From Diplonema papillatum (taxonomy: Eukaryota; Euglenozoa; Diplonemea; Diplonemida; Diplonemidae), in NCBI GenBank assembly GCA_030068145.1, contig JAPJBO010000009.1, forward strand, positions 661,509 through 725,508: 64,000 nucleotides of DNA, in the 5' to 3' direction. Of this stretch, positions 1 to 64,000 are shown one piece after another (position 1 is the stretch's first letter; the number at the start of each line of letters is the position of its first letter). A program made the translations under genes and the position numbers. Under the pieces are notes generated by a model. It saw only the letters and a program-made list of their open reading frames with translations. It had not been told where the DNA came from and did not search any database.

Positions 1-214
1 CCACGGGAAAAGAACAACCCAAACCTATGCATTTCTTGTTCCTGCTATTTTGTCTTTTCGAGTTGTTCCGTTTTCTTCTGCGATTTTCGCGTGCAGCACA
101 TGGGCAGACAGCTATCATTCCTTTCCACTGACAGCGCACTGCAAACGAATGGTGCACCATGATAAAGAGGAAGAGAGAAATTCGAAAAGAAGCGGTGTGG
201 CTCTGGGCCACGTG

Positions 215-455
215 GAGCCGTCCGGTAGCAAACTTGTGTTGGTTACCCTTCATTGAGACAGCAGCCGTCCGGTAGCAGACTTGTGTGGTTACCCTGCATT
301 GAGACAGCAGCCGTCCTGTAGCAGACTTGTGTTGGTTACCCTGCATTGAGACAGCAGCCGTCCGGTCACAGACTTGTGTTGGTTACCCTATATTAAGTCA
401 GCAGTCGTCCGGTAGCAGACTTGTGTTGGTTACCCTGTATTGCGACAGCGGACGG
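215..455. repeat. 47-bp tandem repeat, about 5 copies
   Basis: Five consecutive units of about 47 bp, each containing CCGTCCGGTAGCAGACTTG and GTTGGTTACCCTGCATTGAG with a few substitutions. The last units are the most diverged. The repeat lies about 500 bp upstream of the broken cyclase-like gene. No coding function is apparent. The 455-960 interval after it holds no convincing gene. Confidence 0.9.
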
Positions 456-962
456 GCGTACCCAGCCGAGTTTGTGGGAAAAAGGTCCGCGGTAGTAAAC
501 ATCTTCTCCCTCCCGTAGTGACTGCAATGTTTCCATTTGTATGTCTTCAGGGTCTTTTCTTTGTGGGTCGGCTTGAATCCCAGAATTGGCGAAAGTAATA
601 TTTCGCCACGGCGAACAGCAAAGGAGTCAAATTGGGATTCGGTCAAGATGTGCGTTTTAACATGCATGCTAAAACAAATAAACAGGTCTGCATTTACACA
701 CGATGTACACGATAGCGTATCTTCAACAGAAAAAACGCTGAACCCACAGAAGGTCGAAAGACACCAATCCGAACGCCCATACGGATCGTCGGAAACACAA
801 ACAAAGGAACCAGTGAAAAGCCGAGAACAGGCAAAACAGAAAAGGAAGTCAACAGACATCTCCACATACGATCTCCACATCTTTTCGAAAAGATTGTCTG
901 TGACGAAAGTAAACACGTTGATTCTACTCTTCTAGCCTCGCTTTCCTGCGTTCTAATTGCGA

Positions 963-3529
963 CTCCATCCGGGGAGTAAACCTCGGCTTGGTGATCGCAT
1001 GCATTGTGGTGACAGCTGTGCTGTGCACGAGTCTATCTATGCTCAGTGCGAATCGAGCTCTGTCTCAGACGAAAGAAGCACGCGATGATGCTTTATCGTC
1101 GATGTACGCTGTGATCCAAGATTCGACGGAACAGCTGAAGGAACAGATGATGCACCAACTCACACAGCGCACACACGGCGCGGTCGACCGGCTGCTGTCA
1201 CTCAATGTGAAACTTACGCAGACCCTCGTTTCCGTGATGTCGTCCCGACAAAAAAATGAGTCGCAGACGTGAGACTTCATCTATGCCCAGCGCACATGGA
1301 TGGCCCAACTTTACGAAAATTTCAAGGACTCTGGTCTCCGTGGGTATTCGTTGATGATCGACGAGAAAGGCTTGTATTTTTCATTCAGCTATGGCGGCAC
1401 CTTCGGCACAGTCATCACGTACAACAACGAGACGGACTACGATGCTGAAGCAGGCACCGCCGCCGCAAACAGAACGATGGTCGCAAGTCCCTCTGCTGGG
1501 CTGTCAGGTGATATCTACAGGAAAGATTCTAACGAGACGTTTCTCGCACCAGATTGCGCTGTGGACTTTCTACCAACTGGACCACGACTGCGCCCCTGTT
1601 CGTACGGTGCATCGGAAGTGGGGAGAGTTGTCTTTTACGGCAAATCAAACGGGACAGGGCCAGAGCGCGTGGTCTGGACCTCGCCCACAGTTGTGGGTCT
1701 GAACGTGTTCATCTTCAACCGCGGAGACTACACGTCTCTGGACAGCGCTGGCGCTGCGGTCGGTTCTGTTGCCACTGCATTGACGACAGACTTCTTCACC
1801 GCAGCACTGAGCTCCATGGACATCGGGGGTCGGTCCAGGGTCTTCATCACAATCAGATCCTCTTGGACATACGCAGACGACCCCGACAACCCTATTGCGT
1901 ATGTTGGCTGCCTTGTAGGTGTTTCCCACGGAAAGGCTTAATACAACCCAGCCCCATTGGAGGCGCGCCCTTTGAAAGCCACGAATGCCACAGATGTGAT
2001 CATCCGGCGCTCAGCTCAATACATCAAGAATACCACCTTTGAAAAGCCTGTGGGTGCCTCGATATCAGGGTACGACGCTTTGTATGGATACGGCAAGCCT
2101 TACGAGTTTCAGATGAGCGAGAACGTGACGAATCCAGTGCTGGAGTCGTGGTACGCCTACGTATCAAACATCAACGACCAGATGGGCACGGATTGGTGGT
2201 GCACCGTGGTCGTGGATAGGCAGCACATCTTGGGGTCTGTTGACGAACAGTTTTTGGTATCGAGCGCAAAGCTTGACGCAGTGGAGGAAAAGGTGGACAG
2301 CGACTTGCAGCACACCCGATCTTTACTGTACGTAGTGCTCGTCCTAGCGGCAGCAGGCATGATCGCGGCGAGCGCATGGTTCGTTTTCGCCTTGACGGCG
2401 CCGTTGATCACCTTGCAAAAGGACTTGTTTTTCGTGTTGAAGATGAAGCTTGACATGGTTGATTTGAACCAGCCACTGTCCCGGCTGTCGGAAGTGCGAG
2501 AGATGCAGGCCTGTTTCGATGAAATGCTCGCCAATTTGAAAGTCTATCGTGACTTCATGCCCGCCTCCGTCCTCCAAGAAACCGACTCTGAAACAGAAAA
2601 CGAGTTCTGCTTCGACACCTCGAACAAATCTATCAATTGGGCCGCTGGGAAGCGTCAGTCGTCATTGGAGTCTTGCCGCTCTAAAGGAAGCGGTAGCCCC
2701 ACGTCCCACATGGGCTGCTGTCCACTGACGTGCGGACAAAGGAGGTGACATTTGCGGTGGTGAACACGCAGAACTTTCTGCAGCTGCGGGACGCGCAGGC
2801 ATCGATCTTGCACCTCGTCGTGTGCACCATTTCCTCGGCCGCGAAAGAGTTCAAGGGACTTGCGGACACCTTTGTTGGCGACAGACTGACAGTTGTTTGG
2901 AACGCGATCCGGTACTGCCCCGGACATCAGCGCGCAGCGGTGATGTTCAGAAACAGAATCCGGCAGGTTCTGAACAGCGACGTGCCGTCTGCGGCGCAGC
3001 CCAAACCGTCGGTTCAGTTGACTTTGGCCGCGGCCAGTGGTGCTGTAAAGTGTGGGAACATGGGCGGTGAGGGATTGAAAAGGTACAATTTCGTGGGGTC
3101 CTTGCATACGTGGGTTCACTTGTTGGAGAGGTTGAACCGTCTGTACAGCACCGCCGCACTGTTTGACTCGAAAGTGCAGCAGGAGGTCGCTAGTAGTTTC
3201 TTCACGAGGGCTGTCGACTGTTTGACATTCGCAAAGCACAGCCAGACGCCAATGGTGATCTACGAAGTTCTTGATGAGAAGGCCGTGGATGAGACGGAAT
3301 GGATGTATCAGCTGCAGCAGGGTGAGATGAACGACGCACACGCCGCTTGGAACAGCGCTTTGCGTCACTATGCTGGCTCTCGTTGGGAAGCCGCAATTGA
3401 CGACATCAAGTCGCTGCCCTCACCTACCGCGTCGGCAAAAGACTTGTTGAACAAGTGCTCGGAGTGCAGCGACAATAATGCGACCTGGCCAATCCTTTGT
3501 ACGAATACAGCATGCTTGACTTGTATTGA
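963..3529 (+). pseudogene. Pseudogene of receptor-type cyclase-homology protein
   Basis: This is a decayed paralogue of the intact gene at 27316-29931, and homology runs over the whole length. The start codon is lost: homology begins at the SIRGVNLGLV segment without an ATG. TGA at 1270-1272 and TAA at 1939-1941 are in-frame stops. A 1-nt deletion at about 2700-2712 shifts the frame just before the cyclase-like domain, and a second 1-nt deletion at about 3483-3498 garbles the last residues. The sensor region, second membrane segment, SRLSEVREMQACFDEM linker and cyclase-like segment (VTFAVVNTQNF, FVGDRLTVVWN, CGNMGGEGLK) are all still recognisable, so inactivation is recent relative to the duplication. 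An unusual alternative is heavy splicing around the stops, which no clear splice sites support. Confidence 0.88.
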
Positions 3530-3604
3530 GCAAGCGTACAGTATGCCCGACCACGATTTATTGTGGGATATGATTAGCGCCACCTTGGAAGGAAATAACG
3601 CTAG

Positions 3605-3830
3605 AAATGCTCGACGAAGCTGCCAGACAACCGAAGTAAGTCTCCCAAGTGCAACGTAACTACCGAACACGTGTTGAAAGGGCGTGCGAGGTAGATCGTG
3701 CGGGTCTACCCCTACACGACGAGACACACAAACACAACGGGGAAAACACGGTGACGTAAGCGAAGAACAAATCGGGTTGTGACCCCCTATATTTCTTCCA
3801 TTCGGAGTCAAAGCAGCTACGTCGGGTATT
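3605..3830. repeat. Dispersed repeat, copy 1
   Basis: Diverged direct copy of 4909-5090. Shared blocks include ATGCTCGACGAAGCTGCCAG, GTGCGGGTCTACCCC, ACACACAAGCACA-like sequence and ATTCGGAGTCAAAGCAGC. It lies directly downstream of the cyclase pseudogene. It may be a degenerate transposon end or non-coding gene family. No coding frame is shared. Confidence 0.75.
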
Positions 3831-4908
3831 TCTGATCAATTGCGTGTTTTGCTTTAAATGCTGTGGTAGACGTGCAGGGGTTTATTTGCCTTATTAAACT
3901 CAGCTGACCGAGTTCCCACGCTTCTTCCTGTAGAAACTCGGTCGCAGGTAAAATGTAAATGCGTGTTGGCGTATTCACTACGCAAGATTGAAATCCGAAA
4001 AGAAGAAACACGAAATCTCAAGCGAACTTCAACTCTAAAAGAAAACGGCCCAGCCCCCAGGGTCTCACCATTCTTGTTCTTGTTTGGCGCCAGCATTCGC
4101 ACAGAACTGACATCGAAACGAACGAGGTGACGGACGAGTCGCGTACATCCCTCTGATTCCGCCTGGGAACGTAAGGCAATGCCCCACCCGTGTATAAGAG
4201 TCTTCCGACAAAGAGTACGTTGGACGCCTCACCTGCTGCCTTTGAAAATTACAGAAACAAGCCGTCGGATGAAGGTCGACCGTTTGACACGCCGACACCA
4301 GGCTCGTGCGAGCCCACGTGTTTGCACTCCTTTCCTGCGAATTCCACACGACCACCATGACTTTCGAGGTCGCTTTGCTTCCCGACCAACATCGTTGTTT
4401 CCACAGTACGAGTCGAAAGTGAGCACCACGAACGCAAAATCAGCTACGTGCACGAGCGCAGCGTGTTTGCTTCGCCTTTCGTGAGTGCAGTTTACACTGT
4501 TTTCATTTGCGAGCCGAGCGACCCCTTACCCACAAGCCAAATTACAAGAAAGCAAAGAAAAGCGCCACTCCCCCCCCGGTGCGTGTTCGCTTCGCCGTTG
4601 TGGGTGACTATTTTCTGTTTGCATCCATCCATTTTTTTCAGGGCGCGTACCGCCCGACCATGCCAGTTGCCAGAAGCGACAAAGTCGATATCAAAAGCGA
4701 CAAAGTGGATTATTACTGGATTGTAACCCAGTTTGTCGCGACGAAGTGGATTATGAATCCACTTTGTAATCCAGTCATATAAAATCCGTTTTGTCGTTGA
4801 CCCTTTTTTTTAAGAAGTCACACCTTACCGCACCCTGCGATGCTATCATCAAACAGAGGCAAGTTTCTGCCCAAACACTGATCTAACAATTTTACGTAGC
4901 TTGGAAGC
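3831..4908. other. Intergenic, no gene seen
   Basis: No convincing coding sequence. Around 4680-4800 there is a cluster of short GGATT-containing repeats. It includes a hairpin at 4744-4764 with arms AAGTGGATT / AATCCACTT and a 3-nt loop. Confidence 0.5.
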
Positions 4909-5090
4909 AAATGCTCGACGAAGCTGCCAGACAAAGAAGCGAAGGGATCCCAAGTGCTGTAACTACGACGTGTTGAACGACGTGAGGTCATGCGGGTCTA
5001 CCCCCAAGACACACAAGCACATCAGGGAAAAAAATACCCCTATATTTTATTCGGAGTCAAAGCAGCCACATCGAGTATTTTCCTCCTAGG
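4909..5090. repeat. Dispersed repeat, copy 2
   Basis: Second copy of the element at 3605-3830, in the same orientation, with several small indels. The ATTCGGAGTCAAAGCAGC block near its end is the best conserved part. Confidence 0.75.
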
Positions 5091-6156
5091 CATTGGTGGC
5101 GACTCGCCCCAGCCTCGCCCTCACGCCCCCCGCCTTTTGACTCACCATCGATGCTTCGGCTGCTTCCCAGTACCCCGACACGATGTGGGCCGTTTTAGAT
5201 GCCTTGCCTCAAACGTTTACCAGAATTTACCACAAGTTTTTTCATGTATTGAGAAAACGTAACTGGTATAAACGGTAAGCGTTTACCGTTCACCGCAATC
5301 AGATACGCATCTGAATGCACCTTTACGTTTTCGACACATACAGAACAAAACATAATTATAGACGCTAAGAAACACAGTTCCCCACGAGCTGTCGTTTGAC
5401 AGCGCCTAAGGCTGTCACTTCATTTTGCCATCAGCTCGAAATCCTCGGTCAAGATATGGTGCGCATGCTACAACAAGACCCCGATGATTGTCACCTGTTG
5501 AGCTGATGACTTCTTGATCTGTTTTGTTGGAAGCTTGAAAACCAAGAGAATTTGTCGGTGAAAGTTGTTCCTCTCAAGCAGTATTAGAGGTTCCAATCCT
5601 GGCGACCAACTTACGCATTCGTCATGGACCAAGCTTGCGTCTATCTCGAAAATCCTTTTTTATTCCCTCTTCTTCAAAGAGTACGTCAACATCTCTCCCG
5701 TCACTCACGCAGTGTGACACACAACAACCTTTTCTGCTTGCGAGTGACTGGTAGATTCTGAAGGTCCCGACAAGAACACGGCCATCACGTGCTCCGAGTG
5801 TGGTATCCGGTGTCGAGGACAACCTTCTTCGCGGGTCGCCTGAAAGCACGTGACGACGATTCGAAGATGCATCCATCCACGAGGTGACACTACCCACCCG
5901 GACACGGTGGCACCAATGGGCCACCGCCGTGGCGAGGTGTACGGAGCTCTCTCCTTGTCTGCACGCCGTTACAGGATCGACGTGTCAGATTCTTGGTTGT
6001 TCCCTGTCGCTTTTTTTTCACCCTTCACCTAGTTCCAAAGGGGGCGGAAGTGCGGGAGAACTTCGAGGGGCGAAAAAAGGGTTGCGGGTAATCCACCCCT
6101 CCTTTCCCTAAAAAACACCGGTTCATCTTCCGATGTATGCCTGAGAGAGGTGCACA
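5091..6156. other. Intergenic, upstream of coiled-coil gene
   Basis: I see no supported gene here. The sequence presumably includes the promoter and 5' leader of the gene starting at 6157, but I recognise no specific element. Confidence 0.4.
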
Positions 6157-6584
6157 ATGGTGGCGACCGCGGTGGCAGCGCAAGGAGGCAGACACGTGAA
6201 GGCATGGGGCAGCGACGAAGAGGGGTCGAGCGACTCGTCGGTGACGTCGTTCGAGGCTAGACGGGCCGTCAGGGGTGCCCCTGGTGCTGAGGGCGGGGCC
6301 AGGGTCGTGTCGGGCGCCGAGTTCCACAGGGAGCGGTTCTACTCGATGCTGCAGCCCCCCCCGCCGCCGACCCTCCAAACGCCTGCTTACGCGGACCCGA
6401 GCGCGCGCACGCTGCGAACGCAGCCGGGGCCCGTGCCCAGGCCGAAGGCGAAGCCCGCGAAATCCGCGCATCCCGGCTCGAAGCCGCCACTGCTGCAGCG
6501 GGCCAAAAGGCGGCCGCCCGCCTACGGGTCCCCTTTCGCTTCCGCTCGGCGCGCCCCCAAACGGGCCCCACCGACGTCATCTTC

Positions 6585-6629
<45 letters not shown>

Positions 6630-9600
6630 GCACTACTCCACCCAAAAGCGCGTCGCCGCTCCAGCGATCGCCAGCGTCGTGTCCAGCCAGCCGGGGCGGT
6701 ACCTCGCGGGGCGGTACGTCTTGCAAAAAAGGCACGTGCCGCAGACGGTGCTCAACGACGAAGCCGCGGAGGCGTTGTACATGGAGCTGCGCCAAGTTCT
6801 GACGCAGAAAAAGGAGCGTGCCCGCGAAGTGCGCGTTTTGAGAGACCGTGTCTCGGAGTCGAAGAAGAAGCTGAAGGTACGTACCGCCCTCACATCCACT
6901 CCCCCCCTCTGAGGAAGCGTCAGAAATATTCAAGTATGGGCTCCGCCCATACAGGCGTACAGTAGTGGGGCGACCGGATACTCCTCGGAGAGATGGTCCC
7001 TGCACTCTAACTCGTCTCTCTCTCTCTCTCGGAAAAGGTCGCGCTGGCAGAAACGGTAAAATAATAAAGGTCGCAGGGTTGGTGAAATGAAAGCGAGAAT
7101 GTGGGGTAAGCCCTGATTATTAGATTCACGGTTAAACGAAGCTAGCGCACAAGGTTTGCCTGATCTCGCACCTACTTTCCGATACCAAATAGATACTCTA
7201 TTCAAACTCTCTCTCTATGTTTTACTCTGAAGACCCAGTGTCTGAACTCCAGCTCGGGCTTTGGCTTTTCGACATAAAAAAAGTGTCCTCCGTTCCTCCG
7301 TCCGTAACGGATTAATCCTTGAAACAAGCATACACGGCGGAGTCCAGCCTCAGAAGCTGGACTAAAAGCTTAATCTAAATCCACACTCGTGTGGATTCCC
7401 AAGGATTGAGTAATCCTTGGGAATGCTTGGCTGCGGAATCAGGAAAGCTGAGACAAACATAGGTGAAGCGAAAAGGCACGGGTGTCGAAGGACACAACCA
7501 CCAACGCAACGAGAGCATGAGACAAATCGTCAAAAGCTGCCTTTGCTCCTCGTGGCGACCGTTTCCCTGCCTCGAGGCCTTTTCCACTCTACAAGGCCCC
7601 TCAACCCGAAAAACAAGAACTCACTACAGTGGGGTTTTCCCAATTTCTCCCACTTTGACCAGTGAGGGAACGTATATGACGTGCCTTTGCTCCTCCTACC
7701 GGAGGTAGCGCGAACACAAGTTAGGTTTCAATTCTTTAGAATGCACGTCACATTTCTGAGCCCTTTTCTGCCAGGAGTCGTATCACTGCAGTCAGCGAAT
7801 TTCTACACGAACACAACAGAGTCTCGAGGACAAATTGAGTGAGTGGCAACCGCGTGGCGGCCACGAAGAAGACGGCGGCGATGCCGATGCTTCGGAAGCC
7901 GTCAGGACGCTAAAAGAAGCCATCGACGCCACGGCCGAGGAGATTGCCAGCAAAAAAAGTGAAATTGAAACCGTCAAAAACGTTTCGCGAGCTGTTTGCG
8001 TGCACGAGATGGAAAAGCGGGTCTCCCTGCTCTTCTCAGAGGTGAAGAGGCTTGAGAAGGTGTGCATATATTAGTGACACAGTTTCAGTTCGGCTGGTGA
8101 AAATCGTGTTGCATAAAAACGACGGTAGACCCGCAGACGTTCTTGTTTCAACAAAGAAGACAGCACAGTAAAGGAGCCTCATGGGAGATCATGAGTATCG
8201 CGCTAACGCAGCAGCAGTACGCTGCTGGACCACCTCGCAACCTATAACAACGAGCAGCATCATTAATAAACGCTGTTGGCTGACCGCGGTTGCTGGCACA
8301 TCCACCCCAGCTCCTTACAGGCAGGTAGACCTGCTCGGGCTGTTCAGGGCAGCAAAACAAAAGTTCCTGCCGTTGCCACATTTTCAACCCCTGCTGCAAA
8401 CACAGCGAGCACATTATTCTGATTCCCCTTTTCAGGAAATCGAGAAAGCTGCAGCCCCGGAGCACACGGAAGAGGAGCTCGCATCGCAGAGGGAATACGA
8501 AGAGCTGACGGAAGTGCAAGAGGAGAACGCCGTGACGCTGGTGAAGGTGCACCAGCGGCTCGACGAGGCGCTGAACGAAAAGCGCGCGGCGGCCGCCGAG
8601 CGCGACGCGGCGGACCGGCGGCGGGCCGGAGAGGAGGAGGAGACCCGGCAGCAGCAGCTGGAGCTGTTCGAGCTGCGGAACCAGCTGCACTACGAGTACT
8701 CTCAGGCGCCGTCCGCGCTCGAGCGGCTCCGGGCCGAGGTGCAGGCGGCCGAGAACCAGGCCCTCAGCGCCGCGGCGGGCGCTCGGCGGGCCCGCGACAA
8801 GAGGGCGCTGCACGTGTCGCAGCTCCGCTCGACCCTGTGCGACCTCAACACCAAGCTCGAGCGCATCGCCGTCCACGGAAAAGGCGCAGACGCGGCTGCA
8901 GAGGAGCTGGAAGTCACCATCCGGCAGGTGTGTAGTTTGATATTCGGTTCGCGTTGTCGAACCACCCGTTACGACCTTGGCCTTCTACGTCGCCACGCTT
9001 GGTGGTTTGGCAACAGGAACAATCCTATCCGTTGGTAAAAGGTGTATTGTATACGTTCAAGTTTCATCGGTGGTTATCGTCTTACTTGCCTTTCTCAGTG
9101 TCGGGGTTTGGTTGCTGGCAGATGCTTTTGGATCGAAGTGTGGCGGGCAGTCCTGCGGGGGGCGGATAGAGCGTGGGGTTGTTAAATTCGGGTGACAGTG
9201 ACAGGTGGGCTATACTTCGTTCAGACGTTACCCACTTAAAGCCGCGAACTTTACCACACATCCATACGCACATCCACAACAGATGAAACAAGGAGCCCAC
9301 GACTCGGAGGCAGCAGCGCGGGACAAGGAATCAACCGAAAAGCTAGGAACGGAGGCCGAGTTTGCAGCGAAACGAAGCGCCCTGCAAAGGGAGCTTCTCG
9401 AAGTGGAATCCGACTGGCAGCAGCGCGCGGCCGCAGCGGCCAGCGAGGCGGCGCTGCTCGCGGACCGGCTCGAGGCACAGCGTGCCGCACAGAAGGAAGA
9501 AATAGCCACCCTTCTCGCTTACGACCAGAACATGCAACAGACCTTGCTCGACCGCCTGCCGAGCTCAACCCCCGACAGGCAGCCCCCACATCGTCGCATG

Positions 9601-10774
9601 GTGTGTGCCGTGTTTTGTGTTTCTGACGATGTTTTCGGCAGCGCCGAGCTTCGGCTGACAACATTTGCGCACTTAACCACGGTTAAGAAGGCGAACAAAA
9701 ACCTGGACACAAATCTGCAGAATAGCACGAAAAGCCTCCAGGCAAAAACTCGTTTTCACATTTCTTTAGTTCCAGAAGATTAGATCAACCGATGGATACT
9801 GTGACACAAGACTTCTCTCTTCCTCGCACACCGCTCACGCTCTTGCCTTACGAAATGGCAAATTCACGACAGTGTGTGCGGCGACCAGTGCGGTCGGTGC
9901 GGTGCGGTGCGCTGGTTCGATGCACTGGTGTTTCGTCTTTTGGACTGTTTCTCGCTCAAAGTCAAGGTCCGCGTTGCAGATCTTTTTCGACGATCTTTTG
10001 CTCGAGATCAGCTCCGATGAGGAGATCTGCGGAATATAGACCCGGGGACCAAATGCTTTGGACGTGGTCGTCAAGGCCAGGGCTCAATCAAAATCGTGAC
10101 AATCGAAATTTCCATTTCGGATTTCCCGGTTCAAATGCCTGTGCAGGTGATGTAGTCAATTCCCCCACGTCGGGAGTTTTGACATTTGACCCCGACGAGA
10201 CAACATAATTGCGCCGGTAGTTTTGACCTTTTTGGCGTGAATCTATGGTGCGAACCTTTGCCAATCCGCGATGTAGTTTCCATGCCCGGCTGCCCTGAAC
10301 CTAAGAAAGATCCACGAACCATTTGTTCCCTGGGTCCATTTTTCACAAATCTCTTCATCGGAGCTGAACGTGAGCATAAAATCGATGAAAAAGGCCTGCT
10401 ACGTGAGCCAGCGACGAAATCTCCCAACAAAGGAATTGTGTAGCGCACCGGTGCGGAGGTCGGTGCGGCCCACACTGTTCACAAAGACATGATGAACAGC
10501 TGGTTCTTTTCTATCCTTTTCCATAGCGAAAAAAAAGAAGCGGCAAAGCGCACGGGAAGGAGGAGAGCATCGTGTTCGTCTGAGTTTCAGTTTTGTTGTG
10601 CCTCGATACTCCTGCGAAAGAAAGTGTCTCTCACTTTATTTAAAACATGTGCAGCCTGACGCCAAGCCTGCAACGCCAGCAGCTGAGGCCGCGAACGTGG
10701 GCCGCGGTGAGAGTATGCAGATCCAACTCCCGCCTGACGATGAGAGGTTTGCCTTTTTTGGACATTTTCGTTAG
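6157..10774 (+). CDS. Multi-exon coiled-coil protein with N-terminal poly-Q
   Basis: I do not recognise the family. Proposed exons are 6157-6876, 7820-8059, 8436-8927 and 9283-9600, each joined in phase 0 at GT/AG sites (donors GTACGT, GTGTGC, GTGTGT, GTGTGT; acceptors CAG). Joining 7820 directly to 6876 continues one heptad-rich helix. A plausible last exon is 10655-10774, ending PDDERFAFFGHFR. An alternative end runs on to the stop at 9783. The first five-exon model gives about 629 aa. The N-terminal ~190 residues are low-complexity, Pro/Ala/Arg-rich, with 14 CAG-encoded glutamines (6586-6627). The rest is almost entirely Glu/Lys/Ala/Arg coiled coil. This composition suggests a structural or cytoskeletal scaffold, which is inference only. 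The ATG at 6157 is the first in frame. The last intron would contain a foldback repeat. Confidence 0.7.
6586..6627 (+). repeat. (CAG)14 poly-glutamine tract
   Basis: Fourteen uninterrupted CAG codons inside exon 1 of the coiled-coil gene. Pure codon use suggests a length-variable microsatellite rather than selection for glutamine alone. Confidence 0.95.
6988..7011. repeat. 24-nt core shared with 35140-35163
   Basis: AGATGGTCCCTGCACTCTAA is the centre of a 24-nt block identical to one at 35140-35163. Both copies are flanked by GAGAGA on the left and CGTCTCTCTCT on the right, so each could fold into a short stem. This copy is in an intron. Origin unknown. Confidence 0.6.
7341..7424. other. Cluster of three adjacent hairpins
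   Basis: Three inverted repeats lie in 84 nt of the first intron of the coiled-coil gene. They are AGTCCAGC/GCTGGACT (7341-7348/7356-7363), AATCCACAC/GTGTGGATT (7378-7386/7389-7397) and ATTCCCAAGGATT/AATCCTTGGGAAT (7395-7407/7412-7424, 4-nt loop). The second and third share 3 nt and are nearly exclusive. Function unknown. Confidence 0.7.
9888..10475. repeat. Large diverged inverted repeat (foldback/MITE-like)
   Basis: The segment at 9888-10085 matches the reverse complement of 10275-10475 over roughly 190 bp at about 70% by eye. A well-conserved centre contains TCAGCTCCGATGA(G/A)GAGAT. Spacer is about 190 bp. Long terminal inverted repeats around a short non-coding centre suggest a foldback or MITE-type element. 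It would sit in the last intron of the coiled-coil gene. Confidence 0.65.
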
Positions 10775-11589
10775 CCGCGACGAACAACGTGAAAACACTT
10801 GCTGCTAGCTCTCCACGCTCTATACCCTGGTTATGCTTGCTCTTCGTTTACCCAACACTGTGCATGTCGAGTCGTTGGTGGTCAAGAAGACGAGCAATAA
10901 ATACCATACCATGCACGCAGCCCTATCACCACATCATACAACTTTCATCAGGAGCCCTGCTGACGACGCCAGCCCTGAATTGGACTCACCAAGTGCCGAA
11001 ACAGCTTCGCAAGTGACGCACTTTCACCGGCGGGACGAGGAAGAGTCACTGTGCTGCGGAGCGCTCCCGTTTGCTGCAACCGATGAGGCTCACGGCGACG
11101 ATGCGGAATAGTTCCCGACAGGACTGCATTCCGAAGCAACCGAAGCTGCCACCTATTTGATTCGCGAAGTCAACAAGCATTCAAACCGTAATTGGCGGGG
11201 GTGCGCCAGTAAGTTATCTCAACCTAGAGCCGCATTGACCGCCTGCATTCCGTGTTCATCCCGTTTTGTTCTGCGTCTTCCAGCGAGCTTGTGGTACGGA
11301 AACAACTGATCCGGTGGGTCTAGCCACTCGTCTTCTTTGCTGCATCCTGCTTAGATAATGAGTAACTACTGTAGACTCACACAGCACGAACTCTAGCCCA
11401 CTAGGCACTACGCCTTTGTCAGCTCGCGAGAACTGACACATCCCTCTTCGGCCTTTCCTCCTCGGATCTGACGGCAATGTACGTTGTGGGCCATCTGGCA
11501 AATGCGTCGATTGTCCAGCAACTTTTCTGCTCGACTATAGCGTGAGAGGGGGAGAGTGGGGAAGTCAGTTTGGCTCCCACGACACTCCC
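10775..11589. other. Intergenic, no supported gene
   Basis: A 92-codon ATG-initiated frame at 10833-11111 exists but shows no recognisable domain and no clear coding bias. I do not call it. Confidence 0.4.
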
Positions 11590-11631
11590 CGAACGAGAAA
11601 TTAAAGATTATGGGTTCAGGGGGGAGTAAAT

Positions 11632-11664
<33 letters not shown>

Positions 11665-11685
11665 TGACACCACCAGTGCGAAGGC
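11590..11685 (+). rRNA. 18S rRNA fragment (partial, diverged)
   Basis: This is about 95 nt of the universally conserved region of eukaryotic small-subunit rRNA. It runs from GAGAAATTAAAG, through a GGGTTCAGGGGGGAGTA block and TCGCAAGGCTGAAACTTAAA, to GGAATTGACGGAATGACACC and ACCAG. The similarity stops abruptly afterwards: the expected continuation (GTGGAGCCTGCGG) is replaced by unrelated sequence. A usually invariant stretch (AGTATGGTCGC) reads AGTAAATTCGC. It is therefore a displaced, decaying fragment rather than a working rRNA gene. An open frame that crosses it on the minus strand is coincidental. Confidence 0.85.
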
Positions 11686-12452
11686 TGGTAGCAGCGGCAA
11701 GCTCACTGCATTCGGGACGAAACCGGGGCAGCACACGGCGCAAGCACAGGGGGCCCCCTGACCACGGAAAACTGCAGTCCAGAAATTTAGCGGGAGAATG
11801 ACGGACCAGAAACAAACTTCCGGTGGGCAGCCGGCACAGGAGCTCACCGGCTAGATCCGCCCTGAAATGCCCCTGCCCGCCCGCAAGGGGTTTCCGGGTT
11901 TGCGGGGTTTGCGGGTTTGCAGGGGAGCCCCTGAATGCCGGCCGCGAACAAGAGTTTGGCCTTTCCCAGTATTCCGGAGCTTTACCCCGGACCCTGCGGC
12001 AGCAGCATACACAAAGTCCCCACCACAGGAAGAAACAAAGCAAGCAAAGAACCGCATTCAAATACGGAACCTCTAAAGAGAATACTACACGCTAGTCCGC
12101 AGAAGCTATTTTTCTCGTCTCTACGTCCCATTCGTCGTCAGCAAGTAAACAAGTAGAGAGAGCGGAAAATATCCACTCAGAGGTTCTCCCAAGTAGAGCA
12201 GCGGCCATCGGACAACCTCAGCGCCCTTGGATTACACACATAAAAAAGGAGTTAAACTCGTCGGCTCAAAAGTATAATACGAGCACGTTCCTTCTTTGCT
12301 CTCTTTCCCATCCATCGCTTCTCTTTCTTTCTTTTCCCGCAACGAAAGCAAGTGTCAGACGGCGTCGGTTGCTTCCTTAGGCAGGCTATTCTCAACAGCA
12401 GAAATTTGTCGGGTCGTGAAGGAGCAAGGAAGTTCTTCACGAACCTGTCACT
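11686..12452. other. Intergenic with CCCGCAAA-like repeats
   Basis: No gene seen. At about 11880-11930 the minus strand reads TCCCCTGCAAACCCGCAAAC, a run also found at 53930-53955. This suggests a fragment of the same dispersed element. Confidence 0.45.
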
Positions 12453-13505
12453 ATGTCCACGCCACTGATGCTGGCGTGCGAGGGGGGCCACGACGCAGTC
12501 GTGGCGTATCTCATAGCATGCGGAGCGGCCATCGATCTTGCTGGGAAAAGGGGATTCACGCCGCTGATGGTCGCTAGTTGCTTCGGCAAAGCCGCTTGCG
12601 TCCGGCTCCTGATGAAGCACGGCGCTCCTGTAAATGCACAAGCCCGTCTGTTCGGGGTCACTGCACTCATGGCTGCATGCTGTACAGGCGAGGTTGCGTG
12701 TGCAGATCTGCTGATCAACGAAGGCGCCGATGTCGACTTGCTGCAGGACACCAGCACTACCGCCCTCATGCTGACTGCCCAGTTGGGCGAGACGGCGTGT
12801 TTGGACCTGCTCTTGACCGCGCACGCCTCCATCGACATCCAAGACCAATCCGGACAAACTGCCCTCATTTTGGCGGCGCAGGACGGGCATACCGCCTGCG
12901 TCCAGTCCTTGACACGCCACAACGCCAACGTTCACATCGCGTCTTACAGCGGCCAAACCGCACTCTCAGCGGCAGCGTCGAACGGGCAGGTGGAAGTCAT
13001 CCGTTTGCTGTTGGCCGCCGGGTCGGACGTCAACACGCACGGCCCACGCGGACAGCCCGTACTGCACGCTGCGCTGGAAGCGAGGAGCGACCAGGGCGCC
13101 TTAGAACTCATCAAAGCGGGAGCCGACGTGGCCTGCATGTACGCCGGATACTCAGCGTTAATGTCAGCCTGCGCCGGCGGGCTGGTCGAGTGTGTGAGCG
13201 CAATCGTGCAGCGTGGCGCGTGCTTGGACAGGCAACACCCCGTGAGGCGGTATTCCGCGCTGATGCTCGCCGCGACGAACGGGAAGGGAAACTGCCTCCT
13301 GCGGTTGATCGAGGCTGGCGCCGCGCTGAACCTGAAGAACAACCACGGCGAGACAGCGTTAATCTTGGCAGCCATAGCGGGGAGGGTGGAATGCGTATCC
13401 CTCCTCTTAGCCCACGGAGCCGACCCGGAAGTCGCGTGCAAGCGGGGGAAGACATACAAGACGTGCCCCGTGCGCCAATCTTTCAGGAGGCCCGGCGCAT
13501 GTTGA
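12453..13505 (+). CDS. Ankyrin-repeat protein
   Basis: A single-exon frame of 350 aa composed almost wholly of ankyrin repeats, about ten units of ~33 residues. The typical TPLMLAC/TALMLAAxxG helix and LLLxxGADVN-type turn are visible (for example TPLMVASCFGKAACVRLLMK and NHGETALILAA). Such repeats are protein-binding scaffolds. No catalytic, membrane or targeting segment is visible. The ATG at 12453 starts inside a repeat consensus, so the true N-terminus may lie in an upstream exon. The C-terminus (CPVRQSFRRPGAC) is short and non-repeat. The gene has no recognisable partner nearby. Function cannot be deduced further. Confidence 0.85.
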   Translation: MSTPLMLACEGGHDAVVAYLIACGAAIDLAGKRGFTPLMVASCFGKAACVRLLMKHGAPVNAQARLFGVTALMAACCTGEVACADLLINEGADVDLLQDTSTTALMLTAQLGETACLDLLLTAHASIDIQDQSGQTALILAAQDGHTACVQSLTRHNANVHIASYSGQTALSAAASNGQVEVIRLLLAAGSDVNTHGPRGQPVLHAALEARSDQGALELIKAGADVACMYAGYSALMSACAGGLVECVSAIVQRGACLDRQHPVRRYSALMLAATNGKGNCLLRLIEAGAALNLKNNHGETALILAAIAGRVECVSLLLAHGADPEVACKRGKTYKTCPVRQSFRRPGAC

Positions 13506-13781
13506 AGCAACAGAGCAATTACCGTGCCGCGAGAGAACAGGCAAAGTGCCCTCGGCGAGCAACCCGCCTTTTGTGCCCAAAGAGCTGATGTCCTATCATC
13601 TTCTTGGTTTGTTGACGGCTCGGAAAGCAAACATCCATTGCCGTACTCGCAGCCGTACTGTGACACGGCATCTTGTTCGCACCCAGAAATAATAAACCGT
13701 ACAAACGCCGGACCGTAAGTGGGGGTCCACTTTAATCACCACAGTCCGGGTTTTGTATAGTCGTGGTCGTGCAGGGATGCA

Positions 13782-14296
13782 CTAAATTGGACTCCAGTCC
13801 TCTTGAAGAAAAGTAATAGGAGCTGGCCCAGGAACAAACACAAAGGAGCCGTCCAGGGTCCTTCTGGAGGATTCACCAGGACCGCCTGCAGGGTCCTCTT
13901 CTGCGTCCCTCTCCAGTCTGGAAGACGACCGATCCATGAGGCTCTCATCGTCCACCGAACCAGGCAGCAACACACTGGACAGCTCCAGTCGTCCTGTGCG
14001 TTCTTCATAAAACAAGCGACGTCTGGTCCTTACCTCTTGGATACACACCCTGTAGATGCTAAGTATCCGCATAAGGCACACCTTAAGGTGCCGGAGCCGT
14101 CCGTGCCTGTCGGGCGGGTGGTGTTGCCCGGTTGGTGGAAGACGTTGAGAGGCGTGTTCGGCAACGTGATGGCGGGCGACGCCGGCGGAGGTGCGGCTGC
14201 TGCAGGGGCTGGTGCAGCTGGTGCAGCTGGTGCTGGTGGAACTGCAGCGGCTGCAACCATCGGCTGCTGCGGCACTTTTTGCGAGTAAACATTCAC
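13782..14296 (-). CDS. Candidate minus-strand gene with very short intron
   Basis: No recognised domain. Reading the minus strand from about 14296, an Ala/Pro-rich segment (AAAAVPPAPAAPAAPAPAAA) leads into NTTRPTGTDGSGTL. If a 32-nt stretch beginning GTGTGC and ending CTACAG (about 14052-14083) is removed, the frame continues VCIQEVRTRRRLFYEERTGR to a stop after FLQEDWSPI. The tail has convincing codon structure. The join is in phase, but 32 nt is far shorter than other introns in the window, so a frameshift mutation is equally possible. No ATG lies at the 5' end, so an upstream exon is likely missing. Confidence 0.35.
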
Positions 14297-14351
14297 TTTC
14301 AGCTTCTTTGAATCCTCTCCGGTGTGGCAACGGGGATCTTACCCCTCTCAA

Positions 14352-17096
14352 CCTCAGGAGAGAACGTTAACTCGCGTGCCATAATTCTTGAATGTACGTG
14401 CCGGGGAAGCTAGCCTGTTCGCGAATGAACATGGTCATGAGGCTAATCTCTCTCCGAACACGCCGCCAGCGTTCTCTCCCGAGTTTACAGGCACCTGTTA
14501 ATACGAAAAAACTGCGCGGGCGTAGCGCGTTGCACTGTCATGTTATGAGGAGCACCGACCTCGTTTTCTTAAAAAACGATGTCTTTTCTCCGCAAAGCAG
14601 TGGGCGCTTCCGTCCCGGTGCGGAACCAGTGGTTGATGGCGAAATGAGTTTAAAATGACACAGACAAAGAAGACAGGCACAGGGCTGCATCGCCCTGTGC
14701 TTTATGGAGGGTGACAATGGTGCCTTGCAGGCATCTACTCCAGACTTCCTTCCTAGAGACCATGATTCTCAGATCCCTATGGGTCGAAGAGTCATTCTTC
14801 CACATCTAGATGCCTAAAGGCCAGACCAACAGTTGCGGACTCCTAATCTTAGGAAATGGCGCTTGAGTCTAGAAAAGAAGGACTGCTTTTTGGGTCTGCA
14901 TGCACATGATGCGTATACGGGCTGATCAACCGTGGCAACCAAACCAGCGACCTTCGCCCTACACTCTTCTGCAATACCGAACTAACTATTTACCTCCTCC
15001 CTTATCTCTTCCCTCTTGCACGTTCCCACAGGTCCTGTTGTACAGCCTGTGGAGAGATCATCGGCACTTCCCCTATGAGCGAACCCGTGAAAGTCAACTA
15101 GGTGCGCACAAACACCACGGTCCAACTTAGAACAAGAAGCACCGGACGCCGATTCCTTGTTGACCCCGTACCCGACCAGCGACCTATCACAGGGTCGTTA
15201 ATTAGCCCATCGCTCCGAGCCCGTGGGGTTCATTGATGGTTGATTCTACGCAGCATGTGGAATAATCAGCATCCTATTCGTGAGTTTAAAAGATAGATGC
15301 GCATTTCTTCTGCCACGACATATTCTCATCACGCCTTCGAAAGCTGTTTTCGACACTTCTATCTCCCTCTCCACGACATGAACAAGACTACACAAGACAC
15401 ACTTCTGCTAGACGCATTTTCATGAATGCATGCTAGCACTGGAGCACCCGCAACGCACCGTTCTCCCGGTCGGGTTTTCGCCGGACACACATCATATCGA
15501 AGTTGCGATGAAGGTGAACTTGCACTTGGATGTGCTGGAATTAGATTGATCGGGGTGCGTGCGGGATCCAGCGACAACTGTTGAGCCGTTCTCTTTTCTT
15601 TTGTTGACATTGTTGGTACTAAAAAGTCGTAGTTGCAGTACACTCCGAACGGAGTCTGGCCATTTAACAACCCCGTGGAAGTCGCTGGTCGGGAAGGGTA
15701 TAAAACACGTTCGAGCTCAGAGACTGACAGCAAACGAAGCGGGTACTCGAAAGCCAGCTATTCAGGGTGACTCCAGTATCGTCCGGGAATGCGAAGCTGA
15801 TAACACTCGCTTCCATCCAGCGATGTCGTTCGTGTAGTTGGTTCAGCGTGACACGAATGCACAAACCGGGAGATCTTTTGTGCAGTCGTAGTAGGGCCGG
15901 CGTTGACTCAGTACTCCTCGTACAGGCTGTTTGTCCTAACTGCTTGTTGTTCGCCTCGTTGCTGCATGGCCGAGCACCTCCGAGTCTGCATAATGAAGAG
16001 GAAGACAGACCCTCTCCTGTTGGTAACAGCACCAAACGACGCCAACCACCACGCATTTCCCATTCCACGTCATTTGATTCATCTCTTGCGAAATTTCTAG
16101 TTCCGTCAAAAGTCTTTCGGATGATCACCGTGGGTGCCACCCATCATCTTGACTCCATCCAAGCCTGTTTATTTGAAATTGATAGGCGAGATACCTACGT
16201 TGACATGCTAGTCGTAAATTGCGTGGAATTGGAGGACATGCACTTCTTTCAACTCAAAAAAAAAAAAAAAAGTCGTCAGACATCAGAACGACGTATATCG
16301 TCGCCCGAAAAACCAAGATATTAACCTTCCTACCCACGCATTCATCTACCCTCCCTCACTTACCTACCCACCACCTACCTTCCTACCCATGATCTACCTT
16401 CCCTTGCTACCTGCCTCCCCTCTCCTCTTTTTTTTTCAAAAAAGGGAAAAACGAAAAGAACCCAGGGGAAACTCTCTGTTGCCACCTGGTTCTCGGTGGT
16501 CTTCTTTTTGTTGTATATGGGAATATGAATGGCGCCTATCGAAAGCTGCTGGACCGAGGGGGGGTTTGTTCCAAAATCATGTCATTTCTTAGTGCCACAG
16601 TGCCCGGTATACGGTCGTGACCCACGCAGTTTCCCCCTCAGCGCAATGACGGGGAGCAGTCGTGACGACGATTTCAACGATATCGCTTGGTACATCCTGC
16701 ACAGCGGGGACCGAAAAACTCCTCGTGTAACTCGTTCCTCTTCCTCTTTCTCTCTTCCGTTTTTTAGGGTAACTCATCATCAAAACGAGACGGTCGACGC
16801 AACGCAGACGTGCTGTAGGTACAAAAGAGTTTCTAGGACCCGATGCCGTTGGTGCTGCTCTTGTTTTCGTGTTGTGGTCCGAAAAGAGTGACGAGTGTTC
16901 GTTTGGCAGTTTCCCCAGAGGGATCTATTCGCGTCGCTGCTGCCCACCGGTGCGGCCAGGCGAAAGTCGTTAAGGATCGGGATGACCCAGGAATGACCCT
17001 GGCCATACGGAAGATTCTACCTATCCGCCTCCCTTGTTCCAAACACTGTTCTCAGACAGTTAGCTGTGGCGTCGACACTCACGACGTGTACACAGG
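14352..17096. other. Long stretch without a supported gene
   Basis: Several open frames of 60-185 codons exist on both strands (for example 15767-16324 plus and 15664-16140 minus), but they overlap each other and lack domains. A perfect hairpin GCACAGGGC/GCCCTGTGC with a 6-nt loop lies at 14677-14700. CT/CTAC-rich simple sequence occupies about 16325-16440. Confidence 0.45.
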
Positions 17097-17792
17097 TCAC
17101 ACATACATGCCTGCAGAAGGCAAGGCTACAGCAGGAGGAAAACAAGGCCCAACTAAAAGGAGAGGGGGGCGTCCGACCAGGGTACTAACCGTGTAAAATA
17201 TCAGCCGCTGGATGCCTTGCCCAACCTGTACTGCACAAGAGCATTCACGCTCTTTTTCGAGGGTTCTGTGCAGCTCTTTGTGGAAAGGCTTTCGGTTCGC
17301 TGGCTCTTGGACGGTTTTACGGGCTTCACTGACCTGTAGCAGCACGGCAGCTAGTCGCGCTGCAAACAAAAGACCATGCATCAGATATCCCCTCCCGCCT
17401 ATGGTGATACCCCCCACGCCGCACACTCTTTTCTTTTTGTTCTTGTTGGGTCCAGGGGTTTGTACGGCCTTCAGAGCCGCTTCGGCAAACCAAACAAAGC
17501 GATGCTTTTTTTCAAATTCTGGCCTGGCTGTGTCTACCAAGGTGCAGCCAAGCTGCGCGTCCACTGTGCTCTCCAGTTCCGCACGGCTGGCATACAGGGA
17601 TGCTATTTCCCCGTTTGCAGAGAAAGTAGCCCAACCGCGTTCTGCTGTCCCAGGACTCTTAATGTGACCATTGGTAAGCGAGGCCACCTCCAGAACATCC
17701 CTCGTTGTGGGCACGAAGCAGATTCGTGTCGTGCGCCATGCAGCATGTTGTTCCAGGGTAAGGGTACCACCGCATGCCGCCGTTGCATCCAC
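17097..17792 (-). CDS. Candidate exon of an unknown protein
   Basis: A 231-codon open frame on the minus strand with balanced composition (for example TLTLEQHAAWRTTRICFVPT and FEKKHRFVWFAEAALKAVQ). It has no domain I recognise and no ATG at its 5' end, so it would be an internal or last exon. A consensus-like donor (ACG|GTTAGT) follows the IQRLIFYT segment near 17190, which suggests that the coding part ends there. It could still be chance. Confidence 0.35.
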   Translation of the reverse strand: MDATAACGGTLTLEQHAAWRTTRICFVPTTRDVLEVASLTNGHIKSPGTAERGWATFSANGEIASLYASRAELESTVDAQLGCTLVDTARPEFEKKHRFVWFAEAALKAVQTPGPNKNKKKRVCGVGGITIGGRGYLMHGLLFAARLAAVLLQVSEARKTVQEPANRKPFHKELHRTLEKERECSCAVQVGQGIQRLIFYTVSTLVGRPPLLLVGPCFPPAVALPSAGMYV

Positions 17793-19193
17793 GACCAGTC
17801 CCCAACAGCCTCCTCAACAGCCCCTTCTCCCGTCAGCAACACCCCTATGCACCCGTACAACCAATGCACCCAAACGACCTTCATTCAGTCCACAACGCTG
17901 TGCACGGAAGTCGACCTGGGCTAGTCGGGGGGAGCGGGAGGCTGCAGGGCAGTTCATCGGGCAGGCACCCACCCCCCTTATAGGTGTCGGCGGTGTATGT
18001 AAAGAATAATTTGAGAACTGTACCACACCCGAAACTTCCTTTCACGTCCGTCACGCCTCGTCTCATCTTTTCCATGTCTCTCGTTCTTCGCATTCTTTTG
18101 CGTTGGTCTTTCAAAGAAGAGTCTTGAAATTCTTGGACCGCCTTTCTTGTGGAGCCCTGATGTGCGAGTTAGCATCCGAGGAGCTAAAGGAAGCTCTGGT
18201 ATCCGTGGTGGCAAAGTCGATCATAATGAACGCAGCAACGGATTCTGCACGAGCAGAAATCCTTCATACATCCCCTTCGGGCTGGACACACTCCTCCTGT
18301 TCCAATTGAGCTGTAATACACCAGCACCCCAAATCTCCCTTTTCTGCTTTTTGGAGGCGATTCCACTCGTTCATTGTATCCGTCCGAGTCCAGTACTATG
18401 CTTTTTCCCATGATCTAAGCCGGTCCACCCCTGCTGCCTGGCACTGCATCGAAATGCCTGCTGGGTTTCATAAAGTCTTATCGGTATGAGATGAAACCGA
18501 TTTTCCGAGGCGGTGTGGTGAGAATAGAGGTCCTGACACAACTGACGGCCAGTTGGCACGCGTTCACTGGCGAGGCGTGGGGGATGGACCTTGCGGGAAG
18601 AGGTCCATGGAAGAGCGAACTCTCGACGAAACAATGGAGACCTGGTACAACCTGACGACACCACACTGGATCACTTTCTTAGTGGCTAATTGTGCGAACC
18701 TCGACTTCACAACCCTGTCACTTTCATAACCCCCATGAGGGTCTTGTTCCATCTTTGCCATCCTGCTCTGTGTTCAAACGCTTCGTTTTACGCCGTACTT
18801 GCGGGAGAAGGGCGACAACTACGACTTCATTTACTATTATTTAGCTACTTGCAAGCACTACATTCAACAGGTTACAAAACAACACAAGCCGCCGCATAAA
18901 AATAACACTGGCATTGGCCGCCCCTGTGTGCGCAATTTTCAAAGAAATCTGAAGTAGTCAAGACGCCATCACGCAACCCCGTACAAGTTCACCAGCAAGA
19001 ATCAATCAAGCAACCCAGTCTAAAAAGTAGACTGAAAAACATAGCCCTACCCGAATCGTCGGATACACAAAAAGAAGAACCTACACGACACGCAATACAT
19101 CTGAAGCAAACAAAAACAAACCACAAAGCGCAACGACATATCGAGTCGACCGCACAACAATAAAGTTAAAATAAAGTAAAAGTTGGTGGCAAG
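17793..19193. other. Intergenic, upstream of cyclase-like gene 2
   Basis: No supported gene. The last ~250 nt before 19194 are A-rich and C/A-rich, probably the 5' leader and promoter region. Confidence 0.4.
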
Positions 19194-22092
19194 ATGGCAC
19201 CATGTTCAATACCCCTAAGGGGGGTGAATTTGATGCTCGTGTTCTTGTGTGTGGTGATCACGGCGATGTTGTGCACACTTCTATCGCTCCAAAGCGCCGA
19301 TGACGCTTTGACAAAGACAGAGGAAGCTCGAAACAGAGTAACCAACGCGACGAAAGCAGCTATCTCACGAACTGGCGATCAGCTCAAGGATTCGATGATC
19401 GACCGTCTTCTGAAGATGACCGAAGACGAAGTGTTGAACGTGCTGACACGCAACCGGCTCATCACAGAGTCCCTCCTGTCAGTCTACTCAGCCCAGCCAA
19501 GTGCCACTTTGAGGTCGTGGGAGTGGCAGTGGAGCCAAAGAACTTGGTTGCTTACCTTCTACGACAAGTACAAGTCGCTCGGCACCAAGGAAATCGCCGT
19601 GCACTCCATTAAAAACATGACCATCGTCTACGGGCAGAGGAAGGTCGGATCCATTAGCGTCAACACTGTCACTTGGAACAACGGCACAGACTACGACACC
19701 GAAGCCGGTCTCCCAGCGAAAGACCGCTATCGGTACGCTGCCCCGGCGTACCCATCTGGCAACCCGTCCATGGAGATGCCTACCGGGATTTACCCGGACT
19801 GCTCGGTCGAACGGAGCGGCAGCTTGCTGGCGATACAGCCCTGCCAGTTCTCCCTCCCGCCGGCCGCCTTCCCCACACCAGCGAGTTCGTACTCCGCCTC
19901 GTGGTCGCCTTTGGAGCCGATGGGCGATTTCGTTGGGATCACCTGCTCCACCTACTACCACAGCAACGACGCGTATGAACTCATAGGCGTCGTGTCCAGC
20001 ACCGTCTCCACCGAGCAGTTCGCCAACATCTTTTTCCGCCTGCAGCTTGCACGGAGGTGGAGAGTCTTTGTTTCCGTCGCCGAGCACCAGAACGCGGATG
20101 CCTACCAAAATCATCTGGTTGGCGTTTCACACGGGAAAGCCTCATTCGTAGGTACAGCCTCTTTTGTTTTTGATGCAATTTCCCTTATTCCCCCAAACAA
20201 ACCGCCGACAGCAGCAGTCGGTTCCGAAACTGACAAGTTCGCGGCGCTGCTGCGGCCGCCAGGATTCCTTCCCGACCGGCGAGTCAACGACGCAAGTGTT
20301 GTGAGTATATCCACATGACCTACTAACCTGCGAAAGAACGTGGCTTTAATTCCAATCGTTACCATTCCTGTCTTGACCTACCAACCTGCGAAAGAACGTG
20401 GCTTTAATTCCAATCGTTACCATTCCTGCCTTATGCCTGAGACTTTAGCACCCACACACACACACACACACGCGCTCAGACGACGAAGGCAATGCGTACC
20501 CCAGGCACGTCCACAACGCATCGGATCCTTTGATATCCCGCGTCGCACGTTGGATCACCACCGTCAGCAACAGCACAACCGGACTAGACGGCTTTGCCTT
20601 CTTCGAAGACTTCGGCAAGCCCTACTCGTTCGAGATGTCGGAAATTGACAATGGGTACGTGGACAAGTGGTACTTGCAGGTCTCCCGCATAGCTGACTAT
20701 CAGGGCACAGACTGGTACTGCTCCGTGCTCGTCGACCATGATTCAGTCTTGGGCGCAGTCGACCGGCAGTTCGCAGAATCGGAAGCCTTCGTTGTGAAGG
20801 TTGACGTTGACGTTCAGAAGGACCTTGACAACTCTCGGGACGTCATCTACGTGTCGATCGCAGCAGCCGCGTTCGGGATGCTCGCATTGTCCGCCGTGTT
20901 GGTGTTCAAGATAACGGCACCCATCTTGCAGCTTCAAAAAGAGATGGACTACGTCGCAAGAATGAAGCTCGAAAACGTTGACACCAAGCGGAGCTTATCC
21001 GGGCTTACCGAGGTGCGCCAAATGCAGACTTGCTTTCTCGAGATGCTTTCGAACTTGAAATTGTTCCGAGAGTTTGTCCCGGCAACTGTGTTGGTCGATT
21101 CGGAGTCCGAAGAGGAAGACGATACCTTGACCCGGACTGCTCCGGACGGATCCTGCAAGGACTCAGCAGGTAGGTCACACCACTCTGGAAAGGCGGGAGG
21201 TGGGCAGAAACGGAGTTTCGATACCGCGAGCCGGAAACAGCACACCGCTGGGCGCTCGGTCAGCTCCAGCAACGGCCAGCAAAGCTCCGAGTCTGGCGCC
21301 GGCGTCGCCTTCGCTTCGACGGAAATCAAGAACAAAGACGCCGCGTTCGCTTGCGTCAACATCAAGAACTTTCTCCAGTTGGGAAAGGAAGGACAAGTCT
21401 CGCTCCTGCAAAAAACGGTAGCGATGGTCGCTTTTGCTGCCCGGGATGCACGTGGAATCATCGACGCCTTCGTGGGTGATCGTATCCTGGTCCTTTGGAA
21501 CGTCGTCCGTGTAGTCCCGTCGCACCGACTGTGCGCCACCCGCTTCGCAGTTCGCGTTGCTGCGCCCCACGGAGCCGAATTATCAGTCGGAGTTGCCGCG
21601 GGACCGGTCAAATGCGGCAACATGGGGGCCGAGGGCGTCAAAAAAATGAACTTTCTCGGCGCCGCGCACGGCTGGGCGCTTTGCTTGGAGCGCCTCGCCC
21701 GGTGGCACGACGGGAAGGTCTTCACCGACAGCAAGGTGCAGCACGACATTTCCGCGTACTTCCTGACCCGTGCCATCGACGTGGTCACCTTCTTGAAAGT
21801 GAAAAAGGCGCCTGTCGTGGTGTACGAGGTCACCGGGGAAAAGAGCGTTGCTGAAGAAGAATGGATGTACCAACTGAAGGAGGGAGAAGATCAAGACTTG
21901 AACGCAGCGTGGAACGAAGCACTGCGATTCTACGCGAGCGGCCAGTGGGATGCCGCCTTGGACAAGTTGCGGCAGGTCGGGCCGGCTTCCAAGAGAGGCG
22001 ACGACTTCGAGGCGCGCATCCGAGAAGCGAAAGAATGCCCAGAAACGCCGCCGAAGTCTCTGTGCACATACCCGTACCTGGCGCTGTGCTGA
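19194..22092 (+). CDS. Receptor-type cyclase-homology protein 2 (two exons)
   Basis: Exon 1 is 19194-20151 and exon 2 is 20480-22092. Joining at a phase-1 GTACAG donor and CTCAG acceptor gives exactly 857 codons (856 aa). The protein aligns end to end with the 871-aa paralogue at 27316. The N-terminus GVNLMLVFLCVVITAMLCTL is a membrane segment. A ~400-residue presumably extracellular sensor region follows, then a second membrane segment (VIYVSIAAAAFGMLALSAVL), a RSLSGLTEVRQMQTCF linker and a class III cyclase-like domain with FACVNIKNF, FVGDRILVLWN and CGNMGAEGVK. Asn replaces the first metal-binding Asp. The usual Asn/Arg transition-state pair is not evident, so enzymatic activity is doubtful. 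The domain order is that of a sensor receptor signalling across the plasma membrane. The intron carries a 54-bp tandem duplication and a CA run. Confidence 0.85.
20152..20479 (+). other. Intron of cyclase-like gene 2
   Basis: A 328-nt phase-1 intron (GTACAG...GCGCTCAG). It contains a tandem duplication of about 54 bp around GCGAAAGAACGTGGCTTTAA, and a (CA)n run just before the acceptor. The single-exon paralogue at 27316 has no intron at this position. Confidence 0.75.
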
Positions 22093-24008
22093 GCGGCAAA
22101 CGAAGGAACATTAAAAAAAAATCGACGCTCGCGCCGACCCGCCCTTAGGTATAAAGCACTCAGGGCTGGCGCACAGAAGGAGACGGCTTGCATTAGACCT
22201 TGTTCTCAAGTGCGTAGACATATCCAACCATCATCTGTCCGCCGCAAACCTCTGTATCACAACCCGTGTTCTATTCCCTTTAACAACCTGGTTTCGGGAT
22301 TGGTCCAGAATTTAACCTCCGGTGAAAAGGTCTATTCTTTTTGCGCCGAGCGCCATCCTGTTATAGCCCTCGTCCAAACTGATAAAGAGAGAAGAAGAAA
22401 GCGAAGCTCAAGCAATTACCGAAAGGTAGAGAACCTGCCACGAATGACCTAAATGGACTCGGTAGTATGACACTTGCCGTAGTCGGGAAAAATGGTCGTG
22501 CGAACAACCTGCCGTCCTAGTTGAACGCACAACAAACCTTGCGATGTACACCTGCCGATCGTAAAGTATCGGTGGGCTTAGAACTGTGCCAATCGTCTCA
22601 TAAGTTTGAAAGCACACTCTGTCGCGAAAGCAAACCTCACGCAAAATGTCCACATTGCAAGCTGATGACTTGCGCCACCCGGGGTATTTCTGGTTCAGGA
22701 GAACGAATTGAGCAAATCTTCCCTTCCGATAGTGGTACCGGTCCCAGCATACGACACCACTGCCCTTGACCTCGTGTATTGAGACCGAGGTTGGTGGTCT
22801 CATCACCCCGTGTACCCTCTGCTCCCCCTACTCGCCTCGTTCTAGTGCGTCGTGCGTCGCAGTCAACGAGTTGGACGCCTGAGTTTCTTAGCTGAATGCT
22901 CAGACACGGTTATAGGCATAATCCTCAAGGGATTCAGCCTCGTTAGCTACGAACAGCCACCAGACAAGCTAGACTCACATCGCTGTCCTATTCGCCTAAT
23001 GTGTCTGTGGCTCAAAGGACCGTCACGGTGCAGATAGGACACGATGAAGAGCAGATACGTGAAGCCAACCGATCATAAACCACAACAACCAAAGCAACAA
23101 GAAGAACACCAACCGATTCTCGCTGCTCCTTTATGAAGGCGAAGATAAGGTGGGGTGCCCAAACCAATTTCTCCTTCCACTGGGCAGGAGGCGCATGCAG
23201 AAGGCGCTGATGTTCCCATGTTGGTCTCATAAAACTCTTTGGTCAGGCCAATGGCATCCCCGGTAGGTCTTTTTTCACCCCCATTACACTAAAGGCATTC
23301 CCTACCGAAAGTACACTTCCCTCGGTGTCGGAAGGCATTCCCTACCGAAAGAACACTCGGAGATGCACGAGACCGAAACCGCAGAGGTGTGTACGGCGAA
23401 TAAAACAGCACAACTTCTTTTTAAGTCATCCAAGACTCTACAGCCTCTGAAGCTCCGAATCTTGAGAAACGTGCATGTTCAAGTTATCATACGAGGCTTA
23501 AAGTACAGCGTTAGACGGCACCTCTGATCGTTTTATCTGCAAAAAGGAGTAAACTGAGCGGAAAAAGGGATCGTCCACGGAAAGGAGAAAAATAAACCCA
23601 GAACAGTCTGGCATTCAAGTCAAATTACTAGTTCCGTCAAGTCAAGCGCCGTGCCAAGCAAAGTTAACCCTCGTTTGCTTCGAGTCAATAGAGATGGCAG
23701 CATCGACTGAGAGACCGGCAAACGAGGAAACAACCATTGCGGTGTTTCACATTCACGCACAATCTTTTATTATACGGGCATTTGTTCACAGGGGGTCATC
23801 GACACACCAATGAGTACCACACTGTTGCAACAACAGCCCGAAAGTTCTGGATTCGCTTGCTGAGAACTATTCCGTGCCACCTCATCGACACGTTCTTTGT
23901 TTGAGAAGAAATAGCGAAGCCATACTACGCTCAGTGAAAAGTAGGCAGCCAGTACCGCGGTAAAATTGTTTACTGCCGGTCCACTGACTTTTCTGCATCA
24001 CTGGAAGG
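22093..24008. other. Intergenic with dispersed repeat
   Basis: No supported gene. 22895-23045 is a diverged copy of 33425-33655. A short direct duplication around GGCATTCCCTACCGAAAG occurs at about 23293-23357. Confidence 0.45.
22895..23045. repeat. Dispersed repeat, copy of 33425-33655
   Basis: Shares in order the blocks TGCTCAG(A/G)CACGGTT, AGCTAC(G/A)AACAGC, AGACTCACA(T/C)CGCTG and AAAGGACCG with the region at 33425-33655, with indels between them. The right-hand copy has an internal duplication of about 30 bp. Confidence 0.6.
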
Positions 24009-24322
24009 CTACTTTTCTGTACTACAGGCGGACTTTTCTGTACTACAGGCTGAATTTTCTGTACTACAGGCTGAGTTTTCTGTACTACAGGCTGAGTTTT
24101 CTGTACTACAGGCTGAGTTTTCTGTACTACAGGCTGAGTTTTCTGTACTACAGGCTGAGTTTTCTGTACTACAGGCTGAGTTTTCTGTACTACAGGCTGA
24201 GTTTTCTGTACTACAGGCTGAGTTTTCTGTACTACAGGCTGAGTTTTCTGTACTACAGGCTGAGTTTTCTGTACTACAGGCTGAGTTTTCTGTACTACAG
24301 GCTGAGTTTTCTGTCTTCAGGA
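24009..24322. repeat. 21-bp minisatellite, about 14 copies
   Basis: Near-perfect head-to-tail repeats of TTTTCTGTACTACAGGCTGA(G). The 21-nt period is a multiple of 3, so long repeat ORFs appear on both strands (a 7-residue unit). These are not evidence for a protein. Divergent units are at the left edge and the array ends abruptly at about 24322. Confidence 0.95.
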
Positions 24323-24453
24323 CATAGCGGTTTACCGGTGCGCAAACGGGGGTGGAAGGGCAAGGAAGCACGTATGTGAGCCATCCTGAGCTGTCTTGAA
24401 ATGATTTGATGAGCCTAAAGGATAAAAGAAGGTGGCGAGAGCATGCCAGGGCA

Positions 24454-25158
24454 CTAGCAGTCAGACTCGGAAGAGGACTCGGAAGGTTCTCTTGCAATGG
24501 ACGTTTGCATTGCTGGCATGCTGCCAAGCTTGAGGGTGCAACCTGATCCCATTGTGATGTTGTACACCACGCCGGGGATGGCAGAGCCAGGAGGCACAGC
24601 AGAAGCGAAAGACGATGGGACGGCAACCGGTGCTGCGGTACTGTTCAGAGTGTGGCCATGCCCAAGCAGGGTTCCAGCTATGGCCGTGTTTGATCGATGT
24701 ACTCCGAAGCAGTTTTGGTTGACTGCCAACCTAAGAATGCTTGGAGTTCCGGAACCGACTTCCCGCCCCGCCCTCTCCTGGTGCGTTGTAGCTTCACGTG
24801 ATGCAGAAAAGTCAGTGGAGCGGCAGTAAAGCCATCTTCCTAACTCGAGAACGTCGTTTTCTTGCACTCGGGTTTTCCAGATTGCCACTCGAGCCCTACG
24901 GGCTCTCGTGGCAATCTGGAAAACCCTCGTGCAAGAAAACGACTTTTCTCTCGTTGAGTAAATAGCTATTTGCAATCTGTGGACAGGCTCGGAAACCAGA
25001 CTGCCCGCGAAGTAGCGCCCGCTGCCTGCCAGGGCGTAACATCCACAGTTTCTTTCCGAATTACATGCGACCGCCTCTGGCTGCGGCGTACACTTAGCAA
25101 CCAACACAGCCGCAATAAAAAGAAAGAACCCCAGGGACGCTCTACACTGCCGCGGCAA
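24454..25158 (-). CDS. Possible secreted/Ser-rich protein, uncertain
   Basis: A 234-codon minus-strand open frame. It begins with a hydrophobic signal-like stretch (LGFFLFIAAVLVAKC) and ends with an acidic Ser-rich tail (SESDC). There is no ATG at the 5' end; a possible acceptor (GCGAGCAG) precedes it. The first two thirds lie in the 520-bp tandem duplication and cross the long hairpin, so much of the reading frame may be accidental. The adjacent duplicate keeps a truncated 141-codon version (25253-25678). Confidence 0.25.
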   Translation of the reverse strand: MPRQCRASLGFFLFIAAVLVAKCTPQPEAVACNSERNCGCYALAGSGRYFAGSLVSEPVHRLQIAIYSTREKSFSCTRVFQIATRARRARVAIWKTRVQENDVLELGRWLYCRSTDFSASREATTHQERAGREVGSGTPSILRLAVNQNCFGVHRSNTAIAGTLLGHGHTLNSTAAPVAVPSSFASAVPPGSAIPGVVYNITMGSGCTLKLGSMPAMQTSIAREPSESSSESDC

Positions 25159-25318
25159 GGGAGCCTGCTCGCTTCGGCCGTGCGATGTTCATATCTTTCC
25201 TCCATTCCCATTGTTCAGGTAGTGCTTGAGCCACTAGCCCCAGCCCCCCTCCCTACGACAAGTGTGGGACCGCCTTGGGTTTCAAAGCCAGTTTCGCGAT
25301 CGTAGCACTCTCGGGGAG
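24799..25318. repeat. 520-bp tandem duplication, unit 1
   Basis: Near-identical to 25319-25837; only a one-base indel and edge differences are visible by eye. The duplication is therefore recent. Each unit contains a 91-nt hairpin. Confidence 0.95.
24853..24943. ncRNA. Long hairpin, pre-miRNA-like (unit 1)
   Basis: Inverted repeat with arms of about 44 nt (GTCGTTTTCTTGCAC... pairing with ...GTGCAAGAAAACGAC) and a 3-nt loop inside GAGCCCTACGGGCTC. The only mismatches are two symmetric TCG/TCG internal loops, 21 nt apart. The shape suits a small-RNA precursor or a foldback element. Transcription is unknown. Confidence 0.4.
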
Positions 25319-25837
25319 TGATGCAGAAAAGTCAGTGGAGCGGCAGTAAAGCCATCTTCCTAACTCGAGAACGTCGTTTTCTTGCACTCGGGTTTTCCAG
25401 ATTGCCACTCGAGCCCTACGGGCTCTCGTGGCAATCTGGAAAACCCTCGTGCAAGAAAACGACTTTTCTCTCGTTGAGTAAATAGCTATTTGCAATCTGT
25501 GGACAGGCTCGGAAACCAGACTGCCCGCGAAGTAGCGCCCGCTGCCTGCCAGGGCGTAACATCCACAGTTTCTTTCCGAATTACATGCGACCGCCTCTGG
25601 CTGCGGCGTACACTTAGCAACCAACACAGCCGCAATAAAAAGAAAGAACCCCAGGGACGCTCTACACTGCCGCGGCAAGGGAGCCTGCTCGCTTCGGCCG
25701 TGCGATGTTCATATCTTTCCTCCATTCCCATTGTTCAGGTAGTGCTTGAGCCACTAGCCCCAGCCCCCCTCCCTACGACAAGTGTGGGACTCGCCTTGGG
25801 TTTCAAAGCCAGTTTCGCGATCGTAGCACTCTCGGGG
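25319..25837. repeat. 520-bp tandem duplication, unit 2
   Basis: Second unit of the tandem duplication. It ends at TCGTAGCACTCTCGGGG, where the first unit joins directly to this one. Confidence 0.95.
25373..25463. ncRNA. Long hairpin, pre-miRNA-like (unit 2)
   Basis: Identical copy of the hairpin at 24853-24943, shifted by 520 nt. Arms, loop and both internal loops are preserved. Confidence 0.4.
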
Positions 25838-27315
25838 AAAATGTTCACAAAGCGGGCAGCAGATAGGATACCCGTGCGAGAAAACATCAACAACCTTTGT
25901 TTCGCCAACTCAGGAGTCTCCTTCCCAAGGAAGTGGCAGCAAGGCGTCTACCTTTAAGGATCCTCTTACCGCCCATGCTTTAGGCTGGACGGAAGACAGA
26001 AGAGCTAGTTGGAAACACTCTGCACCCAACACTGCTGGCACGATGCCTGAGTATTCGCAAAGAGAACCAGTTGTTCAATGGAAACTGACGTTTTCCATCA
26101 AAACGCTAGCCGCCGCCACAAAAACAATGTGAGTGCACACCTAATCAAGACGACGCTCGCGCCACAACGGTCCCATCACTCACTATGGCAGGCCTGTACC
26201 GCGCCTCCGACGAAACGACTTCTGCCCGCCGGAGTAGGACAGGAGAGTAGTCAAGCGACCGAAACTCGGAGAGTTGGTTCCTACACCCAACGTGTCTCCC
26301 TTCTTGTTCTGCTGCCGTTTCTCCCTTTATCGATGTTCGCTGAATAAAACGTTGTGCGTTCTGCTGCCGTTTCTCCCTTTATCGATGGTCGCTTAATAAA
26401 ACGTTGTGCAAAGTAAAGTCTTTAGCCTCTTTCGGGCGACTATGACCTAAACAGCGAACATTACTGGTGGTCCTGAGGAGTTCATGTTCGAAACTCGTGA
26501 GGAACTGATGCGCATCTTAGACCTGGCGCTTATAATTGAGTCTGTGAACCCCTCCAAGAACAGCCTATCATACAAAAGGCACCAGTGCGGTTACATGAAG
26601 CGCCGAGTGCACCCGGAAATCGGTCGTCCGACGCGGGACCTCGGCAACAAGGAAATCTTCCAGTGATCCCCCTTGATTGCTGAACCGGAAGTACCAATCG
26701 CAGTGTCGTGCGCTGGGTCTAAGTCTTGAGTCGGTTTAGCTGCCGCACCTCGTAGAAAGTAGGGATATGCGCAACTTCATTTCATGGAGCAACACTGGTA
26801 ACGCACGAGCTGTGGCATGCTGCTTTTAGGATTGCATCAGAGCGCTTCACAGCCGTGCACATCGCGTACTAGATTGAAGGATCTGTATCACGGTGGGTCG
26901 AGCACCAGTGTACCAGCTGTTGCTGGACAACTATCTCTTGGCTCAGTCACCTGCGGTGGCCAGCTTGTCCTGCAACACAGTGTGACCAATTCGTGGCATC
27001 AACAAAAAATGCACCTTTTCACATGCACCACACAGGTCTCCACATTTTTTGTGACACACAACCCTGCCGGCCAAAAAGCGCAAAGAACAAACACGAACAG
27101 CCCCGTGGAACACAACACACAGCGAGAAAAAGTCAGTAGCCCAGTTTGCTCATCGAGCCTCCACACCTGGAAAAAATCTTTGCACCTTTCTGTAACGAGA
27201 AAAAGAGAAGAAATAGTACTGTGGACCCGACGACTCCGTGCTCCGGATTCTTTCCGCAGTACCACTGTTGAACTACCGACTCGCTTTTGACTAAGATTTC
27301 CTTCAACGAAGCATT
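25838..27315. other. Intergenic, upstream of cyclase-like gene 3
   Basis: No supported gene. A 52-bp direct duplication around TTCTGCTGCCGTTTCTCCCT occupies about 26307-26410; each copy ends AATAAAACGTTGTGC. A 60-codon frame at 26484-26666 is possible but lacks support. Confidence 0.45.
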
Positions 27316-29931
27316 ATGTCACCGATAGTCTTCTCCATCCGAGGAGTGAACCTGGGCCTGGTGTTCACATGCATTGTGGTGACAGCTGTGCTGTGCACGG
27401 GCCTGTCCATGCACAGTGCGAATCAAGCTCTGTCGCAGACGAAACAAGCACGCGATGATGCTTTATCGTCGACGTACGCTGTGATCCAAGACTCGACTGA
27501 ACAGCTGAAGGAACAGATGATGCACCAACTTACACAGCGAACACACGACGCGGTCGACCGGCTGCTGACAATCAACGTGAAACTTACACAGACCCTCATT
27601 TCCGTGATGTCGACCCGTCCAAAGAATGAGTCGCAGACGTTTGACTACATGTATGCCCAGCGCACATGGATGGCACAACTTCACGCAAGTTTCAAGAACT
27701 CCGGACTCCGTGGATATTCCATGTTGGGCACAGAGAAAAACCTGTTTTACGGATACGGCCACTCCGACGGCATCGGCACAGTTATCCTGTACAATAACGG
27801 GACGGACTACGATGCTGAAGCAGGCACCCCCTCCGCCATCAGAACAATGGTCGCAAGTTCTCTGCCGTCAGGCGATATCTACAGGAAAGATGCTAACTTG
27901 CCGTCCTACTCACCAAATTGCCTTGTAGACTTTGTGCCTGCACTTGGACCCGTACTGCCTCCCTGTTCCTATGGAGCGAATCCTGATGGGAAAACTGAAT
28001 TCTTTGGCAAATCAAACGGGACAGGACCAGAGCGCGTGGTCTGGACCTCGCCCACAGTTGTGGGTATGAACGTGTTCCTCTTCAACCGCGGAGACTACAC
28101 GTCTCTGGACAGCGCTGGCGCTGCGGTCGGCACTGTTGCCACTGCGTTGACAACAGACTTCTTCACCACAGCACTGAGCTCCATGGACATCGGGGGGCGG
28201 TCCAGGATTTTCATCACAGTCAAGTCCTCGTGGTCATATGCAGACCTCAACAACCCTCTTGCTTACATTGGTTACCTTCTCGGTGTCTCCCATGGAAATG
28301 CTACCAACTCCGATGGACCGGAATCGCGCCCTTTGAAGGCCACGAATGCCACAGATGAGATCATCCGGCACTCAGCCCAGTTTATTGAGGGTGTCGTGTT
28401 GGAAAATGACGACGGCACCTTGGTATCAGGGTACAACGCGTTGTATGAATACGGCAAGCCCTACGAGTTTCATATGGGCGAGGACGTGACCGATACAGTG
28501 CTGGAGTCGTGGTACGCCTACATAACAAACATCAACGACCAGATGGGCACGGATTGGTGGTGCACCGTGGTCGTGGATAGGCAGCACATCTTGGGGTCTG
28601 TCGACGAGCAGTTTTTGGTATCGAGCGCAAAGATTGACGCAGTGGAGGAAGAGGTGGACAATGACTTGCAGCAATCCCGAACCATACTGTACGTAGTGCT
28701 TGTCCTAGCGGCAGCAGGCATGATCGTGGCGAGCGCGTGTTTCGTGTTTGGCGTGACGGCGCCTTTGATTACCTTGAAGAGGGACATGTACTTCGTGTCG
28801 AAGATGAAGCTTGACATGGTTGATTTGAACCAGCCACTGTCACGGTTGTCGGAAGTGCGAGAGATGCAGGCCTGTTTCGATGAAATGCTCGCCAATTTGA
28901 AAGTCTTTCGTGACTTTATGCCCGCCTCCGTCCTCCAAGAAACCGACTCTGAAACAGAAAACGACCGCAACCTCGGAACCTCGAACAAATCCGGTGATTC
29001 TCACGGTGCTGCTGTCGGCATAGGGCACAGTGGATCGTCCGATCTGAAGTCTTCCCGCTCTAAAAACAGCGGTGGTCCCGTGGCACCGCAAGGGCTGCTG
29101 TCCGCTGACGTGCGGACAAAGGAGGTGACGTTTGCGGTGGTGAACACACGAAACTTTCTGCAGCTACGCGACTCGCAGACGTCGACGTTGCACCTCGTTG
29201 TGAACACCGTTTCTTCGGTCGCGAAAGAGCTCAAAGGAATTGCTGACACTTTTGTTGGCGACAGACTGACAGTTGCTTGGAACGCGATCCGGTACTGCCC
29301 CATGCACCAGCGCGCAGCGGTGACCTTTGCAAACAAAATCCGGCGGGCTCTGGACAGGTCAGCCTCCTTCGAAGTCCCCTCACCCTCTTCGGCACAGTCC
29401 AAGTCATCTGTTCAGCTGACCGTGGCTGTGGCCAGTGGTGCTGTAAAGTGTGGAAACATGGGCGGGGAGGGATTGAAAAAGTACAATTTCGTGGGGTCCT
29501 TGCACACGTGGGTTCACCTGTTGGAGAGGTTGAACCGTCTGCACAGCACCACCGCACTGATCGACTCAAGAGTGCAGCAGGAGGTCGCTAGTAGTTTCTT
29601 CACGAGGGCTGTCGACTGTTTGACATACGCCAAACACAGCCAGGCGCCGATGGTGATCTACGAAGTTTTTAGCGAGAAGAGCGTGAACGCATTAGAGTGG
29701 ATGTATCAGTTACAGGAGGGGGAGATGAACGATGCACACGCCGCTTGGAACAGCGCTTTGCGTCACTATGCTGGCTCTCGTTGGGAAGCCGCACTGGATG
29801 ACATCAAATCCTTGCCTCCAACAGCCATGGCAGCGGCAACCGTCTTGTTGAACAAGTGCTCGGAGTGCAGCGACAATAATGCTATCTTGCCTCTCCCGTT
29901 GTACGAATACCGCATGCTTGACTTGTATTGA
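27316..29931 (+). CDS. Receptor-type cyclase-homology protein 3, intact
   Basis: A single uninterrupted frame of 871 aa, the reference copy of the local family. Residues ~10-32 form a membrane segment (GVNLGLVFTCIVVTAVLCTG). Residues ~33-450 form a helical then Cache-like presumptive extracellular sensor. Residues ~456-485 form a second membrane segment (YVVLVLAAAGMIVASACFVF). Residues ~509-540 (SRLSEVREMQACFDEMLANL) are a HAMP-like signalling linker. From ~602 the class III cyclase homology domain begins (VTFAVVNTRNF, FVGDRLTVAWN, CGNMGGEGLKKYNFVG), ending with a helical tail (WNSALRHYAGSRWEAALDDI). In active class III cyclases two Asp bind metal. Here the first is Asn and the second (GDR) remains. 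The Asn/Arg pair of the active site is also not apparent. It is probably a membrane receptor with a degenerate or regulatory cyclase fold. The ATG at 27316 fits the N-terminus of gene 2. Confidence 0.9.
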   Translation: MSPIVFSIRGVNLGLVFTCIVVTAVLCTGLSMHSANQALSQTKQARDDALSSTYAVIQDSTEQLKEQMMHQLTQRTHDAVDRLLTINVKLTQTLISVMSTRPKNESQTFDYMYAQRTWMAQLHASFKNSGLRGYSMLGTEKNLFYGYGHSDGIGTVILYNNGTDYDAEAGTPSAIRTMVASSLPSGDIYRKDANLPSYSPNCLVDFVPALGPVLPPCSYGANPDGKTEFFGKSNGTGPERVVWTSPTVVGMNVFLFNRGDYTSLDSAGAAVGTVATALTTDFFTTALSSMDIGGRSRIFITVKSSWSYADLNNPLAYIGYLLGVSHGNATNSDGPESRPLKATNATDEIIRHSAQFIEGVVLENDDGTLVSGYNALYEYGKPYEFHMGEDVTDTVLESWYAYITNINDQMGTDWWCTVVVDRQHILGSVDEQFLVSSAKIDAVEEEVDNDLQQSRTILYVVLVLAAAGMIVASACFVFGVTAPLITLKRDMYFVSKMKLDMVDLNQPLSRLSEVREMQACFDEMLANLKVFRDFMPASVLQETDSETENDRNLGTSNKSGDSHGAAVGIGHSGSSDLKSSRSKNSGGPVAPQGLLSADVRTKEVTFAVVNTRNFLQLRDSQTSTLHLVVNTVSSVAKELKGIADTFVGDRLTVAWNAIRYCPMHQRAAVTFANKIRRALDRSASFEVPSPSSAQSKSSVQLTVAVASGAVKCGNMGGEGLKKYNFVGSLHTWVHLLERLNRLHSTTALIDSRVQQEVASSFFTRAVDCLTYAKHSQAPMVIYEVFSEKSVNALEWMYQLQEGEMNDAHAAWNSALRHYAGSRWEAALDDIKSLPPTAMAAATVLLNKCSECSDNNAILPLPLYEYRMLDLY

Positions 29932-37915
<7,984 letters not shown>

Positions 37916-38302
37916 TATTCCCATCACAGATTCAGCAGGCTGCTGTGTTTCTACATCTACGTCCAGCAGATGTCAAAAAGAAGGGCTCACATGAAGGTTA
38001 TGAGCGGATTCCGTTCTGGCAGGTGCGTACACTATGTGCAACGTCTTTGGCCATTTTCATCAAAATTTTGTCACATCTCCACTTCGCATTTTTCGCAGAA
38101 ACTCAATTTCGAGACAGACACAGATGCACTATCGTGTCACACTCATGATACTACAGTGAATCCACCCGCCAACTCTTTTGATTTGACTGAATACCATTGC
38201 AGTCCAACAGAATCCGTGCAATATTGGGCCACATGGTACTGTCGAATTCTGAGTGGATTCTGTGCAAGTTCACCAAGGGTCTGTGTGAAGAAAGCACTAT
38301 GA
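37916..38302 (+). CDS. Possible two-exon coding segment, unknown
   Basis: An exon-like block after a TATTGCAG acceptor encodes VFPSQIQQAAVFLHLRPADV and ends ...ERIPFWQ at a GTGCGT donor (about 38025). A CGCAG acceptor at about 38097 continues in phase (KLNFETDTDALSCHTHDTTV) to a stop at 38302. No domain is recognised and no start is seen, so an upstream exon would be required. Another exon-like frame follows at 38373-38570 with a GTAAGAG donor. Confidence 0.3.
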   Translation, partial: YSHHRFSRLLCFYIYVQQMSKRRAHMKVMSGFRSGRCVHYVQRLWPFSSKFCHISTSHFSQKLNFETDTDALSCHTHDTTVNPPANSFDLTEYHCSPTESVQYWATWYCRILSGFCASSPRVCVKKAL

Positions 38303-39119
38303 AATTTCTTAGTATTCGTCTGAGCAACCTCCTCTCACACTACACGAACCAGCAGTGCTTGACTTGTGAAGGGTGACTGCTCTGGGCTTGAGCCAAAAGA
38401 GAAAAAGAGGTGCCGGGACAATGCCTGTTCGTCGAAGTCCTTACGCATCGCATCTATGCTTGCAGTACAGGGCTGCCATGTTGCATGCAAGAGTGGGTTC
38501 TCCTCCCAGAAATCCGTTGGGCTTCCAAGTGGACATCACATTTGCTGGCCTGCCTGTAAAGGGTGCAGGTAAGAGTAACAAGGGCCAAATCCACACTACA
38601 ATAGTTCGTGTAAGGAGAAGCCCCTGGACTGCTACAGCATGACTATTCCCGTCCTGTCATGCTCTACACTGACCCACTTGGCAGTGGAACCCACACCTTT
38701 GTCTTGTGGTGTTGTGCTCTCTCGCTTTGAACATCTTACCTTCAGGCCTTTGGTGTTTGCCATTCCACCATCACACGGTGTGAACAAACTTTTCTACACT
38801 CACTGTGTTTGACATCTAGACAGGAAACTGGCAAACCAAGACCACTGGGCACCACTGGGGTTGCTCCTGTAGTCTTTGTGTGTTCTTGCGTGTACTGCTT
38901 GACCTTTCGGATTTAGTCCGTCCTGAACTTCCTTCACTTCGTTCCTCTCTCTCTCTCTCTCTCTTTTTCCCCAAACAGCAACAAGCATCCAACTAGCCCA
39001 CCCCAGAGGCGGTTAATCCCGTTTGGCAGGGGTTTTCTACAGGCAGAAATTGTTTAATGGTGTGATCCATATGCCCAGTGCAAACCCGGCACAAACCCGG
39101 CTCAAACCCGGAAAAACTC
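38303..39119. other. No supported gene
   Basis: Apart from the exon-like frame at 38373-38570 I see only a (CT) run at about 38948-38967. Confidence 0.4.
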
Positions 39120-39428
39120 AAGGGGGGGTCCGATTTTTTATTTTGCACCACCCCTTCAGGTTGTGGCAGGTGACCGCTGCATTCAAGCTAAACCGACTGC
39201 ACCAGGGTCCTGTTGAGTCAAAATCAGCACCAATAAATAAGTATGGCGGCACTGAAAGTGTAGGTCCACTGCAGAAGATGCCTGGAATGCTTTTTGCCAT
39301 TGCAGCACAGTCCGCCACCAAAACTGAACCAGCCCGGATAAAATAGATTAAATTGGTCATGCTTATGTGTTTTTGTGGTGAATCTTTTGTCTCCTTCTGT
39401 TTTTCTTCGGTCAAAAAAAAAAAAAAAG
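39120..39428 (+). mobile_element. Old diverged 3' end of the USP-type retroelement
   Basis: The last ~110 bp (AGCCCGGATAAAATAGATTA, GGTCATGCTTATGTG, TTTGTGGTGAATCTTTTGTC) match the 3' UTR of the elements at 40725 and 49131-51632 (CAGTAAAATAGAGTAAGG, ACATGCTTGTGTATTCGTGG). It ends in a run of about 15 A at 39414-39428. It is an older insertion of the same A-tailed family. Its left boundary is uncertain. Confidence 0.6.
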
Positions 39429-39754
39429 CACTGAATGCACACCTCTGACAGACAGGAGCTATTATTTTCCAAAGCCTCCAGAGTGCAAGCCCGGTTGTGC
39501 TTGACGCAACGGACTACAACCGACCACCAGCCACCAATTGTCTCAAACTCTCCTGACACTACGGGAACCGAGGAACCTGGCGCAGTCGGCAAGCCGAGTA
39601 AACCTCCGCCCTCGCACTTTTTCAAACGAAGCATCACCCCCAAAGCCACACCCTCGTATGTGGTTTTGAGTGAGCTTTCTCCTTCTGATACTGTGTCATG
39701 CTGGCTCTTGCCGGATGCTAACTAGAGGGTGACATTCAAGCGAGCTTCGTTTCT

Positions 39755-40144
39755 TCACCACCGCGCCGTAGGCTCCTCTGTACCCTGGGCTCCCTGATTG
39801 GTTGTTCTCAGCTGGTATGTCCGCAGTGTTTCCTCGTCTTTAGACTTCTTCTTCGAGTTTTGTGTAGCCCGAACGTCCGGGTCTGCCACTGGCGCGGCCC
39901 CGCTTCTCCGTTCTCGTCTCTCCTGCTTCACCTCATGCTTCCATCCGTCCGGGCTTGCCTGCGCTTCCAGTCCGCTGGGTATTGTTCCCGGGGGCGAATC
40001 TTCCATTTCGAGTCGCCGTTTTCGAGCGACCTGCCTGAGGTACGGCACGCTCTCTTGCCTGCTTTCTTCCGTCTTGCCTGTCATACACTCGCAGAACGGC
40101 CTCGAATGCCTGCATTTGCGGCAGTGGCTACATTCTGCATCCAC
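39755..40144 (-). CDS. Candidate minus-strand exon, Cys-rich
   Basis: A 129-codon frame with coding-like composition. It starts with a cysteine/histidine cluster (CSHCRKCRHSRPFCEC) and continues as a charged, Lys/Arg/Glu-rich, probably disordered tail to a stop after TEEPTARW. No ATG at its beginning, so it would be the last exon of a gene. The cluster resembles a zinc-binding knuckle of no particular family. Confidence 0.35.
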   Translation of the reverse strand: MDAECSHCRKCRHSRPFCECMTGKTEESRQESVPYLRQVARKRRLEMEDSPPGTIPSGLEAQASPDGWKHEVKQERRERRSGAAPVADPDVRATQNSKKKSKDEETLRTYQLRTTNQGAQGTEEPTARW

Positions 40145-40207
40145 GGTACGTGCTTACATTTCAAGTCGACAACTACTGCTCCGTCCGACACATTGAGCTC
40201 GTGCTAA

Positions 40208-40724
40208 CTGACGACCACTGCAGAACGAGTGATGACCTGTCTATGCCGATTGCGTGACGCTTGTTTGCTCGCAGCCACGAACGCCACGCACCCATTGGAG
40301 CCATTCCTCCGCAGTTGCTGCCGTTGGGGTTGTTCGTACCTGTTTCGGGTTTGCGGGGTCTTTCAGGGTCCTTTCAGGGTCCTTTCAGGGTCCTTTCAGG
40401 GTCCCGGCGGTTTGGCGACACATTTTGCAGGCGTTTGTTTAATCCACACCGGTGTGGATTAAACTTTCCTGGGGTTTCCGTTTGTTTTTGGGTTCCGTTT
40501 GCGGTTGTGTCCTAGTCGGGCTGCTTTTTGTGGCTGCAGTTTGGGTTTTTGATGATTTTCCTTAAGGAATTGCCTAGGAATTGGCTTGTGGGGGTGATTT
40601 GGCCTTGTTTTCGCATTCTGCAGCCATTATTTCAGCCTAAACGAGCGTCTGACCACTTTTTCCGCCGTTTCGGAGCATCTTATGAGCACCTGAGTGGTAG
40701 GTTTCGAGTTTTGGATTTCTGGTG
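40208..40724. other. Intergenic with tandem repeat and palindrome
   Basis: Contains four copies of CTTTCAGGGTC (40361-40404) and a 28-bp perfect palindrome at 40437-40464 (half-site GTTTAATCCACACC). No gene seen. Confidence 0.6.
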
Positions 40725-41588
40725 CCCGAGGGCCCAGTGGGTGTTGGCCAGGTTTGTCGGGGGCTCGGCCCACATCGTCAGCACGGATCGTCCACAGAGA
40801 GTGCGCAAGGTCAATTGGCCAGTGCTGACGAGGTCAGCTCATGTCCTGTGCGTGAGGGACCAAAAATGAGCCCACCAACCCCCACTGCTGGCATGCTCCC
40901 CCCCAGGCCCCCAACTACAACCCAAGAGTCATTATCCCCCCCACCCATCACTTTCCTTTTCGGTATGTTTTGTTTTTCCTCCTCCCCTTGGCACCCCGTT
41001 ACTCCCTCCCATGGTCCGTTCCACTCCCACTCTCTCTCCCTCACTCTCTCACTCTCTCTCTTGCACCCACTCTCGCCATCTCACTCACACACTTTTTTGT
41101 TTGTGTCCCTTCTGGAAAGGGGAGAAAAAAAGAGGGCTTCAATTCCCTCTCTATATTTTTTGGTTGTCCCTCCTCTTCCTCCTCCTCCTCGCTCCCCTAT
41201 TTTTCCGTTTCTTTTTATGCACGGAATGCCCTTCCTCTTATTTATATATTTCTCTTTTCCAGCCAAGGTATGCCGTGTTTTTCAGTATGTTTACCATTTC
41301 CCCCCCCACCACCTTCAAAACGCGAATACACAAACAGGCCAATACGCAAGGGAAAAAAAAAAAAGAGAACACAAAAATGCAAGGTCATGTGGGCGGCTCG
41401 CCACCACAGGACGAAAAGGGCTGGTGGTACGCCACCAAAACCAAAACAGCCCCCAGTAAAATAGAGTAAGGCGGACATGCTTGTGTATTCGTGGTGGAAT
41501 TTTCCTCTTTTCCCGTTTGGTTTCCGCGCCCATGAAAATGGAACCCCCATGAGCGCGTTACAGGGTCCCAAGTGCCGGGTGGAGCGGC

Positions 41589-41631
<43 letters not shown>
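40725..41631 (+). mobile_element. 5'-truncated copy A of the USP-type retroelement
   Basis: Nearly identical to 50733-51632: the last 46 codons of the ORF (ending SAHVLCVRDQK), the CT-rich 3' UTR and a 40-nt A tail (41592-41631). The left end is an abrupt truncation. No target-site duplication is visible. The near identity to copy B shows recent activity. Confidence 0.85.
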
Positions 41632-41633
<2 letters not shown>

Positions 41634-42043
41634 CAGGAGCGAGCGGGAGGTCAGGCAACCCCAAGTCACAGGAACAAAGCGCGCAAAAGAGCCAGGGAGC
41701 AAGTCAGCCCTTGACAGGGGTAGCTCGGAGCGCAGCATCATCATCAGTCAGCGGAAGCAAAAACAAACAAACAAACCCAGGAGCAGGAGCGGAGCAGGGA
41801 GAGATGGTTGACCTCACTCTCCCTGATGCTGTCGTGACTCGGCCTGACAAGCCCCCCTCCGGGGGAGTCACGGGGGATGGCCTCCTCAGCAGCAGTCTCT
41901 AAGGGCCCCCGGTTGTTTTAGTGGGTAGCGTTCGGCCACCATAGCTCCACGAACGTAGTCCCACACTCTCCGCTTAGTCCACGGGGGTCGTGCGTAAAGC
42001 ATTTTTTCCGGGTTACAAAAAAAAAAAAAAAAAAAAAAAAAAA
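41632..42043 (+). mobile_element. 5'-truncated A-tailed element, family C
   Basis: Starts directly at the A tail of the preceding element. It encodes an ORF end (VVTRPDKPPSGGVTGDGLLS, stop about 41902). The ~110-nt 3' UTR contains GTTTTAGTGGGTAGCG and CGTAGTCCCACACTCTCCGC and ends CCGGGTTAC plus 27 A (42017-42043). Related 3' ends occur at 51809-51908 and 53670-53804. Confidence 0.75.
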
Positions 42044-42071
42044 GTGCAAACCCGGTGTGGGAAGTGCCAGT
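42044..42071. repeat. Target-site duplication, left copy
   Basis: 28 bp beginning GTGCAAACCCGG and ending AAGTGCCAGT, repeated exactly at 49103-49130. It marks the insertion of the 7-kb retrotransposon between the copies. Confidence 0.92.
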
Positions 42072-42132
42072 AAAAAAAAAAAAATAACGCGAAATCGTTG
42101 AGAAAAGCACACACACACACACCAACACACGC

Positions 42133-45100
42133 ATGGCCGCCCCCGACCCGGGGGGTGGCGGGCCCCCCGCTCCGGCGGGCGGGGCCGGGACGGCTGCTGC
42201 CGCCCTCGGAGCAGGGACGGGCAGCCGGGAGCTGGCCGCTGCCTTCTCGGCAGGGGCAGCGGCCCTGTCGACGGCCGGGTGGCCGGGGTTCGCGTGCCCC
42301 GCCGCCGCGACACGGAGACCGACGGACGCCGCTGCGTTCGCCGCGTCTCTCCGGGCCGCCCCCCGGACGTTCGCTGAGGCGGTCGCGCGGGGAGAGGACG
42401 CTTCCGCCGCCGCCGCTGTCGATGCCGCCGTCGATGCCGCCGTCCCGACGTTCGCCGAGGCGCTGAGGCAGGGAAGACGCGCTCCCGCCGCAGCCGCAGT
42501 CGCCGCAGCCGCAGCCGCCGACACCCGTGTGAACACGGCGCAGCCCGCAGGCCGGAAGGAGGAAGTCTGTCGGAACTTCAACTTCCGGCGCGCAGGCTGT
42601 CGTCGTAGCCAGTGCCGGTACGAGCACCGGTTGCTCCCCATTTGCCCTGCCTTCAAGCAGGGTAGATGCCGGAACACCCGGTGCCCGGACCGGCACCAGC
42701 GCGCGGGGGAGGTACGCCCCTTTTTTTCAAACAACAAACCCACAGCGCCGTTTGCGAACCGCTCGTACCACCCCCCCCCTTTGCGAACCAAACAAACACA
42801 CACAGCACAGACAACCGGGCCGAGGCCTGCACGCTCCAGCAAGGGTGTGCAGGCCACGGCGCTACACGCCGTCGACGAGCTCCCGGAGGGACCGCAGCTT
42901 CCCGCGGTTCTGGACGCTTGGGCGAGAGTCCGCCGGGCGCAGGCGGAGGCGGAGGCGCTGGAGGAAGAGCACCTCCAGTGGTTTCGCAGCTGGGCCGCCA
43001 CGCCGGTGGTGGCCCTCTGTGGCCTTTGCGGGCGGTTGAGCGCCTCCGCCGGCGAGGCCGCTCAGCACGCCTCCCAGCACCGCAGGGAGACCGCGAGTCG
43101 GGGCTACGACGAGCTCGTCGTAGCCCACGTCGCCGAGATGGACGCATCTCTCGGCGAGATGCAGGAGATCTTGCGGGGGCTCGCCCCACAAGAGGAGGCC
43201 GAGAGGGCACTGGTGCCGAGCGCACCGCGGGCGGCGAGGGTGCCCCACCAGGGGTTTGCGTTCCTCCCGCCGCCGGTAGCCCCTGGGCCAAAGGAGCCGG
43301 CCGGAAGGGACGCTGGGATGCGTGAGGCATCCGAGGCCCCCCAGGCCGGCGATCTGCCGGTGGGGCGCCGCCTCTTTGACGAGGAGGTGGACTTCCCGAG
43401 GTCGTCGGCGGCGTCCTCGCCGGCGACTCCTCGGGACGTCGAGCTAGTCCCGGCGGGGCGTCCCAGGGCGCAGTCGTTGCCGGCAAGCAGGGAGGGCGAC
43501 CAGGCCCAGGCTGACCCCGTTGCCGTCCAGGCAGAACCCGCCGCCGCCGGGTGCGAGGCCGTTCAGGCCGACCTCGTCGCCGCTTGTGGCGAGGTCGACC
43601 TGGCTGACCCCGCAGACGCCAGGGGCGAGGCCGTCCAGGCCGACCTCGTCGCCGCTTGTGGCGAGGTCGGCCTGGCCGACCCCGCAGCCGCCGGGTGCGA
43701 GGCCGTCCAGGCCGACCTCGTCGCCGCTTGTGGCGAGGTCGACCTGGCCGACCCCGCAGTCGCCAGGTGCGAGGCCAGCCAGGCTGACCCCGCCGCCGCT
43801 GGGGGCGAGGTCGATCGGGCTGAACCTGCCGCCGCGGCCGCCGCCGGGTGCGAGGCCGTCCGGGCCGACCCCGTCGCCGCTAGTGGCGAGGTCGACCAGG
43901 CCGACCGAGCAGCGGCCGCCCAGGCCGAACCCGCGGCCGCCGGAGGCGAGGGAGTCCGGGCCGACCACGTCGCGGCTGGCGGCGAGGCCGGCCCGGCCGC
44001 CCTCGCAGGCGCCGCCCAAGCCAGCTCGGCACGGGACAGGCGGCATAGCCGGAAGTTCAGGCACGGGGTGGACCTGAGCGCCCTGCGAGGGAGCTCGGAG
44101 GCGAACCCCTTTCCGGATTCCGAGTCCGGGACTGGCTCTGGACCGGGCGAGGACGGGTCGGATTCGGGCTCCGAGTCGGACGACGAACTGGCTCAAGAGG
44201 GGGCGGGTGCTCCGCGGGCCGACGGGGGGGACAAGGGAGGCCCCGACCCCGGAGACGGGGGCGCGGGGGCGGGCGCAGCGCCGCCGAGCCAGCCGTCGGC
44301 CGAAGCGCCAGCAGCGGAGGGAGGGTCCGATCAGCGAGAACCCCCGGGAGGAGGCTGCCGGGAAGGAGCCCAGCAACCGGGCCAGGCCGAGGCGCCGGCC
44401 GGGGGCTCTGAAGCCCACCAGGGGCAGGGGGCCAAGCGCCCCGCATCGCGGTCCCCGGTCGGTACGCCGGCGGCCGTGCGCCGCAGACGGCCGGGAGGCC
44501 CCGAGGAAGGGTGGGAGACCCCCCCGTCCGGGCTCACCTGGGGGTACGTGCCGTCGGAGCCCAGCTTCCTGTCGGAGGGGGCCGAGGCGATGGATGGGGG
44601 CTTCCTTCGGCCGGGTTCGCCGGCGCCCGGGCCGAGCCAGCCGGCGCAGGGTTCGGAGCAAGCCTCGGCCTCTGAGCAGCGAGACGTCAGCGGCGGATCC
44701 GGCACCCCCGCTCCGGGGGTCGGATCACCGGAACCGCAGCAGCGACCCCCGGTAGACGCGGCGAGCCAACGCCTTCTGGAGAGGGTGTGCGGGGCCACGC
44801 TTGGGACTCCGGCGACTGGAGCCAAGCGCCCCGCGTCACGATCGCCCGTCGGGACGCCGGCCCCGGTGAGGCAGAAGCCCGACACGGGCCTGGGGAGGGG
44901 CGCGGGCCTGGTCGCCTCAGTGCGAGCCATCGCCGCGCGGGTGAAGGACAGGTTGGCGCAGCCCGGCCAGGGGAGGGGAGCGGCCATGGAGAGCCAACCC
45001 CCGGGTCCCCCGCAGTCCAGCTGGCCACTTACGCCCGTCCTGTTCCCGGACAGCGTGAGGGTGGCGCACGCGGCCGGGATAGCAAGCCCGGACCCGGAGA

Positions 45101-48100
45101 TTCACGTCTCCTTGGGAAGGGGCGGCGACGACCCGTGCGACGACGGGGACGTCCCCCGGCACCCGGGCCCACGAAGGAGGGGCCGACAGGCTCACTGGGC
45201 GGCCACAGGGATGGATGACTCCGCCGCCGCACAGGTCGTTTCCTCCGGGCGCGGAGGAGACGACCTGTGTTGCGACGGGGACATCCACCCCAATCCCGGG
45301 CCGCCAGGGGAGCCGCCCGCGGCCCCGCCCGTAGTAATTCCTGTCGTGCCACCGGTACCTCCGCCACCGGTTAGGGCTCAGCCGGCCGGGCCGCAAGGAG
45401 GAGCGGCGGTCTGCATCTGCAGGGATGCGGCGGGACCCGGGGAGCGGAGGGGCAGGCATTGCAGTTGGTGCCCCCGCTCCCGGGCCTACCAAGGTCGAGT
45501 GGCCGCTGGGCTGGAGCCAGTGCGGAGGCCCCCGCCCCCCCCGGCCCCGGGGGGGCAGGCGGCCCCAGGGGGGGAGGCGGCCCCGGGGAGATGGTTTCAG
45601 GGGGCGGCGCTCCCGTTCACCTTTGCCCAGGTAGCCGCGGCCAATGTGCCCACCCTGAACAGGGTCCCCACAACGGCGAAACCGCAGGTCGCCGCCCTGT
45701 TTGAGACTGTGCTCCGGGGGGCATCTGACGACGCGGGGTGGCTGCGGGTATATGCCTTCGCCCCGCTCATCTTGGCGGCCACCACTCGGGGAGGACGCAG
45801 AGCGGTGACAGAGGCCCTCCGCCGCCGGGTCAGACTCTGGAGGGACGGCCTGTTCGGGACGCTCTGGTCGGAGGCCTTGGCCATCACGGCTGGGAAGGCT
45901 CAAGGTCGCGCGCGCCGGCGTGCCTACCCGGTCGAGGACAACGACCACAGGGTCGAGCTCCAGACGGCGGTCAGGTCAGTGGATGACCTGGACGCCCCCA
46001 CCGTGCGCCAGGTCATCAAGCGGGCGCGGGACCGGTGTTACTCGCGGGCGGTGTCGGCGCTTTCGGCAGCGCAGACGGCCCCGCCAGACGAGGCCACCAT
46101 GGCGCAGCTCAGGGCCCTCCACCCGGCTGCCGAGGAGTGGCAAGGCGACCCGGCGATGCAGGGCCTGAACGTGGCACGGCCCTCGCCGAGTGCGGTTCGG
46201 AGACTGCTGAAGAAGATGCCGAAGGGCACGGCGGCCGGCCCCTCCGGGCTCTCTGCGCAGCACCTGCTGGACCTCTGGGACAGCTCCGGCTCCTTCAAGG
46301 AGGCTGTGGCAGACGCGGTATGGGCCCTCTCGTCCGGGAGGGTTTCGGCGGCGGCCAGGCCATACCTCTACGGGGCCAAGCTGGTCCCACTGGTGAAAAG
46401 AGGGGGCGGCATCCGACCCATCGCCTGCGGCGAGATTCTGCGGAGGGTGGCCGGAAAGGTCCTCGCGTCCGACCGGGTGGTAAAGGAGCTCGGGCAAAGC
46501 GTGCTCCTGCGAAGCGGGCAGGTCGGTGTCGGGGTGAAGGCCGGAGCGGACGCGGGAATTCTCGCCGTCCGTAGGGTGGCGGCCATGTACCGCAGGGAAG
46601 GCGGGGCGGGCAAGGGCATCCTCCAGATCGACCTGGCGAACGCATTCAACTCCCTGCAGAGGGAGGCGATCATTCAAAGCGCCAGCAGGCATGCCCCCCA
46701 GGTCTTGGCGTACACCATGGCGGCATACGGGAAGCACTCCATACTGCAAGTTGGAGACCAAACGCTCACTTCCGAGCGTGGGGTGCAACAGGGGGACCCC
46801 TTGGGGCCTCTCCTCTTCAGCCTGGCGCTGCAGGACGTCATCGCGCCGCCGCCGCCGCCGGCCGAGGCTGCGGCAGCGCCACAGGTCGGCCCGGCAGTCC
46901 AGCCGGCGCCGGAAGAGGCCCCGGGGGCGGGCGCTCAGGCTCCGCGGCCGGAGGAGCCCGCGGACCCCGCAGGAGCCGTGGAAGGCGGAGAGGGCCCTCC
47001 TGAGCAGGGGCCACCGCCACCGCACGAGCCGGGGCCAGCGCAACCGCCACCCGAGGACCCAGCCCACGGGGGCCCGGCGGAGCCCGGAGAGCCGGCCCTC
47101 GCGCTCCCGGGCCCGATTCCGCCGGCGCCGGTGGCCCAGATACCGCGAGGCGCCCCCGAGGATCCGGAGGGCGCCGGGCCAGTAGCACAGGAGCCGGCAC
47201 CTCAGGAGCAGCCGGAGGCCGCGCCCAACCACTCAGCGCTGAGCCGGGCCAGCCTCGAGCTCCTGACGTTCTACCTCGACGACGGGGTAACGGGCGGGGA
47301 ACTCGACTCGATCGCGCGATGGCTGTGCGAGTTCGAGCGGCGAGCCGCAGCAGTCGGTCTGAGCCTCAATAGGGGCAAGTGCAGACTGGCGATTGCCCCG
47401 GGTGCCGAGGTACCGGCGGGCCTAGACGGCATCGAGACGTGCTCCCTCGACGAGATCGAGCACCTGGGTGTGCCGTGCGGATCGCCGGAGAAGATCCGCG
47501 CGTTCGTTGAGCGGGTGGCACAGGGCGCCGAGAGGAAGCTGAGGGTGATCGCGTCCCTACCTGACGCGCACGTGGCGCTCACGCTGACGAAGTTCTGTGC
47601 CGGCTTCGTTGGAGTGGTGCACCTCATGCGCGCGACAGGGCCCGTCTTCGACTACGCGGGCATCGACCGCGTCACCCAGTCCTGTCTCGCGACGATCACC
47701 GGGATCGAAACCGATGACGCGTCGTGGACACAGGCGTCACTACCCGTCAGGATGGGCGGCCTCGGCCTCCACAGCTGTGCGGACGTGAGCGGGATTGCCC
47801 ACATCGCCGCGGCGCTGGACGGGGGGCCGCATCTCCCCGCCCTCGTGGCCCCGGCCCTGCTGCCACACCTCACGTGGCAGCAGGACGACACCGTCCAAGC
47901 GTCCCTCGTCGACCCGCGCCTTGCAACCTATGAATCCGTCCTGGAGAAGATCCAGGACGTCATGCAGGCACGAGCCGAGTACGAGGGGCGAGGACAGAAG
48001 GCATGGTCGTCCGCCTTGGCCACCGAGAAGAGGAAGAACCTTCTCGAGTCGCTGACGGAGGAGCTCGGCCACTCCGGCCAACTGCAGGGTCAGGCCCTGA

Positions 48101-48876
48101 CCCGGGCTCAAGACCGGATCCGGGCGCGGATCCAAAGCGGCTCCGGCAAGCACGCTTCGGCGTGGTTGTACGGCAACCCTGAGGCGGATACCACAATGTG
48201 GTTGTCTCCGGCCGAGCTGGCGGTGGCAGTCCGGCTTCGGTTGGGGCTTCCAATTGCGGCCGCGCCGGGGGAGTGCCGCCTTTGCGGGCACGGTGCGACC
48301 GACGTCAACGGATCGCACGCCCAGACGTGTTTCGGCAGCGGCCGCCGAACGCGCCTTCACAACGCGCTGCGTGACATCGTCGCCGACTTCGCTCGACGAG
48401 GACTGCTCGGTCCTTCCATCGAGCGAGCCGTGTTCGCTAACGCGCGGCGCAAGCGCCCGGACATCAGCTACGTCCGGGATGGCACCACCGTCCTACTTGA
48501 CGTCGCTGTCACGTACCCCCTACAACTCTCGCAGCCGCACTACGCAGCCCGGGCGGCGGCGGAGCCAGGGGGCGCAGCAGCCGCGTACGCTGTAGCCGTC
48601 AAGGAGCGTGTCTACAACGCAATCATTGCCAATGAGCCAGACCCGCGGGAATGGAAGGCGGTGCCGCTAGTTGTAGACACGTTCGGGGCCTGGTGCCCAG
48701 GAGCAATCACGGAGCTGCGGCACATTGCCCGCGCCAACGCCCTCCGTGAAGACCGGACCGTTTCGGCCGCCTGCCAGGACCTCTTCCACCGCTTGAGCTT
48801 TTCTATAGCCCGAGGGGTGGCAAGGATCGTCATTGCATCTGGTGGGGCGCGACCGGACGAAGCGGATCCACCCTGA
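42133..48876 (+). CDS. Retrotransposon polyprotein: zinc fingers, RT, RLE endonuclease
   Basis: 2247 aa. Residues 146-189 hold two CCCH fingers (C-x9-C-x4-C-x3-H and C-x7-C-x4-C-x3-H), and 296-313 a C2H2 finger. Residues ~460-630 are ~24-residue imperfect repeats rich in ADPVAAxGE. KRPASRSPVGTPA occurs twice (~767 and ~897). 2A-like motifs are at 1006-1013 (GDVPRHPGP) and 1049-1057 (GDIHPNPGP). The reverse transcriptase follows: RPIACGEILRRVAGKVL (~1429), IDLANAFNS with D1500, QQGDPLGPLLFSLAL (~1553), and FYLDD at 1713-1717. A ~130-residue Pro/Ala/Glu-rich insert separates the last two. A C-x2-C...H-x3-C finger is at ~2048 and a restriction-like endonuclease (RPDISYVRDG with D2110, LLDVAVTYP with D2123) lies at the end. 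In this class the protein nicks DNA and primes cDNA synthesis on the target. It acts in cis with its own RNA in the nucleus. The ATG at 42133 follows the 5' leader directly. Confidence 0.93.
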   Translation: MAAPDPGGGGPPAPAGGAGTAAAALGAGTGSRELAAAFSAGAAALSTAGWPGFACPAAATRRPTDAAAFAASLRAAPRTFAEAVARGEDASAAAAVDAAVDAAVPTFAEALRQGRRAPAAAAVAAAAAADTRVNTAQPAGRKEEVCRNFNFRRAGCRRSQCRYEHRLLPICPAFKQGRCRNTRCPDRHQRAGEVRPFFSNNKPTAPFANRSYHPPPLRTKQTHTAQTTGPRPARSSKGVQATALHAVDELPEGPQLPAVLDAWARVRRAQAEAEALEEEHLQWFRSWAATPVVALCGLCGRLSASAGEAAQHASQHRRETASRGYDELVVAHVAEMDASLGEMQEILRGLAPQEEAERALVPSAPRAARVPHQGFAFLPPPVAPGPKEPAGRDAGMREASEAPQAGDLPVGRRLFDEEVDFPRSSAASSPATPRDVELVPAGRPRAQSLPASREGDQAQADPVAVQAEPAAAGCEAVQADLVAACGEVDLADPADARGEAVQADLVAACGEVGLADPAAAGCEAVQADLVAACGEVDLADPAVARCEASQADPAAAGGEVDRAEPAAAAAAGCEAVRADPVAASGEVDQADRAAAAQAEPAAAGGEGVRADHVAAGGEAGPAALAGAAQASSARDRRHSRKFRHGVDLSALRGSSEANPFPDSESGTGSGPGEDGSDSGSESDDELAQEGAGAPRADGGDKGGPDPGDGGAGAGAAPPSQPSAEAPAAEGGSDQREPPGGGCREGAQQPGQAEAPAGGSEAHQGQGAKRPASRSPVGTPAAVRRRRPGGPEEGWETPPSGLTWGYVPSEPSFLSEGAEAMDGGFLRPGSPAPGPSQPAQGSEQASASEQRDVSGGSGTPAPGVGSPEPQQRPPVDAASQRLLERVCGATLGTPATGAKRPASRSPVGTPAPVRQKPDTGLGRGAGLVASVRAIAARVKDRLAQPGQGRGAAMESQPPGPPQSSWPLTPVLFPDSVRVAHAAGIASPDPEIHVSLGRGGDDPCDDGDVPRHPGPRRRGRQAHWAATGMDDSAAAQVVSSGRGGDDLCCDGDIHPNPGPPGEPPAAPPVVIPVVPPVPPPPVRAQPAGPQGGAAVCICRDAAGPGERRGRHCSWCPRSRAYQGRVAAGLEPVRRPPPPPAPGGQAAPGGEAAPGRWFQGAALPFTFAQVAAANVPTLNRVPTTAKPQVAALFETVLRGASDDAGWLRVYAFAPLILAATTRGGRRAVTEALRRRVRLWRDGLFGTLWSEALAITAGKAQGRARRRAYPVEDNDHRVELQTAVRSVDDLDAPTVRQVIKRARDRCYSRAVSALSAAQTAPPDEATMAQLRALHPAAEEWQGDPAMQGLNVARPSPSAVRRLLKKMPKGTAAGPSGLSAQHLLDLWDSSGSFKEAVADAVWALSSGRVSAAARPYLYGAKLVPLVKRGGGIRPIACGEILRRVAGKVLASDRVVKELGQSVLLRSGQVGVGVKAGADAGILAVRRVAAMYRREGGAGKGILQIDLANAFNSLQREAIIQSASRHAPQVLAYTMAAYGKHSILQVGDQTLTSERGVQQGDPLGPLLFSLALQDVIAPPPPPAEAAAAPQVGPAVQPAPEEAPGAGAQAPRPEEPADPAGAVEGGEGPPEQGPPPPHEPGPAQPPPEDPAHGGPAEPGEPALALPGPIPPAPVAQIPRGAPEDPEGAGPVAQEPAPQEQPEAAPNHSALSRASLELLTFYLDDGVTGGELDSIARWLCEFERRAAAVGLSLNRGKCRLAIAPGAEVPAGLDGIETCSLDEIEHLGVPCGSPEKIRAFVERVAQGAERKLRVIASLPDAHVALTLTKFCAGFVGVVHLMRATGPVFDYAGIDRVTQSCLATITGIETDDASWTQASLPVRMGGLGLHSCADVSGIAHIAAALDGGPHLPALVAPALLPHLTWQQDDTVQASLVDPRLATYESVLEKIQDVMQARAEYEGRGQKAWSSALATEKRKNLLESLTEELGHSGQLQGQALTRAQDRIRARIQSGSGKHASAWLYGNPEADTTMWLSPAELAVAVRLRLGLPIAAAPGECRLCGHGATDVNGSHAQTCFGSGRRTRLHNALRDIVADFARRGLLGPSIERAVFANARRKRPDISYVRDGTTVLLDVAVTYPLQLSQPHYAARAAAEPGGAAAAYAVAVKERVYNAIIANEPDPREWKAVPLVVDTFGAWCPGAITELRHIARANALREDRTVSAACQDLFHRLSFSIARGVARIVIASGGARPDEADPP
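43512..44010 (+). repeat. In-frame ~72-nt repeats in the retrotransposon ORF
   Basis: Seven or more imperfect units with the core GACCTCGTCGCCGCTTGTGG. They encode alternating ADLVAACGEV and DLADPAAAGCEAVQ. Length variation between copies of the element is likely. Confidence 0.8.
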
Positions 48877-49102
48877 TGCAGGGGGTAGAGTCACTGCATC
48901 GCGGGTTTTTTTACCGGGTCGGACCTGTTAGCAGTCACGCGCAGGCCAGTCCCGTGTCGCTGTGAGACAGGCGTTCGCAGTGTGCTGAAGAAGCATTTCT
49001 TTGGACTACCGCTCCGGAAGCAACCGGATACCGGCAGCCCCGCTGTACCAACATGGCAAGTACAGTGTCCCGCGCTCCAAAAAAAAAAAAAAAAAAAAAA
49101 AA

Positions 49103-49130
49103 GTGCAAACCCGGTGTGGGAAGTGCCAGT
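49103..49130. repeat. Target-site duplication, right copy
   Basis: Exact repeat of 42044-42071, directly after the A tail of the 7-kb retrotransposon. Confidence 0.92.
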
Positions 49131-50881
49131 ATGGCCACATGGCTCAAGAGGACCTGGACATAACCATCCTCCCCGTAGGAGCTGGCTCGGTGCAGAGGTG
49201 TCTCGACGAAGCGTTCGCGTGGTCCTCGGCAGGGGCGGACTACAGATGCGAGAACTGCGGGGTCAGGGGGCAGACCCAGACTAAGCCCTCCTTTAGCCAG
49301 GCCGGCACAGCGGTGATCATTCAGCTACAAAGGGCGCGCCCTTTCGACTGCACGGACAGGAGAGCAGTGCCCACAGATACCACAATAACTTTGCCAGGCC
49401 TGGGCAGACAGCTGGAACTCACAGCGGTGGTATCGCACACAGGGGGGAACAACGCGGGCCATTACAGGGTGCACGCGTACAACGAACACGCCGAGAGGGA
49501 GCAGAGGTGGACGATTCTTGATGGTGAGCATGCCAGTTTTTCGTCCGTGCCGAGGTTCGAGGGGACGGACACCTTTCTTTTAGTATACCAGCCGGCCCCT
49601 GAGCAGCCCGAGACCTCGAAGGACACAGAGAGGAGAGATGGCACGCCGTCGACGGTGGATGGGCCCGAGCCGGCTGGCAACAGGCCCGGAGTCAAGGGGC
49701 CAAGCCCGGAGGAACTCCTCGCGAGGTTCGTGGAGGCAACGAGGAGAAGGGTGGCAGACAGAGCCTCACAAGGCAGGAGGCACGAAGCCGAGGCAGCCGG
49801 GGACATCGAAAGGGATTCACTGAGCTCGGAGTCGGGCGAGCCCAACTCCCTGTCGACAGGTCCACGGATAGCCACAAAGTCGAGGGGAACTGGATCGGAG
49901 GAGAAGGCGGACGGGCAGGCCTTTCATGAGTCCCCCCCTGATACCCCCCGGGCCCCTGTTCCGGACACCGAGCCTGAAGAAGCTGCGGCAGGGCTGGACA
50001 CCTCAGAGCCTCAGAGTACGGCAGCAAGGGGGTTGACCCCAGCTAAGGGAGTGCCCGACATGGACGCAGAAGGAGGAGCAGTTTTCAACAGGCGGAGGAA
50101 AAGGAGCTCGGACCGGGGAGACACTGCTGAAGGAGAAGGCACACTCCCAAGTCGAATCCGGGGGGTACCGAAGAGAGCAAGAGGACCGGAGGGCACGTGG
50201 GAAGTCATCGACCTTACAGAGGATGAAGAAGTAGCTCCCCCCAGCACGACCGAGGAGATGGACATAGACAGAGAAGAAGGCTTGGCCTTCCGCCGTGCAA
50301 AGGCTCTGGAAGAAGAGGAAGCCCTCACCGCCCACGCAGTCGCAAAACTCGCCAAAGACCCCCATAGACACCCGGATGAGTGGCGCAGAGTCAAAGTCCC
50401 AGAGTCAGTTGGTACCCGGTTCCCAAGGAGTCTCCACACGCAGCCAGCAGAGGGCAACAGAGGAGGGGAGAGCGGATGGGCAGCCCTGAACTGGCTGGCG
50501 GATGAGTGGCAGAGAGACAGGGCGAACTTTATCGACTTGTTCCGAATCCAGACGTGGCTCTACACAACAGCCCGGGAGCACGACATCCAAGCCCTGGCAG
50601 AAAAACCGCAGGAGGAGGGGTGGTTCACGGTCAACACCCTCCGAAAAGCAGCGCGAGATTTGCTAGGTCTCGAGCTCACGGATGGAGCGGAGCTCGAGTA
50701 CCAGGAAGGCACCGCCGCCATAGTAGGGCCGAAGAACCCGAGGGCCCAGTGGGTGTTGGCCAGGTTTGTCGGGGGCTCGGCCCACATCGTCAGCACGGAT
50801 CGTCCACAGAGAGTGCGCAAGGTCAATTGGCCAGTGCTGACGAGGTCAGCTCATGTCCTGTGCGTGAGGGACCAAAAATGA
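49103..50881 (+). CDS. USP-type deubiquitinase fragment with SIM, retroelement ORF
   Basis: About 592 codons of an ORF whose 5' part is missing. The first ~150 residues are the C-terminal half of a ubiquitin-specific protease (peptidase C19). They include the zinc pair CGKC (49115-49126) and CENC (49247-49258), the strand TAVIIQLQRARPFDCTDRR, and the His box VVSHTGGNNAGHYRVH with catalytic-type His at 49460-49462, followed by RWTILDGE. The Cys box would lie in the missing 5' part, so this copy cannot be active. An acidic, disordered region follows, with EVIDLTEDEE at 50201-50230, a textbook SUMO-interacting motif. The C-terminal ~130 residues (from about EHDIQALAEK) look folded but I do not recognise them. 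The frame also runs open leftwards through the A tail and 3' UTR of the 7-kb element, which is accidental. No reverse transcriptase is present, so the element may be mobilised in trans or carry RT further upstream. Confidence 0.82.
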   Translation: MQTRCGKCQYGHMAQEDLDITILPVGAGSVQRCLDEAFAWSSAGADYRCENCGVRGQTQTKPSFSQAGTAVIIQLQRARPFDCTDRRAVPTDTTITLPGLGRQLELTAVVSHTGGNNAGHYRVHAYNEHAEREQRWTILDGEHASFSSVPRFEGTDTFLLVYQPAPEQPETSKDTERRDGTPSTVDGPEPAGNRPGVKGPSPEELLARFVEATRRRVADRASQGRRHEAEAAGDIERDSLSSESGEPNSLSTGPRIATKSRGTGSEEKADGQAFHESPPDTPRAPVPDTEPEEAAAGLDTSEPQSTAARGLTPAKGVPDMDAEGGAVFNRRRKRSSDRGDTAEGEGTLPSRIRGVPKRARGPEGTWEVIDLTEDEEVAPPSTTEEMDIDREEGLAFRRAKALEEEEALTAHAVAKLAKDPHRHPDEWRRVKVPESVGTRFPRSLHTQPAEGNRGGESGWAALNWLADEWQRDRANFIDLFRIQTWLYTTAREHDIQALAEKPQEEGWFTVNTLRKAARDLLGLELTDGAELEYQEGTAAIVGPKNPRAQWVLARFVGGSAHIVSTDRPQRVRKVNWPVLTRSAHVLCVRDQK

Positions 50882-51632
50882 GCCCACCAACCCCCACTGC
50901 TGGCATGCTCCCCCCCAGGCCCCCAACTACAACCCAAGAGTCATTTTCCCCCCCACCCATCACTTTCCTTTTCGGTATGTTTTGTTTTTCCTCCTCCCCT
51001 TGGCACCCCGTTACTCCCTCCCATGGTCCGTTCTACTCCCACTCTCTCTCCCTCACTCTCTCACTCTCTCTCTTGCACCCACTCTCGCCATCTCACTCAC
51101 ACACTTTTTTGTTTGTGTCCCTTCTGGAAAGGGGAGAAAAAAAGAGGGCTTCAATTCCCTCTCTTTATTTTTTGGTTGTCCCTCCTCTTCCTCCTCCTCC
51201 TCGCTCCCCTATTTTTCCGTTTCTTTTTATGCACGGAATGCCCTTCCTCTTATTTATATATCTCTCTTTTCCAGCCAAGGTATGCCGTGTTTTTCAGAAT
51301 GTTTACCATTTCCCCCCCCACCACCTTCAAAACGCGAATACACAAACAGGCCAATACGCAAGGGAAAAAAAAAAAGAGAACACAAAAATGCAAGGTCATG
51401 TGGGCGGCTCGCCACCACAGGACGAAAAGGGCTGGTGGTACGCCACCAAAACCAAAACAGCCCCCAGTAAAATAGAGTAAGGCGGACATGCTTGTGTATT
51501 CGTGGTGGAATTTTCCTCTTTTCCCGTTTGGTTTCCGCGCCCATGAAAATGGAACCCCCATGAGCGCGTTACGGGGTCCCAAGTGCCGGGTGGAGCGGCG
51601 TAACAAAAAAAAAAAAAAAAAAAAAAAAAAAA
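49131..51632 (+). mobile_element. USP-type retroelement, copy B (body and A tail)
   Basis: Main part of the 5'-truncated copy. Its first 28 bp are separated from it by the 7-kb insertion (42044-42071). The ORF ends at 50881. A 720-nt CT-rich 3' UTR and 29 A (51604-51632) follow. The 3' 900 bp are almost identical to 40725-41631. Confidence 0.85.
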
Positions 51633-51808
51633 GGTGACTTTGTCTTAGCAGGGGGAGCCACCTCCGCGTCCCACACCACAAACACCCACCGGGTGGACAC
51701 GGAGGAAGAGGGTTCTTCTCGTATCCCACGAGAAAATTGAAAAGGAACTAGCCCAACACACCCCTAGCCCCATTTGTTTCCCGTACAATGCTCCCAGTTG
51801 AAAAAAAA
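51633..51808 (+). mobile_element. A-tailed element end, family D, copy 1
   Basis: Begins at the A tail of the preceding element. Its last ~118 bp (from 51691, GGGTGGAC) recur at 52947-53072. They contain a hairpin TTCTCGT/ACGAGAA and end GCTCCCAGTTG followed by 8 A. No coding frame is evident. Confidence 0.7.
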
Positions 51809-51908
51809 CCCACCGCTCCACGAACGTAGTCCCACACTCTCCGCTTAGTCCACGGGGGTCGTGCGTAAAGCATTTTTTCCGGGTTACCGAAAAAAAAAAA
51901 AAAAAAAA
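51809..51908 (+). mobile_element. Family C 3' end, short copy
   Basis: Only the last ~80 bp of the family C 3' UTR (CGTAGTCCCACACTCTCCGC to CCGGGTTAC) plus 19 A (51890-51908). It starts directly after the A run of family D. Confidence 0.75.
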
Positions 51909-52140
51909 GAAACCCTGAAGAAACGGAAGTTGGTAACAACCCGGTGGGCTCCAAGTCCTGCCCTTTTGCTGAGTGTCCGATGCGGATAAAGAAGGGAGTG
52001 GGTATGCGCAAGCACCTCTCGAAACATGTGCTCGACGAGTGGGACCGTCCGGGGGGGATCGAAAAGGTGAAGCGGGTTCTGGCATCCAGAGGGTTCGTGA
52101 GGTGCGAGTTCTGTGGGCTCGTGGTCGAGAAAGGATTAGG
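51909..52140 (+). pseudogene. Retroelement ORF fragment with zinc fingers
   Basis: About 70 codons encode a C2H2-type finger (CPFAECPMRIKKGVGMRKHL...H) and the start of a second (CEFCGLVVEKGLG). This is typical of the N-terminal DNA-binding part of non-LTR retrotransposon proteins. The frame is cut at 52141 by the dispersed hairpin repeat. A similar second finger is found near 34470. Confidence 0.6.
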
Positions 52141-52187
52141 GGGGGACAAAATCTGACTTGCCACCTCCTCGCGGTGTCCCCTGGAAA
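52141..52187. repeat. Dispersed hairpin repeat, copy 1
   Basis: GGGGACA and TGTCCCC enclose TCTGACTTGCCACCTCCTCG. Close copies are at 53894-53938 and 54240-54284. The inverted ends suggest the terminus of a small DNA transposon or Helitron-like element. Confidence 0.75.
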
Positions 52188-52237
52188 CGTGTTTTTCGAA
52201 TCACGGCCAAGGCAAGCAGTACCTCTCTGCTCCCTCG

Positions 52238-52495
52238 TGGGGCGGAAAGGTTGAAGATCGAAGGCTCGAAGGCAGAAGCGGCTTGACAAACCGTTTCCTC
52301 ACCCGAAGGCTGGTTCTGCCCCCTTGTGGGGCGGAGAGGTTGAATATCGAAGGCTCGAAGGCAGAAGCGGCTTGACAAACCGTTTCCTTACCCGAAGGCT
52401 GGTTCTGCCCCCTTGTGGCGGAGAGGTTGAAAATCGAAGGCTCGAAGGCAGAAGCGGCTTGACAAACCGTTTCCGTTTCCGGAAGGCTGGACTCC
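52238..52495. repeat. ~88-bp tandem repeat, 3 copies
   Basis: Three units with the core AGGCTCGAAGGCAGAAGCGG and CTTGACAAACCGTTTCC, separated by CCGAAGGCTGGTTCTGCCCC. The last unit is truncated. No coding potential is apparent. The 52496-52946 stretch that follows holds no supported gene. Confidence 0.9.
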
Positions 52496-52946
52496 CCGGT
52501 GGGTCTTTCTTGCTGCGAAGACGAGGTTGCTTTGGTGCTTGGCTTTTCTAGCAGGGCCAAAGTTGTGGAATTTCCTGTGTCTGTGTGAGAAAGGGTTGCT
52601 TGTGGCGAAGCGGCGGCCTTTCCAGGCTCCCAGCTGAACCCCCAGAAAGAAAAAAGAAGGGGTTCCCCAGTGCTGTGTGGCAGGCGCCGGTTCAATGTGA
52701 ACCGGTGCGGTCAAAAACTGCGCCTGTCAGTGGTGTGGTTGTGCCTTTTGCTGTTGTGTTGAACCGAAAAAAACACGGAGAACACCGACCAGGCACCAGG
52801 TAGACGTCTGGAAACAGTACGGCGGTGCATTTTTATTCCCAGGAGACTTGCTCCCAAGAGACTTTCCTTCACTCCAAGCGCCGATTCGCAAAATGACATG
52901 GCCGCTTGGTGAAGGAACTTCTCTTCGGGTGTAAGATCTTCCCCGC

Positions 52947-53072
52947 GGGTGGACGCGGAGGAAGAGGGTTCTTCTCGTATCCCACGAGAAAATTGAAAAG
53001 GAACTAGCCCAACACACCCCTAGCCCCATTTGTTTCCCGTACGATGCTCCCAGTTGAAAAAAAAAAAAAAAA
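52947..53072 (+). mobile_element. A-tailed element end, family D, copy 2
   Basis: Near-identical to 51691-51808 and ends in 16 A (53057-53072). The next element starts directly after the tail. Confidence 0.75.
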
Positions 53073-53772
53073 TGCTTGAAAAAACCGCGCCCCCCGGGGG
53101 ACGACCAGCCACCGCCGCCCCCCCCGAAAAAAGCTCCCTCCCCCCCAGAAATAATAATAATCGCCGCCCATCAGCCACCGCCCCGGCTGAAGCGAAAAGA
53201 CCCCCCCTGCTCCATACTCCTGGGTGGGAAATACTGCCCCAAAAAAGCCCGCCTTCAGGACCCCAGCCTGAGCAAGAGCGCCCAAAACACCCAGGTGCAG
53301 CAGCAACCTCACCCGAGGCACCCTCCCAGACCGGTCGCAAGCCGGTCGCTAGTGGAGGGTGTCTCCCCGAGTGAGTTGAGCGGCGTGATCGTACCCTTGC
53401 CACAGTCTGCCGGTTCAACCGGACTCGCCCAGACTGGACGATCACCAGGTACCCCAACGACCGTAGAAAAACGGAATTGGGGACCGCCAAGCCGCGCCAC
53501 AGCGAGCGCAGGGGTTCCGACGCAAGATCCGGCTAGCCACCGGGCACCCCTGCGGCAGACAGCGCAAGGACTGGCCAAGTCCCGCGTGGAGGGTGGCCCC
53601 TCCATCGCGCCGCGTACACGGTGAGAACCGTGGGTAGCACCCTCTGCATCTCTCGAATCTCTGAGTTTAGGTAGTTTTAGTGGGTAAGTCCCGACGGAAA
53701 AACGGACAGTCCCACACTCACAAGTTTGGTCCGGCTTGTGGTCGTGCGTCACGCATTTCTCCCCTCAGTTAC

Positions 53773-53804
<32 letters not shown>
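53073..53804 (+). mobile_element. Family C-like element end with Pro-rich ORF
   Basis: A 5'-truncated element. A Pro-rich frame (for example PPPPPPKKAPSPPE) ends at a stop at 53624 after GGPSIAPRTR. The 3' UTR has GTTTTAGTGGGTAAGTCC and CAGTCCCACACTCACAAG, homologous to the family C 3' UTR, and ends with 31 A (53774-53804). Confidence 0.65.
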
Positions 53805-53805
<1 letters not shown>

Positions 53806-53893
53806 AGAGGCCCAGCAACACAGGACGTGTTGGGAAAACCTCCGCTCAGTGGCGACCGAGCCACACGTCCAACCTCCGGACATCCTGGAGGCA

Positions 53894-53938
53894 GGGGGAC
53901 AAAATCTGACTTGCCACCTCCTCGCGGTGTCCCCTGCA
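53894..53938. repeat. Dispersed hairpin repeat, copy 2
   Basis: Identical to the copy at 52141 through TGTCCCCTG. Here it leads straight into the CCCGCAAA array. Confidence 0.75.
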
Positions 53939-54098
53939 AACCCGCAAACCCGCAAACCCGCAAACCCGCAAACCCGCAAACCCGCAAACCCGCAAACCCG
54001 CAAACCCGCAAACCCGCAAACCCGCAAACCCGCAAACCCGCAAACCCGCAAACCCGCAAACCCGCAAACCCGCAAACCCGCAAACCCGCAAACCCGCA
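53939..54098. repeat. CCCGCAAA minisatellite, about 20 copies
   Basis: Perfect 8-bp repeats. The minus strand at 11880-11930 has a short degenerate version after the same CCCCTGCAAACCC junction. Confidence 0.97.
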
Positions 54099-54239
54099 CT
54101 AGAAATGAGCACGTGACCGAAGCAGGTTAGGAGAGTTGGGTTTGGTGTGGTTTCCGCCAAGTTTTTGAACATATTTCGAAAGGGCCCTTAAGCCCATGAA
54201 AATGCACCCCTTGCCTTTTCATGGGCCTAAGGATTCTGT

Positions 54240-54284
54240 GGGGGACGAAATCTGACCTGCACCTCCTCGTGGTGTCCTCTGGAA
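54240..54284. repeat. Dispersed hairpin repeat, copy 3
   Basis: Diverged copy (GGGGACGAAATCTGACCTGC...TGTCCTCTGG), about 130 bp before the Helitron gene. The neighbouring 54285-54416 stretch holds no feature that I can name. Confidence 0.65.
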
Positions 54285-54416
54285 ACGCGCAAGCCGCGGC
54301 CAACGCAGGCAGTAACGTAATCATTTATATTTGCCTGGTTGGGGCGTTCTTCGGGCAGATAGCATTTCATTCTTAAAACAAACAGGAAATCTAAAAAAAA
54401 AACACGCACTTTGAAA

Positions 54417-57400
54417 ATGAACAACTATCTTGGTGTGCCGTTGCTGCCTCCGTTCGAGCTGCGCCCTGGGCCTGCCGTAGAGGTACCGCCTAAATCTCCA
54501 CTCTCGGAACCGAATGGATTGGAGAACACTGCAGACTTTGAGAGACACGCCCAAATCATGGCAGAAAACCCGGTAAGACCCCCACCGCAAAGGATGTCAA
54601 GGGTGATCATCGTCCTTAATGGCCGTTATGATGTAATCCCTCTTCTCCCAAGATTCTTCCTGGCACCCCAGAAACCGGAGAACCCTCCGGCCATTTCAAG
54701 GTGTGAAGACTTTGGGGGTTCGGTAGACGTCTGCCCCCCTGAATCGCTTGACGAAGGTATGGAACAAATTTCTTTGTGGCATTACTTTCCAAAATTGTAA
54801 TAGCACCCTGCTGCCCAGATATAGCAGATAATTCTAAACAATCAATATGATCACAGGTGACCTGAGAATGGCAGACCTTGTGGAAGACGCCATGTCAGAA
54901 GAGAAGGCTGATTATGAATCTGGCTGGTGCCCTGAAGATGACTGGATCCAGTATCAGAAATTGCAAACCCGGGACACAGGTATATATAGTTTCTTTGTCC
55001 GTTGTTAAAAGTGCTTGCCGTGTGCCACGGTAACTTTATTTGCAATGCATGCTCTGGAATTCCTTTGGGAAATGCCTCCTACCAACCCCTAAACCGGCAG
55101 GCCGCAAGGTGACGTTCTTCTTTCCTGAGGAGGGGCCATGCGAAGACAGAGATGATGATGAAAATGGGCCCATTGGTTCGGACCAAAAGTTCCCATGCGC
55201 AGAAGAAAATGCTGTTCACCACCTGCCGGCCAATGAAACAGATCAAGGTATGTGCCAAAGGGCCTAAATTTTCTTTAAGTATGGGATCAGCACCAAAGGG
55301 CCCGACAATCCCACACAACCCAAAATCCAACAGGTGACATGGATCTGGATGAGCCTACTCTTTTGGAACTGATGATTGGAATTCAAATGTGTGAACAAAC
55401 AATTCTTCGCAGCCAGCCTGGCCACAGGGCTTGCCGCCATTCTGGATGCAACCTGGTGTTCAAGACAAGGAGGGAATTACTTCAGCACCAAAAAACCTGC
55501 CCCCACAACCCAGACGCAGATAACTACGAGGTCTGCAAGTACTGCAAGGTGGCAGTAAAGAGGGATTCCCTGGAGGCGCATATGCGCACAACAACATGCA
55601 GATGTTTTTGCAGGTCCTGCGGCAAGAGGCACAGGACAGCAGAGAAAGCGGAAGCCTGTTGCAGTATTGAAACAAAGAAACGTTCATTGAAAAGAAAAGA
55701 TAAGGACACTGACAAGGAGGACGATGGCAGCAAAGGAAAGAAGCAGAGGAGAGAACCTGATTGCCCCCAAGAGAGTGGGAGCACAAGGGCCCCCGAAGGT
55801 GGCAGCAGCCACAGTTCGGGCCCTATTGGTGATCCCATTAATAGGTGCAAGCACTGCCTTCTGGAACACCAAGCTGGCAATGGTCAGAGGCATGAGGGTT
55901 CCTGCATATTTGAGGGGATGGACATGATAAAAGTACCTCCGGGCTGCTGGGGAAAATGAATCCACGTACAGGCTGGCCATTCTTCTTATGCAACAATCTG
56001 TTCACCAGTCAGAAAGTAAGACCAGAAAGGCGGCCAAAGGAAGTTTCCAAAAGCACAAGAATAGAGTTCTTGCAAAGCTGGCAGATGCCATGGGAGGAAC
56101 AGACCCTCTAGAGCAGATAAGAGCAAAGTGTGTTTCAGACAGGATTTATGAGGATTGGGTGAGCAAGAACGCATTTGTGCACCAGGTTCTTAATAGAAGC
56201 AAACACTCTGCAGCCATTACAATAGAGGAATACCAGGAAGGCTCTATAGAGGAGCACTCATGCGGGGATATGGTGGCTTGCCCCCGTTGTTCCTCCTTAG
56301 TCTTTCCCAGCGAGCTCGTTAGAGATGGTTCCAAGTGTGCTGCCTGCAGCAAGATTGGGGAAGAAGCCGAAATTCCAGAGGACATTGGGTTTGCTTCTGA
56401 GATTCACAGAGGGTTGTTTGCTGACCCTCTCTTTCTTAACAACTCTCTGGTGGTAAATTCTCATTTCCAGATGGCGTGCAGCATACATCGCAAGAGCGAG
56501 GCATTTTCTGGAATGACAGGGCCAAGAAACCTGGCAGTGGTAGGAAAGGGGGTTAAGAAACTTCTTCCACTGGACCCAGATGCTGCATTCAGGAATGATA
56601 CCTGGATACTTGGTGGGACAGGTGAGGAGGATGCTGCTCTTGCCGGCCTTGCTGGGGGCCAAATCAGAAATGAGGCCTTGAAAAGCAAGTGCACCTGGAT
56701 TGGCGAGTCCCTTCGCCAGGTGAACTTTTATGTACGCATGATAATGAGTGCTTACGACGTACAAAGGTCACTTGGAGAAGAAAGCGAAGTAACAATTCAC
56801 CTTGATGAGAAACGGACTATGGTAGATGGAACTGGCTACAACTTCAAAAACGAATTCGCTGAGGAAGAAATGAAAGCCATATTTTCAATTTCGGACAGAA
56901 CCGGGGAAGATGCCAGGCAAGAGTTTGGTGTCTGGAAGCTGGACGGTGAATACAAGAAGATTACGGACCTGCACCCTTACTTTGAACCACTTGCCTTTCC
57001 ACTGATCCACTGGAGTCCAAACGCCCGCAGCGGTTGGGCCTTTCATACAGAATCCCGCCCCACCTCTTACAAAGGTATTTCTGCCCTTGCATACGGCCGC
57101 TTTCATATGTTTTACCGGCCAGCTGGTCCAGGACCCTCCCTTGTTGGAAGAAGGCTTTCGGAGTATTTCATACTTCAGAATGCAACCCGGGCCATAACCC
57201 AGCGGCTTCAGTTCCAAAGCTTGAAGATGAACAAAAAGTACGGAACAGCTGATGAGCTGAGAGATATGGCCAGTGATACTGAGGCACTGAAAAGCCACAA
57301 GGTGACCCGCCTCACTGGGGAGTACGAAAGGGGATACCGGGCAAGAATGCAAGCTTTGAACGATGCCTTGGCGCTGCGGGCCAGAATGGGCTGCCCCGAC

Positions 57401-60400
57401 TATTTTTACACAGTGACAGCCGATCCTGGATGGGAAGATATCCAAAAGCATCTTCGCCCTGGGGAGAGCCCCAAGCATAGAGCTGACTTGGTTCATCGGG
57501 TGTTCAACGCAAAAATGGATGCCATAAAAAAAGAGATTCGGGATGGTGCTTTTGGAACTTTTATGGGAATGGTCTGCGTGGTGGAATACCAGAAGCGGGG
57601 TCTTCCCCACTTCCACATGCTTGTCTGGGTGGAAGAAAAGGATAAGCCCAAAAACCCATCAATTCTTGACCAATTGGTAAATGCACAGCTTCCTGACCCG
57701 GAATCTCAGGCAGACCTGTTTGAAGCAGTGTCCGAACACTGCATGCATGTTCGGTGCGCAGATATCAGGAACTCGGTCTGCAAGATTAGGGGAAAAGACG
57801 GGTACCCGAGGTGCAAAAGCCACTTTCCAAAGGCAATGTGTGAGGATTCAACTGTTGCAAGCCACCAGACCTATTCCACCCCAAAGCGGCCTGACAATGG
57901 CCGGACCACCATGGCCACAGAGGAAGAATACAAAAGAATAAGAGAGAAGTCTGGAGACCCCGAAGCAGTCCCCTATTCCATTCGTGACAACAGCTATGTG
58001 GTGGCACATAACATATACATGCTTATGAAATTTAGGTCCCACCAGAACCTGGAGCCAGTGGGTTCACCGAAGGTGATCAAATACCTGTTTAAGTACCTTT
58101 TCAAAGGAAATGAACAAGCCAGCCTTGAGCTTGAGAACGGTGACAGGTGCGAGGTGCTTCACTACCTCACTTCCATGTACATGGGGTCCTTGGAAGCGGC
58201 AGGTTACCTGATTGGCACAAAGATGATAGATATATTCCCCCCAGTTCAGCGGTTAGAAGTGCACCTTCCTGGAAAAGAACTTCTTTTCTGCGAGGAAGGA
58301 TGGGAGAGGCAGACGGCAGCAAGAGGTAGAAACACATCGTTGCTTCAGTGGATGGGGGCTGTAGGTAAGTCCCTCTCTGGCGATACAGCCTTGAAAGGAA
58401 TAGAAACACTCAGTTATCTCGAGGTTCCTGAGTACTTTTCCCTCACAGAAAAAGGCTGGAAGCTAAGGCCCACATGGAAGTGGAACGATGAACAGGAAAG
58501 GTTTGTTCAGGCTGACAGATCCAGGATTGGAAACAGGGTTCCTTGCATTGGCCGCATTGCCAGGGTTCCTGTAAAGAACAGGGAGCTATCAGCTCTCCGG
58601 TCCCTTCTGATGGTGACAAAGGGCGCCCAAGATTTTGAAGCAATCAGAACATACAATGACATAACATACGACACTTTCCAAGAGGCAGCAGGTGCCAGGG
58701 GGGTTTTGGATGGTTGGGAACTGGTTGAGAAGACTATGAATGAAGCCCTTCTGACAACACTTTCGGCAAAGTGTCTTAGGCACACATTTTGTGTTTTGTT
58801 AGATTCTTTCCCTGTCCCACCCCAACAAGCAAAACACATATTTGAAAGCAATCTGGTTGTCTTCTGTTGCCGCGCCCCTGAAAGGCATGAGAGAAACAGG
58901 GTCCAGGGAGAACCAACAGAGGAAGAATACCAAGAGTCCCTGTGGGACATGCAGGGCCTTATGAGAAATCTGAACGGAAAAACACTGTCTGAGTTTGGCC
59001 TTCCGAACCCAGACCCAAAGTGGAGATACACAAAGAGAGGTGGGGCACCTCAGTCTGACAATTGGATGGTTCACGATGCGCTTGATTACAATGAGATTGA
59101 GGAGTGGGAGAGGTACAAGAGAGCGGAACCCCTTCTCAACAGAGAGCAGAGAGAGGCGTTGGAGAAGATCCAATGGTCTGTTTCATCCGGTGAAGGCAAA
59201 ATGTTCCTCCTTCATGGGAGTGCTGGGACAGGAAAAACCTTCCTCTACGATGCTGTTCTCTCCTGGGCCCGGAGCCATAGAGGAATGGAAGAGACCCCGG
59301 AAACAGAGGCAAACAGGCCGATTGCAATCGCTGTTGCCTCCTCTGGAATTGCGGCCATGAACCTTCGGGGGGGAAGAACAGCGCACAATCGCTTTCGTCT
59401 CCCCCTCAAGTTTGACCCTTCGGACCAGCAAGGCCTCATAGCCTTGACACAGGAGCATGAAGCACTTGTTAAACGAACTGATCTGTTGGTATGGGATGAA
59501 ATTGTAATGTCTAACAAGTGGCTTGTTGAAGCCTTGGAAAGAACCTTTCGGGAGGTAAGGGGTTCCGAAGAGGTATTCGGTGGCTGCACAGTGGTGTTTG
59601 GAGGCGACTTCAAACAAATTCTTCCAGTAACGAAAGGGGGTGAGAGGGAAAGTGTTTCCCAGTGCATCCTGATGTCCCACCTTTTTGGCCTCATGGAGCC
59701 TCTTTCCCTTACAGAATGCATGCGGCAAAAAGGCGACCAGGCATTTGCCAACTGGCTTTCGACAGTTGGGGATGGCAGTGCTAATGTAAAAGGTTCCACC
59801 GATATCCACCTTCCGGCTCGTATGGGTGAACTGGATGGGGGGGCCTACACACCAAAGGATCTGATTCAGCATGCATTTCCAGATCTTGAACAGGGGGCTG
59901 TTGGAAATGGTATGATTCTTGCTCCCACCAACGCTGCGCAGAAGGAGATGAACCAGGAGTGTCTAGAAAAGCTTCCGGGGAAGTTGGTCACCCTTCTTGG
60001 AAAAGATGTCTGTATGGATGACTGTGTGGCAGAAGAGGTCATAGAGCAAGAGGTCATGAACATTCAGTGGCACACGGGTGTTCCTGAGCACACACTTTCT
60101 TTGAAGGTGGGCGCAGTTGTTATGCTACTCAAAAACATCAACCCAAGTGAAGGGCTTTGCAATGGAACAAGGTTCGTTGTAAAGACCATAACCTCCCTCA
60201 ACATTGGTGGGCAGATAGTTGGCGACTCAAAGCATGCAGGTGAGTATGTTAACATACCAAGAATGAAAAACGATCTCAACGAAGATGAAATTGGGTTCAG
60301 AATGCAAAGGATTCAGTTCCCACTTGCAGTTTCATTTGCGTGCACGGTAAACAAGTCCCAGGGCCAGACACTGGAAAAGGTAGGAATAGATCTTTCTCAT

Positions 60401-61459
60401 GGCCAGTGTTTCTCCCATGGCCAGTTCTATGTTGCAACAAGCCGGTGCACAAGGGCATCTGGTCTAAGGGTCTCTCTTACCAGAAACCCTGCTGGAGGTA
60501 TCTTCTACGCCCAAAACATTGTGAACAAAGGAATCTTGAGAAGGGTTGCAAATTCTGGTTTGTTGGGAGTTTTTGCAGACATAGGAATTGAAGAGCGCCT
60601 TCGCATGCAAAGTGCAACCGTCTCTGCCATGTCAGACAAGAGGTACTCTGAGATGGTTCACAGGGAATCTGGGGTGCCCCCTCCAGAGGAAAGTTTTCTC
60701 AAGCAAAGCCGGCCAAGAGGCATGCAATGTGAGCATTTGGTTTGTGACCAAAGCAGCCTGTACACCCGATTTGGCCCCCCAGAAGATGAAGAAGAGGAGG
60801 AGGAAGGAGAAGAGGAAGAAGAGGAAAATGAAGAAAGAAAGGACTGGAACGAGGACATTGATAGGAGTGTTCGGGATTTCATTGGTAAATCGGATTTTTG
60901 GGTCTATGACACAGATCTTGATGGAAACAGCTTTTTTTCCAGTATTTGTGCATTCCAGGTCTGCCCTGATACTGACCCTGGTGAACTTAGGATTCGTTCT
61001 GCAAATCTGGAAGTTCCAGATTTTGTCACTGAATCGGACAAGATTAACGGACTAAACTCCCCATTGTTTCTTGAAGACGACCCTCTTTGCCAAGATGCCT
61101 GGGTACAGCTGTCATACGAAGAACGGCTTTCCACTTGGAGAAAGGCAATGCAGACACCAGGGGTTCCAGCAGACAGGTTTATGCTTCAGCTCTTTGCATG
61201 GCACAACGAGATTGCGCTTCATGTTCTTGAGGTCACAGAAGAACACCCCTCAAAGCCAGCAACCCTCATAACTTATGATGGTTCAACTGTTTCCAACCCA
61301 GACAGGCAAGCATTCCTTTTAAAAGCTCGAAGCCACTACTTTCCAGCAACCTGGTTCAGTGGAATAAGCTTTGAAGAAGGCTTACAAAGCTTGAGGGAAA
61401 AGGGCATGCTTGAACACGAACAGACCATTGACAGGTACTGCCTTTTCCATCAGTTCTAG
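54417..61459 (+). CDS. Helitron Rep-helicase with zinc fingers and OTU-like domain
   Basis: Proposed exons are 54417-54572, 54672-54756, 54857-54979, 55101-55247, 55334-55932 and 56009-61459. All introns are 76-121 nt with GT/AG ends and matching phase; the total is 2187 codons. Exon 5 encodes four Cys/His fingers (C-x4-C-x12-H-x4-C, C-x2-C-x11-H-x5-C and two more). Residue numbers below count from the ATG at 55988. A Cys-rich patch is at ~92-125. HUH motif GLPHFHMLVW has H541 and H543. Rep tyrosines are Y699 and Y703 (IKYLFKYLFKG). The Pif1-type helicase has Walker A GSAGTGKT (1077-1084), LLVWDEIVMSNKWL, and VNKSQGQTLEKV...YVATSRC. After an acidic linker, an OTU-like domain has DGNSFFSSI with S1648 at the cysteine position and H1783 (ARSHYFPATW). 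Rep and helicase drive rolling-circle transposition. The largest exon is open, so the protein may be functional. If exon 5 is not joined, the zinc-finger protein (55339-55959) and Rep (55988-61459) are separate genes 28 nt apart. Confidence 0.85.
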
Positions 61460-61705
61460 CCCGTGGCATTTTCTCCTTTTGCTTTTGTCTAGCCAATATT
61501 TCTTTCTTAAAAGCCTTTCCCGAATCATGACTCCATGAAGCACTTTTTCTTTCCGTTTAAAGTTTGGACCCCAATGCAAGATCCTGTTATGCCAAGGCCC
61601 TTGGAAATGCCATAAAGCCAGGGATGGCTGAAAAACAAAAACAAACCAGGAATACCAAGATACCAAGAACAAAAAAGGAGAACACCTATAGCGGAGCCGC
61701 CTGGG

Positions 61706-62428
61706 ATGGACATGAATAGGGGCGGAGAGTTCCCGGATGAAGGTATGAATTTCCTATTCGCCAACACCCAGGTCTTTCGTTTTCCTCAGCTATATATTTC
61801 AGTTTTGTTCACAAGACCCCACAAAAATACAGGAGATCTCCGTATGGCTGAATTCTTGGAGGGCGAGCAGCTTGAAGAAGACTTGAAGCTAGATGGCAAC
61901 AATGATTGGGAGGATGGATGGCCCAGTTCCCCTGATTATGATAGCCCACCAGAACTCCCACCTGAGACAATCCAGCCAAGAGAGAATGTTATGCCAGTCC
62001 GCTTCCGGTGTTCCTATGAAGAGTGTGATTGGACGTTCGGAAAAAAGACCGAGTGCAAGAAACATGAGAAGATTTGTTTCCATAACCCGGGTTCAACGGA
62101 TTTTATGATTTGCAAGTTCTGCAGAACTGTTGTCAGGAGGAAGAATATAGAGAGGCATATGGAAACAATGGCTTGCAGGAGGCATTGCAAGGTATGCATG
62201 AAAAAGAAAAAGACCCTCGAAATTGCCAACGCATGTTGCAAAAGGGCGAAGAGAAAGAGGAGGAACAGCAACCACGATGGAAGCGCTCAAAAGGCAAACA
62301 ATCCCGACGATGGAGCAACTCACCCTGACAATGTGCGTTGCCATCGCTGCTTCAACCTGTTTAACATGGCAGATTATGAAGGTTGGCATGACGAGTACTG
62401 TTCATACCTGTACAGACCATTGGTTTAG
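61706..62428 (+). CDS. Stand-alone zinc-finger paralogue of the Helitron N-terminus
   Basis: Exon 1 61706-61742 and exon 2 61833-62428, phase-1 intron of 90 nt (GTATGAAT...AATACAG); 210 aa. The intron keeps the frame open, so an unspliced 240-aa form is also possible. The splice site matches intron 2 of the neighbouring Helitron gene, and both next exons begin GDLRMA. The four fingers have the same spacing as in the Rep gene (CSYEECDWTFGKKTECKKHE, CKFCRTVVRRKNIERHMETM, CKVCMKKKKTLEIANACC, CHRCFNLFNMADYEGWHDEY). The protein stops right after finger 4, where the other gene is spliced to Rep. It is likely nucleic-acid binding. It could regulate or help the Rep protein, or be a partial gene duplication. 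Confidence 0.8.
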   Translation: MDMNRGGEFPDEGMNFLFANTQVFRFPQLYISVLFTRPHKNTGDLRMAEFLEGEQLEEDLKLDGNNDWEDGWPSSPDYDSPPELPPETIQPRENVMPVRFRCSYEECDWTFGKKTECKKHEKICFHNPGSTDFMICKFCRTVVRRKNIERHMETMACRRHCKVCMKKKKTLEIANACCKRAKRKRRNSNHDGSAQKANNPDDGATHPDNVRCHRCFNLFNMADYEGWHDEYCSYLYRPLV

Positions 62429-62841
62429 GATTGCCCTGAATGCTAGCCGGCCCCATTTGTTTTCCCAAGCGTTTCTCTCCTATCATCTTGATGGAAATTC
62501 CATTCTTCCCAGCCATACGAATTCATCCTTTATCAGTGCGTTCTTCTTTCCATTTGATTGCTGCAACAGTGCTCGCTCGCATGCAGAACATGTTCCAGAA
62601 TTGGTGTTAAGGAAAACAGGGCCAATAAGCAAGGGCAGAGACAACACCAAACCCAACTTGACTGCACTCTGGGGCCCTCTGGGGCAGGACTTAGGCCATA
62701 TGTGGTTCAGAATGGAATGCCTACAGCTGAACTGGGTTCAGATCACCATTCTGGGCTCATTTTGTATGTGGGTCTATTGTCTAGGACCCAAGAAGGCTGT
62801 GGATTGTTTGCTGGCAGGTGTTGGGGCCACAAGGGCTGAGT
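62429..62841. other. Spacer between zinc-finger gene and tandem repeats
   Basis: No gene seen. It presumably holds the 3' UTR of the zinc-finger gene. Confidence 0.4.
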
Positions 62842-63772
62842 GGGACGTTTGAATCATTATATGGGCCGTCGACTGTCCGAATCCAGAAACCCACACCTGA
62901 TCTGGATCCAGATGTCAAATCCGGACTCACTTGGTATGTGGGTTTCCGTGTATAGCCCAAGGAACGCGTGTGGGTTTCTCAAAAGAAGGTTCCAAGGACC
63001 CCAAGGCCATGAATCACTGTACCCTGTGCTGTGGGACGTTTGAATCATTATACGGGCCGTCGACTGTCCGAATCCAAGAACCGACACCTGATTTGGATCC
63101 AGATGTCAAATCCAGACTCATTTGGTATGTGGGTTTCTGTGTATAGCCCAAGGAACGCGTGTGGGTTTCTCGAAAGAAGGTTCCAAGGGCCCCCGGGACC
63201 ATGAATCACTGTACTGTATGCTGTGGGGCGTTCGAATCATTTTACGGTCCGTCAACTGTCCAAATCCAGAAACCCACACCTGATCTGGATCCAGATGTCA
63301 AATCCAGACTCACCTGGTATGTGGGCTTCCGTGTATAGCCCAAGGGACGCGTGTGGGTTTCTCAAAAGAAGGTTCCAAGGGCTCCAAGGCCATGAATCAC
63401 TGTACTGTGTGCTGTGGGGCGTTTGAATCATTATACGGACCTTCGACTGTCCAAATCCAGAAACCCACACCTTATCTGGATCCAGATGTCAAATCCGGAC
63501 TCACTTGGCATGTGGGTTCCCGTGTATAGCCCAAGGAATGTGTGTGGGTTCCTCAAAAGAAGGTTCCAAGGACCCCAAGGCCATGAATCACTGTACCCGT
63601 GTGCTGTGGGACGTTTGAATCATTATACGGGCTTTCGACGGTCCAAATCCAAAAACCCACACCTGATTTGGATTCAGATGTCAGATCTGGACTCATTTAG
63701 TATGTGGGTTCCTGTGTATAGCTCAACGAACGCGTGTGGGTTTCTCAAAAGAAGGTTCCAAGGACCCCAAGC
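62842..63772. repeat. ~191-bp tandem repeats, 5 copies
   Basis: Units begin at 62842, 63033, 63225, 63416 and 63608 with GGG(A/G)CGTTTGAATCATTA. Each contains the palindrome ATCTGGATCCAGAT or a variant of it, and a TAGCCCAAGGAACGCGTGTG block. Divergence is low. The short ORFs inside are repeats of one another and not genes. The position downstream of the Helitron genes suggests a subterminal repeat array. Confidence 0.93.
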
Positions 63773-64000
63773 CAGCAAACCCATTCTTGATTCGGCCTGT
63801 GATTGATAATGAATCCCCTCCCAAAATTCCTGGTGAAAATGGCTTGGGGAAGGAATGTTGAAGCATTCTGGAGGCCGAAAAACTGTCAAAACGTTAAACC
63901 CACATATGGGATGAATCAAGATCGAAGATCTGGTTTCATTGGTGGCATAATTTTCTGGGTTTGGAGGGTTTTTAAAATAATTAAGACGTGGTACCCAAAA
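63773..64000. other. Right edge, no feature seen
   Basis: No gene or clear Helitron terminus (hairpin followed by CTRR) found. The element may extend beyond the window. Confidence 0.4.

Follow-up and report, generated by a model that had tools for sequence, protein, structure and literature searches.

The 64,000-base stretch analysed here (hereafter the window), from the genome of the marine single-celled diplonemid Diplonema papillatum, holds the tail only of a giant non-LTR retrotransposon, termed family A, which is young and abundant and whose copies are nearly identical. Longer copies of this family encode an AlkB-type oxygenase, an OTU domain, a reverse transcriptase (RT) and a ubiquitin-specific protease (USP). 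The explanation favoured here, to which we give a probability of roughly 0.6, is that of a giant non-LTR retrotransposon with one AlkB, OTU, RT and USP protein, whose deubiquitinating domains would shield the element's own ribonucleoprotein. An earlier note on this DNA had seen a USP domain in an A-tailed retroelement; the OTU and AlkB domains, the spliced-leader start and a second USP-bearing element lay beyond its sight.

The truncated copy in the window

The features of the window on which the following account depends are these:

49115-50881, + strand: 3' part of the family A open reading frame (a 5'-truncated copy), with the C-terminal half of the USP, a linker and the C-terminal region; stop codon at 50879-50881
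49412-49588, + strand: His-box and Asp region of the USP (HTGGNNAGHY ... WTILDG), the stretch matching the UCH profile, identified by the profile match and by alignment with host and family B USPs
50882-51632, + strand: family A 3' UTR and A tail, with the A tract at 51605-51632
40725-41631, + strand: further family A 3' end, more truncated, with A tail (99.2% identity over 866 bases)
39310-39380, + strand: diverged short match to the family A 3' UTR (72-base match, 77.8%)
42044-42072, + strand: target-site duplication, left copy, 29 bases, with its last 17 bases forming the beginning of the truncated family A copy
42073-49102, + strand: "element C", a separate LINE inside the truncated family A copy, with an open reading frame at 42088-48876 (2262 codons) and an A tail reaching 49102
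49103-49131, + strand: target-site duplication, right copy, 29 bases, identical to 42044-42072

The frame at 49103-50881 had been read as the C-terminal half of a USP, and this identification holds, as the frame matches the Pfam UCH profile (PF00443) with an E-value of 4.5e-4 at profile positions 198-254, by residues 104-162 counted from 49103, although the score of 20.3 bits stays below the curated cut-off of 23.9 bits. Over 597 residues the protein of this frame is 98.3% identical to the copy on contig C321. The window copy lacks the Cys box because it is truncated, the truncation point being TGTGGGAAG: a longer family A copy reads ...GAAGTTAAG-TGTGGGAAGTGCC and the window ...GTGCAAACCCGG-TGTGGGAAGTGCC, so that the element sequence starts at 49115. 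The element that the earlier note placed at 49103 is a family A copy, but its first bases there, within 49103-49131, belong to the duplication made by element C. The 29-base duplication on either side of element C indicates that this LINE inserted into an already truncated family A copy and split it. Element C itself has an RT (RVT_1, 34.8 bits), and a profile search of it found neither UCH nor OTU up to E 10.

Three 3' ends had been proposed for the window. The one at 40725 is sound, as 40725-41590 aligns to 50737-51601 at 99.2% identity over 866 bases, whereas near 39120 only the diverged 72-base match at 39310-39380 was found. The region is dense in nested elements, and an Rfam search of the window returned no match.

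Architecture, constraint and copying of family A and its sister A2

That the sequence belongs to a repeat family and not to a single host gene, as had been suspected, was borne out by a DNA search with the 3' UTR, in which 40 of the 41 matches span all 714 bases at 99-100% identity, a lower bound given that 40 of 152 candidates were scored; full-length matches of this quality point to recent activity. The A tails were likewise confirmed, with an A run after the 3' end at all eight distinct places read. A protein search with the window frame gave at least 109 rows (74 of 1674 candidates scored), and by hand count at least 38 of these rows, that of the window among them, are 98% identical or better over 536 residues or more. 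At least 16 further places represent a sister family, A2, with 71% identity over residues 3-182. The 3' flank beyond the A run was readable at six of the eight places and differs in all six, so that no single specific target site is seen. Telomere targeting was considered for family A, several of whose 3' ends lie at contig ends, and was rejected: both contigs of this kind that were read, C428 and C321, stop within the A run, and the six readable flanks differ, which makes an assembly break the simpler reading.

The domain order of family A, pieced together from overlapping copies and from identical in-frame spacing in four of them, is AlkB-type oxygenase, zinc fingers, OTU, R2-like RT, zinc knuckle with an endonuclease-like motif, and USP. 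One copy (C364) carries AlkB (PF13532, 44.9 bits) and OTU (20.9 bits) in a single frame, another (C805) joins OTU (21.8 bits), zinc fingers and RT, and a third (C321) joins RT (RVT_1, 76.8 bits) and USP (32.4 bits, profile positions 6-254). In C364, C6, C1171 and C703, AlkB and USP lie on the same strand at a distance of 9822 bases, a multiple of three, and the open frames comprise 4088, 4088, 4080 and 3953 codons, respectively. The first methionine of the C364 frame is 223 codons in, which gives a protein of about 3865 residues. Both the upstream Cys box and the RT that the earlier note had suggested looking for are present in these longer copies.

The individual domains differ in how firmly the profiles recognize them. 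The AlkB domain exceeds its cut-off of 31.2 bits in family A and also in A2 (45.4 bits), and its stretch contains HTD, a distal H and RVSLTYR, that is, the HxD and R motifs which we take to be an AlkB-type signature. The OTU scores of the two family A copies scanned both fall below the cut-off of 23.3 bits (PF02338). The best solved relatives of the RT are R2 proteins (9nl2 in the PDB, E 7.6e-08). The motifs CxxC..H..C and RPR(S/W)(I/V)DVT, seen after the RT in A and A2 without a profile match, complete the series, and the second of them we take to be the motif of a restriction-like endonuclease (PD-(D/E)xK).

In A2, a single copy (C233) has all four profile-matched domains in a frame that extends over at least 3737 residues from its methionine and has the same order as family A. 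OTU scores 26.9 bits, RT 73.3 bits and USP 32.8 bits, and these three, like AlkB, exceed their cut-offs. The USP shares a frame with the RT in both families, and the idea that it is a component of the retrotransposon holds.

Both USPs pass the UCH cut-off. An alignment that adds seven USPs of family B and two of the host, with four other host loci left out for want of a Cys-box match, shows that A and A2 retain the catalytic Cys with an Asn at position -2 from it, two CxxC pairs, the His box and the Asp; the family A motifs are TTNSCYLQ, HTGGNNAGHY and WTILDG. The catalytic residues are also kept in all seven family B rows. A2 reads RQCD where A and B read RQHD. Although its closest solved relative, USP15, is found weakly (E 0.028), the family A USP is a predicted deubiquitinase with its catalytic residues in place. 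The SUMO-interacting motif noticed earlier, EVIDLTEDEE, is real in the sense that it occurs at all seven distinct family A places (10 of 10 sources), the window included; A2, however, has a gap at that position, and the motif is therefore not counted as a conserved component.

Comparison of A with A2, whose USPs are about 67-71% identical, allowed constraint to be estimated by the Nei-Gojobori method, with dS near saturation in several segments. The dN/dS ratio is 0.23 for the USP (282 codons), 0.18 for the RT, 0.22 for the thumb-endonuclease region and 0.36 for the OTU domain, against 0.49 for the C-terminus and 0.56 for the zinc-finger region that precedes the RT. By these ratios the family A USP is under purifying selection. 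The linkers give 0.37 before the USP (28% identity) and 0.28 after it, so the contrast with the USP is moderate in family A; the 110 codons directly before the USP are saturated and unusable for dN/dS. A and A2 hardly differ in the AlkB stretch (pN 0.002, pS 0.007), and the part that follows it shows little constraint (0.89). The near-identity of AlkB beside strongly differing other parts indicates that A and A2 exchanged segments, and that the ages of the segments differ.

The AlkB stretch is also found outside these two families. A search with it gave at least 150 matches (150 of 324 candidates scored), 22 of them at 86-100% identity and 128 at 78-81%. The one member of the latter group that was read, L047, is a different LINE, with AlkB (45.1 bits, 77% identical to that of family A, dN/dS 0.33), an endonuclease of the exonuclease-endonuclease-phosphatase type (35.2 bits), an RT (74 bits) and a motif which we take to be 2A-like; no spliced leader was found in the 6.6 kb read at this place. 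As L047 combines AlkB with another endonuclease type, the AlkB module is common to LINEs with different endonucleases.

The 5' end was approached with a 27-base sequence, presumably the diplonemid spliced leader, which occurs 632 times (up to 2 mismatches) in the assembly of 271,365,524 bases and 2910 contigs; its reversed form, as control, gave 0. The 5' end of C233 supplied a query of 481 bases, with the leader beginning at about position 14, and this gave at least 56 matches (40 of 767 candidates scored). Among these, query positions 1-8 were reached by the query's own place alone; 13 other rows start at positions 9-15 and extend beyond the leader, and a further three are confined to the leader. 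At two of these 13 places (C845 and C1585) there is also an AlkB stretch that matches the family A one at 100% identity. The leader is directly joined to the 5' UTR at 80 places (up to 2 mismatches), which may include other elements, versus 0 in the control. An apparent leader start in the C364 copy was set aside: that junction occurs once in the genome and hence reflects a flanking repeat and not the element's 5' end, which was then found via A2. Leader starts together with the A runs at all eight 3' ends fit reverse transcription of a trans-spliced, polyadenylated RNA, and these sequence features support a cycle in which the element's RNA would receive the host spliced leader by trans-splicing and a poly(A) tail before a DNA copy of it re-enters the genome.

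A second USP-bearing element

A genome-wide UCH search found at least 149 places (149 of 935 candidates scored), of which about 112, with scores grouped by hand, look like one family, here called family B. Of these 112 places 14 were read. Nine have open frames of 1562-1585 codons; among the other five, four keep part of the RT region and one only the post-RT part with the USP. The USP is full and stands at the end of the frame, with UCH scores of 82.2 and 74.4 bits in the subfamilies B1 and B2 (cut-off 23.9). Near the N-terminus there is a GIY-YIG match that straddles its cut-off of 22.6 bits (B1 22.9, B2 22.4 bits), and the central region shows the RT-like motifs FTTMYDQL, GIPMGANASP and FIDDL, which would fit a Penelope-type RT. 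A C run marks the 3' end of all nine copies examined (6 bases or more) and the 5' end of four of them (15 or more); in the remaining five the 5' end may not have been reached. The insertion sites are simple sequence.

The motifs and the N-terminal GIY-YIG are the reason for regarding family B as probably a Penelope-like element, with an RT that is not secured: RVT_1 gave E 0.11 in B1 and no match in B2, the RT had no match in the PDB up to E 10, and hhalign against LINE RTs returned a probability of 0.1, that is, no profile similarity. A scan of IMG/VR with family B gave 152 pattern matches and no relative. Naiad and Chlamys are Penelope-like elements with an N-terminal GIY-YIG, and family B resembles them in the position of this domain and in its simple-sequence insertion sites, but differs in ending with a full USP and in an RT that the Pfam profile leaves unconfirmed.

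Between B1 and B2, the USP has a dN/dS of 0.15, the RT region one of 0.08 and GIY-YIG one of 0.10; the linker reaches 0.71 and the opening 78 codons 0.76, so that the contrast between USP and linker is sharper than in family A. The USPs of A and B share 18-22% identity, which does not exceed the 16-25% that either shows towards the two aligned host USPs; the family B profile finds USP12, USP46 and USP36 among solved relatives, where family A finds USP15. The low identity between A and B and their different solved relatives suggest that the two USPs were probably captured separately.

Known elements, rival explanations and proposed role

Family A shares with R2 its RT domain, and unlike R2 its copies lie in varied flanks; to our knowledge, R2 retrotransposons have no such accessory enzymes. 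More generally, R2, NeSL and CRE elements use one specific site, and no single target site is seen for family A. Ulp1-like proteases are described in nematode NeSL elements and in one Utopia element (PMC4640811). As far as the available text of that source goes, NeSL/Utopia-type elements resemble family A in encoding one protein with zinc fingers, a central RT and a C-terminal zinc finger plus restriction-like endonuclease, the last of these putative in family A, and in carrying a cysteine protease of the ubiquitin/SUMO world; their protease, however, is Ulp1-like and N-terminal, whereas family A has a C-terminal USP plus OTU and AlkB. The CRE clade of trypanosomatids (SLACS, CZAR) has in common with family A the RT, the restriction-like endonuclease (putative in family A), the A tail, the zinc fingers and euglenozoan hosts (PMC12278014). 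According to the main text of the same paper on the trypanosomatid mobilome, in which the words "ubiquitin", "OTU", "AlkB" and "protease" are absent, CRE elements insert into spliced-leader RNA genes; the 5' copies of A and A2 instead begin with the leader.

Several of the components are already in print for other mobile elements, namely Ulp1 and OTU domains, AlkB in LTR elements, and a USP with a DNA transposase. Ginger1 elements carry both OTU and Ulp1, Mutator elements Ulp1 and Helitrons OTU, and a Trichomonas DNA transposase is fused to a Peptidase C19 domain (PMC2836005), so that mobile elements with deubiquitinating-type domains, one USP included, are described in the available part of that source. 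The Ginger1, Helitron and Trichomonas cases are DNA transposons, whereas here the carriers are retroelements, with two deubiquitinase types in one protein and a USP in two families. In Mucor, an OTU domain lies in a gene that the accessible text lists apart from the transposons. Orchid Ty3/Gypsy elements encode an AlkB domain with m6A demethylase activity (PMC9289625) and thus provide a precedent for a retrotransposon-encoded AlkB-type domain, though, by the available text, they are LTR elements with AlkB in an additional ORF, and family A is a LINE with AlkB fused in frame. The literature searched, with subscription journals and Repbase Reports outside its reach, contained no USP in a retrotransposon, no Penelope-like element with a ubiquitin-specific protease and nothing related on a non-LTR retrotransposon with a ubiquitin carboxyl-terminal hydrolase. 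The D. papillatum genome paper reports 52% repeats and about 2500 gene models annotated from retroelements, and its main text lacks the words "ubiquitin" and "Penelope" (PMC10161547).

Two explanations would remove the USP from the element altogether. The earlier note had considered that the repeats might be in-trans retrocopies of a host USP gene. LINE machinery would then have moved them, and the window copy, taken alone, does begin inside the USP and end in an A tail, while much stronger UCH matches in the genome (best 205.8 bits) resemble ordinary USP genes. This processed-retrocopy explanation is refuted by the frame that AlkB and USP share, 9822 bases apart, in four copies; furthermore, a single frame takes in the USP together with RT or AlkB in several copies, as it does in the diverged A2, and the A and A2 USPs are 16-22% identical to the two aligned host USPs. 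The same recurrence disposes of a chimera, produced by assembly or nested insertion, in which an RT element and a USP repeat adjoin by chance: nested elements are abundant, element C did split the window copy and contigs break off at several of the family A 3' ends, but chance juxtaposition would not yield the same spacing and frame in four family A copies and the same order in A2.

The remaining alternatives accept the USP as part of the element and differ on what it does. That USP and OTU would deubiquitinate proteins of chromatin or repair, such as histones or PCNA, where the element inserts, and not the element's own protein, is in our judgement rather unlikely but has two points in its favour: the RT protein works on nuclear DNA and, in the available text, Bao et al. 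2010 proposed a repair-related role for transposon OTU and Ulp1 domains (PMC2836005); the sequence evidence fits this role and self-protection alike. It is improbable that the USP is a non-catalytic ubiquitin-binding domain, a possibility raised by the distance of family A from the USP consensus and by the E-value of 0.028 of its best solved relative, given the catalytic residues kept in A, A2 and seven family B rows and the dN/dS of 0.23 (A versus A2) and 0.15 (B). More improbable still is a protease that cuts the giant polyprotein between its domains, convenient as such cutting would be for about 3865 residues and many domains: known USPs require a ubiquitin-like tail ahead of the cut site, and Pfam matched no such tail in the frames scanned.

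Protection of the element's own ribonucleoprotein thus remains the preferred reading. USP and OTU would act in cis on this particle, and the removal of ubiquitin would avert either its delivery to the proteasome or a block to integration, while the AlkB domain could strip methyl marks from the element's RNA. We infer from the sequence that the USP would protect the element from ubiquitin-dependent restriction. Mobile elements with cysteine proteases directed at ubiquitin or SUMO are long established, and for the role of these enzymes the sources consulted offer suggestions only. The presence in the same genome of a probable Penelope-like element with a distant USP implies that pressure from ubiquitin probably bears on this host's retroelements in general. 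A bolder version, that ubiquitin restriction is a major diplonemid defence, that two unrelated retroelement classes captured USPs independently against it and that one LINE stacks OTU, USP and an RNA-demethylase-like domain as an anti-restriction toolkit, is tentative, and we hold it to be somewhat short of an even chance.

An element that combines OTU, USP and AlkB, and, in the same genome, a second one whose USP is only distantly similar, point to ubiquitin as a shared pressure and suggest that these elements counter ubiquitin-based control. Gene replacement works in D. papillatum, according to the available text of its genome paper (PMC10161547), which makes this organism a system in which such ubiquitin pressure may be tested.

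Family A regions lacking an assigned domain

50380-50878 (window): C-terminal region of family A, 3' of USP

When the window frame was scanned against Pfam, nothing matched the C-terminal region of the giant retrotransposon family A at E values up to 10; this region is partly kept in the sister family A2 (42% over residues 432-554). Between AlkB and OTU in another copy (L033, G000:C364), two strongly hydrophobic stretches, alike by eye, are possibly membrane helices, which would be unusual for a LINE protein.

Other elements with shared domains

G000:C264:23700-30300: L047, LINE of about 2000 codons with AlkB-type domain, 2A-like motif, APE-type endonuclease and RT

L047 and family A share 77% identity in AlkB. 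AlkB matches at 78-81% occur in at least 127 further places, L047 alone having been read. The 2A-like motif of L047 reads GDVEQNPGPG. Family B, to which about 112 places in the assembly (G000; L009-L022 are examples) appear to belong, 14 of them having been read, is probably Penelope-like. The family has an N-terminal GIY-YIG and a C-terminal USP, and C runs stand at its ends.

Repeats in the window and spliced-leader copies

42073-49102 (window): element C, LINE, 2262-codon frame
53936-54098 (window): 8-mer repeat GCAAACCC, 20 perfect copies

Element C, flanked by a 29-base target-site duplication, is inserted 29 bases past the A tail of another element. Its frame carries zinc fingers of a CCCH-like kind and, by eye, motifs resembling 2A with the sequence GDIHPNPGP. 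The 8-mer repeat, perhaps telomere-like, resembles GCAAACCCGG adjoining the truncated family A copy.

The spliced-leader 27-mer occurs 632 times in the whole genome, and the first 100 places listed are scattered across many contigs, a pattern that suggests many retrocopies of trans-spliced RNAs.
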